Origin: Wenzhouxiangella sp. XN201
Lineage (GTDB): Bacteria; Pseudomonadota; Gammaproteobacteria; Xanthomonadales; Wenzhouxiangellaceae
Assembly (NCBI RefSeq): GCF_011008905.1
Contig: NZ_JAAIVI010000021.1
Span: 160,663 to 224,662 of the forward strand
Length of the DNA: 64,000 bases
Reading direction: 5' to 3'
Shown here: piece after piece, positions 1-64,000 of the stretch
Layout of the letters: every line of letters begins with the position of its first letter
Position numbering within the stretch: the stretch's first letter is position 1
Position numbers and translations under genes: made by a program
The notes under the pieces: generated by a model
Told to the model about the DNA's origin: nothing
Databases searched by the model: none
The model's input: only the letters and a program-made list of their open reading frames with translations

Positions 1-773
1 GTTTGCACATGGAAACGCGAATGCGGCGCGGGCTCGAAGCAGGCAATTTCCGTTTCGAGTACCAGCCGATCGTGTCACTTACCGATGGAAAGATGGGGGC
101 GGTCGAAGCGTTGATGCGCTGGGACGACGATGAAGTCGAGGATACCTCTCCATCTTTGTTCATTCCGCTGGCCGAACAGTCGGGGCTGATTCTGCCCCTG
201 GGGGAGTGGGCGCTCGAGGAGATAATTGGTCAGCTCAGCGCCTGGTGCCGGGCCGATGAGAGCTGGCTTGTCCCGGTCACGATCAACGTCTCCGCACCCC
301 AGCTTCAGCAACCAGACTTTGCGCGCAGCCTGCTCGACAGAATGAATGCCATGGAGCTGGAGCCCAGCCTGGTCCGGATCGAGGTGACCGAGTTTTCCCT
401 GGTGCTGGATACTGACAGCGTGCGTGAAAACCTGTTGGATCTGAATGATTCCGGTGTCGAATCCGTGATCGATGATTTTGGCACAGGGTATTGTTCGATG
501 GAGTACTTGCGCAGGATGCCGATCTCCACACTCAAGATCGATCGCACTTTTATCAGCGGAATCCCGGCAGAGCGGAATGACGTGGCCATTACCCGAAGCA
601 TTCTGGCCATGGCCCGAAGCCTGGAGCTGGGAACGGTGGCCGAAGGCGTGGAGCGACGCGAGCAGCTCGAGCTTCTAAGCGAGGAAGGCTGTGATGCCGT
701 TCAGGGCTTCCTGCTGGCCCGCCCGGCTCCGCCGGAGAAAATTCCTGGTTATGCTGGAAAGATGCTGGTCTGA
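1..773 (+). CDS. EAL-domain c-di-GMP phosphodiesterase (3' part)
   Basis: The reading frame is open to the left edge, so the N-terminus lies outside the window; the first visible in-frame ATG is at 9. What remains is one complete EAL domain. All signature positions of an active c-di-GMP phosphodiesterase are present: EALMRW, the NVS asparagine in TINVSAPQL, EVTE, DDFGTGY, LKIDRTF, AEGVE and the glutamine of VQGF. The first residues (METRMRRGLEAGNFRFEYQPI) look like the usual linker between a GGDEF and an EAL domain, so the full protein is probably a GGDEF-EAL or PAS-GGDEF-EAL hybrid. It would hydrolyse c-di-GMP to pGpG in the cytoplasm or at the inner membrane. The family assignment is secure; the upstream domains cannot be seen. 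Confidence 0.93.
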   Translation, partial: LHMETRMRRGLEAGNFRFEYQPIVSLTDGKMGAVEALMRWDDDEVEDTSPSLFIPLAEQSGLILPLGEWALEEIIGQLSAWCRADESWLVPVTINVSAPQLQQPDFARSLLDRMNAMELEPSLVRIEVTEFSLVLDTDSVRENLLDLNDSGVESVIDDFGTGYCSMEYLRRMPISTLKIDRTFISGIPAERNDVAITRSILAMARSLELGTVAEGVERREQLELLSEEGCDAVQGFLLARPAPPEKIPGYAGKMLV

Positions 774-834
774 GTTTCCGATCAACTTCTTCTGCCGAAG
801 AAACCGGCACTCCCTTGGTCGCTCGAGTGAATGA

Positions 835-1365
835 TCATTCCGACCGCTCATAGAAGATTCGCCACCGAAGTTGCCAGGTGTGTCCGTTATCCTCGGAGAT
901 CTCCCAGTCCCAGGTCAGCGAATCTTCAGTGATATCGTAGAATTTCATCCGTTGTACGACTTCTTTACCCTGTGGGTTCATTCCGGTGCGTCTGAAGATG
1001 CGTTTGTTGCCGTCAACTTCGCCGACAAAATCCAGGTATCCCCCCTGATTGTCTACCCACGTTTGCTTCCAGGTTCCAGTCTGAGCCTGATAGACCGAAT
1101 AGCTTCTACCGACGAAGCCCTGGTACGCGCCGGAGTGTGCTTCGAAGTTCTCTTTGATGACCTTGCCGTCCAGTACCCGTTCAATATGGTTGGTGCCACG
1201 TGCGGTCGTGCCGTCTGCATCTTCCCAGGTCAAATCCCATGTGCCCAACCAGAAGTCGAAATATGCTTCGGGTTCCAGCTCGCTGACGCTGGTTTCGGCG
1301 TAGACAATCTGCAGGCTCATTGCAAGAATCAAGGCTACGATGAGAGAAATAATGTGTTTCTTCAT
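835..1365 (-). CDS. Secreted DUF1579-like protein of unknown function
   Basis: 176 residues beginning MKKHIISLIVALILAM, a clear Sec signal peptide ending near IVYA. The mature part has a lipocalin/DUF1579-like pattern: a FWLGTWDLTW opening followed by alternating strands (NHIERVLDGK, YQGFVGRSYSVY, TGTWKQTWVDNQGG, WEISEDNGHTWQLRW). Proteins of this type are small periplasmic beta-barrels with no assigned reaction. A ribosome site (ggaggag on the minus strand, about 1372-1378) sits just upstream of the ATG. It is divergent from the esterase at 1589, leaving a 223-base shared upstream region in which I see no convincing promoter. Confidence 0.75.
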   Translation of the reverse strand: MKKHIISLIVALILAMSLQIVYAETSVSELEPEAYFDFWLGTWDLTWEDADGTTARGTNHIERVLDGKVIKENFEAHSGAYQGFVGRSYSVYQAQTGTWKQTWVDNQGGYLDFVGEVDGNKRIFRRTGMNPQGKEVVQRMKFYDITEDSLTWDWEISEDNGHTWQLRWRIFYERSE

Positions 1366-1588
1366 GATGATTCTCCTCCTGCAAGCGATTCTACATTCAA
1401 TTGGATTTGAAACAAGAATCAGGATACTGTGAATTCCTGAAACCGGCGTGACACTTGAGGATTAGAACCGAAGCCAGCCAGTGCCGTTCGTGAGAATGAC
1501 GCTGTCGGAACACTTGATTATTGCCTGTCGCCGTATACCTGTTTAAATGTTCTTTCTGACTTCCTGCCGGACTGGGTAATTCTAGATA

Positions 1589-2413
1589 ATGAATGTATCA
1601 ATCACTCTGCGATTCCTTGCTTTGATGTGCTTTGCCATGACTGCTGCTGCGGACGATGTTTCCGACGCGCTTGTCATCGGTGACACCTTTGAAATTGAGT
1701 CCAGCGTCCTGAATGAAACTCGTCGGATCAATGTCTTTACGCCAACAGTATTCGGCGAGCCTGTCAAAAAGCCCTTGCCGGTTCTGTATATGCCCGATGG
1801 CGGTATCGATGAGGACTTCTTGCACATTGCCGGGCTGCTCCAGGTACTCGTTTCCAACGGCAGTATGCGGCCCTTTCTGCTGGTCGGGATCGAGAACACG
1901 CAGCGTCGTCGCGACATGACCGGGCCGAGCGACGACCCCGAGGATCAGGCGATCGCGGAGCAAATCGGCGGTGCTGCCGAATTCCGGGCATTCATTCGGG
2001 ATGAATTGTTTAAAGAGATTGGAAAGCGCTATTACATTTCGCAGGAGCGCGCCATCATCGGCGAGTCCCTGGCCGGACTGTTCGTGGTTGAAACCCTGCT
2101 GCACGAACCGGCCATGTTCGATACCTATATTGCCGTCGATCCCAGCGTGTGGTGGAACCGTTATGCGCTGAACGAAACCGCTGCGAAGCTGCTTGAACAA
2201 GAACAGGCCACCAGCCGACGCTTGTTCGTGGCAGCCAGCCGCGAGGCCAGCAGCGCCGATGGTTTTCAGGCATTCATATCCGGACTCGGTGAGCCATCGA
2301 CAGGCGCGGAACTGATCTATTCCGCGATGCCCGAAGAGACTCACGCCACGCTGTATCACCCGGCCGCTCTCAATGCCCTGCGCGCTTTGTTTCCTGCCGA
2401 TAGCGAAGATTGA
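1589..2413 (+). CDS. Secreted alpha/beta hydrolase, Fes/IroE-like esterase (COG2819)
   Basis: 274 residues with a short signal peptide (LRFLALMCFAMTAAADD). The domain starts with the esterase strand RRINVFTPTVFGEP and PVLYMPDGG, has the nucleophile elbow GESLAG (Ser), a VAVDPSVWWN segment expected to carry or neighbour the acid, and a late EETHATLYHPA histidine. This order matches the enterochelin-esterase/tributyrin-esterase group (COG2819) of periplasmic carboxylester hydrolases. Its substrate cannot be inferred, and no siderophore genes are nearby, so a role in siderophore hydrolysis is unsupported. It is convergent with the C39-like gene at 2506. Confidence 0.82.
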   Translation: MNVSITLRFLALMCFAMTAAADDVSDALVIGDTFEIESSVLNETRRINVFTPTVFGEPVKKPLPVLYMPDGGIDEDFLHIAGLLQVLVSNGSMRPFLLVGIENTQRRRDMTGPSDDPEDQAIAEQIGGAAEFRAFIRDELFKEIGKRYYISQERAIIGESLAGLFVVETLLHEPAMFDTYIAVDPSVWWNRYALNETAAKLLEQEQATSRRLFVAASREASSADGFQAFISGLGEPSTGAELIYSAMPEETHATLYHPAALNALRALFPADSED

Positions 2414-2505
2414 CTCGTAAGGAATCCAATCGCGGACACCAACCTGCATCCGATTGAAATGGGTCACTTAACAGCGGGCGTGCCGCTGAGTCGGTCCAGA
2501 CGCGA

Positions 2506-3468
2506 TCAGTCTGAGTCGGGCAGGTGGGCAGGCTCGGCCTTGCAGCCGACTTGTGCTCGCCTCAGTAAGGGTTGGGCACGAGCCGACAAATCGGCATCTT
2601 CGACCAGAGTCTGGAGTATCCCGGCAGCTTCGCAAGGGTTGCCTGAGTCCATCAAGGTCACCGCCAGGTTGAACCGGCCTGGTCCGTGATCGGGCCGCAA
2701 TTCAAGCAATTGTCGGTAAGCGTCTGATGCGTTCTGGTAGTGACCGGCGGTGTAGGCTGTATTGCCCAGCCCGAGCCAGGCGATTGGCTCTTCCGGCCAG
2801 CGTTTCAGGGTCTGGTTCCAGACCCGCGATGCCAGTTCGCTATCGGCGGTGGCTTCGAAATCGGCCGCCGCAGTCAACCAGCGCTGCCGATCAGGATTGG
2901 CAGGCCATTTTCCCGGTTCGATGGCCGCCACGGCCCAGCGCCCGGCCCGCTCCCAGCGGCTGAACCAGCGTCGTGCACTCATTGACAGTTCCCGTTCAGT
3001 GCCCGAGCGCAGCAGTATGCGGTTGCGATCAACGTCATAACCGACCACGACGGCATAGTGCCAGACCGGCCTTCCCGGCAACCCCTGGTTTTCCAGCACC
3101 AGCACCGGCCGGCCGGCCGAGACCTCGGCCAGCACATCGTGCAATTGCCCCGACAAGCGGTAGGCGAGACGCCCATGAGTGCGGATTGCCGCCATCATCT
3201 CGGCCTGAAGGCTGCCCCTGCGGCCCGGCACGTATACGCGCTCGACCAGGGATTGGTAGTCGACGGTCGAGCCACCGTGTTCGAGCACGGTAGCCAGTGC
3301 CGCCGGTCCGCAGTGGTACTCGGTTTGGGGATGAAACGGGACGCCCGCCAGGTTGGCGCGGTCGGGCAGTCCGTCGAGTTCGTCGGCCAGCCGCAGCCCG
3401 GCGCAGCCGGATAGGGCGGCGATCAGTGTGAGAAAAACGGCGAGCCGCACAAGGCGGCCCGCCGTCAT
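2506..3468 (-). CDS. C39-like cysteine peptidase lipoprotein with TPRs (PA2778 family)
   Basis: 320 residues starting with a lipoprotein signal (lipobox LSGC). Residues about 35-170 form a papain-like C39 domain: VPFHPQTEYHCGPAALA contains the catalytic Cys, and VWHYAVVVGYD carries the His. C39 domains usually cut double-glycine leaders, but this stand-alone lipoprotein type (PA2778 in Pseudomonas) has no defined substrate. The C-terminal 110 residues are TPR-like helices (WLGLGNTAYTAGHYQNASDAY). It lies 17 bases downstream of the PA2779-family gene at 3486-3869, the pairing seen in other gammaproteobacteria, so the two form an operon. Confidence 0.87.
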   Translation of the reverse strand: MTAGRLVRLAVFLTLIAALSGCAGLRLADELDGLPDRANLAGVPFHPQTEYHCGPAALATVLEHGGSTVDYQSLVERVYVPGRRGSLQAEMMAAIRTHGRLAYRLSGQLHDVLAEVSAGRPVLVLENQGLPGRPVWHYAVVVGYDVDRNRILLRSGTERELSMSARRWFSRWERAGRWAVAAIEPGKWPANPDRQRWLTAAADFEATADSELASRVWNQTLKRWPEEPIAWLGLGNTAYTAGHYQNASDAYRQLLELRPDHGPGRFNLAVTLMDSGNPCEAAGILQTLVEDADLSARAQPLLRRAQVGCKAEPAHLPDSD

Positions 3469-3485
3469 TGCATGGCGAGAAGCGA

Positions 3486-3869
3486 TCAGCGGTTAAAGAT
3501 ATTGATCACGCCGGTAAATTCGAGGATCAGCAACACCAGGAAAGTGATACCCAGGACCTCGATCACACCGGCGCCGGCGGGCAGTTCTTCGATACGCTCG
3601 GCCATTTGCTCCAGCTCGGCCGGGCTCAGTGCCGCGACGCGCAGGGCGGCAACTTCCGGGTCGACACCCAGGGCTGCCAGTTCCTCGACCACGGCTTCCT
3701 GCCTCAGCCAGGTTTCAACGCGGGTCAGGATCTGGCCGGATTCCATGGCCATGGCCTGCTGGGACGAGATGATCTCAGCGTGCGTTGAAAACGACGCAAG
3801 CGGCAGCATGAGTAGCCCGATCAGGGCGGAGAACGTTACACGGAAAGACTTGCGTTCCATAGTCAGCAT
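3486..3869 (-). CDS. PA2779-family small membrane protein
   Basis: 127 residues: an N-terminal hydrophobic segment (FSALIGLLMLPLASF), a helical middle with VETWLRQEAV, LAALGVDPEVA and LRVAALSPAELEQMAERI, and a C-terminal membrane helix (GVIEVLGITFLVLLILEFTGV). The phrase pattern 'LGVDP..A..RVAALS..E' is typical of the PA2779 family. Function is unknown; the invariable partner is the PA2778-type C39 lipoprotein, here immediately downstream. Two in-frame starts (3869 and 3860) are possible. Confidence 0.85.
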   Translation of the reverse strand: MLTMERKSFRVTFSALIGLLMLPLASFSTHAEIISSQQAMAMESGQILTRVETWLRQEAVVEELAALGVDPEVAALRVAALSPAELEQMAERIEELPAGAGVIEVLGITFLVLLILEFTGVINIFNR

Positions 3870-4044
3870 CTCCTGTTCGCTGGATGGCTTGTCGGATCAG
3901 ACCCCGGATCAGGGCCGCTCCTCGCTGGAATATAGCATAGCCGCCGGTTCGGCTCAGCCGGCCTGACGGAGCCGCCCTGATGATCCCATCTATAGTGATC
4001 GATCTTCAGACCCGGTGACTGATCATCATTGAAAGTGACCTGGG

Positions 4045-7000
4045 TCAGCGCTTGGCAAAAGACGAGACTACCTTCAGAATATCTCGCTCGACCAGATCGG
4101 ATAATGGTTTGCCTGGAGAGAGCTGATCCAGGTTGTCGCTCCGGGCATGCTGACCGGGGTGCAGGCCGTACCAGCCATTCTTGCCGGCTTCCTTGGCCGC
4201 GTACAGGGCACGGTCGGCCAGATCAGCGCTGAGCTCCCAGCTGTTTGGCTCTGTCGCTGATGCAACGATCGGCCAGGGTGCGTAGCCGACGCTGCAGGTT
4301 ACGCTGAGATCGTCACCGTCATCGGTATGTAACGGCACTTCAGCAACTGCTCGACAGATGCGCTCGGCAAGGTCAGCGCCCATCGCGGGCCCGACATCGT
4401 TGACCACCAGCAGAAATTCCTCTCCACCCCAGCGAACGAGGATATCGCGCTGCCTGCAGAAGTTGTCCAGTCGTCGGGCAAACGCAACCAGTACCTGGTC
4501 GCCCACGGCATGCCCGCGCCGGTCGTTGATCTGCTTGAAGTCGTCAATATCGATCATCAGGAACAGAAGCCGCGGACGTGAGCGCCGATCCTCCCCGCGC
4601 TGCTGTTTTTCCACCCAGTAGAGAAAGTCGCGCCGGTTGGACAGGCCTGTCAATGGATCGCGCCGAGTTGCACGGTCCAGCCTTCGGTTGCTGCGATGCA
4701 GTTTCTCGTTGAGGTTTTCCAGCTCCGCCGTGCGCTTGGCGACCTGTCGATGCAGAATGTTGACCTGTCTGCGCTTGTTATGCATGTTCTGGCGTACCCG
4801 CCAGACGATCAAGGCGAGCAGCATTATCAGCAGTAGCCCGTAAAACACATAGGCCGCCGGATGACGCCACCAGGGCGGTACCAACACCATGGTCAACATG
4901 CGCTGGTTCCCAAATTTTCCATCCCGGCCGGCTGCTTCGATGCGAAGCCGATAGCTGCCCGGGGCCAGGTAATTGATGGAAAATTCCGCTTGGGCGCCGT
5001 TGACTTGCACCCAGTCGTCATGCAGGCCGTCTACCCGGTAGCGCAGTCGCGCAGCACTGGGTGCATTGAAATCCAGCGCAACCATGCGCAGCGAGAAGAT
5101 ACGTTGGCGATGATCCAGGCGGAGTTCGCTAGCATAGGGCAAGGACGCATCGAGCCCGGCGAATGGTTCCAGCAAGCCGACGTCGCGATGCGCTACGGTG
5201 ATCCCGTCAATGACCGGCCACGCCGGGGGGCTGTCGAATGAGAAGGCCGAGCTGTCGACGGAATCGACCCCGGCTACGCCGCCAAAATACAGTGATCCGT
5301 CATCGTCCTTCCACGCCGCCCCGGCATTGAACTCCTGGTTGATCAGCCCATCCCGGCGGCCCACTTGCTGCACCTGATCGCTCTGGGTGTCGACCACGCC
5401 CAGGCCGTTGTTGGTGCTCATCCAAAGACGCCCCTCGCGATCCGGGAGGATGCGATAGATAACATTGTTCGGCAGGCCATCGGCCTCTGTGACCCGGCGC
5501 TGCACTTCGCCGCTACGATCAAGCTGCAAGAGGCCGCCACCGAAAGTGCCCAGCCAGATCTGGTCGTCATCGACATGAATCGCCCAGATTGATTCACTGG
5601 CCTGCTCGCGCGAACCGGAAAAGAAATGCTCGATCTCGCCGCCAGGGCTGAACCGGAATACCCCGTCTTCATTGGTGCCGACCCAGATGTTTCCGCGCTC
5701 GTCGATCTGCAGTGTTGTCAGGAAGCGCTGGCGCAATGCCTTCGGCACCAACTCGGGGCGCAACCGGCCGTCGGCAAAGACGGCCAGACCCGCGCGGGTA
5801 GTGATCCAGAGGTGACCTTCGTGTTCAGCCAGGTCGGTGATGCGCTGATCGGGCAAGTCAGCCGACACGACGGGAGACGGCGCATCAGGTGGCTGCCAAC
5901 GCCACAGGCCCTGGTGGGTGCCCAGCCAGTAGGCCTTGCCGGGTTCGTCGGTGGCGAGAACGCGAACGGGGACGCCGGCAAGTGCCGGCAGCTGTCGCCA
6001 TTCGTCATCGCCCGCCGCCTGGACAAAAAGCCCGCTGTCGGTGCCGAGCAAGCCGCGATTGTCATCGCGCCGGATCGCGCGAACACTGGCCGATGGCCAT
6101 TGGACCGGGTTGAGCGAGGCGGAACGGCCGCCGGCCAGGACGGTTTCGGACATCGGCAGGACTCGATGCAGACCATCGGTATAAGTGCCGATCCAGAGCA
6201 CTCCGGAACTGTCACGATAGAGTTTCAATACCGCGCTGTCGCCGATATCGATTCGCCAGCGTGAATACTGCAATGGCCAATCTGGATGCCATTCGATCAC
6301 GCCGCCCTTGCTGTCGCCGATCAGCAAGCGGCCGTCGGCTTCCGCATACAGCGTCGAAACCCGGGCTTCGAGCGCATCCGAACGGGTCAGGGCCGAGACC
6401 ACCGAAACACCGTCCGCCCCGATGCGCACCAGCTTGCCCCGTCCCGTCGCCAACCACGCCGTGCCGTCCGGCGCCTGCGTCAATGCCACACACACGGCTG
6501 CTTCCGGTAAGTCCGGGCGCAGCGTGCGACCGTCGCTGAAGTCGAGCCGGCAACGCCGGTCCGCTACCAGCCAGTCAGCCCCATCGGGCCTGACGAGCCC
6601 GATCAGGCCATCCCGGGAAATCAGGTTGCTGACGCTGCCGTCGGCCAGATCGATGCGGTCGACACCGGCTGCCGTAGCCACCACGGCAGATTGTCCCGAT
6701 GGCAATACACTCAGGCCGGTCACCCGGGCATGAGAAAGCCCCTGTTCCGGCGCGAATCGCCAGCGCTCCAGGCTGGCCAGATCGATCACCTCGACGCCGG
6801 CGTCGTTGCTGCCCATCCATAGCCGCTCATGTGGATCGAAAGCCAGCACGTCCATCGTGGAACTGGCCAGGCTCTCGGGATCACCCGGCCGGCGACGCAG
6901 CACATCGAAGCGGTGACCGTCGAAACGGTGCAACCCTTCCTGTGTGCCGAACCACAACAGCCCGTTGGAATCCTCGGCCAGGCTGATCACGCTCGACTGC

Positions 7001-7215
7001 GACAGCCCCTCATCCAGCCCGTAGGATTCGACCGCCAGCGCCCGTTCCGGCGGCAGATCGATGGCGTCATCGCCTGGAAAACCGATGCTGGGTACGGCGA
7101 GCAGCACTGTAGCGAGCAAGAAATGGGGCGCAAAGGTGGTCAGACAGCCGGAACCCAGTAGCTGCACGCTATCTATCTGAAAACTTGCGAAAAAGGTGGC
7201 GCCGCGCGGATCCAT
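4045..7215 (-). CDS. Two-component-regulator beta-propeller / Y_Y_Y diguanylate cyclase
   Basis: 1,056 residues. After an N-terminal hydrophobic segment (about 25-45), residues about 60-690 carry periplasmic Reg_prop propeller repeats (SLAEDSNGLLWFGTQEGL, IDERGNIWVGTNEDGVF, LPDREGRLWMSTNNGLGV). Next come a Y_Y_Y domain (LRYRVDGLHDDWVQV), one membrane helix near 790-810 (VFYGLLLIMLLALIVW), a coiled coil, and a GGDEF domain. The active site is GGEEF and an I-site RxxD (RQRD) sits five residues before it, so feedback inhibition by c-di-GMP is expected. The protein should sense a periplasmic ligand, often a polysaccharide fragment in this family, and make c-di-GMP. The first Met at 7215 is far upstream of the hydrophobic segment, and an internal start cannot be excluded. 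Confidence 0.93.
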   Translation of the reverse strand: MDPRGATFFASFQIDSVQLLGSGCLTTFAPHFLLATVLLAVPSIGFPGDDAIDLPPERALAVESYGLDEGLSQSSVISLAEDSNGLLWFGTQEGLHRFDGHRFDVLRRRPGDPESLASSTMDVLAFDPHERLWMGSNDAGVEVIDLASLERWRFAPEQGLSHARVTGLSVLPSGQSAVVATAAGVDRIDLADGSVSNLISRDGLIGLVRPDGADWLVADRRCRLDFSDGRTLRPDLPEAAVCVALTQAPDGTAWLATGRGKLVRIGADGVSVVSALTRSDALEARVSTLYAEADGRLLIGDSKGGVIEWHPDWPLQYSRWRIDIGDSAVLKLYRDSSGVLWIGTYTDGLHRVLPMSETVLAGGRSASLNPVQWPSASVRAIRRDDNRGLLGTDSGLFVQAAGDDEWRQLPALAGVPVRVLATDEPGKAYWLGTHQGLWRWQPPDAPSPVVSADLPDQRITDLAEHEGHLWITTRAGLAVFADGRLRPELVPKALRQRFLTTLQIDERGNIWVGTNEDGVFRFSPGGEIEHFFSGSREQASESIWAIHVDDDQIWLGTFGGGLLQLDRSGEVQRRVTEADGLPNNVIYRILPDREGRLWMSTNNGLGVVDTQSDQVQQVGRRDGLINQEFNAGAAWKDDDGSLYFGGVAGVDSVDSSAFSFDSPPAWPVIDGITVAHRDVGLLEPFAGLDASLPYASELRLDHRQRIFSLRMVALDFNAPSAARLRYRVDGLHDDWVQVNGAQAEFSINYLAPGSYRLRIEAAGRDGKFGNQRMLTMVLVPPWWRHPAAYVFYGLLLIMLLALIVWRVRQNMHNKRRQVNILHRQVAKRTAELENLNEKLHRSNRRLDRATRRDPLTGLSNRRDFLYWVEKQQRGEDRRSRPRLLFLMIDIDDFKQINDRRGHAVGDQVLVAFARRLDNFCRQRDILVRWGGEEFLLVVNDVGPAMGADLAERICRAVAEVPLHTDDGDDLSVTCSVGYAPWPIVASATEPNSWELSADLADRALYAAKEAGKNGWYGLHPGQHARSDNLDQLSPGKPLSDLVERDILKVVSSFAKR

Positions 7216-7399
7216 CCTATGCAGTTTACCGTCTAATGCTGTACAGGAGGCACCTGCACCTGCGATACCAGCGCGAAATCAAGACAACGATCAAGCCGGG
7301 CCGTGTTGGTTGCGCCACGCCGGTGATCGGAGTACTTTTAAACGGAGGGTGCGCAGTTGCTTTTTACCTCGACATTCATTCGTATCTTGGGAGGTTCGT

Positions 7400-7651
7400 A
7401 TGGAAGGTATTCTGATCTGGCTCATCGTGGGCGGCATTGCCGGCTGGCTGGCAGGGCTCATCGTCAAAGGTGGTGGTCAGGGCATCCTGATCAACATCGT
7501 TGTCGGCATCATTGGTGCGGTTCTTGGCGGCTGGCTGTTCGGCCAATTGGGCATTGCCATCGGGACGGGCATACTCAATGCCATTGTCACGGCCGTTGTC
7601 GGCGCGGTGATTCTGCTGCTCATCGTAGGTTTGATTCGCGGCAAATCCTGA
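7400..7651 (+). CDS. GlsB/YeaQ/YmgE-family stress membrane protein
   Basis: 83 residues, ATG at 7400 preceded by gggagg at 7389-7394. Three glycine-rich membrane helices follow the family pattern: ILIWLIVGGIAGWLAGLIV, a NIVVGIIGAVLGGWLFG segment, and a third helix ending GLIRGKS. Members are small inner-membrane proteins linked to stress (GlsB, transglycosylase-associated); mechanism unknown. A longer in-frame reading from 7196 would add an unrelated low-complexity leader, so the shorter start is preferred. A strong terminator follows. Confidence 0.9.
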   Translation: MEGILIWLIVGGIAGWLAGLIVKGGGQGILINIVVGIIGAVLGGWLFGQLGIAIGTGILNAIVTAVVGAVILLLIVGLIRGKS

Positions 7652-7664
7652 TAAATGCCCACTC

Positions 7665-7705
7665 GGGGCGTCGTGCCGTTCTGGCACGACGCGCCCGGCG
7701 TTTTG
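7665..7705 (+). terminator. Intrinsic terminator after the GlsB-type gene
   Basis: GGGCGTCGTGCC pairs with GGCACGACGCGCCC across a five-base loop (gttct), with one bulge, followed by ggcgtttt. It begins 14 bases after the stop codon at 7651. Confidence 0.75.
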
Positions 7706-7730
7706 GCTCTGCCGGTTTATGCTGAAGTGA

Positions 7731-7973
7731 CTAACCGTTGTCTGGCTGTCTGAATCGTTTTACCGTGATGACTAGCGCAAAAACCATCAATGCTGCTCCT
7801 GCAATTTGGGCCATGTCGTTTTGGAGGACCAGTAGCATGAACAGACCTACCAAAGCGTACAACAGCGGCAAGAGTTTATAGATTGCCTCCGGGATGTAGA
7901 TTTCCTGGCTGAAGAGTCCCACGCGCTTCCAGCTCCCTCGATCGGAATGACCAGCACTCACAATAGTGCGCAA
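7731..7973 (-). CDS. Small two-helix membrane protein, unknown function
   Basis: 80 residues. After an N-terminal stretch without features comes IYIPEAIYKLLPLLYALVG, two hydrophobic helices (LLPLLYALVGLFMLLVL and IAGAALMVFALVITV) and a basic tail (KRFRQ). The '(I/Y)IPE.IY..LP..Y...G' opening recalls short hypothetical membrane proteins common in gammaproteobacteria. The true start may be the GTG about 17 codons in, just before GLFSQEIYIPE. It is convergent with the GlsB-type gene. The 284 bases between this gene and the next one (7974-8257) hold nothing I can support. Confidence 0.55.
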   Translation of the reverse strand: MRTIVSAGHSDRGSWKRVGLFSQEIYIPEAIYKLLPLLYALVGLFMLLVLQNDMAQIAGAALMVFALVITVKRFRQPDNG

Positions 7974-8257
7974 TCACATATGGCACAACAATATTAGATA
8001 TCCATCACATACTATCGAATTATCCTGCAAGTCGGTCCCCCGGGCTGCGCGAGCATGAACGATTGACGAAGAAGACGCTTCGCACAGATTTGGGTGCGCC
8101 CGGAGTGTGCCATTTGGCCAGCCTGATCGAGTATGCATTCCAGTCAAGGCGGGATTTGGCTGGCTTTCGCCGACTATGGAAATGACTGAGCCGCAGGTTC
8201 ATTCGCTTCGACTGGGAGCCGGGGCTTGCCGGGAAGGTGCGCCGGTCAGACCTGGTG

Positions 8258-8785
8258 CTAAGGCCGACGGCTGGCGATAACGATTGCCCAGACCAGTGCG
8301 GCAATGGTCAGCAAAGCACCGGGCAGTGCGAACAGCAAAGCGCGCAGGAAGTGCTCGAGTAAGCGGATTTCGCTCAGGCGGAATTTTCGGGGGTCTGCGA
8401 AGCCGGTGGTGGTCACCGTGTAGGTGCCGGCCGCGGGTATCTCGACCCGCCCGACGGCCACCCGGCGCGTACTGCCGAAATCCTGGCTCATGCTACCGCG
8501 AATGGATAGCAGGGGAATGGTGGCCCCCCGGGCGTTTGTGAACTCGATGGCGGTTCCGGTGGGCAGCTCGTCGTCCACGACCTGCAGTCGGCCGTCAATG
8601 ATCGTCCTCGATTCATGCCAGAGTCGGTAGTCACCGGATCCTGGAACATCGATGTCAGCCGAACCGGGTCCCTGGAACGAGGTGGACCAGCCCCCGAATC
8701 CCTGAATGAAGGTCAGCGAAGCCAGTGCCCAGAGAATGAGGCCGGCAATGCCTGTAACGATGGGCCAGCGATAGCGTCGTAACAT
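8258..8785 (-). CDS. Two-TM membrane protein with periplasmic beta domain
   Basis: 175 residues from the ATG at 8785 (MLRRYRWPIVTG). A first helix (WPIVTGIAGLILWALASLTF) is followed by about 110 residues of beta-rich exported sequence (SADIDVPGSGDYRLWHE, TYTVTTTGFADPRKF) and a C-terminal helix (LFALPGALLTIAALVWAIVIA). The long N-terminal reading from 8860 adds no hydrophobic or conserved sequence. I do not recognise a family; the topology fits an inner-membrane protein with a large periplasmic loop. Confidence 0.6.
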   Translation of the reverse strand: MLRRYRWPIVTGIAGLILWALASLTFIQGFGGWSTSFQGPGSADIDVPGSGDYRLWHESRTIIDGRLQVVDDELPTGTAIEFTNARGATIPLLSIRGSMSQDFGSTRRVAVGRVEIPAAGTYTVTTTGFADPRKFRLSEIRLLEHFLRALLFALPGALLTIAALVWAIVIASRRP

Positions 8786-9044
8786 GGCTTTGGCTCCCGT
8801 GTGCGATTTCCTACAAACCTTCGCGTGTTTGTCTGACGTGCGAGGCGCCTCCTCTAGCATATCTTGTGGTGACCGTTCCGGGTGACGCCGGAACCAACAT
8901 CGTTGGCGCTAATTCCGGCCAGTTTCCGTTTGCTACAGGGAATGTGAGTTTTCAGGCGCCAGTCTGGCCGAACGCAGGGATGAACGGGTCGCGTTGGAGA
9001 GAGGCGGCCTCAAACTTTAATCCACAATAACGAGGAGAGCTCTA

Positions 9045-9479
9045 ATGAAAGTAAAAATGCTGATTGCGGGTCTGTCACTTATGGCCATTGCTTCACTGGC
9101 CCTGGCGGGCTACGTTCAGCCGGCACCGGTAACCATCTCCATCAATCCGGATGGCTCGGGCACGGCCACGGGCGACATGGTTTCCGCGCGCTTTACCGAC
9201 AATGATGTTGAACACATCGGGTGTGGGGTCCGACTGTACAAGTTTGCCGACGGAACTTTCTTCAACTACGGATTCTGTCAGGCAGAGGATGCCGACGGCG
9301 TCGATGCCTTTTGTTCCACCGAAGATGAAGAGTTGTTGGACATCATGAAGGCGACCGCCGATTACTCGTTCATTACTTTTGGATGGAACGCCGACGAGGA
9401 ATGCACGAATATCGGTTTCTCGACCCAGTCTTTCTACATTCCCGAACATACGAGCAATCGGGGCAAAGGTAACAACTGA
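9045..9479 (+). CDS. Small secreted protein, unknown function
   Basis: 144 residues. A good ribosome site (gaggag) precedes the ATG. The signal peptide is MLIAGLSLMAIASLALAG. The mature part contains four cysteines (HIGCGVRLY, YGFCQAEDAD, DAFCSTEDE, DEECTNIGF), suggesting two disulphides in the periplasm or outside. No family recognised. A strong GC hairpin without a T-run follows at 9488-9517. Confidence 0.65.
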   Translation: MKVKMLIAGLSLMAIASLALAGYVQPAPVTISINPDGSGTATGDMVSARFTDNDVEHIGCGVRLYKFADGTFFNYGFCQAEDADGVDAFCSTEDEELLDIMKATADYSFITFGWNADEECTNIGFSTQSFYIPEHTSNRGKGNN

Positions 9480-9487
9480 GCATGCTT

Positions 9488-9517
9488 GGCGGGGCGGCCT
9501 GGCCTGGCCGCCCCGCC
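9488..9517. terminator. Perfect 12-bp GC stem-loop after the secreted-protein gene
   Basis: GGCGGGGCGGCC pairs fully with GGCCGCCCCGCC over a six-base loop (tggcct). It starts nine bases after the stop codon. There is no T-tract, so it may be a 3' mRNA-protecting hairpin rather than a classical terminator. Confidence 0.5.
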
Positions 9518-9678
9518 GGCGCAAGCACGTACGGGCCATCAGGCCACGCACGGCCGAAGCGCTCGCACCGGGACCGGCATGTCCGGGTTTTCCCCCGTTT
9601 TACGACTGACTGGTGGCCAGCTCGAAATTCTGCCAATATCGAGCTGGCTCGCCCTTTAGCCGACTGGGAAGGAAAATC

Positions 9679-11451
9679 ATGAGTATTCGTGCGTTTTGGT
9701 TGCTGGCGGCCTTGTTGCTGCCGATGGCGGGCTGGTGTACGCCAACGACGTTGACCTATCAGGGTCAGCTGCAGCAGGCCGGTGCGGAGTTTACCGGTAC
9801 GGCGGACCTTGAGTTCCGGCTGTTTGACCAGGAGACCGACGGCCTCCAGGTGGGACCGACCGTGTCCCTGAATGATTGGCCGGTGACTGACGGGGTGTTC
9901 CAGGTCGAACTGGATTTCGGGTCGGTCTATGGCGCGGATCCGCGCTGGCTGCAAGTAACGGTCGACGGCTTCGACCTGATACCCCGCCAGGCCGTTCGAC
10001 CCGCGCCCGTGGCACTGTATGCGCTCGCCGGCAATGATTGGCAGTTGGACGGTTCGAATGTCTATTACTCGGCTGGCAATGTCGGAATCGGGACCAGTAC
10101 TCCGGCAGCGGCGCTTGAAGTTCGCAGCGACAGTGATATTGGTACGCCGCAGCTACGGCTGACCGAGTCCCATGACGACTTTGCGCGATTGACTTTCGCC
10201 AACTCGGTCTCGGATCGGTTCTGGACGCTAGCCGCACTCACGCGGGGTGTGGACCCTGGTCAGGATCGATTCAACCTTTTCCATAACACTTCCGGCAACG
10301 TGGTCGTTGTCGACGGGGAGGGTAACGTGGGTCTCGGCGCTCCGCCGACTTCGATCTATCGGCTCAATGTACGTGATGGCATGCATGTGAGCCGTGACAC
10401 CGGGCCGGGCACGCTGACTCACTTGGCGATCAGCGAAACCGCCGGCTCCGAGCCGGTGCGACAGTTGTTCTGGAACAGCGCCGCCGCCCGCGGCTGGCGG
10501 ATCGACAGCGGCCTCGCAGCAGCCGGCGTAACCGACGATCGGCTGACCATCCACAATACCGGTGCCGGCGACGTGTTCACGCTGAGTGGTTCGGGTGCGG
10601 CTGGCCTCGGCTTTACCAATCCACCCGCTGCGTTAGCCGTGCAGGGGACAGGCGCTTATACCTGGACCTCCGGTAACGGCCGCGGTGACTTTTACATTGG
10701 CGACGGATCGGTCGGTCTGTCCATGGGCGTTGCGTTGGGCGGTGGCGGGCGCGGCGTGAGCCGGATCTGGACCAACGGTGGAGTTGAGCACCTGTTTATC
10801 GGCTCGGCGGCATACGGCCCCAGTCTGTCGGTGTTTCCGGGCCAGGTCGGCGTCAACACGACAAGCCCGCAGGCCACACTGGATGTGGATGGTGGCTTCC
10901 GCGTGCGCGACCTGGCGGATCCTGCTGTGACCGGTCGTCGAGCACTGCACGTTCTGCCCGACGGCCAAGTGGCGGCCGACGAAGAGATTCAGCTGAGGAA
11001 CGTCCATGCGTCCGCATTCCGGCCCAAATTGGGCAATGCGCTGTCAGTGGGGTTTGCGGCGATCACGTACTTCACTACGGGCATCGACGAGGTGCTGACT
11101 GCTCCGCTCATGCTGCCCGATGGCGCCGAAGTAACGAGTGTCACGGCGTGGCTGCGAGATCAAAGCGCCGTGATCGATCTGAGCTTCCGCGTCCGGGCGC
11201 TGGATCTTGGCACCAACCAGCATTGGAACGTTGCTTGGGGTCATTCGGCCGGAGATACCGTTGCCTGGGGGGATGTCGAGCTGACGCCGTCCGGATCGGC
11301 TTCCGATCGTCTCATCGACAATGAGACCCGCACTTACTTCATCGACGTGTACCCGGTTAACAATGGTGACGATGCCTTTGGTAGTAGGGTGACCTGGCAG
11401 GGGTCCGATGCGGGCCTGCAGGCAATCGTGGTTCGATATCGTCAACTCTGA
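9679..11451 (+). CDS. Large secreted protein with tail-fibre-like repeats
   Basis: 590 residues from the ATG at 9679 (preceding ggaagg). The signal peptide is followed by TPTTLTYQGQLQQAGAEFTG, an opening common in secreted proteins in which a beta-sandwich (LEFRLFDQETDG, VFQVELDFGSVYG) precedes fibre-like repeats. From residue about 125, units of the form NVGIGTSTPAAALEVRS, NVGLGAPPTSIYRLNV and QVGVNTTSPQATLDVDGG resemble phage tail-fibre or S74-associated repeats. There is no S74 chaperone domain at the C-terminus (DDAFGSRVTWQGSDAG, then IVVRYRQL). It is probably a surface or extracellular fibre; no phage genes are adjacent. Confidence 0.72.
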   Translation: MSIRAFWLLAALLLPMAGWCTPTTLTYQGQLQQAGAEFTGTADLEFRLFDQETDGLQVGPTVSLNDWPVTDGVFQVELDFGSVYGADPRWLQVTVDGFDLIPRQAVRPAPVALYALAGNDWQLDGSNVYYSAGNVGIGTSTPAAALEVRSDSDIGTPQLRLTESHDDFARLTFANSVSDRFWTLAALTRGVDPGQDRFNLFHNTSGNVVVVDGEGNVGLGAPPTSIYRLNVRDGMHVSRDTGPGTLTHLAISETAGSEPVRQLFWNSAAARGWRIDSGLAAAGVTDDRLTIHNTGAGDVFTLSGSGAAGLGFTNPPAALAVQGTGAYTWTSGNGRGDFYIGDGSVGLSMGVALGGGGRGVSRIWTNGGVEHLFIGSAAYGPSLSVFPGQVGVNTTSPQATLDVDGGFRVRDLADPAVTGRRALHVLPDGQVAADEEIQLRNVHASAFRPKLGNALSVGFAAITYFTTGIDEVLTAPLMLPDGAEVTSVTAWLRDQSAVIDLSFRVRALDLGTNQHWNVAWGHSAGDTVAWGDVELTPSGSASDRLIDNETRTYFIDVYPVNNGDDAFGSRVTWQGSDAGLQAIVVRYRQL

Positions 11452-11538
11452 TCAGGTTGGCGATCCCTGAGTACTTCTGAGAATCGGAAACGGAGATGCA
11501 TACGCTTTTCATCACCTCCACCCGCAAGGAGAAACCCC

Positions 11539-12024
11539 ATGTTTCAACCTGCAATTCTAGCCATCACGGCCATCTCGTTCGCTGCCATGCTTTCTCTGGC
11601 TTCTGCCTCTTCGGACGAAGCACCGCTGGAAGGAGCTTGGGTTCTCGATAGCATCGAATTGCCCGACGGCGAAGTATTTGAAAATCCTCAGCGGGGTCTT
11701 GTGCTCTTCGCGGACGGTCATTTCAGTTTCACGATGGTGGCGCCGCCTGACACGGAGCGTGGCACATTCACCGGGGATGAGCCTACTGAATCAGAGAAGG
11801 CTGGTGCTTTTGACAGCTACGTCTCCGGCGCAGGTGCTTATACCATTGAGGGAGATAACCTGGTCACCCGGGCCTATCTTCACATTGATCCCAACGCGAT
11901 GAGCGAATGGCCGAACAGGATCATGGAATACAAGATCGGGCTGGAAGAAGACGTGCTGCGCTGGCACATCTACGGTGTCGTCATGCGGTTCCACCGCATC
12001 GGCGATTCCTCTTTGCCCGACTGA
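11539..12024 (+). CDS. Secreted lipocalin-like domain protein
   Basis: 161 residues with a signal peptide ending near ASASSDE. The strand pattern LEGAWVLDSIELPDGE, RGLVLFADGHFSFTMV and YTIEGDNLVTRAYLHIDPN matches the lipocalin-like (Lipocalin_5) family, whose members are extracytoplasmic and mostly uncharacterised. A good ribosome site (aaggag) lies just before the ATG. It is convergent with the membrane protein at 12050. Confidence 0.78.
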   Translation: MFQPAILAITAISFAAMLSLASASSDEAPLEGAWVLDSIELPDGEVFENPQRGLVLFADGHFSFTMVAPPDTERGTFTGDEPTESEKAGAFDSYVSGAGAYTIEGDNLVTRAYLHIDPNAMSEWPNRIMEYKIGLEEDVLRWHIYGVVMRFHRIGDSSLPD

Positions 12025-12049
12025 CCCAGGATAAAAGAACACCCGCTCG

Positions 12050-12823
12050 TCAATTCAAGAGAAAGACCGCGTCGCAGATCGCGCGCCAGGTGGCACTGTC
12101 GCCCACTGGTGTAATGATCCAGATGCCGGCGTTGCCAATGGCGGCCAGCACCAGGGCGGGATGCGCCCGGCGGAGCCGGATCATCAGGTAGACCGCCAGG
12201 GCCACGATTGGGAAGCTGGTCCAGAAGACAATATCGAGCAGCGTCACATCGCCCAGTCCGACCGTGTAGAGCATGGAAAAGGCAATCAGCCGGGTCAGTC
12301 CGGGCGAGAGCACCCAGAACACGGTCGAGCTCATCCAGATCACGTGATCCCCGAGCTTGTGGACGGAGAGTGTCGCCATCAGCACGGCGATCAGGAAACC
12401 CGCCACGCTGATCAAATCGAAATAGCTGATGCCGTAGAAAAAGGTCTTGGTGGCCGCGGCGCCGTGCGTGCCTTCGACGGCATTCTGGATGTTGAAGGGG
12501 ACGACGGCCAGGGCTGATGTCGCCACCATGCCGGCCAGGATCAGCGCAACGATGCCGAAGCGGCGATGCTGTTTGAGCCGACCGTGCGTAGCCAGATAAG
12601 GCTGTAGCACCAGCAGGCACATCCAAAACGTCGCGGACAGACCGTGCAAATGCTGATACCAGGTGGACGCCCGAAGATTCATGAAATACGACGGCGCGAA
12701 CCCCAGCAATGTGATTGCCAGGCCGATAACCATCCACAGGTGCAGATTCCGATAGGCTTGAATGCCTTGTGGCGGGGTGTGCGCTTTGACCGGCTCACCG
12801 GCCAGTTCCGAAGGCAGGCTCAT
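12050..12823 (-). CDS. Polytopic membrane protein, unknown function
   Basis: 257 residues from the ATG at 12823 (MSLPSELAGEPVKAH). About seven to eight hydrophobic helices follow, starting LWMVIGLAITLLGFAPSYF. The motif HLHGLSATFWMCLLVLQPYL and the HGRLKQHRRFG loop recall heme- or quinone-associated DUF-type membrane proteins of Proteobacteria, but I cannot name the family firmly. The longer reading to 12904 extends into sequence without coding character. Confidence 0.7.
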   Translation of the reverse strand: MSLPSELAGEPVKAHTPPQGIQAYRNLHLWMVIGLAITLLGFAPSYFMNLRASTWYQHLHGLSATFWMCLLVLQPYLATHGRLKQHRRFGIVALILAGMVATSALAVVPFNIQNAVEGTHGAAATKTFFYGISYFDLISVAGFLIAVLMATLSVHKLGDHVIWMSSTVFWVLSPGLTRLIAFSMLYTVGLGDVTLLDIVFWTSFPIVALAVYLMIRLRRAHPALVLAAIGNAGIWIITPVGDSATWRAICDAVFLLN

Positions 12824-13281
12824 TTCAGGCCTCCTGATTGGCGCCTGGCTCCCTCCCAGGCGCTTACCATCATGCGGTATGCCCACCCAAGAATCCACCC
12901 TCATGCTGCACCCGCATCGAGGCGCTTCCTGCTGCTGATTCAGGGGCGCGGGAAGTTATCTGTCGCCAATCAGCGACAGTCGTGCAGTACGACAGCGCGC
13001 TTGTTGAACCCGGATCAGAGCCCCATCGACAAGATTAATGGCGGATACCTGTCGCTCTGGGGCGACAGTATCCGCCGTAAATCACTTGGCTGAGATTCTC
13101 GAAATGACTTAACTTGCTGTCAAACCTGCGGTTTCTGAGTCTGGAACGCTGCTTGCACTCCTTCTGGCAAGTCCGGCCCGATACCCGGCAATTCGAGGCA
13201 CTCGGCGTCGTGACTGCGTCGGAGCACTGTGAATTCTGCCCCGGCGGTGGCACACACCAGAAAGCCTGAAGGAGAAACACG
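12824..13281. other. 458-base gene-free interval with two related hairpins
   Basis: No credible gene is present between the membrane protein and the BON gene. The interval holds the two hairpins described separately and the leader of the BON gene with a ggagaaa ribosome site near 13270. Open frames crossing it are antisense or lack start signals. Confidence 0.6.
12960..13076. repeat. Pair of stem-loops sharing CTGTCGC/GCGACAG arms
   Basis: First hairpin 12960-12979: CTGTCGC, loop caatca, GCGACAG. Second hairpin 13040-13076: an arm of 16 bases (GGCGGATACCTGTCGC) pairs with GCGACAGTATCCGCC through one bulged C over the loop tctggg. The same 7-bp core ends both stems. This resembles REP/BIME-type extragenic palindromes; a transcription terminator is less likely as neither has a T-run. 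Confidence 0.5.
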
Positions 13282-13890
13282 ATGAGACATCAAACGTGGA
13301 TTAAACTGGCAATGGTATTTGCGCTGCTGGCAGGCGGTTTGACTGCACACGCTGGCGATGATGATGAGGTCAGTAACCTCACCGAAGCACGCCTGGAAGG
13401 TCAGATCTGGACGACCTTCGCGCTCAACCAACACCTCAACCCCTTTGACCTGAAGGTGGATGTGGATAGCAAGACCGCCATCATCGAGGGTGAGGTCGAC
13501 GAAAGCGTCAAGAGCGAGCTGGCCGAGCAAATCGCCCTTAGCGTCGATGGGATCGAGGACGTGGACAACCGGATTGAAGTCTCCGAGGATATGCAGGTCG
13601 TATCCTCGAACGATGACAAGGGGAAGGACCCCTCCTTCCGGGATCGCGTGAGCGATGCCACGACTACGGCTTCGGTCAAGTCGAAACTTCTGTGGAATCG
13701 GGATACGGCTGGATTCTCGATCAATGTCGACACTCGAGGAGGTATCGTTGAGCTCGAGGGCGAAGCCGAATCCGAGGCCAGCAAGGACCTCGCGGAACAA
13801 CTTGCCGCCAACACGGATGGCGTCCGCGATGTGATCAACAACATCAAGGTCGTCTCGAGGCAGCAGGCTCAAGCCGATACTGACTACTGA
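13282..13890 (+). CDS. Periplasmic protein with two BON domains
   Basis: 202 residues with a signal peptide (FALLAGGLTAHA). The first BON domain spans about 35-100 (IWTTFALNQHLNPFDLKVDV, IIEGEVDESVKSELAEQIAL, VDNRIEV) and the second about 125-195 (ASVKSKLLWNRDTAGFSINV, IVELEGEAESEASKDLAEQLA, VINNIKVV). BON proteins of the OsmY type are periplasmic, bind phospholipid or membranes, and are often stress-induced. The gene is monocistronic and ends at a strong terminator. Confidence 0.9.
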   Translation: MRHQTWIKLAMVFALLAGGLTAHAGDDDEVSNLTEARLEGQIWTTFALNQHLNPFDLKVDVDSKTAIIEGEVDESVKSELAEQIALSVDGIEDVDNRIEVSEDMQVVSSNDDKGKDPSFRDRVSDATTTASVKSKLLWNRDTAGFSINVDTRGGIVELEGEAESEASKDLAEQLAANTDGVRDVINNIKVVSRQQAQADTDY

Positions 13891-13912
13891 ACCAATTCAG
13901 GACCAACGCAAA

Positions 13913-13946
13913 GCCGGGGGCCGCGTCGTGCGGCCCCCGGCATTTT
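13913..13946. terminator. Strong intrinsic terminator between convergent genes
   Basis: A perfect 12-bp stem, GCCGGGGGCCGC with GCGGCCCCCGGC, closes a five-base loop (gtcgt) and is followed by atttttc on the plus strand. The convergent gene ends at 14005, so the hairpin may act in both directions, though the minus-strand tract (tttgcg) is weaker. Confidence 0.9.
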
Positions 13947-14004
13947 TCTGGGAAGTCGGCCAGCTGCCGGTCCGCTCACGGAATTGGCCCAGGCCGACAG
14001 CGCC

Positions 14005-17000
14005 TCAATCAAGTTCGATCAGTCTGCCGTCCCCGGGAGCCAGCGTAATGTCGTTCAACTGTCTCGGTGTTGCCGACTCGATTCGCACGCTGTAGCGGCC
14101 TGCCGGCAGCTCAATCGGGTCGGCATCGACCAGGCCGCGAGCCACTTCTTCGCCCGCGGCGTCGATCACCACAAACGGGATCTGCAGTGCCTGCTGAACG
14201 GCCGCGTCGAGTCCATCAGCGTCGCTTGCGTCGAGATACTCGCCGCCGCCGATTTCAGCCCAGTCGGCGAACTGGCGCTTGAGCTCGTCATCGTTGATGG
14301 CAAAGCCGACGATATTGACGCGTACTTCGAAGCCACTTTCCTTCAGCTTCTCGATCTCTGTGGCCGGGTCGCCGTCACAGGTCTCTTCGCCGTCGGTCAG
14401 CAGCACGACCAGGCGCCGGCCCTCGGCCGCTTTCAGGTCGGCGGCCACCGCGGCCAGCGAATCGGCGATTGGCGTCTTCGCCAGGTTGATCGCCTGGATG
14501 CCTTCGATCTGGGCGAGAAAGGCACTCTTGTCCAGCGGCGCCAGCGGAACCTCGAGATCGGTGCGGCAACTGCCGGCTTCGCGATGACCGTAGACCCGAA
14601 GGGCCAGGGGCATACCGTCGGGTAACGTGTCTGACACCGTGCGGCGGATGGCCGCCTTGGCAATGTCGATCCGGCGCTGCTCGCCCATGCGCTTGAGCAT
14701 GCTGCCGGAGGCATCGAGGATGATCTCGACGGCGCCACGCGAACCCGGGTCGGCGCCTGTTTTGCTCGACACGATGGCGATCGTGGCAGGCGTCGGATCG
14801 TCCACCTTCGCAAATTCAGCCTGTATGGCGAAGTCGACCGGAGCCTTGAGTCGGGCCACAGCCCGGTCGAAGCCATTCGAGAGTGCACCGAGGCTGGTGA
14901 CATAGTCGAAGTGTCCGCCACGAACACGGGCCCAGTCCTGCATCAGATCCAGCTCGCCGAACGGATTGCCCCCGAACGCGCCCTCGGAAGACAGTTTCAT
15001 GGCAAATACCTGCGGTTGGCCGTCATGTAGCGCCGGCCACAGCGATGCATCGGTGATGGTGGCCGCATCGGTCAGCAACAGCACCGCTTTCTTTCCCGGC
15101 CGGTCCACCATCTCCTCGGCGGCGACTGCTACAGCCCTTTCCGCATCGCTGGAGCTGGTGTCATGCGGATATGCGCTGAGCATCTTCATCAGCGGATAGG
15201 CATGCCCCTGCCAGTTCTTCAACAGCGGCGCGCCGCGTCCGAACGGCAGCAGGTTGACCTCGTCTCGGCCTGGCTCGATCGTTTCGGCATAGGTTCGCAA
15301 GGCATTGGCGATGGTCGGCAAATAAGCGGCGACGCTACCCGAGGTATCCCAGCTGAAAATCACCGAACGAGGCGGCTCGAACACTTCCACCCAGTAGGAT
15401 TGCCCCGGCTCGACGTACGCTTCCCAGTGATGCTCGGTGGCGGACTGTTCGAGCGCATACAGTTCAACCGCTTCGCCAGCGGCATTCATCATTCGCGGCT
15501 TTGCCTCCACGCTTGGAGTACCGCTCAGGCGTAAGGTCAGATGATTGTTGTCGGTTGGTATATCGAGCCGGTACCAGGCCGACCAGGTATCCAGCAAGGC
15601 GCGGCCGGGTGCGGAATCACCGTTACCGAGCGCCACAGCCGTATCGCGGTTGATATTCGCGGGCTGGCCGGTCAGACCACTCCATTCAGGAGCCTGGCTT
15701 GCCTCGTAAGGGCCGATATCGGTGTAGTGCCCCCACTCGCCCAGAATGCTCTCTCCCGCGGTTTCGTAGACGGCAATCCGGTCGGGCAATTGCAGCGATG
15801 CGGCAGCTTCGGGCGCCTCGAAGTCCAGCTTGACGTAGCGCGCCCAGGCGCGCTCGTCGAAGTCGATGCGCGTCTCGCCGGCCGCCAACTCGGCTTCGGC
15901 GAGCTGTCGCCAGGGCCCGATCGGGCTGCTGTCGGAAACGGCCACGCTGACGGCCGCCGGCTGCAGGTCTGCTGACGCTTCGGCCATTGGCAGCACGCTG
16001 ATGCCGTCGATCGATGCCGCGCGGGCGTGATGAAAGCCGAGCACGACCGTGGCCCGGGTTTCTCCCGACAAACGGAGCTTGGGCGCCTTGTCGTCGGCAA
16101 GCAAAATGCCCTGGTCGAAAGCGCTGCCCCGAATCCAGGGCTCGGACCAGACGAGGTGGCCACCGAAATTCGGATCGGCCAGATTGAATGCTTCGTCATG
16201 CGGCCGCCAGCCGGATTCGCCCAGAACCTTGAACTCGCCGATCCGCACATGGCTGTAGTTGCTGGAGATGTAGTGCGGTGCGAGCGGCAACAGGCGCGCA
16301 TAACGCGCATGTACCGGTGCGTCGAGCACGAAATACTGCTCTTCGGCGATCGGCTCGAGCTTGCCGGTGAGCACCGTGTCGAATTGTTCGCCGTCGAGCG
16401 ACACGGCCACGGCAAAGTCGCGCAGGAATCCCTGGGGCAGGGTATTGGCCGTGGGATTGATGGCAAAACCGGCGACCGCTATGGGTTCACTGCCGGCCAG
16501 GCGCACCGTGGGCTGGGCGACATTGTCGAGCTGGTGATTTTTCCAGGGGATCTGGTATTCGGTCCAGCGGCCCACGCGGGCCAGGCCGTCGTAGAGCGTT
16601 GCCGTGTCTTCCAGCTTGTCCTCGTCGATATTCGGGCTGGCCGCTGGCGCCGCACCGAAGTTCGACGCCGCGGCGTTCATGTTGCCGCGCAGTGCCTCGG
16701 GCACCGGCCAGTGAAATACCGGCTCTACCGGCGGGGCATTGGCGTCGATCGCAATCTCATGCATGGCCCGCCCACTTCCTTGCTTGTCATGGACATGGAC
16801 AGACATCCGGGCCGGTCGAAGGGCTGGAATATCCGGCGGTATGTCGAGCGTCAGGGCAATGCTTGTGGATTCCTCTGGCCCAAGCTCGAACGGACCGGGC
16901 GAGTGATCCAATTGCCAGCGCACATCAGTGACATGCGTTTGGAGGATGATCGTGCGCGCCTGATCGGCTCTATTGGTGACGGTCAGTTCGCCGGCCAAGC

Positions 17001-19317
17001 GCTGGGCCCAGGGCGAAAATGCGGCAATCCGATCGTGATCGAGTCGCAGGTCGACTTCGACCGGCTGCGCGGCATCGGTTCCCGCAAGGTCAGCCAACGC
17101 TGAGAGGTCGTAGTGGTACTCCCCTTTGCCTTTAACCTGCAGCCAGTGGGTTTGACCCGGGGCCAGCTCCGCACGGTCGAGTTTCTGTTCGCGGTCGTAT
17201 TCGAGCAGGTCCGATTCCGGATCTGCTTCGCCATACACTTGCGTTCGGACGGTGCCTTGCCTGGGCAACTCCATCACCACGGCCTCATCCTGAATCGGCA
17301 GCAGATACCAGTCTTCACTGCTGGTCGAATGACCCACGCTGCCCAGCACCTGGCCGTCGAATGGAAACGGCGCCGCTTCGTTGCGGTGACCATTGGGTTC
17401 GCGATCGGCAACGCGATCGAGATAGTCGAGTCGCTCCATGACCACCGTGTACTCCGCGTCGGAGACTTGGCCGGCAGTGAGGGTCAGGCTGTAGTCGGCC
17501 GGCGCCAGGAACATGTCCCACTGCAAGGCTTCACCCGGGCGGCCCTGACTGCGAATATCGCTGATCTCGATGGCTTCGTCACCCGCACCCAGTATGCCGC
17601 GCATGCTGCCGTCGACCGGCGGCTGCACGGTCAGGCGGATGCGTTCATGGCCGCTGAGTGTGAACTGATAGCGGTCGGTATCACCCTTCTCGGCCAGGGT
17701 GCCGAAATGCTCGACGCCGAAGTGCAGCCGGTTGGCATTGGCGACTTCGTCGTTGGGCTCCATCTCCATCCCTTCCGGCGGCGGGCCCAGTTCCACCAGG
17801 CGCAGGACATAGTCCGAATCCGTTCCCACGGCCGCCAACAGATACTCGCCTGGCATCAGGAAGACATTGTCGAGCCTGACCCGGCTGTTATTGCCGGCAC
17901 GTTCGGAAACAATTGTCTTGCCCGCACTGTTCTTCAGGGTCAGCTCGAACAGGTCTTTACCCTGCAACTGCAAACGCCATAGCTGCGCCTCGCCACGGAC
18001 CGAGAAGCGCCAGTGATCCGTTTCGCGGCCGTTGAAATGCCCGCGTCCGAAACCGCGCTCGTGCAGGGCGACGGCATGACCATGATCATCGTTGGGCTCG
18101 ACTTCCTCACCGGGGCCGGCACGACTGTGCTCAACCCATTCCAACTGCCAGTCAGTGCCGACCCGCTTGCGATCGTGCATGCGCAACCGGTAGCTGCCCT
18201 GGGTCAGGCCAATGGTGCGCAGCGCGGTCATGCCGTCGGCCCCGCGTACACAGTGGCTCAGATTGATCGCGTCCCGCACCAGGCAGACTTCGGCCTGGGC
18301 CTCGGGGTCAACCGACAATTCGAGATCGAAAACGCGTCCCACGTCAGCCTCGCCGACCTCGAATGAAAGCCAGTCGGTATCGGTGTCATCAAATCGACCG
18401 GCCAGCGACTGGCCCAGTTCGACGGGATTGGGACTGCGGTCGTTCGGTTCGACTTCGCGGCCCTCACGCGGCAATGGCGCGCCGGTTTCGAATCGCAGCA
18501 TCTGCACCCCGGCAGCCTTCTGGTCAGTCCGGAAGCGGTAGCGGCCCGCATCCAGGCTCAGGCCGGGGCGGTGAACCGGCAATCCGTCGGCGGTATCGAT
18601 GGTCAGCAATTCGGTGTCCTGCGCATCGAGCAGCTTCAGGGAAGCCGGGCGGCCCAGCGGGCTCTGAAACGCCAGGTCCCAAGACTCTTTCGCCTGTTCG
18701 TCCTTGATCTCGAAGTCGAACCAGGTCTCGCCTTGCGTCCACACCACGGTCTTGCCCCGGGTCGATGCAAGCTGGGGCGAGTCGGGCGAGTTGTTGTCGC
18801 CAATGACTGTCACGTTCGAGTCATCATGCTGATCGATGTCAACGGAATAGGATCCCTCGCCGCCGGAATGCGAAACACCCAGTACGTAAACCCCCGGCGC
18901 CAGCAACAACCCGTCGGCCCGGCCCGGGCGGCTGCCGTCGGTCGTCTTGAGCGTCATGAGAAGCGTCGGCTTTTGGCTCAGTTCGGCCGGAATCCGTCCG
19001 CGGCCGTCAGCCAACTCCGTGAAATCGAAAATATCCAGCCGGGTCAGCGCACCGCCCCGGCCGGTGATCTGCAGGTTGAAGCGCCGGCCGGCCAGGTCCT
19101 CGTCGACCACGATTCGGTAGGCGTCCTGATCCTGACCTTCGAGCTCGCCGATAATGCGCACCGCATCCTTGCCTGAAGGCAGCGCCATGGCAACGGCCTC
19201 GTGGGGGGCGTCGTTGGGTTCGGAGTCGTAGAGCAGCTCCGTAACCGCCCCGGAGTGCGCCGTGACGCATATCAGGGTGGCTGTGATGATCAAACGAACG
19301 GCATCTGAACTGATCAT
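14005..19317 (-). CDS. Giant PPC / discoidin-like / double VWA exported protein
   Basis: 1,771 residues if translation begins at the ATG at 19317 (MISSDAVRLIITATLI), which gives a signal peptide and leaves 28 bases after the upstream gene; a reading from 19509 would overlap that gene. The N-terminal half has at least five PPC-type units introduced by EPND/EPNG (SEPNDAPHEA, EVEPNDRSPNP, EVEPNDDHGHA, EMEPNDEVAN, REPNGHRNEA). The middle has galactose-binding/discoidin-like segments (ARYARLLPLAPH, WARYVKLDFEAPE). The C-terminal third has one VWA-like fold with DTSGS and a second with a full MIDAS set (DASGS, a threonine in NLAKTPIAD, LLTDGEETCDG). Such architecture suggests a large periplasmic or surface adhesion or inhibitor-type protein, working with the transglutaminase-like membrane protein encoded just upstream. 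Confidence 0.82.
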   Translation of the reverse strand: MISSDAVRLIITATLICVTAHSGAVTELLYDSEPNDAPHEAVAMALPSGKDAVRIIGELEGQDQDAYRIVVDEDLAGRRFNLQITGRGGALTRLDIFDFTELADGRGRIPAELSQKPTLLMTLKTTDGSRPGRADGLLLAPGVYVLGVSHSGGEGSYSVDIDQHDDSNVTVIGDNNSPDSPQLASTRGKTVVWTQGETWFDFEIKDEQAKESWDLAFQSPLGRPASLKLLDAQDTELLTIDTADGLPVHRPGLSLDAGRYRFRTDQKAAGVQMLRFETGAPLPREGREVEPNDRSPNPVELGQSLAGRFDDTDTDWLSFEVGEADVGRVFDLELSVDPEAQAEVCLVRDAINLSHCVRGADGMTALRTIGLTQGSYRLRMHDRKRVGTDWQLEWVEHSRAGPGEEVEPNDDHGHAVALHERGFGRGHFNGRETDHWRFSVRGEAQLWRLQLQGKDLFELTLKNSAGKTIVSERAGNNSRVRLDNVFLMPGEYLLAAVGTDSDYVLRLVELGPPPEGMEMEPNDEVANANRLHFGVEHFGTLAEKGDTDRYQFTLSGHERIRLTVQPPVDGSMRGILGAGDEAIEISDIRSQGRPGEALQWDMFLAPADYSLTLTAGQVSDAEYTVVMERLDYLDRVADREPNGHRNEAAPFPFDGQVLGSVGHSTSSEDWYLLPIQDEAVVMELPRQGTVRTQVYGEADPESDLLEYDREQKLDRAELAPGQTHWLQVKGKGEYHYDLSALADLAGTDAAQPVEVDLRLDHDRIAAFSPWAQRLAGELTVTNRADQARTIILQTHVTDVRWQLDHSPGPFELGPEESTSIALTLDIPPDIPALRPARMSVHVHDKQGSGRAMHEIAIDANAPPVEPVFHWPVPEALRGNMNAAASNFGAAPAASPNIDEDKLEDTATLYDGLARVGRWTEYQIPWKNHQLDNVAQPTVRLAGSEPIAVAGFAINPTANTLPQGFLRDFAVAVSLDGEQFDTVLTGKLEPIAEEQYFVLDAPVHARYARLLPLAPHYISSNYSHVRIGEFKVLGESGWRPHDEAFNLADPNFGGHLVWSEPWIRGSAFDQGILLADDKAPKLRLSGETRATVVLGFHHARAASIDGISVLPMAEASADLQPAAVSVAVSDSSPIGPWRQLAEAELAAGETRIDFDERAWARYVKLDFEAPEAAASLQLPDRIAVYETAGESILGEWGHYTDIGPYEASQAPEWSGLTGQPANINRDTAVALGNGDSAPGRALLDTWSAWYRLDIPTDNNHLTLRLSGTPSVEAKPRMMNAAGEAVELYALEQSATEHHWEAYVEPGQSYWVEVFEPPRSVIFSWDTSGSVAAYLPTIANALRTYAETIEPGRDEVNLLPFGRGAPLLKNWQGHAYPLMKMLSAYPHDTSSSDAERAVAVAAEEMVDRPGKKAVLLLTDAATITDASLWPALHDGQPQVFAMKLSSEGAFGGNPFGELDLMQDWARVRGGHFDYVTSLGALSNGFDRAVARLKAPVDFAIQAEFAKVDDPTPATIAIVSSKTGADPGSRGAVEIILDASGSMLKRMGEQRRIDIAKAAIRRTVSDTLPDGMPLALRVYGHREAGSCRTDLEVPLAPLDKSAFLAQIEGIQAINLAKTPIADSLAAVAADLKAAEGRRLVVLLTDGEETCDGDPATEIEKLKESGFEVRVNIVGFAINDDELKRQFADWAEIGGGEYLDASDADGLDAAVQQALQIPFVVIDAAGEEVARGLVDADPIELPAGRYSVRIESATPRQLNDITLAPGDGRLIELD

Positions 19318-19345
19318 GGTTACATACCCATTCCGGTCTCTCACT

Positions 19346-21817
19346 TCAGGTTCCCGTAGCACTTCCGCATGCGCGAATTCTGAAGTCGGTAAACGACAAC
19401 GCATTGGCCGGAACGTCGACGAATACCGCTGTGAAGATTGCCGATACCAGCTCGGCTTCGGCGGTCGCCGTACCCATGCCCGCTGCAACCGAACCCAGGC
19501 CCAGCGCAATAACCTGAGCGATTACGAATGCCAGCGCGGCGACGACGATGCCGGTGAGCCAACTGTCGACCAGGCAGCAGAACAGGGCCAGCCCGGATTC
19601 ATTGGCAAAGCACTTATAGAAGCCGAAATACATAAGCAATGTGCCGATGATGATGCCCCCGATCACAATATACTCAGCTGCCGAAACGCCGCCATAGCCG
19701 CCCGGCCCGACGCCCATCCCGGTGGTTGTACCCGTTGCTGGATCCACACGCCACCAGTGCGCTGTCTCGGAACTTTGCGGGATCAGCAGGGCGTAGCCCG
19801 AGGCAAGTTCCTGACGTGCGTGCAACATGGCCGAGGCACTCAGGCCGATGCTCGCAAGCTGCGATGAGTCACCGGGGCTGACCGCAACCAGCGAATCCGA
19901 ATTCTCGGCCAGTGCATCGAAAGCTGAACTCGAGCCGCCTGTCGACCGCGACTCCATCAGACGGTGTTCCTGGAAAGTTTCAAACAGCCCGCTTGCCAGG
20001 GCCCCGGCATGGGCAAATGTCGGCCCGTCGTCCGTCACGCTCACGCCGCGCATCGAATTGAACAGGATATCGATCTGATCGTAGCCGCGCAGGCCGTCAC
20101 CGTTGGAATACACGCCGTGATTGAATGATGTGATCGCCGGCCTGGCTGCATAGGCCGCTCCCCCATCACTGAAACCGGTATCCGTGCGCGTCGCCATGAA
20201 ATACTTCAACCAGCGCACATCGGGCAAGGGGTCGAGGCCATTCAGGATCGCGGCATTGTCGTCGCCAGTCGCCCGGGCTGCCCGTTGCTGGAGTTCAGTC
20301 AGCGTGGCACGCCCATCTTCCGCGGCCGCAAGCATGCGGTCCATCAACCATGCGGGATTCACTGGGCCGGTAGCGACTGCGAAGCTGCGTCCCTGAAGGA
20401 GCACAGGGCGCGCCTCGGATTCGAATTGATCGGGCTCGACCTGCCGACCGGCAACAAAGCGATGGCCGTCTTCATCGGTATCGACGATGCTGCGCTGTAT
20501 CGATTCCTCGCCACCATCGGGTGCAATCAGTGTGTATTCGATCCAAAGGCGATTCATGGCCCTGGGGGGTTTGGGTGCTGCCGCTTCCGGATCATCCGAT
20601 CCGAGCCCTTCCAGTGCACTGATTGCCTGGGCGCCCTTGTCCGATACCTGTTTGACGAACTCGCCAGCCGGGCTCAACGCATCGAGTGGCACGACATTAC
20701 CATCAAGCGTGAACACCTTTGCCCCGGGGGCGAGACCAGTATTGAATGTGGGTACGAATAGTTCGGCACTGTTCGCGGCATGCTCCAGAAGATTGGCGTT
20801 TTCGGCGTCCGATCCGGAATAGGGCAGAAACGCGATTTCCTGCGGTTGATAGGCCGCGTTGGCGGCCGGACGCTCCCAGGCGCTCATGAGTGGCTGGGTA
20901 CTCACTGCCGAGCCGAGGCGGCTTTCGATAAAGACCTGGATTCGGACCCGATGTTGGAGCGCTTCGGGGATCGAGTCTGCCAGGTAAGACTTTGCTTCGA
21001 CGGCGGGCGGTTCGAGCGAGCCGAAGGCCGGGTGCACCTCGGTCCAGTCATTGGTGACACCAGTTCGGTACTCGACCCAGAAATACTGCTCGAGCTCGCT
21101 GGCAAGCACCGATGCAGCATCGATGTTGGCCGATGCGCCTTTACCCATTAGTTGCTCAACGGCTGGTGTGACGGATGCCGAGATACGCTCCAGTTGCTTG
21201 CGGCTTGATTCCAGTGAGTTACCGGCCTGCTCACCCAGCAGCTTCAGTCCGGCCTGCGGCGTGTCTCCAACCGTCAATCGGCTTGTGACCAGAGATTCGA
21301 AAAAGTCCTGCCGGCCTTTGGCAAAATAGTCCGGCCAGCCGGTATCTCCGGCCATGGTCGACAGCAGGCGCAACGCATCCTCACGCGCCAGCGATCCTTC
21401 CACGATGCGCGCTTCGTAGCCGGCGTCATTGAGCAGTCGGGCCAACAGTACGCCCTGGTCCAGTGAATTGCCGGCTCGGCTGATCAGGGTTCCGTGCGCC
21501 GATCGAAGCAATCCCTGGTATTGCTGAAAGCGGATTTCCCGGGTGACAAACTCAATGACCGAGTCCACATCGAACTCGAGCGAGAAGAGAAGCTCCTCGA
21601 GATCGAACTGGCTCCGGTCGAGATTGGACCGTATCGATTCGATCTGACGGTAAATGCCGTTGAGGTCGGAGCCGTTATTTCCAACTGCCGCAGCAGCCGC
21701 CAGCATGCCAGAGCCGGCTGATGCGTTCATGTGGGCCCAGGCGATGCTGGAATACAGCATGGACAGAGAAAGCAGCCAGCAGGCGGCGGTCCGAAGCGGA
21801 TATCGTCGTTCAGTCAT
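19346..21817 (-). CDS. Transglutaminase-like exported membrane protein
   Basis: 823 residues with an N-terminal signal segment (ACWLLSLSMLYSSIAWA). Residues about 85-140 resemble a transglutaminase core (VIEFVTREIRFQQYQGLLR, RAGNSLDQGVLLARLLND, AGYEARIVEG), but the usual catalytic Cys position appears to be Ser/Asn (GNSLDQ), so activity is doubtful. The large middle region lacks recognisable domains, and the C-terminus has two or three hydrophobic helices (YIVIGGIIIGTLLMYFG and WLTGIVVAALAFVIAQVIAL). The giant VWA protein follows after 28 bases, so the two form an operon. TG-like plus VWA pairs are common in bacterial envelope systems. Confidence 0.72.
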   Translation of the reverse strand: MTERRYPLRTAACWLLSLSMLYSSIAWAHMNASAGSGMLAAAAAVGNNGSDLNGIYRQIESIRSNLDRSQFDLEELLFSLEFDVDSVIEFVTREIRFQQYQGLLRSAHGTLISRAGNSLDQGVLLARLLNDAGYEARIVEGSLAREDALRLLSTMAGDTGWPDYFAKGRQDFFESLVTSRLTVGDTPQAGLKLLGEQAGNSLESSRKQLERISASVTPAVEQLMGKGASANIDAASVLASELEQYFWVEYRTGVTNDWTEVHPAFGSLEPPAVEAKSYLADSIPEALQHRVRIQVFIESRLGSAVSTQPLMSAWERPAANAAYQPQEIAFLPYSGSDAENANLLEHAANSAELFVPTFNTGLAPGAKVFTLDGNVVPLDALSPAGEFVKQVSDKGAQAISALEGLGSDDPEAAAPKPPRAMNRLWIEYTLIAPDGGEESIQRSIVDTDEDGHRFVAGRQVEPDQFESEARPVLLQGRSFAVATGPVNPAWLMDRMLAAAEDGRATLTELQQRAARATGDDNAAILNGLDPLPDVRWLKYFMATRTDTGFSDGGAAYAARPAITSFNHGVYSNGDGLRGYDQIDILFNSMRGVSVTDDGPTFAHAGALASGLFETFQEHRLMESRSTGGSSSAFDALAENSDSLVAVSPGDSSQLASIGLSASAMLHARQELASGYALLIPQSSETAHWWRVDPATGTTTGMGVGPGGYGGVSAAEYIVIGGIIIGTLLMYFGFYKCFANESGLALFCCLVDSWLTGIVVAALAFVIAQVIALGLGSVAAGMGTATAEAELVSAIFTAVFVDVPANALSFTDFRIRACGSATGT

Positions 21818-21912
21818 CGGACCACTCCTGATCAGATTGTTATCCTATTATTACGCAGAAGTTTTAGAAATCCGGACACAGTTATGCCGGAGAAGCGGGC
21901 CAGGATTACACC

Positions 21913-22554
21913 ATGTACGACTTGCCGTATCACAAGGAAAACAACCCGAAGGCGGTGAAAGCGTTCATCGAAGCGCACCCGTTCGCTTTCCTGACCGGTT
22001 CCGACGAACATGGCAGGCCCGTTGCCACTCAGATTCCGTTGCTGTTTGAAGAGCGGGATGGCAGGCAGCTACTGCGCGGGCATTTCATGAAGAACACTGA
22101 TCATCACAAGGCATTCCTGCAGAACCGGAATGCCCTCGCGGTTTTCACGGGCCACCACACCTACGTCAGTGGCACCTGGTACAGCGATCCGCATACCGCT
22201 TCGACCTGGAATTACATGAGTGTGCATGTCAGAGGTGCGATCCGCTTTCTGGGTGGCAATGAACTCGAAACGGTCCTCAGGCAGACTTCACTTCACTTCG
22301 AGAATGGCGATCCGGAGTCGGAGACCGTATTCGACAACTTGCCGTTGGCGTTCAGGCGCAAGGTCATGCATGCCATCGTGGCCTTCGAGATAGAAGTCGA
22401 CCAAATCGATACGGTATTCAAGTTGAGCCAGGATCGCGATTACGAGAGCTACCGCAATATCATCAGGAAGCTGAAAGACCAGGATGAGGCCGGGCGGGCC
22501 ATTGCTGCGGAGATGGAACGCCGGACAGCGCAGTTGTTTCCTGACGTTGAATAG
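21913..22554 (+). CDS. PaiB-type FMN-binding negative transcriptional regulator
   Basis: 213 residues starting MYDLPYHKENNPKAV. The split-barrel FMN fold is clear: FIEAHPFAFLTGSDEHGRPV, ATQIPLLFEERDG, LRGHFMKNTDHHKAF, VFTGHHTYVSGTWY and TWNYMSVHVRGAIRF are hallmark segments of the PaiB family. PaiB of Bacillus acts with PaiA in repression of sporulation and protease genes; in Proteobacteria the role is unproven and an FMN-dependent enzyme is possible. No paiA-like acetyltransferase is adjacent. Confidence 0.93.
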   Translation: MYDLPYHKENNPKAVKAFIEAHPFAFLTGSDEHGRPVATQIPLLFEERDGRQLLRGHFMKNTDHHKAFLQNRNALAVFTGHHTYVSGTWYSDPHTASTWNYMSVHVRGAIRFLGGNELETVLRQTSLHFENGDPESETVFDNLPLAFRRKVMHAIVAFEIEVDQIDTVFKLSQDRDYESYRNIIRKLKDQDEAGRAIAAEMERRTAQLFPDVE

Positions 22555-22620
22555 TTGGCGGTTTCCGGAGTCCCGCTACGTTTCTCCTGATAACGACCGA
22601 TTAATCACGGAGACACCATC

Positions 22621-23037
22621 ATGATCAACTACGGACAACATCGCACTTTTCTCCGGGGGTTGTTGCTGCTGGCCCTGTGTCTGGGCATGGCTGCTCTTGC
22701 CCAGGCCGGTTCACCTGGCCTGGATGGTCGGGCTTTCGACGTCGAAATGCTGCCGGCCGGCGCCGACGAGCCGATCGCAAACACACTGACCTTCCATGAA
22801 GGCACGTTCCTGTCGGCCATTTGCGTCAACCACGACTTTCCACAGGCCAGCTATAAAGCCACGGAATCGGGTGACGGCACGGACTTCGAGGTGCATGCAA
22901 AAAGCTATAGCAAGGGCCATATGCTCTGGGAAGGCACGGTCAAGGATGGCCAGTTGCAGGCCACGGCAGTCTGGCACCGTCCCGATCGCGACGAGCCCGT
23001 CCGCTTTTCGATCAGCGGCAAGGAAAAGACCCACTGA
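22621..23037 (+). CDS. Small secreted protein, unknown function
   Basis: 138 residues. The signal peptide (LLLLALCLGMAALAQAG) is followed by a beta-rich domain of about 110 residues with one cysteine (SAICVNHDFPQA). Strands such as DFEVHAKSYSKGHMLWEG and VRFSISGKEK give a lipocalin-like impression, but no family is recognised. A ggaga ribosome site lies nine bases before the ATG. Confidence 0.65.
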   Translation: MINYGQHRTFLRGLLLLALCLGMAALAQAGSPGLDGRAFDVEMLPAGADEPIANTLTFHEGTFLSAICVNHDFPQASYKATESGDGTDFEVHAKSYSKGHMLWEGTVKDGQLQATAVWHRPDRDEPVRFSISGKEKTH

Positions 23038-23114
23038 TCCGATCCGCTCGTGGCCGGACCTCCGATGAGTCGGTGCCATGGCACCCGGCCTTTCGGGGGG
23101 TTCTCCCTGTCTGC

Positions 23115-24431
23115 TCAGGCGGACAATTCGGCAATTGCAGCCGTGGTCCGGTCGACCTCCTCTTCGGTGTTGATCAGGCTCGGTGCGATCCGTGCATACG
23201 ACACCGGGTAGGGGCTGGCGCTGGCAGTGATGCCTTTCCCGGCCAGGTACTCGGTCACCTCGCGCGGGCCATGGCCGTCGACTTCGAAACAGATGATGCC
23301 CGACGACAGCGCTTCGTCCATGGGCGTGTGCAGCGTGACGTTCGACATTTCGGCCAGCGCCTGTTTGGCCCGCGTGTTGAGTGCGTGGATGCGTGCCTCG
23401 ACACGCTCCTTGCCGATCGCCTGATGAAAACGGAATGCCTCATCCAGGGCCCAGCGGTGGTCGAAGGAGTGAAACCCGCCAGGTGAGTGATAGCTGCCGG
23501 GTGTGACGTATTCCGAGTCCGGCGGAAGGGCACCCAGCCATACCCCGACGCTCGGGCCGAAGCTGGGAATGACGGGTTCAACCGCTTCCCAGGCATGGGG
23601 CCGTCCGCAGATGATCCCGGTGCCGCGCGGGCCGAACAGCCATTTGTGGGTTCCCGCGATCAGGAAATCGCAACCCAGTTCATCGAAGCTCGCATCTTCG
23701 ATGCCCAGGCCGTGAACACCATCGACGCAAAAGAGTAATCGGTCCGAGTGGTCGCGCCCGGCATTGACCTCGGCCACCACCTTGCTCATCTCGGCAATCG
23801 GCAGTCTGACGCCGGTGGAGGAATGCACCCAGGTCACGGCCAGTACACGAGTCTTGTCGGTGATTGCCTCGCGCATTCGGGTCAGGATCTCGTCGACCGT
23901 CGTCTGCCCGCCCTGGTCGTAGAGCGCGACCTCGCGCACGCTGGCACCGGTGCGCTCGGCGCGCAGTTTCAGCGACTTGATGGTGGCGTAATGATCATGT
24001 GTGGTGGTCAGGATTTCCTGGCCGGCATCAACCTGGATGGTGCTGTAGATCAGGCCCAGGCCCATGGTGGTGCTGTCGGTCAGCGCGATCCAGCCGGGTT
24101 CGGTCTGCAGGTACTCGGCGGCCGCGGCCCGAACGCGCGGCTCGGCTGTCTGGAAATGCTCGCCCCAGTAGCCGGCCGGGTCGGTGTCGAAGCCGCGACG
24201 ATGTTTCTCGATCGCCCTGGCCACCGGCTTGGGATGGCTGGCGAGCAGGAACGTGGCCATGTGGATCCGGTCGCGGCGAAGCTCGAACTGGTTCCGGACC
24301 GAGGCCCAGTCGGACGGATCCAGGGCGGTGGCAACCGCCGATTCCAGACTGAGTGCCGAGGATGAGGCGGAAAGGGCTGGGATTGCCGCCAGAGCCGTTA
24401 CGCTGCGGGCAATGAAGTCTCTTCTGTGCAT
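23115..24431 (-). CDS. Tat-exported class V aminotransferase-fold PLP enzyme
   Basis: 438 residues from the ATG at 24431 (MHRRDFIARSVTALAAIPAL): a twin-arginine-type RRDF signal places the enzyme in the periplasm. The fold-type I PLP core follows the cysteine-desulfurase-like order: WIALTDSTTMGLGLIYS, ILTTTHDHYATIKSL, VTWVHSSTGVRLPI, FCVDGVHGLG, and the Schiff-base lysine in AGTHKWLFGPRGTGI. The closest groups are isopenicillin-N epimerase-like and cysteine-desulfurase-like proteins; the actual substrate is unknown. An epimerase role would fit the D-amino-acid theme found further right, but this gene is 11 kb from that island. Confidence 0.85.
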   Translation of the reverse strand: MHRRDFIARSVTALAAIPALSASSSALSLESAVATALDPSDWASVRNQFELRRDRIHMATFLLASHPKPVARAIEKHRRGFDTDPAGYWGEHFQTAEPRVRAAAAEYLQTEPGWIALTDSTTMGLGLIYSTIQVDAGQEILTTTHDHYATIKSLKLRAERTGASVREVALYDQGGQTTVDEILTRMREAITDKTRVLAVTWVHSSTGVRLPIAEMSKVVAEVNAGRDHSDRLLFCVDGVHGLGIEDASFDELGCDFLIAGTHKWLFGPRGTGIICGRPHAWEAVEPVIPSFGPSVGVWLGALPPDSEYVTPGSYHSPGGFHSFDHRWALDEAFRFHQAIGKERVEARIHALNTRAKQALAEMSNVTLHTPMDEALSSGIICFEVDGHGPREVTEYLAGKGITASASPYPVSYARIAPSLINTEEEVDRTTAAIAELSA

Positions 24432-24594
24432 GCCTGGGTCTCCCTCGGGCGGCACCCCCAATCACCGCGCCGTGATGAAGTGCTAACGATGCCGAACCGG
24501 CGTCGCCGATTCAGTTTACGACGGATGAATTCGATTCGCCAGCAGCGACGGCGGCCGTTTTCCGGACTGGAAATACCGGCCGGTCACTCGCCGG

Positions 24595-25884
24595 TTATGA
24601 CTCAGATTGCGGAAAATCCTCGAACTTCGCATCGGAGGCCGGACGCTGCGAACGCAGGCGCTCGGATACGGCCTCGGCTTCGTGCATGACGCGCAGCGCG
24701 TTGTTGCCGATGATGCCGGCCAATTCATCTTCGCTGTAGCCGCGCTTGATCAGCTCTGCGATCAGGGCCGGGTAGGTGGAGACGTCTTCCAGGCCAGCGG
24801 GACCGGCGGCGATGCCGTCGTAATCGCCGCCGATGCCGATGTGCGTGGCACCGATGCGGTCGCGGATGTAATCGATGTGATCGGCCACGTCCGACAGCGT
24901 GGCCGACGGTGCGGGATTGGCTTCCCGCCAGGCCGCCATCCCTGCTTCGACGCTGTCCCCATCACCCGGGTGCAGGCGTTCCAGCCGGGCCTCTTCGGCC
25001 ACCTGGCGAGCATCCCACTCGCGCAGCTCCCCGTTCACAAAGCTCGGTACGAAGGTCACCATGACGATGCCGCCATTGTCGGGCAGGCGGTCGAGGATCT
25101 CGTCGGGCACATTGCGCGCATGCGGGGTCACGCCATTGGCCGAGGAATGCGAGAAGATCACCGGCGCCTCGGTCACATCGAGCGTGTCATGCATGACCGC
25201 CGGGCTGACGTGTGACAGGTCGACGATCATGCCCAGCCAGTTCATTTCCTGCACCACCTCGCGCCCGAACTCGCTCAAGCCCCCGTGGCGTGGCGCGTCG
25301 GTGGCCGAATCGGCCCAGTCGTGCCCCTGCCAGTGGGTGAGCGTGAGATAGCGGGCACCCAGCGCGTGGAACATGCGCAAGGCCGCCAGGGAGTTGTTGA
25401 TTACATGCCCGCCTTCCAGGCCGATCATGGAAGCGATGTAGCCGTCGGCGAAGGCCGCTTCCAGTTCGTCGGCGCTGGTGGCGAACTTCAGCTTCTCGTG
25501 CGCATCGATCAGGCGCCGGGCCGTGTCGATCTGCTCGATCTGCATGCGCACGGCTTCATCGCCGCGGTGCTCCGGCGGCACGTACACCGACCAGAACTGA
25601 CCGCCGACGCGGCCCTCGCGCAGGCGCTCGATGTCGGTGTGCATGGGCGGATCGAGCTCGCTGGTGTCGCTGCCCAGGTCGATCTCTGCGAGCCGGTTGT
25701 CGACCCGTTCACGGTACTGCCAGGGCACATCGTTGTGGCCGTCGATCAGCGGCGTTTCTGCCAGCAGCTCAAGCGCTTTCTGGTATTCCGGTGTAGGTTC
25801 TTCGGCCACTGCAGACAGGGCAAACAGCGCGGCGACAGCGGGCGCAATAAGCGTGACAGCTCTTCTGATCATGCGATTCATCAT
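24595..25884 (-). CDS. Membrane dipeptidase-type peptidase (M19)
   Basis: 429 residues from the ATG at 25884 (MMNRMIRRAVTL), followed by a signal peptide ending at SAVA. The zinc-ligand motifs of renal-dipeptidase-type M19 enzymes are all visible: DGHNDVPWQYRE, SMIGLEGGHVINNS, DLSHVSPAVMHD, FSHSSANGVTPHARN and IGIGGDYDGIA. M19 dipeptidases hydrolyse dipeptides and tolerate a D-residue at the C-terminal position. In the periplasm this enzyme would degrade peptides, including L,D-dipeptides. No operon partner is certain; the PLP enzyme lies 163 bases downstream on the same strand. Confidence 0.92.
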   Translation of the reverse strand: MMNRMIRRAVTLIAPAVAALFALSAVAEEPTPEYQKALELLAETPLIDGHNDVPWQYRERVDNRLAEIDLGSDTSELDPPMHTDIERLREGRVGGQFWSVYVPPEHRGDEAVRMQIEQIDTARRLIDAHEKLKFATSADELEAAFADGYIASMIGLEGGHVINNSLAALRMFHALGARYLTLTHWQGHDWADSATDAPRHGGLSEFGREVVQEMNWLGMIVDLSHVSPAVMHDTLDVTEAPVIFSHSSANGVTPHARNVPDEILDRLPDNGGIVMVTFVPSFVNGELREWDARQVAEEARLERLHPGDGDSVEAGMAAWREANPAPSATLSDVADHIDYIRDRIGATHIGIGGDYDGIAAGPAGLEDVSTYPALIAELIKRGYSEDELAGIIGNNALRVMHEAEAVSERLRSQRPASDAKFEDFPQSES

Positions 25885-25944
25885 TCGGTCGGTCCTTGGG
25901 GCATAGGCCCTCGATACAGCTACTGTGCCTTTCACAATAACGCA

Positions 25945-28900
25945 TCAGGGGATGCAGTCCACGCCGCTGTTGTAGGTGGGTGTGGCCACTTCGTTCACGT
26001 TGATTCCGTTATTGAGTGCGCTCAGATTGGCTGCAGAGTCGGCATCGACCACCAGGTTGGCCGCGGCATCGGTATCGAGCTCGATGCTGCCGCCGCCCGC
26101 GCCAATGCTATTGCCGGTAGCACCGAAGCAGGCATTGTTGCCGTCACGCACATCCACGATTTCGATAAGGTTCTTCGTGGAATCGATATCGTTGAACAGA
26201 TTGTCGAAGATTTCGACGTTGAGCTGGGCTGCGCCGGCGCCGACATCATTGTCGGTAAACACGAAGATGCCGTCGTCCAGGTCCGTGGTGACGCCATCAT
26301 CACCGGCGGCGCCGTTGATGGTGTTGTTGCGGATCGTGATATTCATCTGACCGCCGCTGTCGCGGAAATCGACGCCGATGCCGTCGTCGTCGAAAGCGAT
26401 GCTGTTGTTCTGGACCACGATGGCGCCGTTTATCGTGCTGCCCCCACCAGAATCGCCATCGAAGTCAAGGTCGATGCCGTCGGCATTGTCCGATGCAAAT
26501 GTATTGCCCTGCACCCCGCCTATGATGCCGTTGAGGGTTAAGGTCTGACCGGCGCCGCCCAGGCCGATGATCTGCACCGCTTCGCCTTGCACGCCGGTCA
26601 GGCTGTTGCCATCGATGTCGAAGCTGATGCTGGAAGAGTCCGAGCCAATGATCGCCACACCACCACCGTTAGGGAAATTATCCGAGCCACCGCCATTGGT
26701 CGAAGTGATTCCGGTGACCTCGACGGTATGACTGCCGCTACCTTCGGCGAAGAAGGTCAATACATCGAATTCGATGCTGTCGAAATTACTGTTGGCGAGC
26801 AGGACGTCAGCATTGAGCGTGCCCGTCGTCTGCACGCGAATGGCGTCTTCCTGGATGCTGTTATTACTGATCGACGAGTCGGTTACCTGCAGATCGAGGC
26901 TGCCGCCTCCTTCGTTGAAGATGTCGAGCGCGCGCTCGGAGAAGGATGGGATTCTCACGTTCTCGAACACGGCCGTGCCGGTGAGGCCATTGTCGCCGAA
27001 ACTGTTGCGATTGAAACTGAAAACATCATCGCCCGCACCATTGCCGACACTAGTCAGAACGGCGTTGCTAACGCTGATCCCGTCAACCCGGATGCCGGCA
27101 ATGCCATGGCCGCCGACGGTGAACATGTCAAGCTGGTCGAGCGAGATACTGCCGGTATCAATCAGTTCGATGGCATTTCCGGTGATGCCGGTCAGCGTTC
27201 CACCCGAACCGTTCTGTGCTACACCTGTGTCACCGGTGACGACCAGCCCGCCGAGCGTGCCGGTGTTATCCAGGGTAATCGCATTGGCAGAGATCGACGC
27301 GGAAATTGACTCGAAGGTTATGTCACCGGCTCCGATCGTGGTATCCACCACATGGAGTGCGCGGCCATTCTCGGCATCGATGCGATTGCCTGTCCCGGTC
27401 ACTTCGATGGTGCGTGCGGACTGGGCATTGAAGCAGTTGTTGGAAGTGCAGGTCAGATCGACGTTGGCGAAGGTTGTGAGGCTGCCGGCGGCCAGGTTGG
27501 TGAGGTCGACACAGGAAGAGTTGCGTGTGCAGGTCAGCGTGTCTATGTCGACCAGGAGCTGTACACCGTCGATATCCACGCCGCCGCCCGAACTCGCGTC
27601 AATCGACACCGCGTCGAGGTCCAGCGTGCCGGCACCACTGGCGACGATCGCGGGCGGACCCGATGTGAACAGATCGATGTCCGGTGCCGTCAGCGTCGTG
27701 CCTGCACTGTTGCCGCCGAAACTCAGCGGGCTGATCGAGAGTCGGCTGCTGCTGGTTCCTAAGTCGAGCGGGCCACTGAAGTTGACGGCATTGGTGCCGC
27801 TGTTGTTGACAACCTGCACGCCGGAACCGCCCAGCACCGAAACCGCGCCACCAAAGGTGGCCGATGCGCCGTTGTTGTCTTCGATGTTCACGGCAACGCC
27901 GGTATTGGCGGAATGGTTGATGGTGCCGCCGTAATTCACCGTCGGCGATCCATTCGTCAAGTTGAAAGTGATCCCGGCCGCCCCGCTGAGCAAGCCCGCG
28001 GCAGCAGAAAAGCTTCCAGTAACGTTGCCCAGGGAAATGCCGTATGTGGTGCTGTCGGTTGAGCTCACTGTATCGAAGGCCAGGCCGAGCGTGGCAGCGC
28101 CAAGACTCACCGCCGCACCATTTTCGGCATCAATCTCACCACCGTTGGCGGTTAGCTCGAAGCCCGTGCCCGCGCCGGCATCGATCGTTCCACTGCCGAA
28201 CAATTGCAGGCCAGTCCCGCCGGCACCTTCTGAGTAGGCGGACAGTTCGTCGAACTCTAGCCGGCCGGCAACTCTGAGAAGCTCGATGCCGGTGGTGCCG
28301 ACAGGGTTGCCGGGCGCGCCTACGGTGAGGTTGCCTCCGGATACGCTGTCGCCGGTGAAATCAGGGTCGGCCGGATCGGCATCGAAGGTGACGCTGTCGA
28401 TCAGGATGCCGCGATTGGCGGTATTTCCGTGCACCGAGTTGTTCGAAAAACTGGTGACATACAGTTCAGCGCCGCCCTGGAAGTTGTTGAGCACGATGCC
28501 GCTGCCGCCCGATGAGGTGATATCGAAGTTGTTGTCGACGGCGACGTTGACGTCACCCGAGGTGGCGCCCGTGGTCAGGTCGATGGCGTTACCGGCGACC
28601 GATGAAGTGGCAAAGCGGTTGCCAGCGATCGTGGCGAAGAAGGCCCCGCTGCTGTCGGGATTCAGGTCCAGTCCTTCCTCACTCGCGCCAGCGATGAAAT
28701 TCTCGGCGATCGTGACGTCGACCGCATGGCCGTTGGCGGAGGAAACGTCCACGGCATTGGCATCGGCGGCAATCGACAGGCCCCGGATCTCGATATCGAG
28801 CCGGTCGCCGGTATCAGCGATGACCGAAACACCATTCAGGCCCGATCCGGGAACGTCGATGACCGGTTGCCGGGTCGGGTCGCCGGTGAAGAGTGTCGTG

Positions 28901-31497
28901 GGCGTACCGTCGACGTCGACCACAAGATCCACGCCTTCGCCCAGCAGGGACTGCCCGTTGCCGAGCGTCAACCCGCTGCCCTGATGCGTGGCGGTGCCAT
29001 CGCCGAACATGACGTAAATAATGTCGCCGTCATCGGCGGCGTCTTCGGCATCGTTCGGATCGGTGTCCGAATTGCCATCCGACAGGGTCGAGAAGGGATT
29101 GTCCGACGTGCCCTCGCCGGCACTGACCGAACCGCCGTTGCTGGTGTTGTCGACATACCAGACCAACCCGTCGATATCGATGGAAACCGTCGCGATCTCA
29201 CCGCCGGACAGTTCGTACTGGAAGCTGTCATCCGGCGTATTCGGGTCGCCATCGCCGCGCAGTCCGGGCGGGGGCAGGTAGGTGAAAGTGCCGTCGGTCG
29301 CCATGTTGACGATCGCGCCGGCGGTGACGTTATTCGTGCCCGACACGGCCAGGGTGTTGTCCGGGTCGCTGTCGTTATTCAGGACGCTTCCCGTGACGAA
29401 CACGGACGGTGATGTCGCGCCGCTTGCGTCACCGACTTCCAGCATGGTATTGCCGACAGTGCGGAACTGGTCATCGGCAGCCACCGCCGGGTCGTCCACG
29501 CCGGTAACCGTCACGGTGACGGTGGCCGTGCAGGTCAGGCCGTCGCTGTCCTGAGCGGTGTAGCTGAAGGTGTCGGTGGCATCGTCGCCGGCGCCCAGCG
29601 ACTCGAACTGACCGTCGGGGTCGTAGGTCACGTCGGTGCCGTTGTTGACCACCTGGCCGACCGTTCCGGTGTCATCGACCGACATGACCGTCAGCGTAGC
29701 CGTCTGGCCCGGATCGGGATCGGCATCGTTGACAAGTACGTCTACCAGGGTCGAATTGTCCTCGTCGGTACTGGCGAAATCGGCCGTGCAGACGGGCGGA
29801 TCGTCGTTGGTATTCTCGACTGTGATCGTGATGGTGGCACTGTCGTTGCCGCCATTGCCGTCATCGATGGTGTAGGTGAAGGTTTCTGTGCCAACGAAGT
29901 CGGCGGCGGGGCTGTAGCTGACCGTAGCGCCATCGGTCGTGGCCGTGCCACCCTGGTCAGTCGCGCCGACGGCAGTGATGGTCAGGATTTCCCCGGTATC
30001 CGGTGCAGTGCTGTCGTTGGCGAGCACGTCGAGCGAATTGTCGAGCGAATCCTCAGCGACCGTGAATGCGTCGTTGATGGCCGACGGCGGGTCGTTGACG
30101 GGGTGGATGGTGATGGCCACGGTCGCCGGTGCCGAGTCATCCGTGCCGTCGCTGGCGACATAGGTGAAGCTGTCACTGCCGTTGAAGTCCGGCACCGGGA
30201 CGTATTCGAAGCTGCCGTCGGCATTCAGTGTGAAACTGGCCGCGCTGGATGGTCCCGCGTCGAGCAGGGCGGTCAGGGGATCTGACTCGATGTCGGAGTC
30301 GTTGTCGAGGACGCCCGGGGCGGCAACGCTCAGCGTCTGGTCTTCGTTGACGTCAAAGGCATCGTCCTGCGCACTGGGTACGTCATTGACCGGCTCGATC
30401 GTGATGGTCACCGTGGCCGGCGCCGACTCGGCCTGACCATCGCTGGCGACATAGGTGAAGCTGTCGCTGCCGTTGAAATCCGGGGCCGGTGTGTAGTCGA
30501 AGCTGCCGTCCGGGTTGAGTGTGAAACTGTCGGCGTTGGCGGGCCCGGTTTCCAGGGTCGCAGTGAGCGGATCGGATTCCGGGTCGGTGTCGTTGCCGAG
30601 CACGCCGGGGGCGGTCACGGCGAGTGCGACATCCTCATCAGTGGCGTAGGCATCCGCGGTGGCGGTCGGTGCCGTGTTTTGCAGGTCGACAACATCGATG
30701 CGGAAATAAAGTGTTTCGTTCTCGAGCGCCGCGAAGCCGGCCAGCAGGTCGTTGCCGGAACTGCCGTCGGTTGCATCGCCGGCCGGGTCCTGGCCGACGG
30801 GCGATACGCCGTCCCAGTCAGTGAGGTCCCCGTCGAGCGCAAAGTTCATGGCCCAGGCCAGCGAGGCAACCAGTGCCAAGGTGCCCAGCGCCGCGATCCG
30901 GCCCATGCGGCGGTGTGCCAGCCAGGCCAGTGCCAGAACCGCGGTCAGCAGAAGCAGCATGCCCCACCAGGAGAACAGCGGAACCGGCAGCGTCTCCACG
31001 GGAAGACCCAGCAGGATGGGGCCGCCCGAAGCCGTGCCGTTGGTCGTGGCCAGAATATCCGAACCGTTGCCGTCGTCGGCCACGAAAACCAGCCGGATAC
31101 CGGATGCGAACATTGCACTGACGTCGTTCCGCGGCACTGCGAGCTCAAACGCATCCGAGCCTGACACTCCGGCATCGAGCGCGACGTCCCAGGGTGTCGA
31201 CGCCGGCGAACTAACAACCACGGGCGTGCCAAATATCCCACCGGAACAGTCCTGGCGCTCGACCGACTCGACACTCGCCGTCCCGCTTGCCACTTCTACC
31301 CTTGCCAGCAGTCGGTGCTCAAAGCCATCCACGGTGGAGTTGCCGGTTGGCGTGACTGTGCAGCCGGTCGCCGAGTCCCGGTCGACGTCGATCAGCACCT
31401 GATAGTTGTGGATGAGCGACTGTCCGGACGCACTCAATGAGGCAAGAAGGCTGATGACCGCCAGCATCCCGGCGGCGGCGAGTTTCGATAGATTCAC
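25945..31497 (-). CDS. Giant cadherin-like / beta-helix surface protein with internal IPTL-CTERM-like signal
   Basis: 1,850 residues from a GTG at 31497 preceded by an aaggga ribosome site; an upstream reading to 31608 adds a non-signal leader. Layout: signal peptide (1-27); an N-terminal domain; a tripartite sorting-like segment at about 171-197 (LPVPLFSWWGM, hydrophobic helix, AHRR); immediately a second signal-like helix (MGRIAALGTLALVASLAWA); then DGDLTDWDG and five tandem cadherin-like (Big_9 type) repeats of about 95 residues (ATDEDVALAV, PGVLGNDTDPESDPL, DFNGSDSFTYVASDG) between about 290 and 780. The rest is a long parallel beta-helix with repeated 'DI..S.G.GI.L.N' turns, ending without an anchor. 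Family knowledge: such mid-protein signals have been called 'midcut-by-XrtH'. It probably yields a secreted or surface adhesin. Confidence 0.85.
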   Translation of the reverse strand: MNLSKLAAAGMLAVISLLASLSASGQSLIHNYQVLIDVDRDSATGCTVTPTGNSTVDGFEHRLLARVEVASGTASVESVERQDCSGGIFGTPVVVSSPASTPWDVALDAGVSGSDAFELAVPRNDVSAMFASGIRLVFVADDGNGSDILATTNGTASGGPILLGLPVETLPVPLFSWWGMLLLLTAVLALAWLAHRRMGRIAALGTLALVASLAWAMNFALDGDLTDWDGVSPVGQDPAGDATDGSSGNDLLAGFAALENETLYFRIDVVDLQNTAPTATADAYATDEDVALAVTAPGVLGNDTDPESDPLTATLETGPANADSFTLNPDGSFDYTPAPDFNGSDSFTYVASDGQAESAPATVTITIEPVNDVPSAQDDAFDVNEDQTLSVAAPGVLDNDSDIESDPLTALLDAGPSSAASFTLNADGSFEYVPVPDFNGSDSFTYVASDGTDDSAPATVAITIHPVNDPPSAINDAFTVAEDSLDNSLDVLANDSTAPDTGEILTITAVGATDQGGTATTDGATVSYSPAADFVGTETFTYTIDDGNGGNDSATITITVENTNDDPPVCTADFASTDEDNSTLVDVLVNDADPDPGQTATLTVMSVDDTGTVGQVVNNGTDVTYDPDGQFESLGAGDDATDTFSYTAQDSDGLTCTATVTVTVTGVDDPAVAADDQFRTVGNTMLEVGDASGATSPSVFVTGSVLNNDSDPDNTLAVSGTNNVTAGAIVNMATDGTFTYLPPPGLRGDGDPNTPDDSFQYELSGGEIATVSIDIDGLVWYVDNTSNGGSVSAGEGTSDNPFSTLSDGNSDTDPNDAEDAADDGDIIYVMFGDGTATHQGSGLTLGNGQSLLGEGVDLVVDVDGTPTTLFTGDPTRQPVIDVPGSGLNGVSVIADTGDRLDIEIRGLSIAADANAVDVSSANGHAVDVTIAENFIAGASEEGLDLNPDSSGAFFATIAGNRFATSSVAGNAIDLTTGATSGDVNVAVDNNFDITSSGGSGIVLNNFQGGAELYVTSFSNNSVHGNTANRGILIDSVTFDADPADPDFTGDSVSGGNLTVGAPGNPVGTTGIELLRVAGRLEFDELSAYSEGAGGTGLQLFGSGTIDAGAGTGFELTANGGEIDAENGAAVSLGAATLGLAFDTVSSTDSTTYGISLGNVTGSFSAAAGLLSGAAGITFNLTNGSPTVNYGGTINHSANTGVAVNIEDNNGASATFGGAVSVLGGSGVQVVNNSGTNAVNFSGPLDLGTSSSRLSISPLSFGGNSAGTTLTAPDIDLFTSGPPAIVASGAGTLDLDAVSIDASSGGGVDIDGVQLLVDIDTLTCTRNSSCVDLTNLAAGSLTTFANVDLTCTSNNCFNAQSARTIEVTGTGNRIDAENGRALHVVDTTIGAGDITFESISASISANAITLDNTGTLGGLVVTGDTGVAQNGSGGTLTGITGNAIELIDTGSISLDQLDMFTVGGHGIAGIRVDGISVSNAVLTSVGNGAGDDVFSFNRNSFGDNGLTGTAVFENVRIPSFSERALDIFNEGGGSLDLQVTDSSISNNSIQEDAIRVQTTGTLNADVLLANSNFDSIEFDVLTFFAEGSGSHTVEVTGITSTNGGGSDNFPNGGGVAIIGSDSSSISFDIDGNSLTGVQGEAVQIIGLGGAGQTLTLNGIIGGVQGNTFASDNADGIDLDFDGDSGGGSTINGAIVVQNNSIAFDDDGIGVDFRDSGGQMNITIRNNTINGAAGDDGVTTDLDDGIFVFTDNDVGAGAAQLNVEIFDNLFNDIDSTKNLIEIVDVRDGNNACFGATGNSIGAGGGSIELDTDAAANLVVDADSAANLSALNNGINVNEVATPTYNSGVDCIP

Positions 31498-31748
31498 GGA
31501 TTTGGTTCCCTTTTGGTGTTGTTCTTTTCTGATTACAGTAGCCCAAAAGTCGTGTCGGTCGCCACATAAACTTGCCGGGGAAGGATGCGTCGTTACCTGA
31601 CCGGCCAATCGAAGGAAACCGGCCAGGCGTGTAAGTTCGGCAGTTTCCTGCCGGTGACCGTCAATTCCTGCGGCTGTACACTTGGAAGCATGATGTTTTC
31701 CAGTCCTTGTCGGTCATTGCCCTTGACGGCTTATTCGGAAGCTCCGGC

Positions 31749-33362
31749 GTGAGCGCTCCGGCAACCTCCGACGTGCTGGTCATCGGCGGCGGGCTGGCCG
31801 GAATCGTCACGGCCCTGGAGGCGCTGCGTGCCGGGCAGTCGGTCACCCTGGTCGATCGCGATGGTCCTGAGCGTTTCGGTGGCCTGGCGCTGTGGGCTTT
31901 CGGCGGCATGGCCCTGGTCGGCACATCGCTGCAGGCACGCAAAAAGATTCCCGATTCCCCGGAAACCGCCTACCGCGACTGGCTTCGCTTCGGCGAACTC
32001 GATCCCAACGATCGCTGGTCACTGGCCTGGGTCGGGCACTACGTTGAGCGTTCGCGGGCGGATGTCTACGACTGGCTGCTGGGCGAGGGTCTCAAGTTCA
32101 TGCCGGCGGTCAACTGGGTCGAACGGGGCCGTTTTGGCGAAGGCAATTCCGTGCCGCGCTATCACATCGTCTGGGGCACCGCCCGCGCGCTGGTCCGACG
32201 CATGATCGAGGCCCTGCACGAGGCCGATAGCGGCGGTCGACTGACCTTGTTGCACCGCCACCGGGTCACCGCGCTGGAGCACAGCGCCGGCCGGGTCTCC
32301 GGTGCGCACGCCGTCGACGAGCGCGACAACAGCGAACACCGCCTCAAAGCGCCGGTCGTGGTGCTTGCCACCGGTGGCTTGAACGGCAGCCACGCCGAGG
32401 CGCAGGCCAACTGGCCGCAGAACCGTCCGCGCCCCAGGACCATGCTCAACGGCGCCCATCCCTTTGCCGACGGGCACCTGCATCGAGTTGTATCCGAGCG
32501 CCTGGGCGGACGCATCGTCAACGCCGGCGAGATGTGGAACTACGCTGCCGGCTTCCCGCACCCGTATCCGCACTTCGAAGGCCACGGCCTGTCGGCCATA
32601 CCGTGCAAGTCGGCGTTGTGGCTCGATCACCGCGGCCGGCGTATCGGCCCGGAACCCCTGGTCACCGGCTTCGACACCCACTGGCTGTGCCGCCGGGTGG
32701 CCGAGCAGGAAAAGCCCTGGACCTGGCATCTGCTCAACTGGCGCATCGCGGCGAAGGAGTTCGCCATCTCCGGCGCCGAACACAACCACTCGATTCGCGA
32801 ACAGCGCTTTCCGGCCTTCCTGAAGGAGCTGTTGCTGGGCAACCATCGCCTGGTGCGCCAGATGCAGCGCGAGAGCGATGATTTCCTGGTCGACGAGTCG
32901 CTCGCCGGGCTGGCCGCACAGATGAACCAGCTGACCCGCTCCCACGATATCGATGCGGCGGTGCTGGAGGCCACGGTGGACCACTTCGACGCCAGCTTCG
33001 CGCACAAGAATGCGCTGCAAAACGACGATCAGATCCGCCGCATCCTGCACGCGCGCCAGTGGGGACCGGACCGGCTTCGCACCTGCAAGCCCGCGCCGCT
33101 TAAGAAGAAAGGCGCCGGGCCATTTATCGCCATCCGCATGCAACTCGTTACGCGCAAGAGCCTGGGCGGATTGCGCACCGACCTCGACAGCCGCGTGCTG
33201 GATGGTGCCGGCCACCCCATTGGCGGGCTCTACTGCGTGGGCGAGGCCGCGGGCTTCGGCGGCGGCGGTGCCAACGGCAAGCGTTCGCTCGAAGGCACTT
33301 TCCTGCCCGGCTGCATTCTCACTGCGCGCGCGGCGGCACGCTCGATCAACGGCGGCGGCTAG
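31749..33362 (+). CDS. FAD-dependent dehydrogenase (fumarate reductase/KsdD-like)
   Basis: 537 residues from a GTG at 31749, which has cggaag seven bases upstream; a TTG at 31707 would add 14 residues. The N-terminal dinucleotide fold is DVLVIGGGLAGIVTALEA, and the C-terminal FAD motif is GLYCVGEAAGFGGGGANG followed by SLEGTFLPGCILTARAAARS. The sequence resembles bacterial 'FAD-binding dehydrogenases' of the succinate dehydrogenase/3-ketosteroid dehydrogenase superfamily. Substrate unknown. The lactate-dehydrogenase-like gene starts 12 bases after its stop, so the two are co-transcribed and may oxidise related hydroxy or keto acids. Confidence 0.88.
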   Translation: MSAPATSDVLVIGGGLAGIVTALEALRAGQSVTLVDRDGPERFGGLALWAFGGMALVGTSLQARKKIPDSPETAYRDWLRFGELDPNDRWSLAWVGHYVERSRADVYDWLLGEGLKFMPAVNWVERGRFGEGNSVPRYHIVWGTARALVRRMIEALHEADSGGRLTLLHRHRVTALEHSAGRVSGAHAVDERDNSEHRLKAPVVVLATGGLNGSHAEAQANWPQNRPRPRTMLNGAHPFADGHLHRVVSERLGGRIVNAGEMWNYAAGFPHPYPHFEGHGLSAIPCKSALWLDHRGRRIGPEPLVTGFDTHWLCRRVAEQEKPWTWHLLNWRIAAKEFAISGAEHNHSIREQRFPAFLKELLLGNHRLVRQMQRESDDFLVDESLAGLAAQMNQLTRSHDIDAAVLEATVDHFDASFAHKNALQNDDQIRRILHARQWGPDRLRTCKPAPLKKKGAGPFIAIRMQLVTRKSLGGLRTDLDSRVLDGAGHPIGGLYCVGEAAGFGGGGANGKRSLEGTFLPGCILTARAAARSINGGG

Positions 33363-33374
33363 AGGAGGACAGAG

Positions 33375-34526
33375 ATGTTTCGACAGCTTCCGGCCACGAT
33401 CGAGGATTACCGCAAACTGGCGCGCCGTCGTCTGCCGCGCTTTCTCTACGACTACTATGCCGGCGGCGCCGGCCGGGAGCGCACCCTGGCGGCCAATGCC
33501 GACGACTGGGATGCGGTCAAACTCCGCCAGCGCGTGCTCGTCGATGTCGAAAAGATCGACACCGCCACCACCCTGGCCGGCGAGGACTTCGCCATGCCCC
33601 TGGCCCTGGCGCCGATCGGCCTGGGCGGCATGGCCGCGCGCCGCGGCGAGCGCCAGGCGCTGCACTCCGCCGAAGCCGCCGAGGTGCCGTTCACGCTCTC
33701 GACGGTGGGCATCTGCGGAATCGACGAGCTGACCGAGAACGCCAGTCGGCCGTTCTGGTTCCAGCTCTACATGATCCGCGACCGCGGCGTGGTCGAGGCG
33801 GTCATCGACCAGGCCTGGGCGGCCGGCTGCCGGACCCTGGTCTTTACCGTCGATTTGCCCATGCCCGGCCCGCGTCATCGCGATAGAAGAAACGGCATGG
33901 CCGTGCCCGGCCTGCGTCCGAAGCTCTTGAAGATCGGGCAGGTCATGATGCGACTTGGCTGGGTCTGGGACGTGCCGGTGCGCGGCCGGCCGATGAGCCT
34001 GGGCAGCATGAACCCCTACGTCCGCGCCGCCAGCGATCCCGACTCGTTCCGGAAATGGATCGATACGCAATTCGATCCCACGGTCACCTGGGCCGATATC
34101 GAGTGGCTGCGCGAGAAATGGCAGGGCCGTCTGATTCTGAAGGGCATTCTCGACGGGGCCGACGCCGAACGCGCTGTGGAAATCGGCGCCGACGGCATCG
34201 TGGTCTCCAACCACGGCGGACGCCAGCTCGACGGCGTGGCCTCGACCGCCACCAAGCTGCCGGAAATCGTTCGCGTGGTCGATCAACGCGCCGAAGTCCT
34301 GGTCGATGGCGGCATCCGCGGCGGCATCGATGTCTACCGCGCCCTGGCCCTGGGCGCCAACGGGGTGCTGATCGGCCGCGCCTGGGTCTGGGCCCTGGCC
34401 GGCGGCGGCCGCACCGGTCTTGATCAATTGCTGGCCGGCATTCGCGACGAACTGCGCCTGGCCATGGCCCTGACCGGCGTGACCCGCATCGAGGACATCG
34501 GCCCGGACTGCCTCGATCGGGACTAG
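33375..34526 (+). CDS. FMN-dependent alpha-hydroxy-acid dehydrogenase (LldD-like)
   Basis: 383 residues, ATG at 33375 with gaggac upstream. Family hallmarks: IEDYRKLARRRLPRFLYDYY and AGGAGRERTL near the N-terminus, the FMN site PLALAPIGLGGMAARRGE, LVFTVDLPMPGPRHRDRRNG, LKGILDGADAERAVE, and the catalytic His/Arg segment GIVVSNHGGRQLDGVAST. Length and motifs fit L-lactate dehydrogenase (quinone) or a related 2-hydroxy-acid oxidase, acting at the inner membrane. The co-transcribed FAD dehydrogenase may share a pathway. The substrate (lactate, mandelate, glycolate) cannot be decided from sequence. Confidence 0.92.
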   Translation: MFRQLPATIEDYRKLARRRLPRFLYDYYAGGAGRERTLAANADDWDAVKLRQRVLVDVEKIDTATTLAGEDFAMPLALAPIGLGGMAARRGERQALHSAEAAEVPFTLSTVGICGIDELTENASRPFWFQLYMIRDRGVVEAVIDQAWAAGCRTLVFTVDLPMPGPRHRDRRNGMAVPGLRPKLLKIGQVMMRLGWVWDVPVRGRPMSLGSMNPYVRAASDPDSFRKWIDTQFDPTVTWADIEWLREKWQGRLILKGILDGADAERAVEIGADGIVVSNHGGRQLDGVASTATKLPEIVRVVDQRAEVLVDGGIRGGIDVYRALALGANGVLIGRAWVWALAGGGRTGLDQLLAGIRDELRLAMALTGVTRIEDIGPDCLDRD

Positions 34527-34545
34527 TCAGCCGTGAACTTCGTCC

Positions 34546-35142
34546 TCACCACTCCAGCAGCTTCGGCTGTTTTGCCGTTTGCTCCGAATCCGCGACCGGG
34601 GTCACTTGCACAAAACCCCGCGGCTTGCGATGCGGGGACGAAGGGATCAACTCGCCTTCCAAGGACGCCACATCCGGATGGTCCTCCAGCTCGAAGTGGA
34701 ACCAGATCCCTCCTTCTGTCAGTTCGGTTTCACCGCGAAACCGGAAAAGCACCTCCCGACCATCCGGGCCCGTGGCCAGGCCCTTGAGATGGGGGTCGAT
34801 GAACAACCTGTGTTGACCACCACCGCCGGAACGGAACAATGCGCCCAGAAGCGGATGTGCTTGCTCGGCCGCTATAACATCCTTCTCGGACAACCACACG
34901 CTGTCGACTTCTGTTCTCGAAGAGCAATTTGCATCAGGGTAAGGCGGTTCAATTTGGCACTGGCCAGCTACCATGCAAGTGCATATCCAGTCGCAGCTAA
35001 CCCAACAACTCGTCGCACCCTCCATCACCGATGCGCAGTGGACCGGATCGGCGACGCAACGCCAGCATCCGAATGCTGAATTCGAATAGATTGCAGCGGA
35101 AAGAACCAAAACGAGTACACCACACCCACGCCACTTAATCAT
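34546..35142 (-). CDS. Cysteine-rich secreted protein, unknown function
   Basis: 198 residues. An N-terminal hydrophobic signal (CGVLVLVLSAAIYSNSAFG) is followed by a compact cluster of eight or nine cysteines within about 50 residues (CWRCVADPVHC, SCWVSCDWICTCMV, GQCQIEPP, ANCSS), then a beta-rich C-terminal domain (FRGETELTEGGIWFHFELED). The cluster suggests disulphide-linked secretion. No family recognised. It is convergent with the LldD-like gene. Confidence 0.6.
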   Translation of the reverse strand: MIKWRGCGVLVLVLSAAIYSNSAFGCWRCVADPVHCASVMEGATSCWVSCDWICTCMVAGQCQIEPPYPDANCSSRTEVDSVWLSEKDVIAAEQAHPLLGALFRSGGGGQHRLFIDPHLKGLATGPDGREVLFRFRGETELTEGGIWFHFELEDHPDVASLEGELIPSSPHRKPRGFVQVTPVADSEQTAKQPKLLEW

Positions 35143-35201
35143 TGGACCAACCTCAAACCGTCACACCCATAAAAAAATTTAGCAAATGGCTTTAACAGGT
35201 G

Positions 35202-36359
35202 TCAAGATTCAATTGGGGATGTCGAGCGTTGCCGGCCTTGGTGCAGAATACGCGCCAACCCGATGGTCATCAGCGGCAGGGCAAACAGCGCGATGAACAG
35301 ATAGCCCATGATCGTGTAACCCTGCGCGATCAGCGCAATGATGCCGATCTGTGAAAGCACGGCCGCGGCCAGCAGCACGCCCGCACCCAGAAATCCGCGA
35401 AGCGGCCTGGACAGCCCGCCATCCGCCGGGCCGAAGTCGCGGTCGATGCGCTCGAGCAGGGCGTGAATCAGGCCGACACTGGTCTCCAGCAGGGTCCAGC
35501 CCATAACCAGGGCGAACACGATCAGCAGCCAACCGCCCCCGACGACTTCGAGCATCACAAGCCACGGCACGGGCGCCGCGAAGACTTCCGGGCTCTGGTA
35601 ATAGGCCAGCAGGCACAGCCAGGTCAGGGCAAAAGGAACGGTCATCATCGCCCCGGCGATCAGTCCGGCCGTCACGGTATCGCGGCGGCTTTGCTGGCGG
35701 TGCAGGGTAAACAGCACGGCGGGGAAGACCGCGAGGTTGTAGCCGACGTAGATCACGCCGGCGAGAAGGGCGGCGCCCGCCGTTGCCTCGGGAAACTGCG
35801 CCATGCCCTCAGTGCTGAACGCATTGCTCAACTGCGGCCACTGCTGCGTCAACACGACTGCGGCAAACAGCAGGTAGGCGATGTAGAGCAGGCCCGTGCC
35901 GATACTCTTGAAGCCTTCGATCAGGGCGGTGCCGAAGTAGCAGAGGATGCCGACTGCGACAATGATCAGCCCCGTTCCCACCGCCGGCGGCAATCCCAGC
36001 ACCTGTTGCATGATGTTCGCCGCGGCCGAGGCCATCACCGCGATGATCAGCACCGCCATGGTGCCGAACAGCAGGTCGAAGGCCGGCCAGGCCCAGCCGA
36101 TGAGTTGGCGCATGAACGCCTTGTATTCGTAGGCGCTCGACAGGCGGGCCAGTTCGAAGGTCAGGATGGCCATCAGGCTGAAGCCGAAGAAGACCACGAT
36201 GACCGCGCCGCCGCCATACACGCCGAAGCGCGCCCCGAATTCGACCACCTCGCGGCCGCTGGCATAGCCGCCGCCGATCAGCACCGACTGCAGCACGATG
36301 CCGGGCAGCAGCAGGCGCCCGAAGGCGCCGGCGGACAGGCGCCCGAAAAATCCTGTCAC
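35202..36359 (-). CDS. YkvI-family polytopic membrane protein (COG3949)
   Basis: 385 residues with about ten membrane helices. Opening GRLLLPGIVLQSVLIGGGYASGREV and GARFGVYGGGAVIVVF match the YkvI family, which has an amino-acid-permease-like (LeuT/APC) look; transport has been proposed but substrates are unknown. Its start overlaps the stop of the amidohydrolase gene by four bases (ATGA), so it is translationally coupled. It is the last gene of the TonB-receptor operon and could import the D-amino acids or peptides released by the upstream hydrolases (inference). Confidence 0.85.
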   Translation of the reverse strand: MTGFFGRLSAGAFGRLLLPGIVLQSVLIGGGYASGREVVEFGARFGVYGGGAVIVVFFGFSLMAILTFELARLSSAYEYKAFMRQLIGWAWPAFDLLFGTMAVLIIAVMASAAANIMQQVLGLPPAVGTGLIIVAVGILCYFGTALIEGFKSIGTGLLYIAYLLFAAVVLTQQWPQLSNAFSTEGMAQFPEATAGAALLAGVIYVGYNLAVFPAVLFTLHRQQSRRDTVTAGLIAGAMMTVPFALTWLCLLAYYQSPEVFAAPVPWLVMLEVVGGGWLLIVFALVMGWTLLETSVGLIHALLERIDRDFGPADGGLSRPLRGFLGAGVLLAAAVLSQIGIIALIAQGYTIMGYLFIALFALPLMTIGLARILHQGRQRSTSPIES

Positions 36360-38107
36360 TGCTCGCCGCCCTCATACCCGGGACCGCGCACCACCCGCCC
36401 AGGTGTCGCGCCGGTGTGTTCGCCTTCATTGAGCACCTGCACACCGTTGACGAACACGTGATCGACGCCGGTCGCCAATTGCTGGGGCTCGGCGAAAGTG
36501 GCGTGGTCGGTAATCGTGTCCGGGTCGAACACCACGATGTCGGCGTAGCAGCCCGGATCCAGGCAGCCGCGATTCTCGAGTTGCCAGGTTTCGGCCGGCA
36601 TGCGGGTGAGGCGGCGGATGGCCTCGGACAGGGACACCAGTTCGCGTTCGCGCACGTAGTGCCCGAGGAAGCGGGCGAAGTTGCCGTAAGCGCGCGGGTG
36701 GGTACTGGTTTCCAGGAACACGCCTTCGGGCGCGGCGGACTCGGCGTCGGAGCCCAGCGCGATCCAGGGCTGGCTCAGCCCCAGTTCGACGTTCTCCTCG
36801 CTCATCAGGAAGTAGGCGGTACCGACGCGCCGGTTCTCTTCGAGGATCAGGTCGATGGCGGTTTCCTCGGGTGACTTCCCGCGCATCTCCGCAACCTCGG
36901 CCAGGGTCTTGCCGGTCAGCGGCTTGAGTTCTTCATTCGAGAATCCGATCAAGACCACGCGCTCGGCACTGCCGGCCAGCTCCAGCAGGTTTTCCCAGCC
37001 TTCGGCCGGGGCCTGCATTTCCTCGACGATCCGCTGACGGGTTTCGGGGTCGCGCAGCCGTTCGGTCAGGGCGTCGAAGCCGCCGTCGGAGGCCCACGGC
37101 GGCAGCGCCGCGGTCAGGCCGGTGGCGCCGGCGGTGTAGGCATACATATTGGCGCCGATGTTGACGCCTTCGGCGCGCGCCTGTTCGATGCGTTCGATGG
37201 CGCCGGCCATCTTCGGCCAGTTGCGCTCGCCGGCCGCCTTCAGGTGATAGACCTCGGCGCGCTGCCCGGTGGCGCGGCCGATGGTGATGGTTTCATCCAG
37301 CGCCTCGTAGATGCCGTCAGCTTCGCTTCGCATATGCGTGATGTAGCCGCCGCCGAATTCGGCCGCGGCTTGCGCCAGGGCAATCAACTCGTCGGTCTCG
37401 GCGTAGAACGCCGGCGGGTAGATCAGCGAGGAGCCGACACCCAAGGCACCCTCGCGCATGGCTTCGCGCACCAGCTCCTGCATGTTTTCGAGTTGTTCGT
37501 CGCTGGGCTGGACATCGCCTTCTCCCAGCTCGTGGATGCGCACGGTGGTGGCGCCTATAAAGGAGGCCACGTTCGGTGTGACGCCGCGCTGCTCGAGAAA
37601 TTCCAGGTAGCCGCCCAGCGTTTCCCACTCGATCGGAAACTGGATATGGGTTTGCCGCTCCAGCGCCCGGGCCTTCATGGTGTCGTTGAGCGGGCCCATG
37701 GACCAGCCTTCGCCGAACATCTCCAGGGTCACGCCCTGGTGGGTGTCGCTCAAGCCCCGACCATCCTCGATCAGGGATTCGGTCGCCCAGCTCAACACGT
37801 TGATAAATCCGGGTGCGACCGCCTGGCCGTCGGCATCGATCACGAGCTCTGCCGATACCTCTTCACCGCGCGGCAGCAGGGCCTCGACGCGATCGCCATT
37901 GACGGCGATATCCACCTCACGCGGCGCTTCGCCGCTGCCGTCGTAGAACAGACCGTTGGCAATGACGAGATCGTATTCGGGCGAAGGCGCTTCGGGCGCG
38001 CGCGATTCTGATGCAGACGACTCAGATGCAGACGATTCGGGTGAGGGCGAGTCGGCCGAGCAGGCGGCCAGCAGGCACGACAGGAAGGTAATGGTGAGCG
38101 TTCTCAT
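36356..38107 (-). CDS. D-aminoacylase-like amidohydrolase lipoprotein
   Basis: 583 residues. A lipobox (LLAACSADS) and a Ser/Glu/Pro-rich linker with repeated SSASES units anchor it to a membrane. The domain is an N-acyl-D-amino-acid deacylase-type amidohydrolase: YDLVIANGLFYDGSGE, VIDADGQAVAPGFI, GGYITHMRSEADGIYEAL, AEVYHLKAAGERNW, and a C-terminal RMPAETWQLENRGCLDPG, YADIVVFDPDTITDHATF. The usual HxH zinc pair after APGFI is replaced by NVLSWA, and the Cys ligand region (normally GNCG) reads FGEGWS, so the metal site is altered. It probably cleaves acylated or peptide-linked D-residues in the periplasm, unless inactive. Coupled by 4-base overlap to the downstream permease-like gene. Confidence 0.85.
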   Translation of the reverse strand: MRTLTITFLSCLLAACSADSPSPESSASESSASESRAPEAPSPEYDLVIANGLFYDGSGEAPREVDIAVNGDRVEALLPRGEEVSAELVIDADGQAVAPGFINVLSWATESLIEDGRGLSDTHQGVTLEMFGEGWSMGPLNDTMKARALERQTHIQFPIEWETLGGYLEFLEQRGVTPNVASFIGATTVRIHELGEGDVQPSDEQLENMQELVREAMREGALGVGSSLIYPPAFYAETDELIALAQAAAEFGGGYITHMRSEADGIYEALDETITIGRATGQRAEVYHLKAAGERNWPKMAGAIERIEQARAEGVNIGANMYAYTAGATGLTAALPPWASDGGFDALTERLRDPETRQRIVEEMQAPAEGWENLLELAGSAERVVLIGFSNEELKPLTGKTLAEVAEMRGKSPEETAIDLILEENRRVGTAYFLMSEENVELGLSQPWIALGSDAESAAPEGVFLETSTHPRAYGNFARFLGHYVRERELVSLSEAIRRLTRMPAETWQLENRGCLDPGCYADIVVFDPDTITDHATFAEPQQLATGVDHVFVNGVQVLNEGEHTGATPGRVVRGPGYEGGEQ

Positions 38108-38136
38108 TCTATTTCTCCGATTCAGGTTCGAGAGTT

Positions 38137-39291
38137 TTATCCCCAGCCCGGCCAGGTCGCCACGCCGATGCCGATGAAGTTGGCCACGGCATAACCGAAT
38201 ACCCCCAGCAGCACGGCCGGTGCCACCAGGTCCGGGCGACCCTTGCCGGCAGCCATGGCCGCGGCGCTGGCCGGGCCCGCGGCGCAGGCATTGGAGGCAA
38301 TCACGGTGTCCATCAGGTCGGTGCGGAATACCCGCCCGAGCCCGAAGATCACCAGGGCGTGGCAGAAGACAATGATCGCGGCGAAAGCGGCAATCTCCAG
38401 CGCCGAGTTGATCATGGCCGCCACGTCGGCGCTGATGCCGATGGCGGCGAAAAACAGGTACATCATGAACAGGCCGACTTCATAGTCACCGTTCAGGCGG
38501 CCGAGCTGGCGCGGAAACACATTGGCCACCAGCACGGCGAGTGCGGTGATGAACAAGATGGCGTAGCCGCCCACGCCGAACCAGGTTGCCAGCGCCTGGC
38601 CGATCGCGCAGATCGTGAAAGCCACGGCCAGGGCGATGCCCAGGTGCAGGGGGTCGAGGGGAATGACGTCGCTCTCCGCATCGGCGCGATCGTTTGCCGC
38701 CTGAACGGACTCGTCGCTGGTCGTGCGCAACTCGTCTCCGGTCACCCGGAACCAGCGCTGGAACAGCACCAGCGAGGGTGCCAGTGCCAGGAAGGCCAGG
38801 TAGAACACGCCGACGACATTGTCCGCCGCCACGCTGGCGGTGGCCAGGGACGGGTCGAGGTCCACCGCCTGGGTGACGGCGGCCATGTTCATCGAGCCGC
38901 CAATGTAGGTCGCGCTGAACACGCCGGCCAGCTTGGCCGCGTGTTCGCCCAGGGGCAACAGCCACACGCCCAGCAGCGCGCCCAGCAAAGTGCCGACCGC
39001 GCCCAGCACGAAAGGCAGCAGCATGCCGCGGGTCTCGACCAGCACCCGGCGCAGGTCGGCCTTGAGCAGCAGCAGCGGGATGGCCAGCGGCACCAGGTAG
39101 ATCCAGACTACGTTGTAGACCGGCGCCTGCTTGGGCAGGATGCCGATGTTGGACAGCAGCATGCCGGTGGCCAGCACGATGGCCAGGCCGGAGACATTGC
39201 GGCCGATGCGGGTGCGGTCGGCCCAGAAGCCGAGGGCCGCCAGGGCGGCCAAAACAGCCCACAGGGCGAAGGTCCAGTCGGCCTGGATCAC
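38137..39291 (-). CDS. DUF819-family membrane protein, probable transporter
   Basis: 384 residues, about ten helices. Segments LSNIGILPKQAPVYNVVWIYL, VPLAIPLLLLKADLRRVL, LAGVFSATYIGGSMNMAAVT and a late ASNACAAGPASAAAMAAGKG match the DUF819 (YjcL) family of symporter-like proteins. An acidic cytoplasmic loop of about 30 residues (RTTSDESVQAANDRADAES) interrupts the middle. The gene starts four bases before the end of the serine hydrolase gene and ends 29 bases before the amidohydrolase lipoprotein, giving close coupling inside the operon. A substrate cannot be read from sequence. Confidence 0.88.
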   Translation of the reverse strand: MIQADWTFALWAVLAALAALGFWADRTRIGRNVSGLAIVLATGMLLSNIGILPKQAPVYNVVWIYLVPLAIPLLLLKADLRRVLVETRGMLLPFVLGAVGTLLGALLGVWLLPLGEHAAKLAGVFSATYIGGSMNMAAVTQAVDLDPSLATASVAADNVVGVFYLAFLALAPSLVLFQRWFRVTGDELRTTSDESVQAANDRADAESDVIPLDPLHLGIALAVAFTICAIGQALATWFGVGGYAILFITALAVLVANVFPRQLGRLNGDYEVGLFMMYLFFAAIGISADVAAMINSALEIAAFAAIIVFCHALVIFGLGRVFRTDLMDTVIASNACAAGPASAAAMAAGKGRPDLVAPAVLLGVFGYAVANFIGIGVATWPGWG

Positions 39292-40880
39292 TGATCTTCG
39301 GCGGGTTTTTTGACGCGGCGAAGGTCGAGATCGTGGAAATCGAAGCTGAAGTCCGTGGTGGGCGATACGGCTTTCATGCGGGCGCTTTCCACTTCGCCCT
39401 GCGGGTCGAGAATGAAGCTCATGTAGGCGTCGGCATTCAGGCGGCGGTCGGTCCAGCGCACGATGAAGGTGTCGAACTGGAAATGCTCCAGCGGCCCGGT
39501 CAGCGGTTCACTGCGCGGCGAGCGGAACCACAGCCGGCCGTCGTCTTCCAGGCTCAAAGTGATCTCGCCATACCAGGGGTCACGATAGATGCCGGCATAG
39601 GCTTCCAGCGGCAGGCTCGGGCTGCTGTCGGCGTCGCGTTCGGCCATGGCTTTCTCCACGGCTTCGGCGCCCGAGTCCCGGCGTTGCTGCATCAGCTCTT
39701 CGACCACCGCGATCCAGTCGGGATCGTTGTCGGCCAAGTCTTTCATGAACATCTCGGCAATGTCGTAGGCCACCGGGCGGGGTGCGGCCGACATCAGGTT
39801 GTTGGACACGAAAACGCCCAGGTTCTCGCGCGGCAGCAGCATCAGGTGGCTGGTCATGCCCATCAGGCCGCCGCCGTGGGAATGCAGCGGCTGGCCGTGG
39901 AAGGTGGACACGTTCCAGCCCAGGGCGTAGGCGGACAGCGAAGCCCCGGCGTGTTCGCTCAGATAGCCGGGTGTGCGCGTGATCGTTACTGGCGAGAACA
40001 ACTCGGCGAACTGTTGCTCGCTGATCAGCCGATCGCCATCGGCACTCACGCCTTCGTCCAGAATGAAGTTCATCCACCGGGCCATGCTGCGGGCGCTGCA
40101 GGTGATGCCGCCGGCCGGTGCCGCGGTGTCGCCGAGCAGGCCGGTTGGCGTCGTCTCGATCTCGCCGTCGACTTCGACGTGCGGTACGGCTTTCGGCAGG
40201 GATTCGGGCGCACGGTCAAAGGTGGCGGCGCAGTCGTTCATGCCCAGCGGGAACAGCAGTCGTTCTTCCAGGAAGGACTCGAAGCTCTGGCCGGCGGCTT
40301 CTTCCACCACCATGCCGGCGATGATGTACATGGAATTGTCGTAATCGTACTGGGCGCGGAAGCTGCTGCTGGGCTCGAAGTGGCGCATGGCGCGCAGGAT
40401 TTCTTCGCGCGTGGTCTTGCCTTGCGGGAACATCAGCAGGTCGCCCGCCCCCAGCGGCAGGCCGCTGCGGTGGGTGAGCAGGTCGCGAATGCGGAATTCG
40501 CGCGTCACGTACGGGTCGTGCATGCGGAATTCGGGCAGGTGATCGATCACCCGGTCGTCGAAGCTCAGCTTGCCGTCGTCGGCCAGCAACGCCAGGGCAG
40601 CGGCGGTGAAGGCCTTGGATACGGATGCGATCTGGAACAGGGTGTCGGCGTCAACTGCCACATCGCCGCCCACCTCGAGGATGCCCCGACCCTGGGCATA
40701 GACCAGTTCCCCGTCGTGTACGACCGAAACGGTGAGGCCGGGCGAACCAAAAGTATCCATGGCCCGCTCGACCACGGCATCGATGGCGGCCGCATCGGGC
40801 TCGGCAAGAGCCGGCCCGGCGGCCGCCATCCCGATTGCGGCGAGCAGCCAGACAATGGAGAAAGGGCTGCTCGCTCGCAT
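39288..40880 (-). CDS. Class C beta-lactamase-fold serine hydrolase
   Basis: 530 residues from the ATG at 40880; a signal peptide (VWLLAAIGMAAAGPALA) follows. The penicillin-binding fold shows S86-V-S-K89 (QIASVSKAF), a YDN-type second motif in AQYDYDNSMYII, and a third-motif region HSHGGGLMGM. The C-terminal about 110 residues (LPLEAYAGIYRDPWYGEI) form a DUF3471-like domain found in esterases and D-aminopeptidases of this superfamily. In this operon, between a TonB receptor and a D-aminoacylase-like enzyme, a D-amino-acid amidase or peptidase role is plausible. Twenty-five bases separate it from the receptor gene. Confidence 0.88.
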   Translation of the reverse strand: MRASSPFSIVWLLAAIGMAAAGPALAEPDAAAIDAVVERAMDTFGSPGLTVSVVHDGELVYAQGRGILEVGGDVAVDADTLFQIASVSKAFTAAALALLADDGKLSFDDRVIDHLPEFRMHDPYVTREFRIRDLLTHRSGLPLGAGDLLMFPQGKTTREEILRAMRHFEPSSSFRAQYDYDNSMYIIAGMVVEEAAGQSFESFLEERLLFPLGMNDCAATFDRAPESLPKAVPHVEVDGEIETTPTGLLGDTAAPAGGITCSARSMARWMNFILDEGVSADGDRLISEQQFAELFSPVTITRTPGYLSEHAGASLSAYALGWNVSTFHGQPLHSHGGGLMGMTSHLMLLPRENLGVFVSNNLMSAAPRPVAYDIAEMFMKDLADNDPDWIAVVEELMQQRRDSGAEAVEKAMAERDADSSPSLPLEAYAGIYRDPWYGEITLSLEDDGRLWFRSPRSEPLTGPLEHFQFDTFIVRWTDRRLNADAYMSFILDPQGEVESARMKAVSPTTDFSFDFHDLDLRRVKKPAEDQ

Positions 40881-40905
40881 CACGTTTCGAGACACAGCGG
40901 GCCGC

Positions 40906-43176
40906 TTACAGGAAGTTCCAGCGCAGCACCGCGCCGACCGTGCGCGGTCGGGTGGGCGCACCGCTGGGAATCACCGCGAAGCTCGAGCCGAAGCTGGTCC
41001 AGGCCCACTCGTCGAACACGTTGTTGACGTACAGGGCGACGTCGAAATCGTTGAATTGCACGCCCGCACGCAGATCGACGAGGTTGTAGCTGTCGATGTT
41101 CACGCGCGGCGAAGAGGGCGGAAAATCGTTGCCCGAGGCGTCGGTGTAGCCGTCGAAGCCCACGGGCATTTCGCCCTTGTAGCGATACGATGCGCCTACG
41201 TAGGCCGGCCACTGGCCGAAGCTGAAGCGGTAATCTGCGTCCAGCACCGCCTGCCATTCCGGCGTGCTCGGCAACTGATCGCCGTCGGCGCCGCCCAGGT
41301 CGGGTTCGTCGGCGGCCAGTTCGGCGTTGACGTAGGACAGCGAGCCGGTCAGCGTCAGGTTGTCGGTCACCGCCATGCCCAGCGAGGTTTCGATGCCGCG
41401 GCTGACTGCCTTTTCGGCGTTACCAACGACCTGAACACCGCCACGGACGATCCCGATCTGATAGTCCTGCCAGTCGATGTGGTAGCCGGCGATGTCATAG
41501 GTAAAGCGGCCGTCGGGGCTGCTGCCCTTGAGGCCGGCTTCGTAGCTGACCAGCTCGTCGGGCTCGAAGAACGGGCTGCTCAGCGGGTCGCCGGTGGTCG
41601 GGTCGAGCAGCAGGAAGTTGGCGCCGCCCGGGCGGTAGCCGGAGGCCACGCGCGAGTAGAACGACATGTTGTCCGAGGCGCGGTAGCGCAGGTTGACCAG
41701 GAAGTTGGTGACTTCGTCGTCGATCTCGGAAAACGGCAGCGGCGCGAGCAGCGGTCCGACCGTATTCAGTTCCACGTCGTTGGAGTAGTCGGTGTGGCGC
41801 AGGCCGAAGCTGACGTCGAGGTCCGGCGTGAAGTACCAGGTGCCGGTGGCGAAGGCCGAGAGTTCCTTGTAGTTGGACGGGAAGTTGGCGAAATACAGCG
41901 GCACGTCCGGCGTGACCACCAGGTCCTGGATGTTGTGACCGTCTTCGTCGGTGTAGTAGGCCCCGACGATCCATTCGAACTGGTTGCCGGACTCCGAGGT
42001 CAGGCGCACTTCCTGGGTGAACTTCTCGAAACCGAGATCACCCACCAGTACTGCCGAGGAGTGCGGCGCCGTGTCCGGGAAGAAAATGTCGGCGACGCCC
42101 GCGAAAGGTGTGGTCACGTCCTGCTGCTGGATGAAGAACATCTCCTGCGTGCTGGTGACCGAGGTCAGTTCGCCGAAACCGGTGTCGTACTTGATCGTCA
42201 GACCCCCGAGGGTGGCTTCGTATTCGCTGGGGTTGAGGGCCGCCGCGCCGGTGGCGTATTCGCCGTAAATCGGCTCGGCCGCGCCGAAGCCCGGAATCGG
42301 CAGGTCCTGGGCGTAGTTGGCCTGGACCTGCGAGGTGCCGTCCTGGGTCGCGTTCTGGTGCAGCGCCTGCAGGGTCACTTCCAGCCGGTCGGTGACTGCC
42401 CAGCGCAGGCTGCCGGAACCGCCGTGGTAGTCATAGTCGTCCCAGTCATCCTCACCGATCTGTACGTTGTCGATGTAGCCGTTGGTTTGCTGGTTGAAGA
42501 CCGTCAGGCTACCGCCCAGGGTGCCTTGCACCAGCGGTCCGTTGAGGTTGGCGCGATAGAGCTGGTTGAGACCGCCATGGCGGGTGTTCGACAGATTGGC
42601 CGAAACACTGCCCGAACCGTCGGTCAGCGACGGCGCCCGGGTGTTGAACTTGAGGATGCCGCCGATGGCGCTGGCACCGTAGAGCGTGCCTTGCGGGCCC
42701 TTGAGCACGTCCAGGGTGCCAAGGTCGAGCAGTGTGCCGTCAAGCGGCGCGGGCGAGGTGTAGACGGTCGAGGAGCCGAAGGGAATATCGTCGATATAGC
42801 TGGTCACGCCCGCCGAAAGCTGGGCGTTGATGCCGCGCATGTAGACATTATTGAAATAAGGCCGGCCGTTGTTGGTGACGGCCACGCCCGGTACGAAAGT
42901 CAGGATGTCGGTCAGGCCCGTCAGGCCGGCGTCGATGTACTCGTCGGTGTCGATGGTGGACACCGCCATGGCGACATCCTGCAATGCTTCCTCGCGCCGC
43001 GAGGCGGTGACGACGATGACGTCATCGAGTTCGGTGTCACGTTCACGTTCTGTCTCGTCTTCGACCGGGTCGTTGTTCGCCTGTGCCAGGGCGTTGGGTG
43101 CAAGACCCAGCCCGGCGGCGATGGCGAGGGCCAGGATCGTGACGGTGAGCTTGTCTGTGCTTGGTGTGTTCATCAT
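40906..43176 (-). CDS. TonB-dependent outer-membrane receptor
   Basis: 756 residues. Signal peptide LALAIAAGLGLAPNALA, then a TonB-box-like region (DDVIVVTAS), a plug domain (EEALQDVAMAVSTIDTDE, ILTFVPGVAVTNNG, LDVLKGPQGTLYGASAIGG) and a beta-barrel rich in aromatic strand ends, closing with TVGAVLRWNFL. The overall type is the Fe/vitamin-like receptor class common in marine gammaproteobacteria, also used for peptide or glycan fragments. First gene of the leftward operon; with no siderophore genes nearby, peptides or peptidoglycan fragments are the more likely ligand (inference). Confidence 0.93.
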   Translation of the reverse strand: MMNTPSTDKLTVTILALAIAAGLGLAPNALAQANNDPVEDETERERDTELDDVIVVTASRREEALQDVAMAVSTIDTDEYIDAGLTGLTDILTFVPGVAVTNNGRPYFNNVYMRGINAQLSAGVTSYIDDIPFGSSTVYTSPAPLDGTLLDLGTLDVLKGPQGTLYGASAIGGILKFNTRAPSLTDGSGSVSANLSNTRHGGLNQLYRANLNGPLVQGTLGGSLTVFNQQTNGYIDNVQIGEDDWDDYDYHGGSGSLRWAVTDRLEVTLQALHQNATQDGTSQVQANYAQDLPIPGFGAAEPIYGEYATGAAALNPSEYEATLGGLTIKYDTGFGELTSVTSTQEMFFIQQQDVTTPFAGVADIFFPDTAPHSSAVLVGDLGFEKFTQEVRLTSESGNQFEWIVGAYYTDEDGHNIQDLVVTPDVPLYFANFPSNYKELSAFATGTWYFTPDLDVSFGLRHTDYSNDVELNTVGPLLAPLPFSEIDDEVTNFLVNLRYRASDNMSFYSRVASGYRPGGANFLLLDPTTGDPLSSPFFEPDELVSYEAGLKGSSPDGRFTYDIAGYHIDWQDYQIGIVRGGVQVVGNAEKAVSRGIETSLGMAVTDNLTLTGSLSYVNAELAADEPDLGGADGDQLPSTPEWQAVLDADYRFSFGQWPAYVGASYRYKGEMPVGFDGYTDASGNDFPPSSPRVNIDSYNLVDLRAGVQFNDFDVALYVNNVFDEWAWTSFGSSFAVIPSGAPTRPRTVGAVLRWNFL

Positions 43177-43286
43177 CTCTCAGGTCCCCGTGATCGTTGA
43201 CCACGTCTTGGTTGGCGGGTTGACGTAGTCCGCCCTTTACAGGCTATCCAGCGGGCTCCCGCCGGGCGGATTTCATCCAATGGTAA

Positions 43287-43320
43287 TTCGTAAGCCTGAA
43301 GTTGATTAGGCTGAATCGAC
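43287..43320 (-). promoter_or_regulatory. Candidate promoter/operator of the TonB-receptor operon
   Basis: In the 171-base gap between the AraC-type gene and the receptor, the plus-strand sequence AAGCCTGAAGTTGATTAGGCT has inverted AGCCT/AGGCT ends. Read on the minus strand it contains GCCTAATCAACTTC, which resembles GCCTAACTTCTGCTTC at 44443 in the divergent promoter region. A shared AraC operator is possible; this is a visual match only. Confidence 0.3.
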
Positions 43321-43347
43321 TTATTTTTGTGCAGAACCGACAGCGCT

Positions 43348-44391
43348 TTAGTGCCTGTGAGACCGGCGCCATCCCTTGGGGGTGCAGCCGTTCAGCCGCC
43401 GGAATGCGCGCGAGAAGGCCGAGTGATCCTGGTAGCCCACGATGTCGGCGATCTCCGAGATCGAGTGCCTGTTCTCGTTGAGCAGCAGACGCGCGGCCTC
43501 GACCCGGCGGGCGATGATGTACTGGCGAATGGTGGCGCCGTGCAGCGACTTGAAACCGCTCTTGAGCTGGGTTTCCGAAATACCCAGGTGCCGGGCGAGC
43601 TGCGGCAGGGTCGGCGGGTTGGCGTACTCGCGGTTGAGGATGGTGGTCGCGCGCCGGATGATGTCGCCGTGCGGGACGGCCGGGTGTTCGGCCCCGCGCT
43701 CGAGGTAAGCCTGGTCGTTCTTGAGAATCTGCAGTCCGATGCTGAGCAGCTCGTGGAACTTGGCGAACATCCAGTGGTTGAGCAGCCGCCCGGAGACCGG
43801 CAGGTGGAAGAACGACCAGGTCAGTTCGCGATGAACGTCCTCCAGGAACAGCACGCGCTGGCGCGGCTGGTCGTGTTCGCCATCGAGGATGTCGCGCAGC
43901 CAGCCCGGGTAGTCTTCGCTGTTCTCGCCCATCCGTTCCATCAGGTTCGACAGGGTCGTGTAGACCACCACATGGCGGATGGTCTCGTTGACCTTGGGCA
44001 CCCGGTAAGTGAGCTCGCGGCCGGGCAGGGCGGAGACAATGATGGCCGGTCCCAGGTCGTGCACGTTCTTGCGCTCGCCCAGGAATTCGGAACGTTTGAC
44101 CGAGGACACGAACTGGAAGCTGATCAGGTCGGCGACTTCGTTGTGGATCACGATCGGCTCACGCAGGAACGAGTCGTTGATCTCGATCATGCGGTCCTCA
44201 TCCAGCTTGTAGCAATGTGAGCGCCCCAGCGCGCTGTCGCTGATGTACTTGATGAAGCGGTTGTCCGAGGACGCATGGAAGCGGGAGATGCACGTGGCGT
44301 TCTCGAACAGGGCTCTGAGCTCCGCCGTCGATGCGACTTCGGGGTCGAAGCCGGGCGCCATATGTACGCAGTATTCATCACCGTAAATCAT
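43348..44391 (-). CDS. AraC-family transcriptional regulator
   Basis: 347 residues from the ATG at 44391 (MIYGDEYCVHMAPGF). The C-terminal 100 residues are an AraC double helix-turn-helix: NPPTLPQLARHLGISETQL, FKSLHGATIRQYIIARRVEAA and ISEIADIVGYQDHSAFSRAF. The N-terminal 230 residues are a ligand-binding part resembling the PchR/OruR-type regulators. It lies between the leftward TonB-receptor operon and the rightward serine hydrolase-dgcA-dgcN operon, the usual place for a pathway-specific activator of both. Confidence 0.92.
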   Translation of the reverse strand: MIYGDEYCVHMAPGFDPEVASTAELRALFENATCISRFHASSDNRFIKYISDSALGRSHCYKLDEDRMIEINDSFLREPIVIHNEVADLISFQFVSSVKRSEFLGERKNVHDLGPAIIVSALPGRELTYRVPKVNETIRHVVVYTTLSNLMERMGENSEDYPGWLRDILDGEHDQPRQRVLFLEDVHRELTWSFFHLPVSGRLLNHWMFAKFHELLSIGLQILKNDQAYLERGAEHPAVPHGDIIRRATTILNREYANPPTLPQLARHLGISETQLKSGFKSLHGATIRQYIIARRVEAARLLLNENRHSISEIADIVGYQDHSAFSRAFRRLNGCTPKGWRRSHRH

Positions 44392-44518
44392 GGGGCGATT
44401 ATAGGCCGGGCCGCCGAATCTGCATATTTTTCTGTCGCATCGGCCTAACTTCTGCTTCCGGCCCGCGGGTAACATCAGCCCAATCTAGCCTTCACGACAC
44501 CCAATAAAAGGACGGGTC
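44392..44518. promoter_or_regulatory. Divergent promoter region of the D-amino-acid island
   Basis: 127 bases separate the AraC-type gene from the rightward operon. It holds an AT-rich patch (tgcatatttttctg, about 44421-44434), the GCCTAACTTC motif at 44443, and a ribosome site (aaaagga) about 44506-44512 just before the ATG at 44519. No exact -35/-10 pair is assigned. Confidence 0.4.
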
Positions 44519-46540
44519 ATGAACTGTATCCACCGCCTCACCTTCGCCGCGATTTTCGCGGCGCTGCTCGCCAGCCCGGTCCTGGCGCAGGACGAATCGG
44601 ACACCCCGCCGGAGCCCGCCGCCACGGATGAGGCCAGTGCCGTCATCGCCCAGGACGAGGGCACCACCGCAGCCTGGGCCGAACGTGCCGCACCGTCCGG
44701 ACTGGACAATACCGTGGCACTGGAAGCCTTCATCGACGGCGTGGTCGAGCCGCTGATGAAAAACAACAACAGCCCGTCCGGCACCGTGGCCATCGCCCGC
44801 GGTGGCGAGCTCATCTTCGCGAAGGGCTACGGCTTCGAGGACATCGAAGCCCAGGAACCGGTGGACCCCGAGACCACGCTGTTCAGGCCCGGGTCGGTCT
44901 CCAAGCTGGCCGCCTGGGTGGCGGTGATGCAACTGGTGGAGCAGGGCGAGCTGGATCTCGACACCGACGTCAACGAGTACCTGAATGACGTGGAGATCCC
45001 GGCTACCTTCGAAGAGCCCATCACCCTGCGGCACATCATGACGCATACGGCCGGGTTCGAGGACGGTGGCATGGGCTACCTGATCATCGACGATCCGGAC
45101 AAGGCCTTGCCGCTCAAGGAGGCGATGCAGCGTTATCGCCAGGAGCGCGTCAACCCGCCGGGCGCCCAGAGCGCCTACTCCAACTACGCCACCGCGCTCG
45201 CCGGCCTGATCGTGGCCAACGTCTCCGGCCAGTCGTTCAACGACTACATCGCCGAAAACATCTTCGCGCCCCTGGGCATGCGCACTGCTACCTTCGAGGA
45301 GCCGCTGCCCGAGCACCTCGAGGATGATATGGCCAAGAGCTACGCTTTCGAGGCGGGCGGCTACAAGGAAAAGCCCTTCGAGATCGTCAAGAGCTTCGGT
45401 CCGGCCGGCGGCCAGTCGGCCAGCGCCACCGACATGGTGCGCTTTGCCCAGGCGATCCTGAATGGTGGCAGTCTGGACGGCCAGCAGATCCTGCGCCCGG
45501 AAACGGTCGAGGAAATGCTCAGCCTGCAGTTCACCCACGATGAGCGCCTGATGGGCATGGCCCTGGGCTGGTACGAAACCGACTTCGAAGGCACCCGGGT
45601 CATGGGCCACGGCGGTGATACCCGCTGGTTCCACTCCTATCTCGGCGTCGACGAGACGCACGACCTGGCCTTCTTCGCGTCCTTCGGCGGTTCCGGCGGC
45701 AGCGCCGTTCGCTCCGCGCTGTTCCCGGCCCTGTACGAACAGTATTTTCCGCGCGAAGAGGCCCCGCCGGTCCCACCGGAAGACTTCGCCGAACGCGCCG
45801 GGCGCTACGCCGGCACCTACGGCTTCTGGCGCACCAATTTCTCCACCATCGAGAAGGCGCTGCGCATGAGCAGCGTGGTGAACGTGACGCCCGGCCCGGA
45901 CAACACGCTGGTGGTCGGCTTCGCCGGCAATGCCAAGCGCTACGCGGAAGTGGGCGACAACCTGTTCCGCGCGCTCCATCAGGATGTCACCATCGTCGCC
46001 GGCCTGGCGCCGCGCCTGATCGCCTTCCAGGAAAACGACGACGGCGAGGTGACCGGTTTCGTCATGGACGGCCTGCCGTTCATGTCGCTGCGCAAGCTCG
46101 CGCCGTGGGAATCACCGAACCTCAATTACATGCTGCTGGGCTTCGCCATGCTGGTGTTCCTGGCCGTGCTGCTGCGGCGCTTCTTCCAGCGCGCCACCAT
46201 CAGGACATGGTCGGCATCCGACAAGTCCGCCTACCGCGCCGCGGTGTGGGCCTCGGCCGCCAACTGGCTGGTGATCATCAGCGGCGTCATTGTCCTGACG
46301 GTCCTGGGTGACGCCATGTTCAGCGAAGTTTCCACGCTGTTCAAAGTCTGGCTGGTGACGCCGATCATCGCCGTGATTACCTGTATCTGGCTGCTGTTCA
46401 AGCTGGTGGTGGTCTGGAAAGACGGCCTGCTGGCCGGTCTCTGGGCACGGCTGCGTTACACCGTCGTGGCGCTGTGCGGCCTATTCGTGATCTGGTTCTA
46501 CTGGTTCTGGAACATTCTCGGATTCCAGTACCTGGCATGA
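44519..46540 (+). CDS. Class C serine hydrolase with C-terminal membrane helices
   Basis: 673 residues. Signal peptide ends near VLAQ. The catalytic domain has S126-V-S-K129 (FRPGSVSKLAAW), the Tyr motif YSNYATALAG and the HGG motif MGHGGDTRWFHS. After a beta domain, about residues 535-665 contain four hydrophobic helices (YMLLGFAMLVFLAVLLRRF, WLVIISGVIVLTVLG, VWLVTPIIAVITCIWLLF, VVALCGLFVIWFYWFW). Enzymes of this fold include D-aminopeptidases and D,D-carboxypeptidases; here the active site should face the periplasm. First gene of the operon leading into dgcA, whose upstream ATG overlaps the stop codon. Confidence 0.9.
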   Translation: MNCIHRLTFAAIFAALLASPVLAQDESDTPPEPAATDEASAVIAQDEGTTAAWAERAAPSGLDNTVALEAFIDGVVEPLMKNNNSPSGTVAIARGGELIFAKGYGFEDIEAQEPVDPETTLFRPGSVSKLAAWVAVMQLVEQGELDLDTDVNEYLNDVEIPATFEEPITLRHIMTHTAGFEDGGMGYLIIDDPDKALPLKEAMQRYRQERVNPPGAQSAYSNYATALAGLIVANVSGQSFNDYIAENIFAPLGMRTATFEEPLPEHLEDDMAKSYAFEAGGYKEKPFEIVKSFGPAGGQSASATDMVRFAQAILNGGSLDGQQILRPETVEEMLSLQFTHDERLMGMALGWYETDFEGTRVMGHGGDTRWFHSYLGVDETHDLAFFASFGGSGGSAVRSALFPALYEQYFPREEAPPVPPEDFAERAGRYAGTYGFWRTNFSTIEKALRMSSVVNVTPGPDNTLVVGFAGNAKRYAEVGDNLFRALHQDVTIVAGLAPRLIAFQENDDGEVTGFVMDGLPFMSLRKLAPWESPNLNYMLLGFAMLVFLAVLLRRFFQRATIRTWSASDKSAYRAAVWASAANWLVIISGVIVLTVLGDAMFSEVSTLFKVWLVTPIIAVITCIWLLFKLVVVWKDGLLAGLWARLRYTVVALCGLFVIWFYWFWNILGFQYLA

Positions 46541-46566
46541 CCGGAACTACAACAGGAGAACAAGGC

Positions 46567-47541
46567 ATGCGCCAGGTGACGTTCCGGCGGGAAGACTGGA
46601 AACTGAGCTTCCCGTTCGTGATCACCGACCACGTCTTCACCGGCGTGGAGGCCCTGTACGTGGAGATCACCGAGGGCGGTCACACGGGCCGCGGCGAGGC
46701 CAGCGGCGTTTACTACCTGGGCGAGAACGGGGACAGCATGATGGCCGAGGCGGAAGCCATGCGCGCTACCATCGAGTCCGGCATCGGGCGCCAGGAACTG
46801 CAGTCGCTGCTGTCGGCCGGCGGTGTGCGTAACGCCATCGACTGCGCACTCTGGGACCTGGAAGCCAAGCAGGCCGGCAAGCGGGTCTGGGAACTGGCGG
46901 ATATCGTCCCCGGCGAGGTGAACTCGTTCGGCACCGTGGGTATCGACACGCCCGAACGGATGGCGGCCAGGGCCCGGCAGATCGCCGGCGAGCTGATCAA
47001 GGTCAAGCTCAGCGGCGAGGAGTCGCTCGAGCGCATCTCCGCCGTGCGCCAGGCCCGTCCCGAAGCCGAGATTGTCGTCGACGTGAACCAGGGCTGGACC
47101 TTCGAACAACTCCAGGCCCTGGCGCCGAAGTTTCATGAGCTGCGCATCGCCATGATCGAACAACCGCTGCCCCGCGGCGGTGACGAGGCGCTGGAAGGCT
47201 ACCAATCACCGGTACCGCTGTGCGCCGACGAGTCCTGCCTGGACAGCTCCGAGTTCGAGGCGGCGGCCAGGCGCTACCAGATGATCAACATCAAGCTCGA
47301 CAAGACCGGCGGCCTGACCGAGGCACTGGAGCTGGCCAGGCTGACCCGGGAACGCGGTCTGGACGTGATGGTCGGCAACATGGTGGGTACATCCCTGGCC
47401 ATGGCGCCAGGCTACGTGGTCGCCCAGCTTTGCCGCTACGCCGATCTCGACGGCGCGCTGTTCCTGGAGCGCGATCGCGAGCATCCCATGACCTTCGACC
47501 ACGGCCGCGTGTCGCCGCCGGACCCGGCGCTCTGGGGCTGA
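46567..47541 (+). CDS. dgcA: N-acetyl-D-glutamate racemase DgcA (dipeptide-epimerase fold)
   Basis: 324 residues from the ATG at 46567, chosen because aggag lies at 46554-46558; an ATG at 46537 overlaps the previous stop. The protein is an enolase-superfamily member of the dipeptide epimerase type: catalytic K145/K147 (LIKVKLSG), metal ligands D172 (VVDVNQGW), E198 (IEQPL) and D221 (CADES), and the opposite base K243 (NIKLDKTGG). On homology alone it could be L-Ala-D/L-Glu epimerase. The immediately following dgcN (DUF1611) gene points instead to DgcA of the D-glutamate pathway, which racemises N-acetyl-D-glutamate to the L-form (known for that gene pair in marine Proteobacteria). Confidence 0.88.
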   Translation: MRQVTFRREDWKLSFPFVITDHVFTGVEALYVEITEGGHTGRGEASGVYYLGENGDSMMAEAEAMRATIESGIGRQELQSLLSAGGVRNAIDCALWDLEAKQAGKRVWELADIVPGEVNSFGTVGIDTPERMAARARQIAGELIKVKLSGEESLERISAVRQARPEAEIVVDVNQGWTFEQLQALAPKFHELRIAMIEQPLPRGGDEALEGYQSPVPLCADESCLDSSEFEAAARRYQMINIKLDKTGGLTEALELARLTRERGLDVMVGNMVGTSLAMAPGYVVAQLCRYADLDGALFLERDREHPMTFDHGRVSPPDPALWG

Positions 47542-47553
47542 TATATTTCGCTC

Positions 47554-48600
47554 ATGAGTTCCATCACGCGCGTCCGTTTGAAGCCGCCTTACCTGCTGCT
47601 GATCGGTGCCGAGACCGACCCCACTTTTGCCAAGACCGCACAGGGCATCGTGCAGTGGTGCCCGGACAAGGTCGCCGGCCAGCTCCGCTTCGAAGGTAGC
47701 CAGGTCGACCTGGGTGTGTCCGACATGAGCCTGACCGAAGCGGTCGAGGCCGGTTGCGGCAGCCTGGTGCTCGGCGTTGCGCCCGTCGGCGGCGCGGTGC
47801 CGGAATCGTGGTGGGAGGTCATCGAACAAGCCGCCCGGGCGGGCCTGGATATCGTCAGCGGCCTGCATCTTCGTCTGCGTGACCGACCCGGCCTGGCCGA
47901 GGTTGCCGAGGCCGCAGGCGCCCAACTCGTCGATGTTCGTGTGCCGCCCGCAAAACTGCCCGTCGGCAACGGTAAGCCACGCACTGGCCGACGCATCCTC
48001 ACGGTCGGACCCGACTGCGCCATCGGCAAGAAATACACCGCCCTGGCCCTGGACCACGCCTTGCGCGAAGCCGGGGAGAAATCCACCTACCGGGCCACCG
48101 GCCAGACCGGCATCATGATTGCCGGCGAGGGCATCCCGATCGATTCGGTGGTGGCGGATTTCATTTCCGGCGCCGCCGAGCTGCTCTCGCCTGACAACGA
48201 CCCGGATCACTTCGACGTGATCGAAGGCCAGGGCTCAATCTTCCACCCCGGCTATTCCGGCGTGGCCCTGGGCCTGCTGCACGGCTCGCAGCCCGACGGC
48301 TTCGTGGTCTGCCACGATCCGCTGCGCAAAACCGTGTCCGGCTGGCCGCACTATTCCTTGCCGCCGCTGGCGGAAGTCATCGAGGCCCACATTCGCATGG
48401 GCCGGCGCACCAGCCCCGATATCCGTTGCGTGGGCGTGTCGGTGAACACCTCCAAGCTGCCCGCGGACGAGCGTGCCGCCTACCTCGACAAACTGGCCGA
48501 GGAGACCGGTCTGCCCTGCGTCGACCCGCTGATCGACGGCTGCAATGGCATTGTCGAGCATCTACTGGATACACTGGGCAGATCGCATAGCGCACACTGA
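47554..48600 (+). CDS. dgcN: D-glutamate N-acetyltransferase DgcN (DUF1611)
   Basis: 348 residues. DUF1611 architecture: an N-terminal Rossmann-like domain (LLLIGAETDPTFAKTAQGIV, LVLGVAPVGGAVP) and a C-terminal P-loop-like domain with LTVGPDCAIGKKYTALAL (152-160 is the loop), ATGQTGIMIAGEGIPIDSV and VIEGQGSIFHPGYSGVAL. DgcN acetylates D-glutamate with acetyl-CoA; DgcA then racemises the product, which feeds N-acetyl-L-glutamate and arginine metabolism. It begins 12 bases after dgcA and 14 bases precede the next gene. Cytosolic. Confidence 0.9.
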   Translation: MSSITRVRLKPPYLLLIGAETDPTFAKTAQGIVQWCPDKVAGQLRFEGSQVDLGVSDMSLTEAVEAGCGSLVLGVAPVGGAVPESWWEVIEQAARAGLDIVSGLHLRLRDRPGLAEVAEAAGAQLVDVRVPPAKLPVGNGKPRTGRRILTVGPDCAIGKKYTALALDHALREAGEKSTYRATGQTGIMIAGEGIPIDSVVADFISGAAELLSPDNDPDHFDVIEGQGSIFHPGYSGVALGLLHGSQPDGFVVCHDPLRKTVSGWPHYSLPPLAEVIEAHIRMGRRTSPDIRCVGVSVNTSKLPADERAAYLDKLAEETGLPCVDPLIDGCNGIVEHLLDTLGRSHSAH

Positions 48601-48614
48601 GCAGGAAAACCGCC

Positions 48615-50273
48615 ATGCCCAACGGCGCCCAAGCCCTGATGAAGACCCTGGCCGATGCCGGGGTCACGGTCTGTTTCACCAACCCCGGCACCAGCGAGAT
48701 GCACTTCGTTGCCGCACTCGACGGCGAGCCACGCATGCGCGCCGTGCTGGCCCTGTTCGAAGGCGTGGCCACCGGCGCGGCCGACGGTTACGCGCGCATG
48801 GCCGACAAGCCGGCCGCCACGCTGCTGCACCTGGGCCCGGGACTGGGTAACGGCCTGGCCAACCTGCACAACGCGCGCAAGGGCAAGGTGCCGATCGTCA
48901 ACATCGTCGGCGATCACGCCATCCATCACCAGGTGCTGGATGCACAACTGCAGTCCGATATCGAAACCGTGGCACGCAACGTCTCGCCCAATTTTGTGCG
49001 CAGTTCAAAGAGCACCGACGAGCTGTGCCGCGATGTCGTCGACGCCGTCACGGCCGCCCGCGGCCTGCCGGGGCAGGTCGCGACATTGATCCTGCCGGCC
49101 GATGTGTCCTGGAGCGAAGGCGGCAAACCCGCACCACCGCCGCCACCGCTTGAACCAGAACCGGCCGACTCGGAAACAGTGGAATCAATTGCCGAACTGA
49201 TTCAATCTGGCGGCAAGGTCGCTCTGCTACTCGGCGGCCGGGCTACCCGCGAACCATCGCTGCTGGCCGCGTCCCGAATCGCCGCCCACAACGGCGTGCG
49301 GGTATTGGCCGAAGTTTTTCCAACCCGGCTCGAACGCGGTGCCGGCCGCCCGAAGGTCGATCGCCTGGCCTACCTCGCCGAACTGGCCGGCGTGCAACTA
49401 TCCGACATCGATCACCTGGTGCTGGTCGACGCCAAGTCGCCGGTGTCGTTCTTTGCATACCCGGGCAAGCCAAGCGATTTGGTACCCGAAGGCTGCGAAG
49501 TCCATACCCTGGCCACGCCGGAACAGGACGCGGCTGCCAGCCTGGAAGCCCTGGCAAGCGCCCTGGGCGCCGAAGAAACCGAACCCGAGCTACAGCAAGC
49601 CAGCCGCCCCAATCGCCCACGCGGCAAGCTCACCGCTGAAAAGGTCTGCGATGCCGTCGGCCATCTCCTGCCGAAGAACGCGATCCTTGTCGATGAGGCC
49701 ATCACTTCCGGCCTGATGCTGCCGGCCATGACTGCGGGCGCACCACCACACGATCTGCTCACACTCACAGGCGGCGCGATCGGCCAGGGCCTGCCCAATG
49801 CCGTCGGCGCAGCCATCGCCTGCCCGGACCGTCCGGTCATCGCCCTGGTTGGCGAGGGCAGCGCCATGTACACCATCCAGGCGCTGTGGACCATGGCGCG
49901 CGAGGACCTCGATGTCACCGCCATCATTTTCAACAACCGGTCCTACTCGGTACTCAACATCGAACTGGAGCGAGTCGGCGCCGAACGCATCGGTCCCAAG
50001 GCACGCTCACAACTCGACCTGAGCGACCCGGCGCTGGACTTCCCGCGCATGGCCCAGGGCATGGGCGTGCACGCCGTCAGCGTCGAAGACGCCGAAGATC
50101 TCTGCAAGGCAATGGAATACGCCCTGTCCATGCCCGGCCCGCACCTGATCGAAGCCAACATCCCGGAATCACTCAGCGGCGCCAAGCGAAAGATCCTCCC
50201 CTGGCTGCTACGCTCAGTCCCCAACCTGCCTGTCCCCTTGGCCCGCGCCCTTAAACGCAAGCTGGCGCCGTAG
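48615..50273 (+). CDS. ThDP-dependent enzyme, acetolactate synthase large-subunit-like
   Basis: 552 residues with the three ThDP-enzyme domains: Pyr domain (VTVCFTNPGTSEMHFVAAL, active-site Glu in LFEGVATGAADGYAR), a central domain (KVALLLGGRATREPSLLA) and a PP domain with the cofactor motif GEGSAMYTIQALWTMAR to IIFNNRSY. Sequence type resembles the 'acetolactate synthase large subunit'/benzoylformate-decarboxylase-like group without a regulatory subunit gene nearby. Its role in an operon with DgcA-DgcN is unclear; decarboxylation or ligation of a 2-oxo acid derived from amino acids is possible. It is the last host-type gene before the accessory region. Confidence 0.85.
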   Translation: MPNGAQALMKTLADAGVTVCFTNPGTSEMHFVAALDGEPRMRAVLALFEGVATGAADGYARMADKPAATLLHLGPGLGNGLANLHNARKGKVPIVNIVGDHAIHHQVLDAQLQSDIETVARNVSPNFVRSSKSTDELCRDVVDAVTAARGLPGQVATLILPADVSWSEGGKPAPPPPPLEPEPADSETVESIAELIQSGGKVALLLGGRATREPSLLAASRIAAHNGVRVLAEVFPTRLERGAGRPKVDRLAYLAELAGVQLSDIDHLVLVDAKSPVSFFAYPGKPSDLVPEGCEVHTLATPEQDAAASLEALASALGAEETEPELQQASRPNRPRGKLTAEKVCDAVGHLLPKNAILVDEAITSGLMLPAMTAGAPPHDLLTLTGGAIGQGLPNAVGAAIACPDRPVIALVGEGSAMYTIQALWTMAREDLDVTAIIFNNRSYSVLNIELERVGAERIGPKARSQLDLSDPALDFPRMAQGMGVHAVSVEDAEDLCKAMEYALSMPGPHLIEANIPESLSGAKRKILPWLLRSVPNLPVPLARALKRKLAP

Positions 50274-50717
50274 CCGCCCGATCGGGCAAACCCCGCCAAC
50301 GTACCGATTTGCGCCCGCGGGCAGTTTTGGGCAGTATGGCCTCAGTGAGGGAGTAGGAACGGCATGGGGTGCCATTCGGTCAGTCAGAATCTCGAATCAA
50401 ACCACGCGGCCACCCCGCGACCGCACAGTATCGCTTCGCCGCTCTCCCGCCACGCCGTAGACCCTACGCTGCCAGCGAATCGTGCTATGTGGCCAACCCA
50501 CCGCCTAGCGCGCTATGTGAACCTTTTGCCATATAACTCCGCCGATTTCGCGAGCGCTTCGGGCAAGAAGTTTCCTGGTAATCCATATCAGAACCGGAGA
50601 ATGCATGACGTTCAGGTGAGTTGGACACGGTCCGCGAATTCTGTACAGGTTAGTCAGCTAAGAGTGGCTTTGCATTCTGAACGCCAGTTCCACCATCTAT
50701 TTGTTAATTAGCGCTCC
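50274..50717. other. Left edge of accessory region, no supported gene
   Basis: 444 bases without a credible gene. The first 60 bases hold a leader-type repeat (see separate entry). From about 50,480 the sequence becomes more AT-rich and changes composition from the flanking ThDP gene. An open frame at 50364-50711 has no ribosome site, signal or recognisable domain. Sequence GAGTTGGACACGGTCC (about 50618-50633) resembles insertion-sequence ends, but no element follows. Confidence 0.5.
50304..50336. repeat. Leader repeat, copy 1 (diverged)
   Basis: CCGATTTGCGCCCGCGG then gcaGTTTTGGGCAG. The same element, with one or two changes, occurs at 55924 and 59148 upstream of the duplicated gene pair. 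Here no gene follows within 380 bases. Confidence 0.6.
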
Positions 50718-51644
50718 ATGTTGAACTTGTATCTTGACCAAAACGTTCTGGGTCTTCTTGCGGAGGGGAGGATAATCCTGAAGCCCAAAGTGGACGTGAG
50801 ATGGGTGTTCTCGAACGAACACCTTACGGAAGTTGCAAGAGGTGATACCAAAGAAATTCTGGATGTGCTGCGTACTCTGAAAGCGCAAAGATTGCTGCTT
50901 AAACGAGATGAGGAGGGCAGGATCACAGAGCAGTGGTTCATCGAAGAATATGCTGATCCTGGGAAATTATATTCAGAGTTTCGACAGAATCCTCCGGCTG
51001 TTGATCCTGCCATGTTTGAAGGACTTATAGCAAAGATATTTGGGTCTCAAGATCCGAATGTCGCGGAAGCATTCCCCGGTGATATGGCGAAGCAAGTTCG
51101 CGAGCATCTAAAGGAAATTCCGCGGTTGGAAGATATTTTTGGTTCCAGCTTGGAGGACCTAATCAGGGACGCTGGCGAAGACGCCCTTGAGAAGCTTGCA
51201 GGGACGCAGCCGTTGGAGAATAGGCGAAAGCCGCTTGGATTTGACCGCGGCCAAGCTTCAAATTTCGCAGATGCGAGCAATCCCTTACAAGCACTGTGGG
51301 AGCATGCAAACAAGTATTCTCCGTCGCCTATTTCTGCAGATCAGTTCTTTGGCTTCGACCCGCCCGACAAGAGACTTTTCGGCTATGAGAAATGGCCAGT
51401 CTTCCTGGGCATTTCTACGTGCTACTCCATACTGAACGCAATCGGATTTAGGCCCGATGCAGGCCTTGCGCGTACCAATAGAGTCCCAGCGAATATGAGT
51501 GATGCACATCATGTCGCTTATGCTGCGTTTTGCGATGCGCTATTTAGCGAGGACTCTCGAATGTGCGAGAAGGCCTTGGCCATATACAGGTACCGGCAAA
51601 TCGGAACTGGAGTAGTAGATGTTAGCAAGCGTGTGGATGGCTAA
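50718..51644 (+). CDS. PIN-like nuclease-type protein of unknown function
   Basis: 308 residues, starting MLNLYLDQNVLGLLAEG. A leading Asp (D7) in a LYLDQN strand and a C-terminal SDAHHVAYAAFCDALFSED with several acids, then YRYRQIGTGVVDV, fit a PIN-like metal-dependent nuclease fold; the middle (about 70-200) is helical. Such stand-alone PIN-like proteins are often found among toxin or defence genes, but none is proven here. AT-rich codon use contrasts with the host genes. It ends inside an attC-like site, the typical layout of an integron cassette. Confidence 0.55.
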   Translation: MLNLYLDQNVLGLLAEGRIILKPKVDVRWVFSNEHLTEVARGDTKEILDVLRTLKAQRLLLKRDEEGRITEQWFIEEYADPGKLYSEFRQNPPAVDPAMFEGLIAKIFGSQDPNVAEAFPGDMAKQVREHLKEIPRLEDIFGSSLEDLIRDAGEDALEKLAGTQPLENRRKPLGFDRGQASNFADASNPLQALWEHANKYSPSPISADQFFGFDPPDKRLFGYEKWPVFLGISTCYSILNAIGFRPDAGLARTNRVPANMSDAHHVAYAAFCDALFSEDSRMCEKALAIYRYRQIGTGVVDVSKRVDG

Positions 51645-51738
51645 CACATCGCTGCAGGTGACGTTTGACCCGTCGGCTACTTTTGCTGCCGCAGAAGCAG
51701 GCGACGCCTTAAACGCATCTGAGCTCAGACGTTAGGTT
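51641..51738 (+). other. attC-like site 1
   Basis: Begins CTAACACATCGCTGCAG and ends CTGAGCTCAGACGTTAGGT; the reverse complement of the right end (CTAACGTCTGAGCTCAG) pairs imperfectly with the left. Core AAC/GTT triplets are in place. The next gene starts five bases later. Confidence 0.55.
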
Positions 51739-51742
51739 TGAA

Positions 51743-52252
51743 ATGGCCCGCGCATACTATCTCATCGGCCTGTTCTTGCTTTTATGTGGCGGCTTGATTT
51801 ATGTCTGCTTCCGGCCGGATTCACTTTTGCTTTTTTCGTGGGCTGAGCAACGTGGGCTTATGCCAAGCATCAATGAACTTCGGAGAGCGTCTTCGCCTCT
51901 TGGGCCATATTTAGATAACTGGGTTGTATACTCTCTCCCAAACGGGCTTTGGGTTATGGCATTCGCATCGTTCGCCCTTGGGATAACCGGGGATACTGGG
52001 CGGGATGCTAGGCTCGCGCTTGTGTGGACGAGTGCTCTCTGTTTCGTTGGCATTGGTTCAGAGGCACTACAGTATATAGAAAGATTGCCAGGGACATTCG
52101 ATTGGAAGGACACTGTTGCTTATGTGCTTCCGTTGATTGCGCTCATCACATATCTTCGGGGAGTAAGCTATGCGAAAAAGTTGGATTTCCGACCACATTG
52201 CACTATTCGCGCTTTTCATGTTCTTTCTACTTCTGGCCGCAGGGAGCAGTGA
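51743..52252 (+). CDS. VanZ-like membrane protein
   Basis: 169 residues with about four hydrophobic helices, the first LIGLFLLLCGGLIYVCF. The segment GIGSEALQYIERLPGTFDWKD (here up to WKDTVAYVLPLIAL) resembles the VanZ-like motif E..Q....PGT.D..D. VanZ of enterococci gives low-level teicoplanin resistance; most relatives are uncharacterised. The gene starts right after attC-like site 1 and its last 83 bases overlap the next gene in another frame. Confidence 0.6.
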   Translation: MARAYYLIGLFLLLCGGLIYVCFRPDSLLLFSWAEQRGLMPSINELRRASSPLGPYLDNWVVYSLPNGLWVMAFASFALGITGDTGRDARLALVWTSALCFVGIGSEALQYIERLPGTFDWKDTVAYVLPLIALITYLRGVSYAKKLDFRPHCTIRAFHVLSTSGRREQ

Positions 52253-52550
52253 TGAGCCCGAGCAGCGCAATGGTCAAGACGACGTTGTTTCTGATGCATT
52301 CAGAGTGTGTGCTGCATTTGAGGAAACGGGCGTCGTCTCCGATTGCAATGTCAGCGGATGGGGTCATAGTATTGAGGTAACAATTGATACTAGCGGATCT
52401 GAAGCTATCAAAATGTGCCGCGAGTCTGCCAACATGATTACTGGAATGACAGATAGCTTTACCAAAGCGCGTGCAGAAGGATTTCCATGGGAGCTTAAGA
52501 TCTTTTCGCCATTCAGCGGAGACAGGCCGCTGGCTTCATGCCAGATCTAG
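52170..52550 (+). CDS. Small secreted or membrane-anchored protein, unknown
   Basis: 126 residues. A ggggag ribosome site about eight bases before the ATG at 52170 supports the start although the gene overlaps the VanZ-like gene. N-terminal hydrophobic helix (ALFALFMFFLLLAAG) then a small domain with three cysteines (FRVCAAFEE, VSDCNVSGWG, IKMCRESANM) and a C-terminal one in LASCQI. No family recognised. Followed after 14 bases by attC-like site 2. Confidence 0.6.
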   Translation: MRKSWISDHIALFALFMFFLLLAAGSSDEPEQRNGQDDVVSDAFRVCAAFEETGVVSDCNVSGWGHSIEVTIDTSGSEAIKMCRESANMITGMTDSFTKARAEGFPWELKIFSPFSGDRPLASCQI

Positions 52551-52564
52551 CAGTTGACAATTAA

Positions 52565-52650
52565 ACCTAACAAACCGCTCAAGTTCGTTCCGGGCCTAGC
52601 GGCTCTTCACCGGACGCACTTACACGCACCGCTTAGCTAAATCGTTAAGT
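52565..52650 (+). other. attC-like site 2 (best example)
   Basis: Left end ACCTAAC matches the R'' consensus RYYYAAC, right end GTTAAGT matches GTTRRRY. The inner left arm GCTCAAG and the complement of the inner right arm (GCTAAG) differ by one extra base, the extrahelical base typical of attC sites. Length 86 bases between two cassette genes. Confidence 0.75.
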
Positions 52651-52683
52651 GGCAAGGAAATAAGCGACATCGTAGGGTAGTTA

Positions 52684-53436
52684 ATGTCTGAAAGAATGAC
52701 GAAAAAGCTAGAGGGCGATGGCCCTGTTGAAAAGCAGATTATCCTTCTGAAATTGACTGAATCCTTAGAGCAGGCACCTGACTTTGGTGAAAAGCCAATA
52801 ATGAATCCCGGTTCACCGCAACGGCAATGGTTGTCTCGTGTTGGCGCACTTTTCTCCAGGCTGGGACTTGATAGACAAGTACAGTATAGAGCGGCTTACC
52901 AAACACTGCTTCAGTATTGGAAACCCGCAATCGTTCAGATTCAGGGGCAAGTTCTTGATGCTATCGAAGAGCTTAAGCTTGAGCTTGAATTAGATGGCAG
53001 AAGTGAAATCGGAAATGCGTACGAGCCTGGAGATTTCTATAGTTTTTTTGCTGACTTAAAGTCCATCGTAAGTGATGCTAAGAATGATCTGTTGATAATC
53101 GATCCATATTTTAACGGCGAAGCATTTGATGCCTACATTTCAGAGGCCGGTGCATCGATTAATGTTCGTATCCTGGCAGACCGTTATTCGAAAGATCTAA
53201 AAGTTTATATCAATAAGCACATGGCTCAATACGGAAGTTCAATTAAAGTTAAAAGAAGCAAAGAGCTTCATGACAGAATTGTCTTCATAGATGGCGACGT
53301 ATCCTGGATTATGGGCGGGTCAATCAAGGATGCGGGAAAAAAGGCTACATACTTAATTCCGTTAGCTACTCCGATAACGGAGGCTAAGTATGCTATTTAC
53401 AGTGAGATATGGGAAAGGGCCACCGAAGTTGAGTAA
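52684..53436 (+). CDS. Phospholipase D-like protein (single HKD-type motif)
   Basis: 250 residues. N-terminal half helical (LLQYWKPAIVQIQGQVLDAI, a coiled segment). From about 120, a PLD-like fold: YSFFADLKSIVSDAKNDLLI, IDPYFNGEAFDAYI, INVRILADRYSKDLKVYI, and the partial HKD motif LHDRIVFIDGDVSWIMGGS. Only one motif, with HD in place of HxK, so it may act as a dimer or be non-catalytic. PLD-like single-motif proteins include nucleases and defence factors. AT-rich; cassette gene between two attC-like sites. Confidence 0.65.
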   Translation: MSERMTKKLEGDGPVEKQIILLKLTESLEQAPDFGEKPIMNPGSPQRQWLSRVGALFSRLGLDRQVQYRAAYQTLLQYWKPAIVQIQGQVLDAIEELKLELELDGRSEIGNAYEPGDFYSFFADLKSIVSDAKNDLLIIDPYFNGEAFDAYISEAGASINVRILADRYSKDLKVYINKHMAQYGSSIKVKRSKELHDRIVFIDGDVSWIMGGSIKDAGKKATYLIPLATPITEAKYAIYSEIWERATEVE

Positions 53437-53438
53437 GC

Positions 53439-53509
53439 GCTTAACGAGTAGATCCACTTGAGAGAATACTCGCTGCGCTCGCATTTTCTCGGTGTACTAA
53501 GCGTTGGGC
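53439..53509 (+). other. attC-like site 3
   Basis: Left end GCTTAAC (R'' consensus) and right end GTTGGGC (R' consensus) 71 bases apart. The interior GAGAATACTCGCTGCG and CGCATTTTCTC can form the terminal hairpin. It begins three bases after the stop of the PLD-like gene. Confidence 0.65.
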
Positions 53510-53531
53510 AAAACATTAAGGATGAGAAATT

Positions 53532-53783
53532 ATGAGTATGACTGACGACCAGAGAAGCAAATTTTCTCAGTGGACCAAAGACAACGGAATCTCATCTAAT
53601 TGCCCAGCATGCAATAGTGAAGAGTTAGGGATCTTTGGCCTTGTTACATTACCGACTTACGACGTATACACCAAGACTACAGATATCACAAATACGGTCC
53701 CAATGGTTCAGGTTAGCTGTGGGGACTGCGGTCACACCATGCTGTTTTCTGCAGTTAAGTGTGGGCTTATAGTCAGCGAGTAA
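53532..53783 (+). CDS. Small zinc-ribbon protein
   Basis: 83 residues. Ribosome site aaggatgag lies before the ATG at 53532. Two cysteine pairs, NCPACNSEE and CGDCGHTML, form a zinc ribbon; the loop between them carries LPTYDVYTKTTDITNTV. Function unknown; nucleic-acid or protein binding is the usual role. Cassette gene directly after attC-like site 3. Confidence 0.7.
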   Translation: MSMTDDQRSKFSQWTKDNGISSNCPACNSEELGIFGLVTLPTYDVYTKTTDITNTVPMVQVSCGDCGHTMLFSAVKCGLIVSE

Positions 53784-53841
53784 TTATGGCTACATTCAGC
53801 CTATTGGCGCTAGCTAACAGCAGCTCCAACTCGTAAGCGCC

Positions 53842-54631
53842 GAAACCAGGACACCCGAAACCAGGACGGCCGAAACCAGGAGAAACCAGAGAAACCAGGA
53901 CACCCACGATCCCCCCGGCTGAATCAGCCTCTCCGTGGTTTGCGGGACATCGGAATCTGCTGAGATTGAGCACGAGGTGGAAGGGGCCCTGGGGTGTCAG
54001 CGCTGTACCGGCCATCTGGAGCCCATTTTGAGCACGGGCTGGAGTCCGGTCCACGTCATTCAACCGAGGAGAAACCAGGACACCCACGATCTTCCCGGCT
54101 GAATCAGCCTCTCCGTGGTTTGCGGGGCATCGGAATCTGCTGAAAATGAGCACGAGGTGGACGGGATCCTGGCGCGTTGAGCGCAGTACCGGCCATCTGG
54201 AGCCCATTTTGAGCACGGGCTGGCGTCCGGTCCATGTCGTTCAACCGGAAATTCAGATCAGGATGGGATTACCAAGGTATTGACTGTTCTCGTAGCTTTT
54301 TGAGGGCGAATTCCCCGGACACGCCCTTCATCCAACGCTGGCCCAGATCGGCGGCCTTAAGCATCAGCGCCTCGGCGGAACCGATTGCCCGGTAGTAGCG
54401 GCTCTCGGTGCCTTGAACTCGCCGTATCCATTCTCGGGGATGGTTTGCCGCCAGAGAAACCAGGACACCCACGATCTTGCCGGCTGAATCAGCCTCTCCG
54501 TGGTTTGCGGGTCATCGGAATCTGCTGAGAATGAGCACGAGGTGGACGGGACCCTGGGGTGTCGAGCGCTGTGCCGGCCATCTGGAGCCGATTTTGAGCA
54601 CGGGCTGGCGTCCGGTCCACGTCGTTCAACC
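53842..54631. repeat. Tandem repeat array flanking the REP-type transposase
   Basis: First a short stretch of GAAACCAGG units at about 15-base spacing (53842, 53857, 53872, with a variant at 53882). Then three copies of a 175-base unit: 53891-54065, 54071-54246 and 54456-54631, each from GAAACCAGGACACCCACGA through GGCTGAATCAGCC and CCATCTGGAGCC to TCAACC. Copies 2 and 3 are each followed by sequence from the transposase 3' end, so the repeat plus gene end is duplicated. Small palindromes (GGCTGAATCAGCC) could be REP-like hairpins recognised by the transposase. No gene is supported in 53784-54268. Confidence 0.75.
54269..54443 (-). pseudogene. Duplicated 3' fragment of the REP-associated transposase
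   Basis: Encodes the C-terminal about 58 residues of the intact transposase at 54654: NHPREWIRRVQGTESRYYRA, IGSAEALMLKAADLGQRW, MKGVSGEFALKKLREQ, ending SIPW instead of PIPW. The upstream part is missing and is replaced by repeat sequence, so it is a remnant of the tandem duplication. Confidence 0.8.
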
Positions 54632-54653
54632 GGAAGTTCAGGTGAGGATGGGG

Positions 54654-55676
54654 CTACCAAGGTATAGGCTGTTCTCGTAGCTTCTTGAGGGCGAATTCCC
54701 CGGACACGCCCTTCATCCAACGCTGGCCAAGATCGGCGGCCTTAAGCATCAGCGCCTCGGCGGAACCGATTGCCCGGTAGTAGCGGCTCTCGGTGCCTTG
54801 AACTCGCCGTATCCATTCTCGGGGATGGTTCGCGACATTCCAAAGACCTTCAGGTGGCGCTTCTCCTGTGGCGGATAGCTTGCCGCGTTTCTCAGGATGT
54901 GCCTGGAGTCCTGTCCAGTGCACGAGCTCTATGTAGCTGGATTCGGTCAGATCAGAGAGAGCGTCGGCATCCAGTCCGGCGACCGGTTTGAGCGCCTGGT
55001 CCTCAGAACTAAGGCCCAGCGCCTTGCCGATTGCGGATCGAGTCGACTTGATTCGGTATCGCACGGAGGTATGCGCGGAGTCGCGAAGCGCCTCACACAT
55101 GCCGGCCCGAACCGGATTGAGATCCACGTAAGCCATGCAAGACAGAACAGCCTGTTCGTCCAGCAATGCCTGGCACTTGAAACGACCTTCCCAGAACCGG
55201 CCCGTGCACCCGTCCTCGCGATTGGCCATCCGGGCGATTGGCTCATTGAGTGCCCGCATGAACCAGCTGATCGATCCCAGCCGCTGGCGAATCACGTCAA
55301 GGCGCTCGGTATTGCTGAGGAGGGCGAGGGTCGCCCGCTCGACGCAGCCGGGATCGTCGCGGTTGCTGATCGATCCTGGAAAAATGGCCAGCCAGCGTTC
55401 TGCGACTTCCCGATCCGACCATTCCCAGGCATATCGCGGGTCGCTGCGGAGAACGATATGGAAATGATTCGACATGACGGCGTATGCATACACTGAAACG
55501 GCGAAACTGTCGGCCAGCTGGAAGATTCTTTCCTCGATCCACTGACGCCGATGCTCGAAGTCTTTTCCGGATGCAACATCGAAACCACACAGAAACGCGC
55601 GACGGACGCAACGGCTCACGCAATGGAAAAAGCCTGGCTCGTCATCGCTGACTAATTGACTTCGTGGATAGGTCAT
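54654..55676 (-). CDS. REP-associated tyrosine transposase (Y1/HUH family)
   Basis: 340 residues. N-terminal SDDEPGFFHCVSRCVRRAFL, then VYAYAVMSNHFHIVLRSD with the HUH metal motif (NHFHI) and, later, VLSCMAYVDLNPVRAGMCEA, characteristic of RAYT-type (TnpA_REP) single-strand transposases. The Y1 tyrosine is probably in the YVDLNP helix region. These enzymes are domesticated relatives of IS200/IS605 transposases that act on palindromic REP sequences. The C-terminal 60 residues are duplicated downstream (54269-54443), together with repeat copies. It lies inside the cassette region. Confidence 0.92.
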   Translation of the reverse strand: MTYPRSQLVSDDEPGFFHCVSRCVRRAFLCGFDVASGKDFEHRRQWIEERIFQLADSFAVSVYAYAVMSNHFHIVLRSDPRYAWEWSDREVAERWLAIFPGSISNRDDPGCVERATLALLSNTERLDVIRQRLGSISWFMRALNEPIARMANREDGCTGRFWEGRFKCQALLDEQAVLSCMAYVDLNPVRAGMCEALRDSAHTSVRYRIKSTRSAIGKALGLSSEDQALKPVAGLDADALSDLTESSYIELVHWTGLQAHPEKRGKLSATGEAPPEGLWNVANHPREWIRRVQGTESRYYRAIGSAEALMLKAADLGQRWMKGVSGEFALKKLREQPIPW

Positions 55677-55762
55677 GTGACTACCCTGGCACGAGGCTGG
55701 GAGCTAGCCAATCCCGAGACTGCCGCGTCGGACTGTAGGAAATTTCCCATAGATCATGGGTG

Positions 55763-55880
55763 TCCCGGATTCATCTCCCGGATTCATCTCCGGATTCATC
55801 CCGGATTCATCGGATTCACTTGCCGGATTCACAATCCCTCCCGTATTCACCCCGGATTCCCCGGATTCCTCTCGGATTCC
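55763..55880. repeat. Degenerate tandem GGATTC repeat
   Basis: Nine GGATTC units at roughly 10-29-base intervals (55767, 55780, 55792, 55803, 55812, 55824, 55853, 55863, 55874), most within CCCGGATTCAT or CCGGATTCC. Between 55677 and 55985 no gene is supported; open frames on the minus strand are low-complexity. Confidence 0.7.
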
Positions 55881-55923
55881 TGGAGGGGGTAACGGGACAA
55901 TTAAATGAGGTCCCGCACGGGCG

Positions 55924-55956
55924 CCGATTTGCCCCCGCGGCGAGTTTTGGGCAGAC
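55924..55956 (+). repeat. Leader repeat, copy 2
   Basis: CCGATTTGCCCCCGCGG then cgaGTTTTGGGCAG, followed by a gaggag ribosome site and the frameshifted gene at 55986. Nearly identical to the copy at 59148. Confidence 0.7.
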
Positions 55957-55985
55957 TTCGTGTGCCGATAAGTGAGGAGACCCGG

Positions 55986-56520
55986 ATGAAGAGCATTTTT
56001 GTTGCGTTGGCCGTGATTCCCCTTTTTCATGGTGCAAGCAGACGTCGATTGTCAGTCTTTGTTCGAAAAGCATCTCGAATCCGATATGGAGCTTTCCTAT
56101 CAGGAGTTCGATCAAACCATGGATAGCGGCTTCCGTGTTCTGGGAGCGAAAGGATGCAACGAAGAGGCTGCGGACCTCATTGAGGAGTATATTCGGGTCA
56201 ATTCAGCAGAGCAGCGGTCACTTCGGTGGCATATTGCCCAGCTTCGCGCCATGCACGGTGCGAACGCGGAAGCAGTCCGATACGCCAAATCCTCGCTTCT
56301 CGAGCAGGAGGATTTTTCAGAGCGTGCTTTGCGATGGAATGATTATGTTCTGGCAACCATCGCTTTTCTTGAGGGAGATCGGGAAGGCTTGGTTCGACAT
56401 CGAGACAAGGTCGCCGAGGGCGTCGGTGAACATCCTGGTAACGAACTGAATTTGAAGCTGCTGGATGCCTTGATCGAGAACTTTGACACTGACTACGCGA
56501 CAGCCTTGGAAACGTTGTAA
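55986..56520 (+). pseudogene. Frameshifted copy of the helical secreted protein
   Basis: Near-identical to the intact gene at 59210-59743: over the 163 residues that can be aligned only about five differ. The first codons, MKSIFVALAVIPLF, run into a CCCCTTTTT tract that has one more base than the copy at 59210, so the signal peptide frame runs out of phase with the body. The body (56029-56520, MVQADVDCQSLFEK onward) remains open and would lack a complete signal peptide if started there. It is either a recent pseudogene or a length-variable switch. Confidence 0.75.
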
Positions 56521-56530
56521 GGGCGTGGTC

Positions 56531-56574
56531 CACCGGACGCGGCTAACGCACGCCGCTTAGCTCCATAGTTAGGG
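56531..56574 (+). other. attC-like right half-site
   Basis: CACCGGACGCGGCTAACGCACG then CCGCTTAGCTCCATAGTTAGGG. It matches the right half of attC-like site 2 (CACCGGACGC, CCGCTTAGCTAAATCGTTAAG). A full left partner was not found in the 3' end of the preceding gene. Confidence 0.45.
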
Positions 56575-56606
56575 TTAAGCCAAACGTTTTGCAAAAGGAG
56601 ATTGAC

Positions 56607-56723
56607 ATGCACAGATATTTCATGCTTGTGCATTTCCTCCTTTTCTCGGTAGGTGCCGGACCAGGCGGCCTGCTCGGTCCCGGTATGGGAAACCAGGATC
56701 CTTATTATTATCAGTTCTCATGA
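56607..56723 (+). CDS. 38-residue peptide with hydrophobic N-terminus
   Basis: ATG at 56607 preceded by a strong ribosome site (aaaaggag). Translation is MHRYFMLVHFLLFSVGAG, then a Gly/Pro-rich stretch (PGGLLGPGMGNQDP) and YYYQFS. Too short for domain assignment, but the ribosome site and its isolated location between a half attC site and the next gene make it a credible small cassette gene. Confidence 0.45.
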   Translation: MHRYFMLVHFLLFSVGAGPGGLLGPGMGNQDPYYYQFS

Positions 56724-56759
56724 ATCACCCAAACAATACTTGCTGTGGCGAATTTTTGA

Positions 56760-57095
56760 ATGATTAACACCAACAAGCGACCGTTTCTCCTAGCCTCGTT
56801 ATTTGCTGGGGTCATTCTTTTTTTAGGTGGCTGCAATAACTTCGAAGGGGCTGGTATGGATGAGGAAGTGCAATCAGCTGAGAGCCTAGAAAGTCTTGAG
56901 GCAGAGGTCTTTGAATTGTATTCCTTGGCACCGTGTACGGACTCTCATGGGTATTGTAGCTTCCCGTTTTTAGTTGAACAGGTTGACGCTCTGACTGCGG
57001 GGTACTGTCTTGAGGGTGATTCTCAAGAAGCCCTTCGCATCTATACCTTGTTCAAACACTTTGAGGATCCGTCACCGCGACCACCGGAATGCTGA
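56760..57095 (+). CDS. Small lipoprotein, unknown function
   Basis: 111 residues. Signal peptide with lipobox LGGC (GVILFLGGCNNFEG) followed by an acidic region (EEVQSAESLESLEAEVFEL) and a cysteine-containing segment (LAPCTDSHGYCSFPF, GYCLEGDSQEALRIY), ending PPEC. No family recognised. AT-rich; its 3' flank leads to an attC-like left half-site. Confidence 0.6.
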   Translation: MINTNKRPFLLASLFAGVILFLGGCNNFEGAGMDEEVQSAESLESLEAEVFELYSLAPCTDSHGYCSFPFLVEQVDALTAGYCLEGDSQEALRIYTLFKHFEDPSPRPPEC

Positions 57096-57219
57096 TAACA
57101 AAAAAGCGGAGCAACCAGGAAACACATTATTTGAAGGGCTCGTTTGATCTGGCTATTGCCCTCAATAGATGAATTTTCCGCTCGAAGAACCAGGGCACAA
57201 AGCATTATCATTTCGTCTC

Positions 57220-57301
57220 ACCTAACAAAGCCTTCAACCGGACGCGGGGCTACTTGCGGGCCAGCAAAGCCGAGCTGGTTCCTGGGCCGCGCTGGTTAAG
57301 G
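57220..57301 (+). other. attC-like site 4 (left half clear)
   Basis: ACCTAAC with AAAGCCTTCAACCGGACGC matches an attC left half; the right end reads GCGCTGGTTAAGG, only a weak R' (GTTRRRY fails at the last base). Pairing between the inner arms is poor, so this may be a hybrid or degraded site. Confidence 0.45.
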
Positions 57302-57328
57302 CAAACTTTATTCGCGCGGGAACGGAAG

Positions 57329-57976
57329 ATGCACGTCGTATGCTTTGATATTGACGGGACGCTGGTTGCCTCTGCAGGTTTCGACGGCGAACTGTACGCG
57401 GAAGCGATTCGGGACGTGCTTGGCGTGGAGATCGATACAGACTGGTCTCAATACGAGAACGTTACGGATAGTGGCATTCTGGAAGAGATTCTCGAGAAGC
57501 ACTCGTCTCCCGATCAGCGAGGGCGTATGGCACAACAGGTTCACACCAGTTTTGTCGGACTCACCAAGCGCTACGTGGCGGAGAACCCTAGTCTCATACG
57601 AGAGATCCCGGGTGCACTGGCGTTGGTGGGGGAGCTGCGGAAGTCACCCGAAGTGCGCGTCTGTGTAGCGACGGGCGGCTGGGCGGAGACGGCAGCGCTC
57701 AAGCTCCGCGCTATCGGTCTCGAACCAAACGACCTTGCCATGGCAACTGGCTCCGACGCATTGAGACGCACCGACATTATGCGGCTGGCTGAGTCGAGAG
57801 CGACGCAGGGAGTGGTAGCGAAGAGACGGACATACTTCGGCGACGGTGTGTGGGACCAGAGAGCGGCGAGTCAACTCGGCTATGATTTTGTGGCGGTTGG
57901 GGGTGGTGTGAACCATCATTTGGCCTTTCCGGACTTACAGGATCTCGAGTCGATCCTCTCGCAGTTGGGCGTATAG
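57329..57976 (+). CDS. HAD-family hydrolase (phosphatase-like)
   Basis: 215 residues from the ATG at 57329 (MHVVCFDIDGTLVASAG); the earlier in-frame ATG at 57254 lies in the attC-like site. Motif I DIDGT carries the nucleophilic Asp, motif II is VCVATGGWAETAALKLRAIG (T/S-type), and motif IV is YFGDGVWDQRAAS. Haloacid-dehalogenase fold phosphatases of this small class act on sugar phosphates or nucleotides; substrate unknown. GC content returns toward host level, so the cassette may differ in origin. Confidence 0.85.
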   Translation: MHVVCFDIDGTLVASAGFDGELYAEAIRDVLGVEIDTDWSQYENVTDSGILEEILEKHSSPDQRGRMAQQVHTSFVGLTKRYVAENPSLIREIPGALALVGELRKSPEVRVCVATGGWAETAALKLRAIGLEPNDLAMATGSDALRRTDIMRLAESRATQGVVAKRRTYFGDGVWDQRAASQLGYDFVAVGGGVNHHLAFPDLQDLESILSQLGV

Positions 57977-58123
57977 AAAATGCTCAAGCGGACTTGGATA
58001 TATGTCGTTGCCACGAACGGCGTGGCAGGAAGGTCAGCTTGTTCCTGGAACTTTGCCGAACCTCGAGGATCGGATCCTGGTGCGACAGGGCTTAATTATC
58101 CAAGTTCAATGGGAGAGTCTTCC

Positions 58124-58588
58124 ATGAAAGTATCACGCTACACTTTTGTCCTCTTCACCACCGTGCTTGCGACAGCAAGCGCAGCTGCCTGCGACTTGAA
58201 TACGGGCGAAAGAAGCCAGCACGTCTTTCTCTCATGGAACGGACAGACACTTCAGAATTGGATTGCGCCTGCCGGCGACATCCACCAGGTCGCTCTCCCC
58301 AACGGCTTCCATCTGGGGGTTGAGCTAGATGAGCCGCCACCGGACAAATATATTGAGTTGGCTGAACAATTCCAGCACGTTCCGGAAATCGTCGAGATAA
58401 ACCTATTTGAGCTGTCCGAGGATGAGCCCGAGCTTCTTTCCCGGACCTATGGGGGAACAAACTCTATCCAAGGATTCGGGGCCCGTGGAGGAGCGAACAG
58501 GGTAGAGCAACTTGGCGACCCCGGGATTAAGCTCACCCTGCTCAAGCCAGTTTGTATAGAGCCGTCCACCGTGCCAGTTGCTCGATGA
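58124..58588 (+). CDS. Small secreted protein, unknown function
   Basis: 154 residues from the ATG at 58124, supported by gggagag upstream. Signal peptide FVLFTTVLATASAAAC, whose final Cys could be a lipobox (SAAAC). The body is featureless: HVFLSWNGQTLQNWIAPAG, VEINLFELSEDEPELLSRTY. An earlier reading from 57980 overlaps gene-free sequence and lacks a signal. No family recognised. Confidence 0.55.
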   Translation: MKVSRYTFVLFTTVLATASAAACDLNTGERSQHVFLSWNGQTLQNWIAPAGDIHQVALPNGFHLGVELDEPPPDKYIELAEQFQHVPEIVEINLFELSEDEPELLSRTYGGTNSIQGFGARGGANRVEQLGDPGIKLTLLKPVCIEPSTVPVAR

Positions 58589-58708
58589 AGACTGACTAGC
58601 TGCTACAAGTACTCGCCAGCCTTTATCGGGGTAATCCGCGTTGTGCTTACGTGTGCTGCTTGGAAGTCCATTTCTAGATTTGACCAGCGGTAAAGGAGAT
58701 TATCAGTC

Positions 58709-59071
58709 ATGAGAAAAGTCCTTGTGGTAATTGCGCTTTGCTTTCCACCCCTGATTGCCGCCGGGGACTCGGATCAATTCCTGGTGAAAATGAAGGTTTT
58801 GGAAAATGGTGCCGAGCTGGCCACGCCAGAAATGATCGTTGAGAAAGGATCGGAAGCATCCATGAATATTTCTGGTGAACAGGCGCTAGTAGCCGTTGGC
58901 TTGATCGTGAACGGTCACAATGAGAATGAGGCCCATGTTGTGGCCGAGATTGAAACATCGGCTGATCGAATGTCTCCCGAGTTGCTGGTGAAGAAGGGAC
59001 AGTGGGCTTCAGTTTCAGTGGGAGAGCTCGAATTCCATATCCTGGTAGAAGATCACGCTGCTACTGAATAG
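58709..59071 (+). CDS. Small secreted protein, unknown function
   Basis: 120 residues with a strong ribosome site (aaaggag) before the ATG. Signal peptide MRKVLVVIALCFPPLIAAG, then a beta-rich domain (FLVKMKVLENGAELATPEM, ALVAVGLIVNGHNENEAHV, SVSVGELEFHILVED). It ends about 80 bases before the third leader repeat. No family recognised. Confidence 0.6.
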   Translation: MRKVLVVIALCFPPLIAAGDSDQFLVKMKVLENGAELATPEMIVEKGSEASMNISGEQALVAVGLIVNGHNENEAHVVAEIETSADRMSPELLVKKGQWASVSVGELEFHILVEDHAATE

Positions 59072-59147
59072 AATCTTAGCCGGCACGGTAGCGAGGCAAC
59101 AGATCGACCAGGCGGCCCGCATTGAGATTCGTCATTGGCGGTGGCTG

Positions 59148-59180
59148 CCGATTTGCCCCCGCGGCCGGTTTTGGGCAGAC
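59148..59180 (+). repeat. Leader repeat, copy 3
   Basis: CCGATTTGCCCCCGCGG then ccgGTTTTGGGCAG, followed by a gaggag ribosome site and the intact duplicated gene at 59210. TGCCC and GGGCA can pair as a short stem. It may be a conserved 5' leader or promoter segment. Confidence 0.7.
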
Positions 59181-59209
59181 TTCGTGTCTTGGCAATAGAG
59201 GAGACCTGG

Positions 59210-59743
59210 ATGAAGAGTATCTTGATTGTGCTGGCCGTGATTCCCTTTTCCATGGTGCAAGCAGACGTCGATTGTCAGTCTTTGTTCGAAAAGCATCTCG
59301 AATCCGATATGGAGCTTTCCTATCAGGAGTTCGATCAAACTATGGATAGCGGCTTCCGTGTTCTGGGAGCGAAAGGATGCAACGAAGAGGCTGCGGACCT
59401 CATTGAGGAGTATATTCGGGTCAATTCAGCAGAGCAGCGGTCACTTCGCTGGCATATTGCCCAGCTTCGCGCCATGCACGGTGCGAACGCGGAAGCAGTC
59501 CGATACGCCAAATCCTCGCTTCTCGACCAGGAAGATTTTTCAGAGCGAGCTTTGCGATGGAATGATTATGTTCTGGCAACCATCGCTTTTCTTGAGGGAG
59601 ATCGGAAAGGCTTGGTTCGGCACCGAGACAAGGTTGCCGAGGGCGTCGGTGAACATCCCGGGAACGAACTGAATTTGAAGCTCCTGGATGCCTTAATCGA
59701 GAACTTCGGCGCTGACTACGCAACAGCCCTGGAAGCGTTATAA
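59210..59743 (+). CDS. Secreted helical protein, intact copy of the duplicated gene
   Basis: 177 residues from the ATG at 59210. Signal peptide MKSILIVLAVIPFSMVQA, then a helical, TPR-like body (FDQTMDSGFRVLGAKGCNEE, AADLIEEYIRVNSAEQ, RWHIAQLRAMHGANAEAV, LNLKLLDALIENF). Function unknown. The paralogue 3.2 kb upstream differs at only about five residues but is frameshifted in the signal peptide. Similarity starts at the leader repeat and stops at the stop codon. Confidence 0.8.
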   Translation: MKSILIVLAVIPFSMVQADVDCQSLFEKHLESDMELSYQEFDQTMDSGFRVLGAKGCNEEAADLIEEYIRVNSAEQRSLRWHIAQLRAMHGANAEAVRYAKSSLLDQEDFSERALRWNDYVLATIAFLEGDRKGLVRHRDKVAEGVGEHPGNELNLKLLDALIENFGADYATALEAL

Positions 59744-59910
59744 CGACCGGGGCATTCCTTGACAAGAACGATTGAGCCGTTGGTCAGTAGGTCCGCTTTG
59801 ATATTCCTCGGATAGTCGCCCACGCGGGTCAGGTAACAGAACGGGGTGTGTAGGTTCGGTGTCCTGAATCCCCCCTCGCTGGACGCAGGTCTGCCGTTGT
59901 TGTCAGCTAT

Positions 59911-61008
59911 TCAGCCCCGGTTCGTATTCAGGAAAAGGTGTAAATTCCTTTCGACTCGGGTGCGCTGGTCGTCGGGAAGCGCACTGCTGCTCAGCAGCTC
60001 TCGGGTCAGTTGGATGGCGGTATCGGGTTTGCCCATCCAATAGCTGGCGATAGCGAGTTCGTCTTTTGCTCGCCAGCCGTATACGCCGGCGTCAAGAAAC
60101 AGGGTGTCATCGGGTCTTGGAAGGCTGGTGGCCTTTTCGGCATACAAATAGGCGATCGCGTGCTCTTCGCGTTCGCGGTGAAGACGCGCTAGCTCGGTCA
60201 AGGGTTCAGCGCGTACTGGCCTTCGGTTCCAGGCGGTCAAATAGGCTCTGGCAACCTGCTCGTGCGGGGCTTGCGTGCGCTCGAGCAATCGTGCGACCTC
60301 GAACAAGGCGCAGTAGGTTTCTTCTTCCCAGCCACCCATCTCGGCGCGCTGGCGATATTGCTCAACGGCACGCTCGAGTTCGCCAGCATCGCGCAAGCTC
60401 TGCGCCAGGTAGAAGCGGTAGCGCGGATTGGATGGGTCGGACTCCAGGGCTGCTTCAAGTACGGCTGCGTCGTGCAAATACTTTTCCCGCTTTGATTGCT
60501 GGTTTCGTGCGCCGTCGAAGTGGCCAATCTGGCGCCAGCCTTCGAGCCTTGCCTGGCGGAACGGTTTCGTGCTGGCCAGGTATTCATGCAATACGCCTTC
60601 GAAGTGCCAGGGGTGGTCGGAGCGCAGCAGGCGCGGCAGGTAGAACTCGTTACTTGATCCGGCTGGCTGCTGCAGGATCTGCCAGGCGTCGACTGGCTCG
60701 TCCGGCGCCGGGAGCAAGTCGGCGTCAATGAACAATTGCTCGTCGGCGTCGATCAGCAGGAGCCAATCGTCCTTGCCGGCAGCAAGCTTCAGCGCCTCGC
60801 TGCGATTATGGCCAAAGTCTACCCAGGGGCGATGGTGTAGCTGGCCCGGCAAGGTTTCGAGTGACCTTTCGATGCGTGTCGCTGTGTCGTCCCGGGAGCC
60901 CGTATCGACAATCGACCAGCTTGAAATGACGGGGCGAACGGATTGCAGGCAGCGTTCTATGACAGCCGCCTCATCCCGTACGATCATGACCAGGCAAATG
61001 CGATTCAT
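59911..61008 (-). CDS. Family 2 glycosyltransferase with TPR-like C-terminus
   Basis: 365 residues from the ATG at 61008 (MNRICLVMIVRDEAAVIERC); a longer reading to 61197 runs through non-coding sequence. GT-A fold: VRDEAAVIERCLQSVRP, the SWSIVDTGSRDDT nucleotide site, LLLIDADEQ (DxD) and an acceptor part (LHEYLASTKPF). From about 190, helical TPR-like repeats (YRFYLAQSLRDAGELERAV, VARAYLTAWNRRPV). This layout is seen in GT2 proteins of glycan or lipopolysaccharide synthesis; the sugar is unknown. Cytosolic. It marks the right edge of the accessory region. Confidence 0.88.
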   Translation of the reverse strand: MNRICLVMIVRDEAAVIERCLQSVRPVISSWSIVDTGSRDDTATRIERSLETLPGQLHHRPWVDFGHNRSEALKLAAGKDDWLLLIDADEQLFIDADLLPAPDEPVDAWQILQQPAGSSNEFYLPRLLRSDHPWHFEGVLHEYLASTKPFRQARLEGWRQIGHFDGARNQQSKREKYLHDAAVLEAALESDPSNPRYRFYLAQSLRDAGELERAVEQYRQRAEMGGWEEETYCALFEVARLLERTQAPHEQVARAYLTAWNRRPVRAEPLTELARLHREREEHAIAYLYAEKATSLPRPDDTLFLDAGVYGWRAKDELAIASYWMGKPDTAIQLTRELLSSSALPDDQRTRVERNLHLFLNTNRG

Positions 61009-61102
61009 GGCCGCGTCACTGTAGCCGACTTGCGCTTGCCAGTTAACCCGGTATTCGGGTAGTCTTCGACGAGCAACTGCATTTCCCCGGGGGGCGTCCA
61101 AC

Positions 61103-61834
61103 GTGAAAATGATCCTTTCCTTCCTGGCCGGAAGCCTGCTTCTGGCTTCCGGGGCGACTATTGCGGGCATTGATCTCGGCGCAGGGGGAACCATCAATCT
61201 CGGTCAAGGCCAGATCGACTTGGGCGGTGGCGACTTGCAGATTGACGGTAATCTTTCAGTGGCGGCAGGGCGCCTATTGGGCGTCGGAAATCTGACCGTG
61301 GCCGGCAGTCTGGATGGCGGATCGGGCGAGATTCAGGTCGGCGGGGATTGGACGAACAGCGGCCAGTTTCTTGCTGGCACAGGATCGGTCGCATTGAGCG
61401 GGGATATTGGCGGAGCAGCGTTGATCTCCGGCCAGTCGACATTCTCTACCCTCGAGATGATCAATTCAGGCGGCGCCGCCTATGTGTTCCAGAGTGGCCT
61501 GCAGCAACAGGTAACTGACTCGCTGACCATCCGGGGAAGCGCGGGCATGCCTGTGCAGATCGAGAGTGACACGCCACCGCAGCCTGCATTTCTATGGCTG
61601 GCCGAAGGCGGGACACAGGACATCACTCACGTGGGCGTATCCAATGTCCATGCTACCGGTCAGCCGTTGGCTCCCAACGAGACCAATCAGGGCGGCACTG
61701 GAAATGATCGGGGCTGGTTCGGTCAAGGTCTCGAAATGATCCCCATTCCGGCGTTGTCCATACCCGGCCTTGGCCTGCTGATTCTGACCCTGCTGGGTCT
61801 GGCTATCTTCCGCCTTTCAGGCCAGCGCGCCTGA
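61103..61834 (+). CDS. Surface protein with IPTL-CTERM sorting signal
   Basis: 243 residues from a GTG at 61103 (an ATG at 61109 is also possible). Signal peptide FLAGSLLLASGATIAG. The mature part is a glycine-rich beta-solenoid (GAGGTINLGQGQIDLGGGDL, GSLDGGSGEIQVGGDW, GTGSVALSGDIGGAALISG). The C-terminus is a tripartite sorting motif: IPALSIPGLGLLILTLLGLA, then FRLSGQRA, of the IPTL-CTERM type handled by exosortase H in other genomes. It lies 26 bases before the collagen-like gene, suggesting one transcript. Confidence 0.8.
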   Translation: MKMILSFLAGSLLLASGATIAGIDLGAGGTINLGQGQIDLGGGDLQIDGNLSVAAGRLLGVGNLTVAGSLDGGSGEIQVGGDWTNSGQFLAGTGSVALSGDIGGAALISGQSTFSTLEMINSGGAAYVFQSGLQQQVTDSLTIRGSAGMPVQIESDTPPQPAFLWLAEGGTQDITHVGVSNVHATGQPLAPNETNQGGTGNDRGWFGQGLEMIPIPALSIPGLGLLILTLLGLAIFRLSGQRA

Positions 61835-61860
61835 CGGTATCCAAGCATAAGGAACGATTC

Positions 61861-63174
61861 ATGATGAGCAAGTACATCCGGCCCGCGCCCCTCGCTCTGG
61901 CAATTGCCAGTGCATTTGTCGCAGACAAGGTTCTCGCCCAGGAAGACCTGACCATTCAGGCCCCGCCGGGCGGGTCCGTCCAGATTCGTGACGCTGCCGG
62001 CAATGTGATTCATCTTCAGGTTGATGACAACGGTACGCTGATTCTGCCCGGCGTAAGTGGCCACGGCGAACAGGACACGGTGTTGTGCTTCGAGTCGACC
62101 AGCGGGGTCCTCGGACCCTGTTCGACGGATGCAATACAGGGGCCGACGGGTCCGACAGGTCCCCAGGGCGACACAGGACCGACCGGGCCCGCAGGGCCGC
62201 AGGGCGATACCGGGCCTGCAGGACCGCAGGGGCCGCAAGGTGATCCGGGGCCGACCGGCCCGCAAGGTGCGCAAGGTCTTCAAGGCGATCCCGGTCCTAC
62301 CGGTCCGCAGGGCGTGCAGGGCCCGCAGGGCGACACGGGACCACAAGGTGCGCAAGGTCCACAAGGCGATCCCGGTCCTACCGGTCCGCAGGGCCCGCAA
62401 GGCCCGCAGGGCGACACGGGACCCGTCGGCCCACAAGGTGCCCAGGGCCCACAGGGCATTCAGGGTGATACCGGGCCCCAGGGCGTGCAAGGTCCACAAG
62501 GCGATACGGGTCCAACGGGTCCGCAGGGAATTCAGGGGCCGCAAGGCCCACAAGGCGTTACTGGCCCACAAGGGCCCACGGGCGACACCGGCCCGGCTGG
62601 TGACAGCTACACCATTGGCACGGGCCTGGAAGAAGATGCCGGGTTGCTGACCGTGCAGCGAACCGGGTGTTCCGCCGGCCAGGTGCTGGAGTACGACGGA
62701 AGTGCGTGGTCGTGCAATGACCCATCTGGAGGCACCGGCTTTGATGTACTCATCAACGGCACCGCAATCAGTGATCCGACCTTGGACCTGGCTTTCCTGG
62801 GCTCAACCGGTACCAGCCAGGGCTTTCTGACGACCCAGAACTTCCGGGTGACGTTAGAGGGTGGTGCGATCAAGAGTGGTTTCTTGATGTTCGATGCGGC
62901 TGGCTGTACCGGGAATATGGCGGTCGATATCGAGACCGACGCTTTTTCGTCCGGTGACGTCTTCGCATCCGGTGGAAATCTCTATTACGTTCCGGACAAT
63001 CCGACCGAATATACCGATTTTCCCCAGCAGTCCTACCTGGACCCGGCTGATGGGCAATGCAAGGTCGACACAACGGCCTACGATGGTCTGCAGGCCATTT
63101 CCAACGATGCAGGTGTTACGGGATTCAGTTTCGCCGATCCCGACACGGCAGTGGTGACCTACCAGCGCAATTGA
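61861..63174 (+). CDS. Bacterial collagen-like protein
   Basis: 437 residues. Signal peptide ends at VLAQ; a short N-terminal domain ([33 protein letters not shown]) precedes an uninterrupted run of about 52 Gly-X-Y triplets (residues 94 to 249), dominated by GPQ, GPT and GDT. The C-terminal 190 residues are a globular domain ([57 protein letters not shown]). Predicted to form a triple helix outside the cell. The ribosome site aagga is nine bases before the ATG. Confidence 0.9.
62140..62607 (+). repeat. Collagen Gly-X-Y coding repeat
   Basis: About 52 nine-base Gly-X-Y codon triplets in tandem within the collagen-like gene. The third codon positions vary, so the repeat is selected at protein level; in the DNA, GGTCCGCAGGGC-like blocks recur. 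Confidence 0.85.
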
Positions 63175-63282
63175 AACCACGGCCACGTCGTTCCTTATGC
63201 ATGATCCGGCCGCCTGGACCGTTGCGCCGGTGACGTTGGCTGGATTGACTGGTATGGATTCTGGCCTCAGGTGTAGTCACCC

Positions 63283-64000
63283 GTGACTTCCGGGGAAGGA
63301 AGGCTCTCCACCGAGCAACATCCCGAGCGCATCGCCGAGCCACCGGGCCGTGCGATGGCTGTTGTCTTGCTACTGGTTCTGATTTCCGCGGCAATCTGGT
63401 GGGGTGGGTTGGCGCCCTCCATGCAGCCGCCGCCGGTGGTGGCGGAGAGTGCACCGGAATCGGAGTTTTCCGCCGAGCGAGCCCGGCACCATTTGCGCGA
63501 GATTACCCGGCAGCCCCGTCCGGTCGGGTCGGAAGCGCATGATCTGACCCGCGACTACCTGCTCAATCAACTTCGGGGGTTGGGGCTGGCGCCCGAAGTG
63601 CAGCGCGCGACCGGTATGCGTCGGTTTGGCTCCTCCGTTTGGTCTGCCGACGCGGTCAATATCATGGCGCGGATTGAAGTGAGTGGCGAGGGCCGGGCCG
63701 TGGTGTTGATGGCTCATTACGATTCCGTTCCGAATTCCCCGGGCGCCAACGATGCAGGCAATGGCGTCAGCGCTATCCTGGAAACCGCGCGGGCGTTGCT
63801 TTCCGGTCCGCCGCCGGAAAACGACGTGATCTTGTTGATCACCGATGCCGAGGAGGTTGGACTGCTCGGTGCCAAGGCGTTTGTCGACGAGCATCCCTGG
63901 GCAGCCGATATCGGCATCGTGCTCAACGTCGAAGGACGTGGCAAGGGCGGGCCGGTACACATGTTCCGCACTGCAGGGGGCAACGGCAACATGATCCGCA
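63283..64000 (+). CDS. M28-family aminopeptidase (5' part)
   Basis: The frame is open to the right edge. Start is a GTG at 63283 or an ATG at 63355; a hydrophobic helix (AVVLLLVLISAAIWWGG) follows. M28 zinc motifs appear: VLMAHYDSVPNSPGANDAG (His and the bridging Asp), LLITDAEEVGLLGAKAF (EE pair) and IGIVLNVEGRGKGG. The prefix FSAERARHHLREITRQPRPV, GSEAHD is typical of membrane-anchored M28 aminopeptidases. It would remove N-terminal residues in the periplasm. The C-terminal part lies outside the window. Confidence 0.92.
   Translation, partial: MTSGEGRLSTEQHPERIAEPPGRAMAVVLLLVLISAAIWWGGLAPSMQPPPVVAESAPESEFSAERARHHLREITRQPRPVGSEAHDLTRDYLLNQLRGLGLAPEVQRATGMRRFGSSVWSADAVNIMARIEVSGEGRAVVLMAHYDSVPNSPGANDAGNGVSAILETARALLSGPPPENDVILLITDAEEVGLLGAKAFVDEHPWAADIGIVLNVEGRGKGGPVHMFRTAGGNGNMIR

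Follow-up and report, generated by a model that had tools for sequence, protein, structure and literature searches.

Paralogous genes with a putatively converted centre and a frameshift in a decayed integron cassette cluster of Wenzhouxiangella sp. XN201

Introduction

Clusters of attC sites that lack an integron integrase (CALINs) occur commonly in Xanthomonas genomes at a distance from the intI locus (PMC12444791). In the chromosomal-integron arrays of Vibrio, related cassettes are repeated within one genome, and the paralogous cassettes and attC sites there have been proposed to undergo gene conversion (PMC1382264). Here we describe a stretch of 64,000 nucleotides from Wenzhouxiangella sp. 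XN201 (hereafter the window, G000:C21:160663-224662, from a genome of 3.13 Mb in 22 contigs) that resembles both systems in part. Like a CALIN, it carries two clear attC sites 0.9 kb apart in a uniform orientation, short ORFs that start 6-40 bases past attC sites, and no integrase. It differs from a CALIN in that its right part is strongly decayed, with one attC site mutated, one halved and others lost, and in that a RAYT/REP-like island has been inserted in the cluster. The repetition of related cassettes recalls the Vibrio arrays, whereas the conversion-like tract of the window falls within the coding sequence of two decayed cassettes, next to a frameshift.

The explanation that we consider probable is that two genes of the window, copy 1 and copy 2, are paralogues of a cassette-borne family residing in a CALIN, which would have arisen by an old duplication, had their centre converted later and suffered a frameshift in copy 1. 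Such findings are ordinary in kind and leave the general understanding unchanged; they document an uncharacterised family of small exported TPR-like proteins with a patchy distribution, which integron cassettes carry in beta- and gammaproteobacteria.

Results and Discussion

The two copies and the genes between them

The segments 55923-56520 and 59147-59743 align in the same orientation over 598 columns with 37 substitutions and a single 1-base indel, their spacing being 3224 and, past the indel, 3223. In agreement with the original prediction, which had placed at 55986 and 59210 a pair of genes with a shared leader, about 97% protein identity and a likeness ending at the stop codon, the leader 55923-55963 matches its copy-2 counterpart in 39/41 positions, the proteins are identical in 158 of the 163 residues of the common open frame (96.9%), and the likeness halts at the TAA codon in both copies (Table 1). 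The figure of 97% holds for the protein overall and masks a strong mosaic, the first 100 bases being ~83% and the last 200 bases 92% identical. Four small genes had been announced between the copies; there are four clear ORFs (56760, 57329, 58124 and 58709) and, in addition, a possible 38-codon ORF at about 56608. A search of the whole genome returned exactly two members of the family, copy 1 with one in-frame TGA and copy 2 with none, and they are sisters in the family tree (support 100/99). They are thus probably lineage-specific paralogues of one gene family.

Table 1. Coordinates in the window of the attC sites, leader repeats, gene copies and intervening genes.
Feature	Position	Strand	Description
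Leader repeat copy A	50303..50334	+	Left edge of the cluster
attC site	51639..51737	+	49 bits
attC site	52565..52650	+	43 bits
attC-like site	53437..53509	+	Judged by eye; not found by the covariance model
Leader repeat copy B	55923..55963	+	Core GATTTGCCCCCGCGGCGAGTTTTGGGCAG; upstream of copy 1
Copy 1, start	55986..56126	+	ATG and signal-peptide codons, out of frame past the C4T5 tract; ~46-codon product
Copy 1, tract	56019..56028	+	CCCCTTTTTC, one base more than copy 2 (CCCTTTTCC)
Copy 1, mature-protein frame	56029..56520	+	Intact, 163 aa, ends at TAA
Putative homogenised tract	56029..56301	+	Differs from copy 2 by 2 synonymous changes alone; ascribed to gene conversion
Right half of an attC site	56529..56574	+	L'/R' side only, left half missing; starts 8 bases past the copy 1 stop
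Small lipoprotein-like gene	56760..57095	+	111 aa
Decayed attC site	57220..57313	+	17.6 bits; R' side mutated
HAD-like hydrolase gene	57329..57976	+	Starts 16 bases past the decayed attC site
Small gene	58124..58588	+	154 aa; signal-peptide-like start; no family
Small gene	58709..59071	+	120 aa; signal-peptide-like start; no family
Leader repeat copy C	59147..59187	+	Upstream of copy 2
Copy 2	59210..59743	+	Intact gene, 177 aa; signal peptide, then all-helical TPR-like domain; invariant Cys22 and Cys57

The encoded protein and its family

The product of copy 2 has a signal peptide, followed by a domain that is modelled with high confidence as all-helical (AlphaFold mean pLDDT 93.5). It is like the TPR (tetratricopeptide) repeat proteins in that the model is confidently all-helical and the best solved-structure matches in Foldseek are TPR domains, with E-values of at least 0.059, at which membership of the TPR family is not established; unlike these proteins, it matches nothing in Pfam, NCBIfam or PHROGs. 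The defence library likewise gave no match for the duplicated gene. The invariant cysteines are compatible with a periplasmic disulphide, and the product of copy 2 is probably a periplasmic TPR-like protein.

Named genomes yielded nineteen relatives, most of them dispersed over gamma- and betaproteobacteria, and 5/369 genomes of the class, this one included, carry the family. In Niveibacterium sp. 24ML (L026) the family gene, which runs to 665, is the single ORF between attC sites at 26-115 and 665-754; in Arsukibacterium sp. MJ3 (L035) it is again the single ORF between two attC sites, at 3368-3451 (a weak site) and 4000-4080. The downstream attC site starts at the stop codon in Niveibacterium and within a few bases of it in Arsukibacterium. 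Elsewhere in the genus, a second genome encodes a more distantly related member, ~600 bases ahead of an attC cluster. Direct flanking by attC sites was seen in 2/19 homologous loci, a count made with a model that may miss other attC types. These arrangements indicate that the family probably travels as a one-gene integron cassette. A family attC site that begins at the stop codon, and that decayed differently in each copy, would also explain the sharp 3' edge of the likeness between the copies. A phage or plasmid origin was dropped, as no relatives of the duplicated gene were found in viral contigs or plasmids and the leader is absent from viral contigs.

The integron cassette setting

The attC sites were sought by a geometry-based scan and then with a covariance model trained on ten sites from the Niveibacterium and Arsukibacterium loci together with two sites of the window; other attC types may escape such a model. 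Contig C15 of the same genome holds eleven attC sites between 106 and 6091, none of them in the training set and all therefore independent of it, to which the two clear sites of the window are 73-83% identical. These two sites lie close together in the same orientation, accompanied by the decayed third site, and ORFs start shortly past attC sites at 51743, 52684 and 57329. The sole match in the genome above the cut-off of the integron integrase model TIGR02249 lies on contig C18 and not on C21, the contig of the window. Judged by its attC sites, the window contains a CALIN of the same attC type as the chromosomal integron of the genome, since the sites of the window resemble the C15 array. The integrase (C18:20746-21690) scores 454 bits against a cut-off of 265 and has an intact open frame; it is located 433 bases from the end of its contig and reads away from that end, and C15 starts in cassettes whose orientation is as expected if C18 and C15 adjoin. 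The C18 integrase and the C15 array (G000:C15:1-6100, with at least eleven attC sites; L041, L087) are thus probably one integron split by the assembly.

The boundaries of the duplication had been called cassette-like, a description that turns out to be literally right: the surroundings are a decayed integron cassette cluster, and in other genomes relatives of the gene occur as true cassettes. Past the stop of copy 1, the half-site matches the right half of the C15 attC sites with a score of 57, against at most 29 in 500 shuffles. Downstream of copy 2, neither the covariance model nor similarity to the attC sites of the genome revealed any attC site. With half an attC site, copy 1 is a remnant and not a working cassette, which would consist of an ORF and a complete attC site; copy 2, with an ORF and no recognisable attC site, is no cassette either. 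Copy 1 would have lost the left half of its attC site and copy 2 all of it, so that neither should now be excisable. The locus offers a clear example of cassettes apparently locked into the chromosome through the loss of attC halves.

If the two copies were instead old dispersed paralogues unrelated to integrons, with attC sites as coincidental neighbours, the lack of an attC site at copy 2 would be expected, and such a reading accords with the leader repeats, which are found at the start of the copies and also beside unrelated genes, and with the position of most relatives outside detectable attC arrays. We hold it to be improbable, given that a half attC site begins 8 bases past the stop of copy 1, that the family occurs in cassette form in two other genera and that the orientation of the cluster is uniform. 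The decayed-cassette origin therefore remains our preferred reading, and the duplication itself may have been mediated by IntI. A duplication made purely by the integrase is not demonstrated, because copy 2 lacks a recognisable attC site and because the shared segment opens at its 5' end with the leader repeat and not with an R' site.

The cassette cluster is divided by a REP-associated tyrosine transposase-like gene (54654-55676, minus strand; 42 bits, below the family cut-off of 80) and by a second partial copy of its 3' end with surrounding repeats (53830-54760). A phospholipase-D-like gene of the cluster (52684-53436) matches the candidate phage-defence family PDC-S05 (3.5e-18).

Mosaic divergence of the copies

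The nucleotide identity between the copies varies strongly by segment: 95% in the leader (41 bases), 64% in the 22 bases before the start codon, 82% in the signal-peptide codons, 98.6% in 56031-56319 and 92% in 56320-56520. The longest run with at most one substitution spans 198 columns (p = 1e-4) and that with at most two spans 276 columns (p < 5e-5). The synonymous difference amounts to 2/59.5 sites (3%) in the centre, 56029-56301, to 13/51 sites (25%) in the 3' part and to 3/7.3 sites (~41%) in the signal-peptide codons; centre and 3' part differ with a Fisher p of 7e-4, calculated for segment boundaries that were picked after seeing the data. When synonymous changes alone were considered and placed at random over the synonymous sites, the run test gave p = 0.0026 for the two-change run, 0.038 for the one-change run, which is weak, and 0.33 for the change-free run, which is not significant. 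Constraint does not explain the near-identical centre, because both main parts are conserved to an equal degree within the family: compared with copy 2, the relatives show 49% identity in the centre and 52% in the end. At the DNA level, the centre is less similar than the end to Wenzhouxiangella sediminis, a member of the same genus.

Since the synonymous divergence outside the centre reaches 25-41%, the duplication looks old with only its centre refreshed, and the recent duplication put forward in the original prediction is not borne out. A clean and recent duplication, or a homologous exchange of the whole 598-base segment, would produce the high overall identity, the common leader and the sharp 3' edge, but it is at odds with the synonymous divergence of the 3' part and of the signal-peptide codons and with the poorly conserved bases ahead of the start codon; being largely contradicted by the mosaic already, it appears very unlikely to us. 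Past the indel, the copies differ by 5 nonsynonymous and 15 synonymous changes against 381 and 111 sites, respectively (p = 1e-6), a ratio indicating that they diverged under purifying selection. The pattern as a whole suggests that the duplication is old and that gene conversion homogenised its centre afterwards. Thus, we propose that the copies would have diverged under purifying selection after the old duplication, that an ectopic gene conversion may then have homogenised ~270-290 bases of the mature-protein part, and that a 1-base insertion beside the converted tract would have uncoupled the copy 1 signal peptide from the frame of the mature protein. The case shows how old divergence and subsequent homogenisation can together yield a mosaic that passes for a recent duplication.

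The frameshift in copy 1

The 1-base indel sits at the C-run around 56019-56022, where copy 1 reads ATTCCCCTTTTTCATGG and copy 2 reads ATTCCCTTTTCCATGG, that is, CCCC TTTTT C against CCC TTTT CC before ATGG. The ATG of copy 1 at 55986 is preceded by GAGGAG, and the extra base leaves it out of frame with the remainder, while the mature-protein frame is open from the ATG at 56029, before which there is no evident Shine-Dalgarno sequence. The tract difference and the shifted signal-peptide frame had both been claimed earlier, and at the level of the assembly they read exactly so.

The further idea of a slip-strand switch of secretion fares otherwise. Phase-variable genes usually carry tracts far longer than C4T5. 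No long simple-sequence tract is present in or before copy 1, whose C4T5 tract is shorter than other runs in the window; the longest of these have a length of 7 and all lie elsewhere. It is true that the indel falls within the signal peptide and that the ATG at 56029 could begin an unexported form, so that changes in tract length would turn the secretion of copy 1 on and off; with so short a tract, and with no Shine-Dalgarno sequence before that ATG, we regard this switch as extremely unlikely.

An error of the assembly or consensus within the repeat deserves more weight. The frameshift, and perhaps part of the near-identical centre too, would then be artefactual and the real copy 1 intact, which would agree with the mark of purifying selection that copy 1 bears together with copy 2 and with the indel lying on the border of the near-identical tract, a place at which reads from either copy could be confused. 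The tract, however, is short, and a C/T difference accompanies the extra base, unlike a simple long-homopolymer error; moreover, flanking differences tell the copies apart and mismatch-free runs between them do not exceed 107 bases. We consider such an error somewhat unlikely as the source of the frameshift. Because selection constrained both copies during most of their separate history, the most likely cause is either a frameshift that inactivated copy 1 recently or a sequence error left uncorrected. With the frameshift taken as real, copy 1 would have lost its function and is most likely a young pseudogene, with copy 2 as the working gene.

The leader element

Three places in the genome carry the leader core, all of them within this cluster and in the same orientation; such a threefold match was reached by 0/100 shuffles of the window. 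The core is also present once in a related genome (L044 9605-9643), where the 85 surrounding bases are 84% identical to those of the copy at 50303. The consensus of ~30 bases has the form GATTTGC.CCCGCGG...GTTTTGGGCAG, and all four occurrences are followed by a purine-rich Shine-Dalgarno-like stretch and an ATG ~30 bases downstream. A structured RNA was considered for the leader and is not supported by the folding test, which gave no signal (z 0.3 to 0.9); Rfam had no matches in the window, and the promoter and terminator scans showed nothing beyond chance. The leader might represent a dispersed expression module, giving promoterless cassette genes an upstream signal and a patch of homology for cassette recombination, a proposal that we regard as very doubtful.

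Three further observations concern the surroundings of the copies. A scrap of a LysR-type regulator gene at 59076-59128 is 81% identical to a gene of the relative (L044 10749-11672), which sits 1.2 kb from the leader element of that genome. Between the transposase-like gene and copy 1 there is a cluster of CGGATTC direct repeats (55766-55890), and a collagen-like protein with many Gly-Pro-Thr and Gly-Pro-Gln repeats is encoded at 61861-63174.
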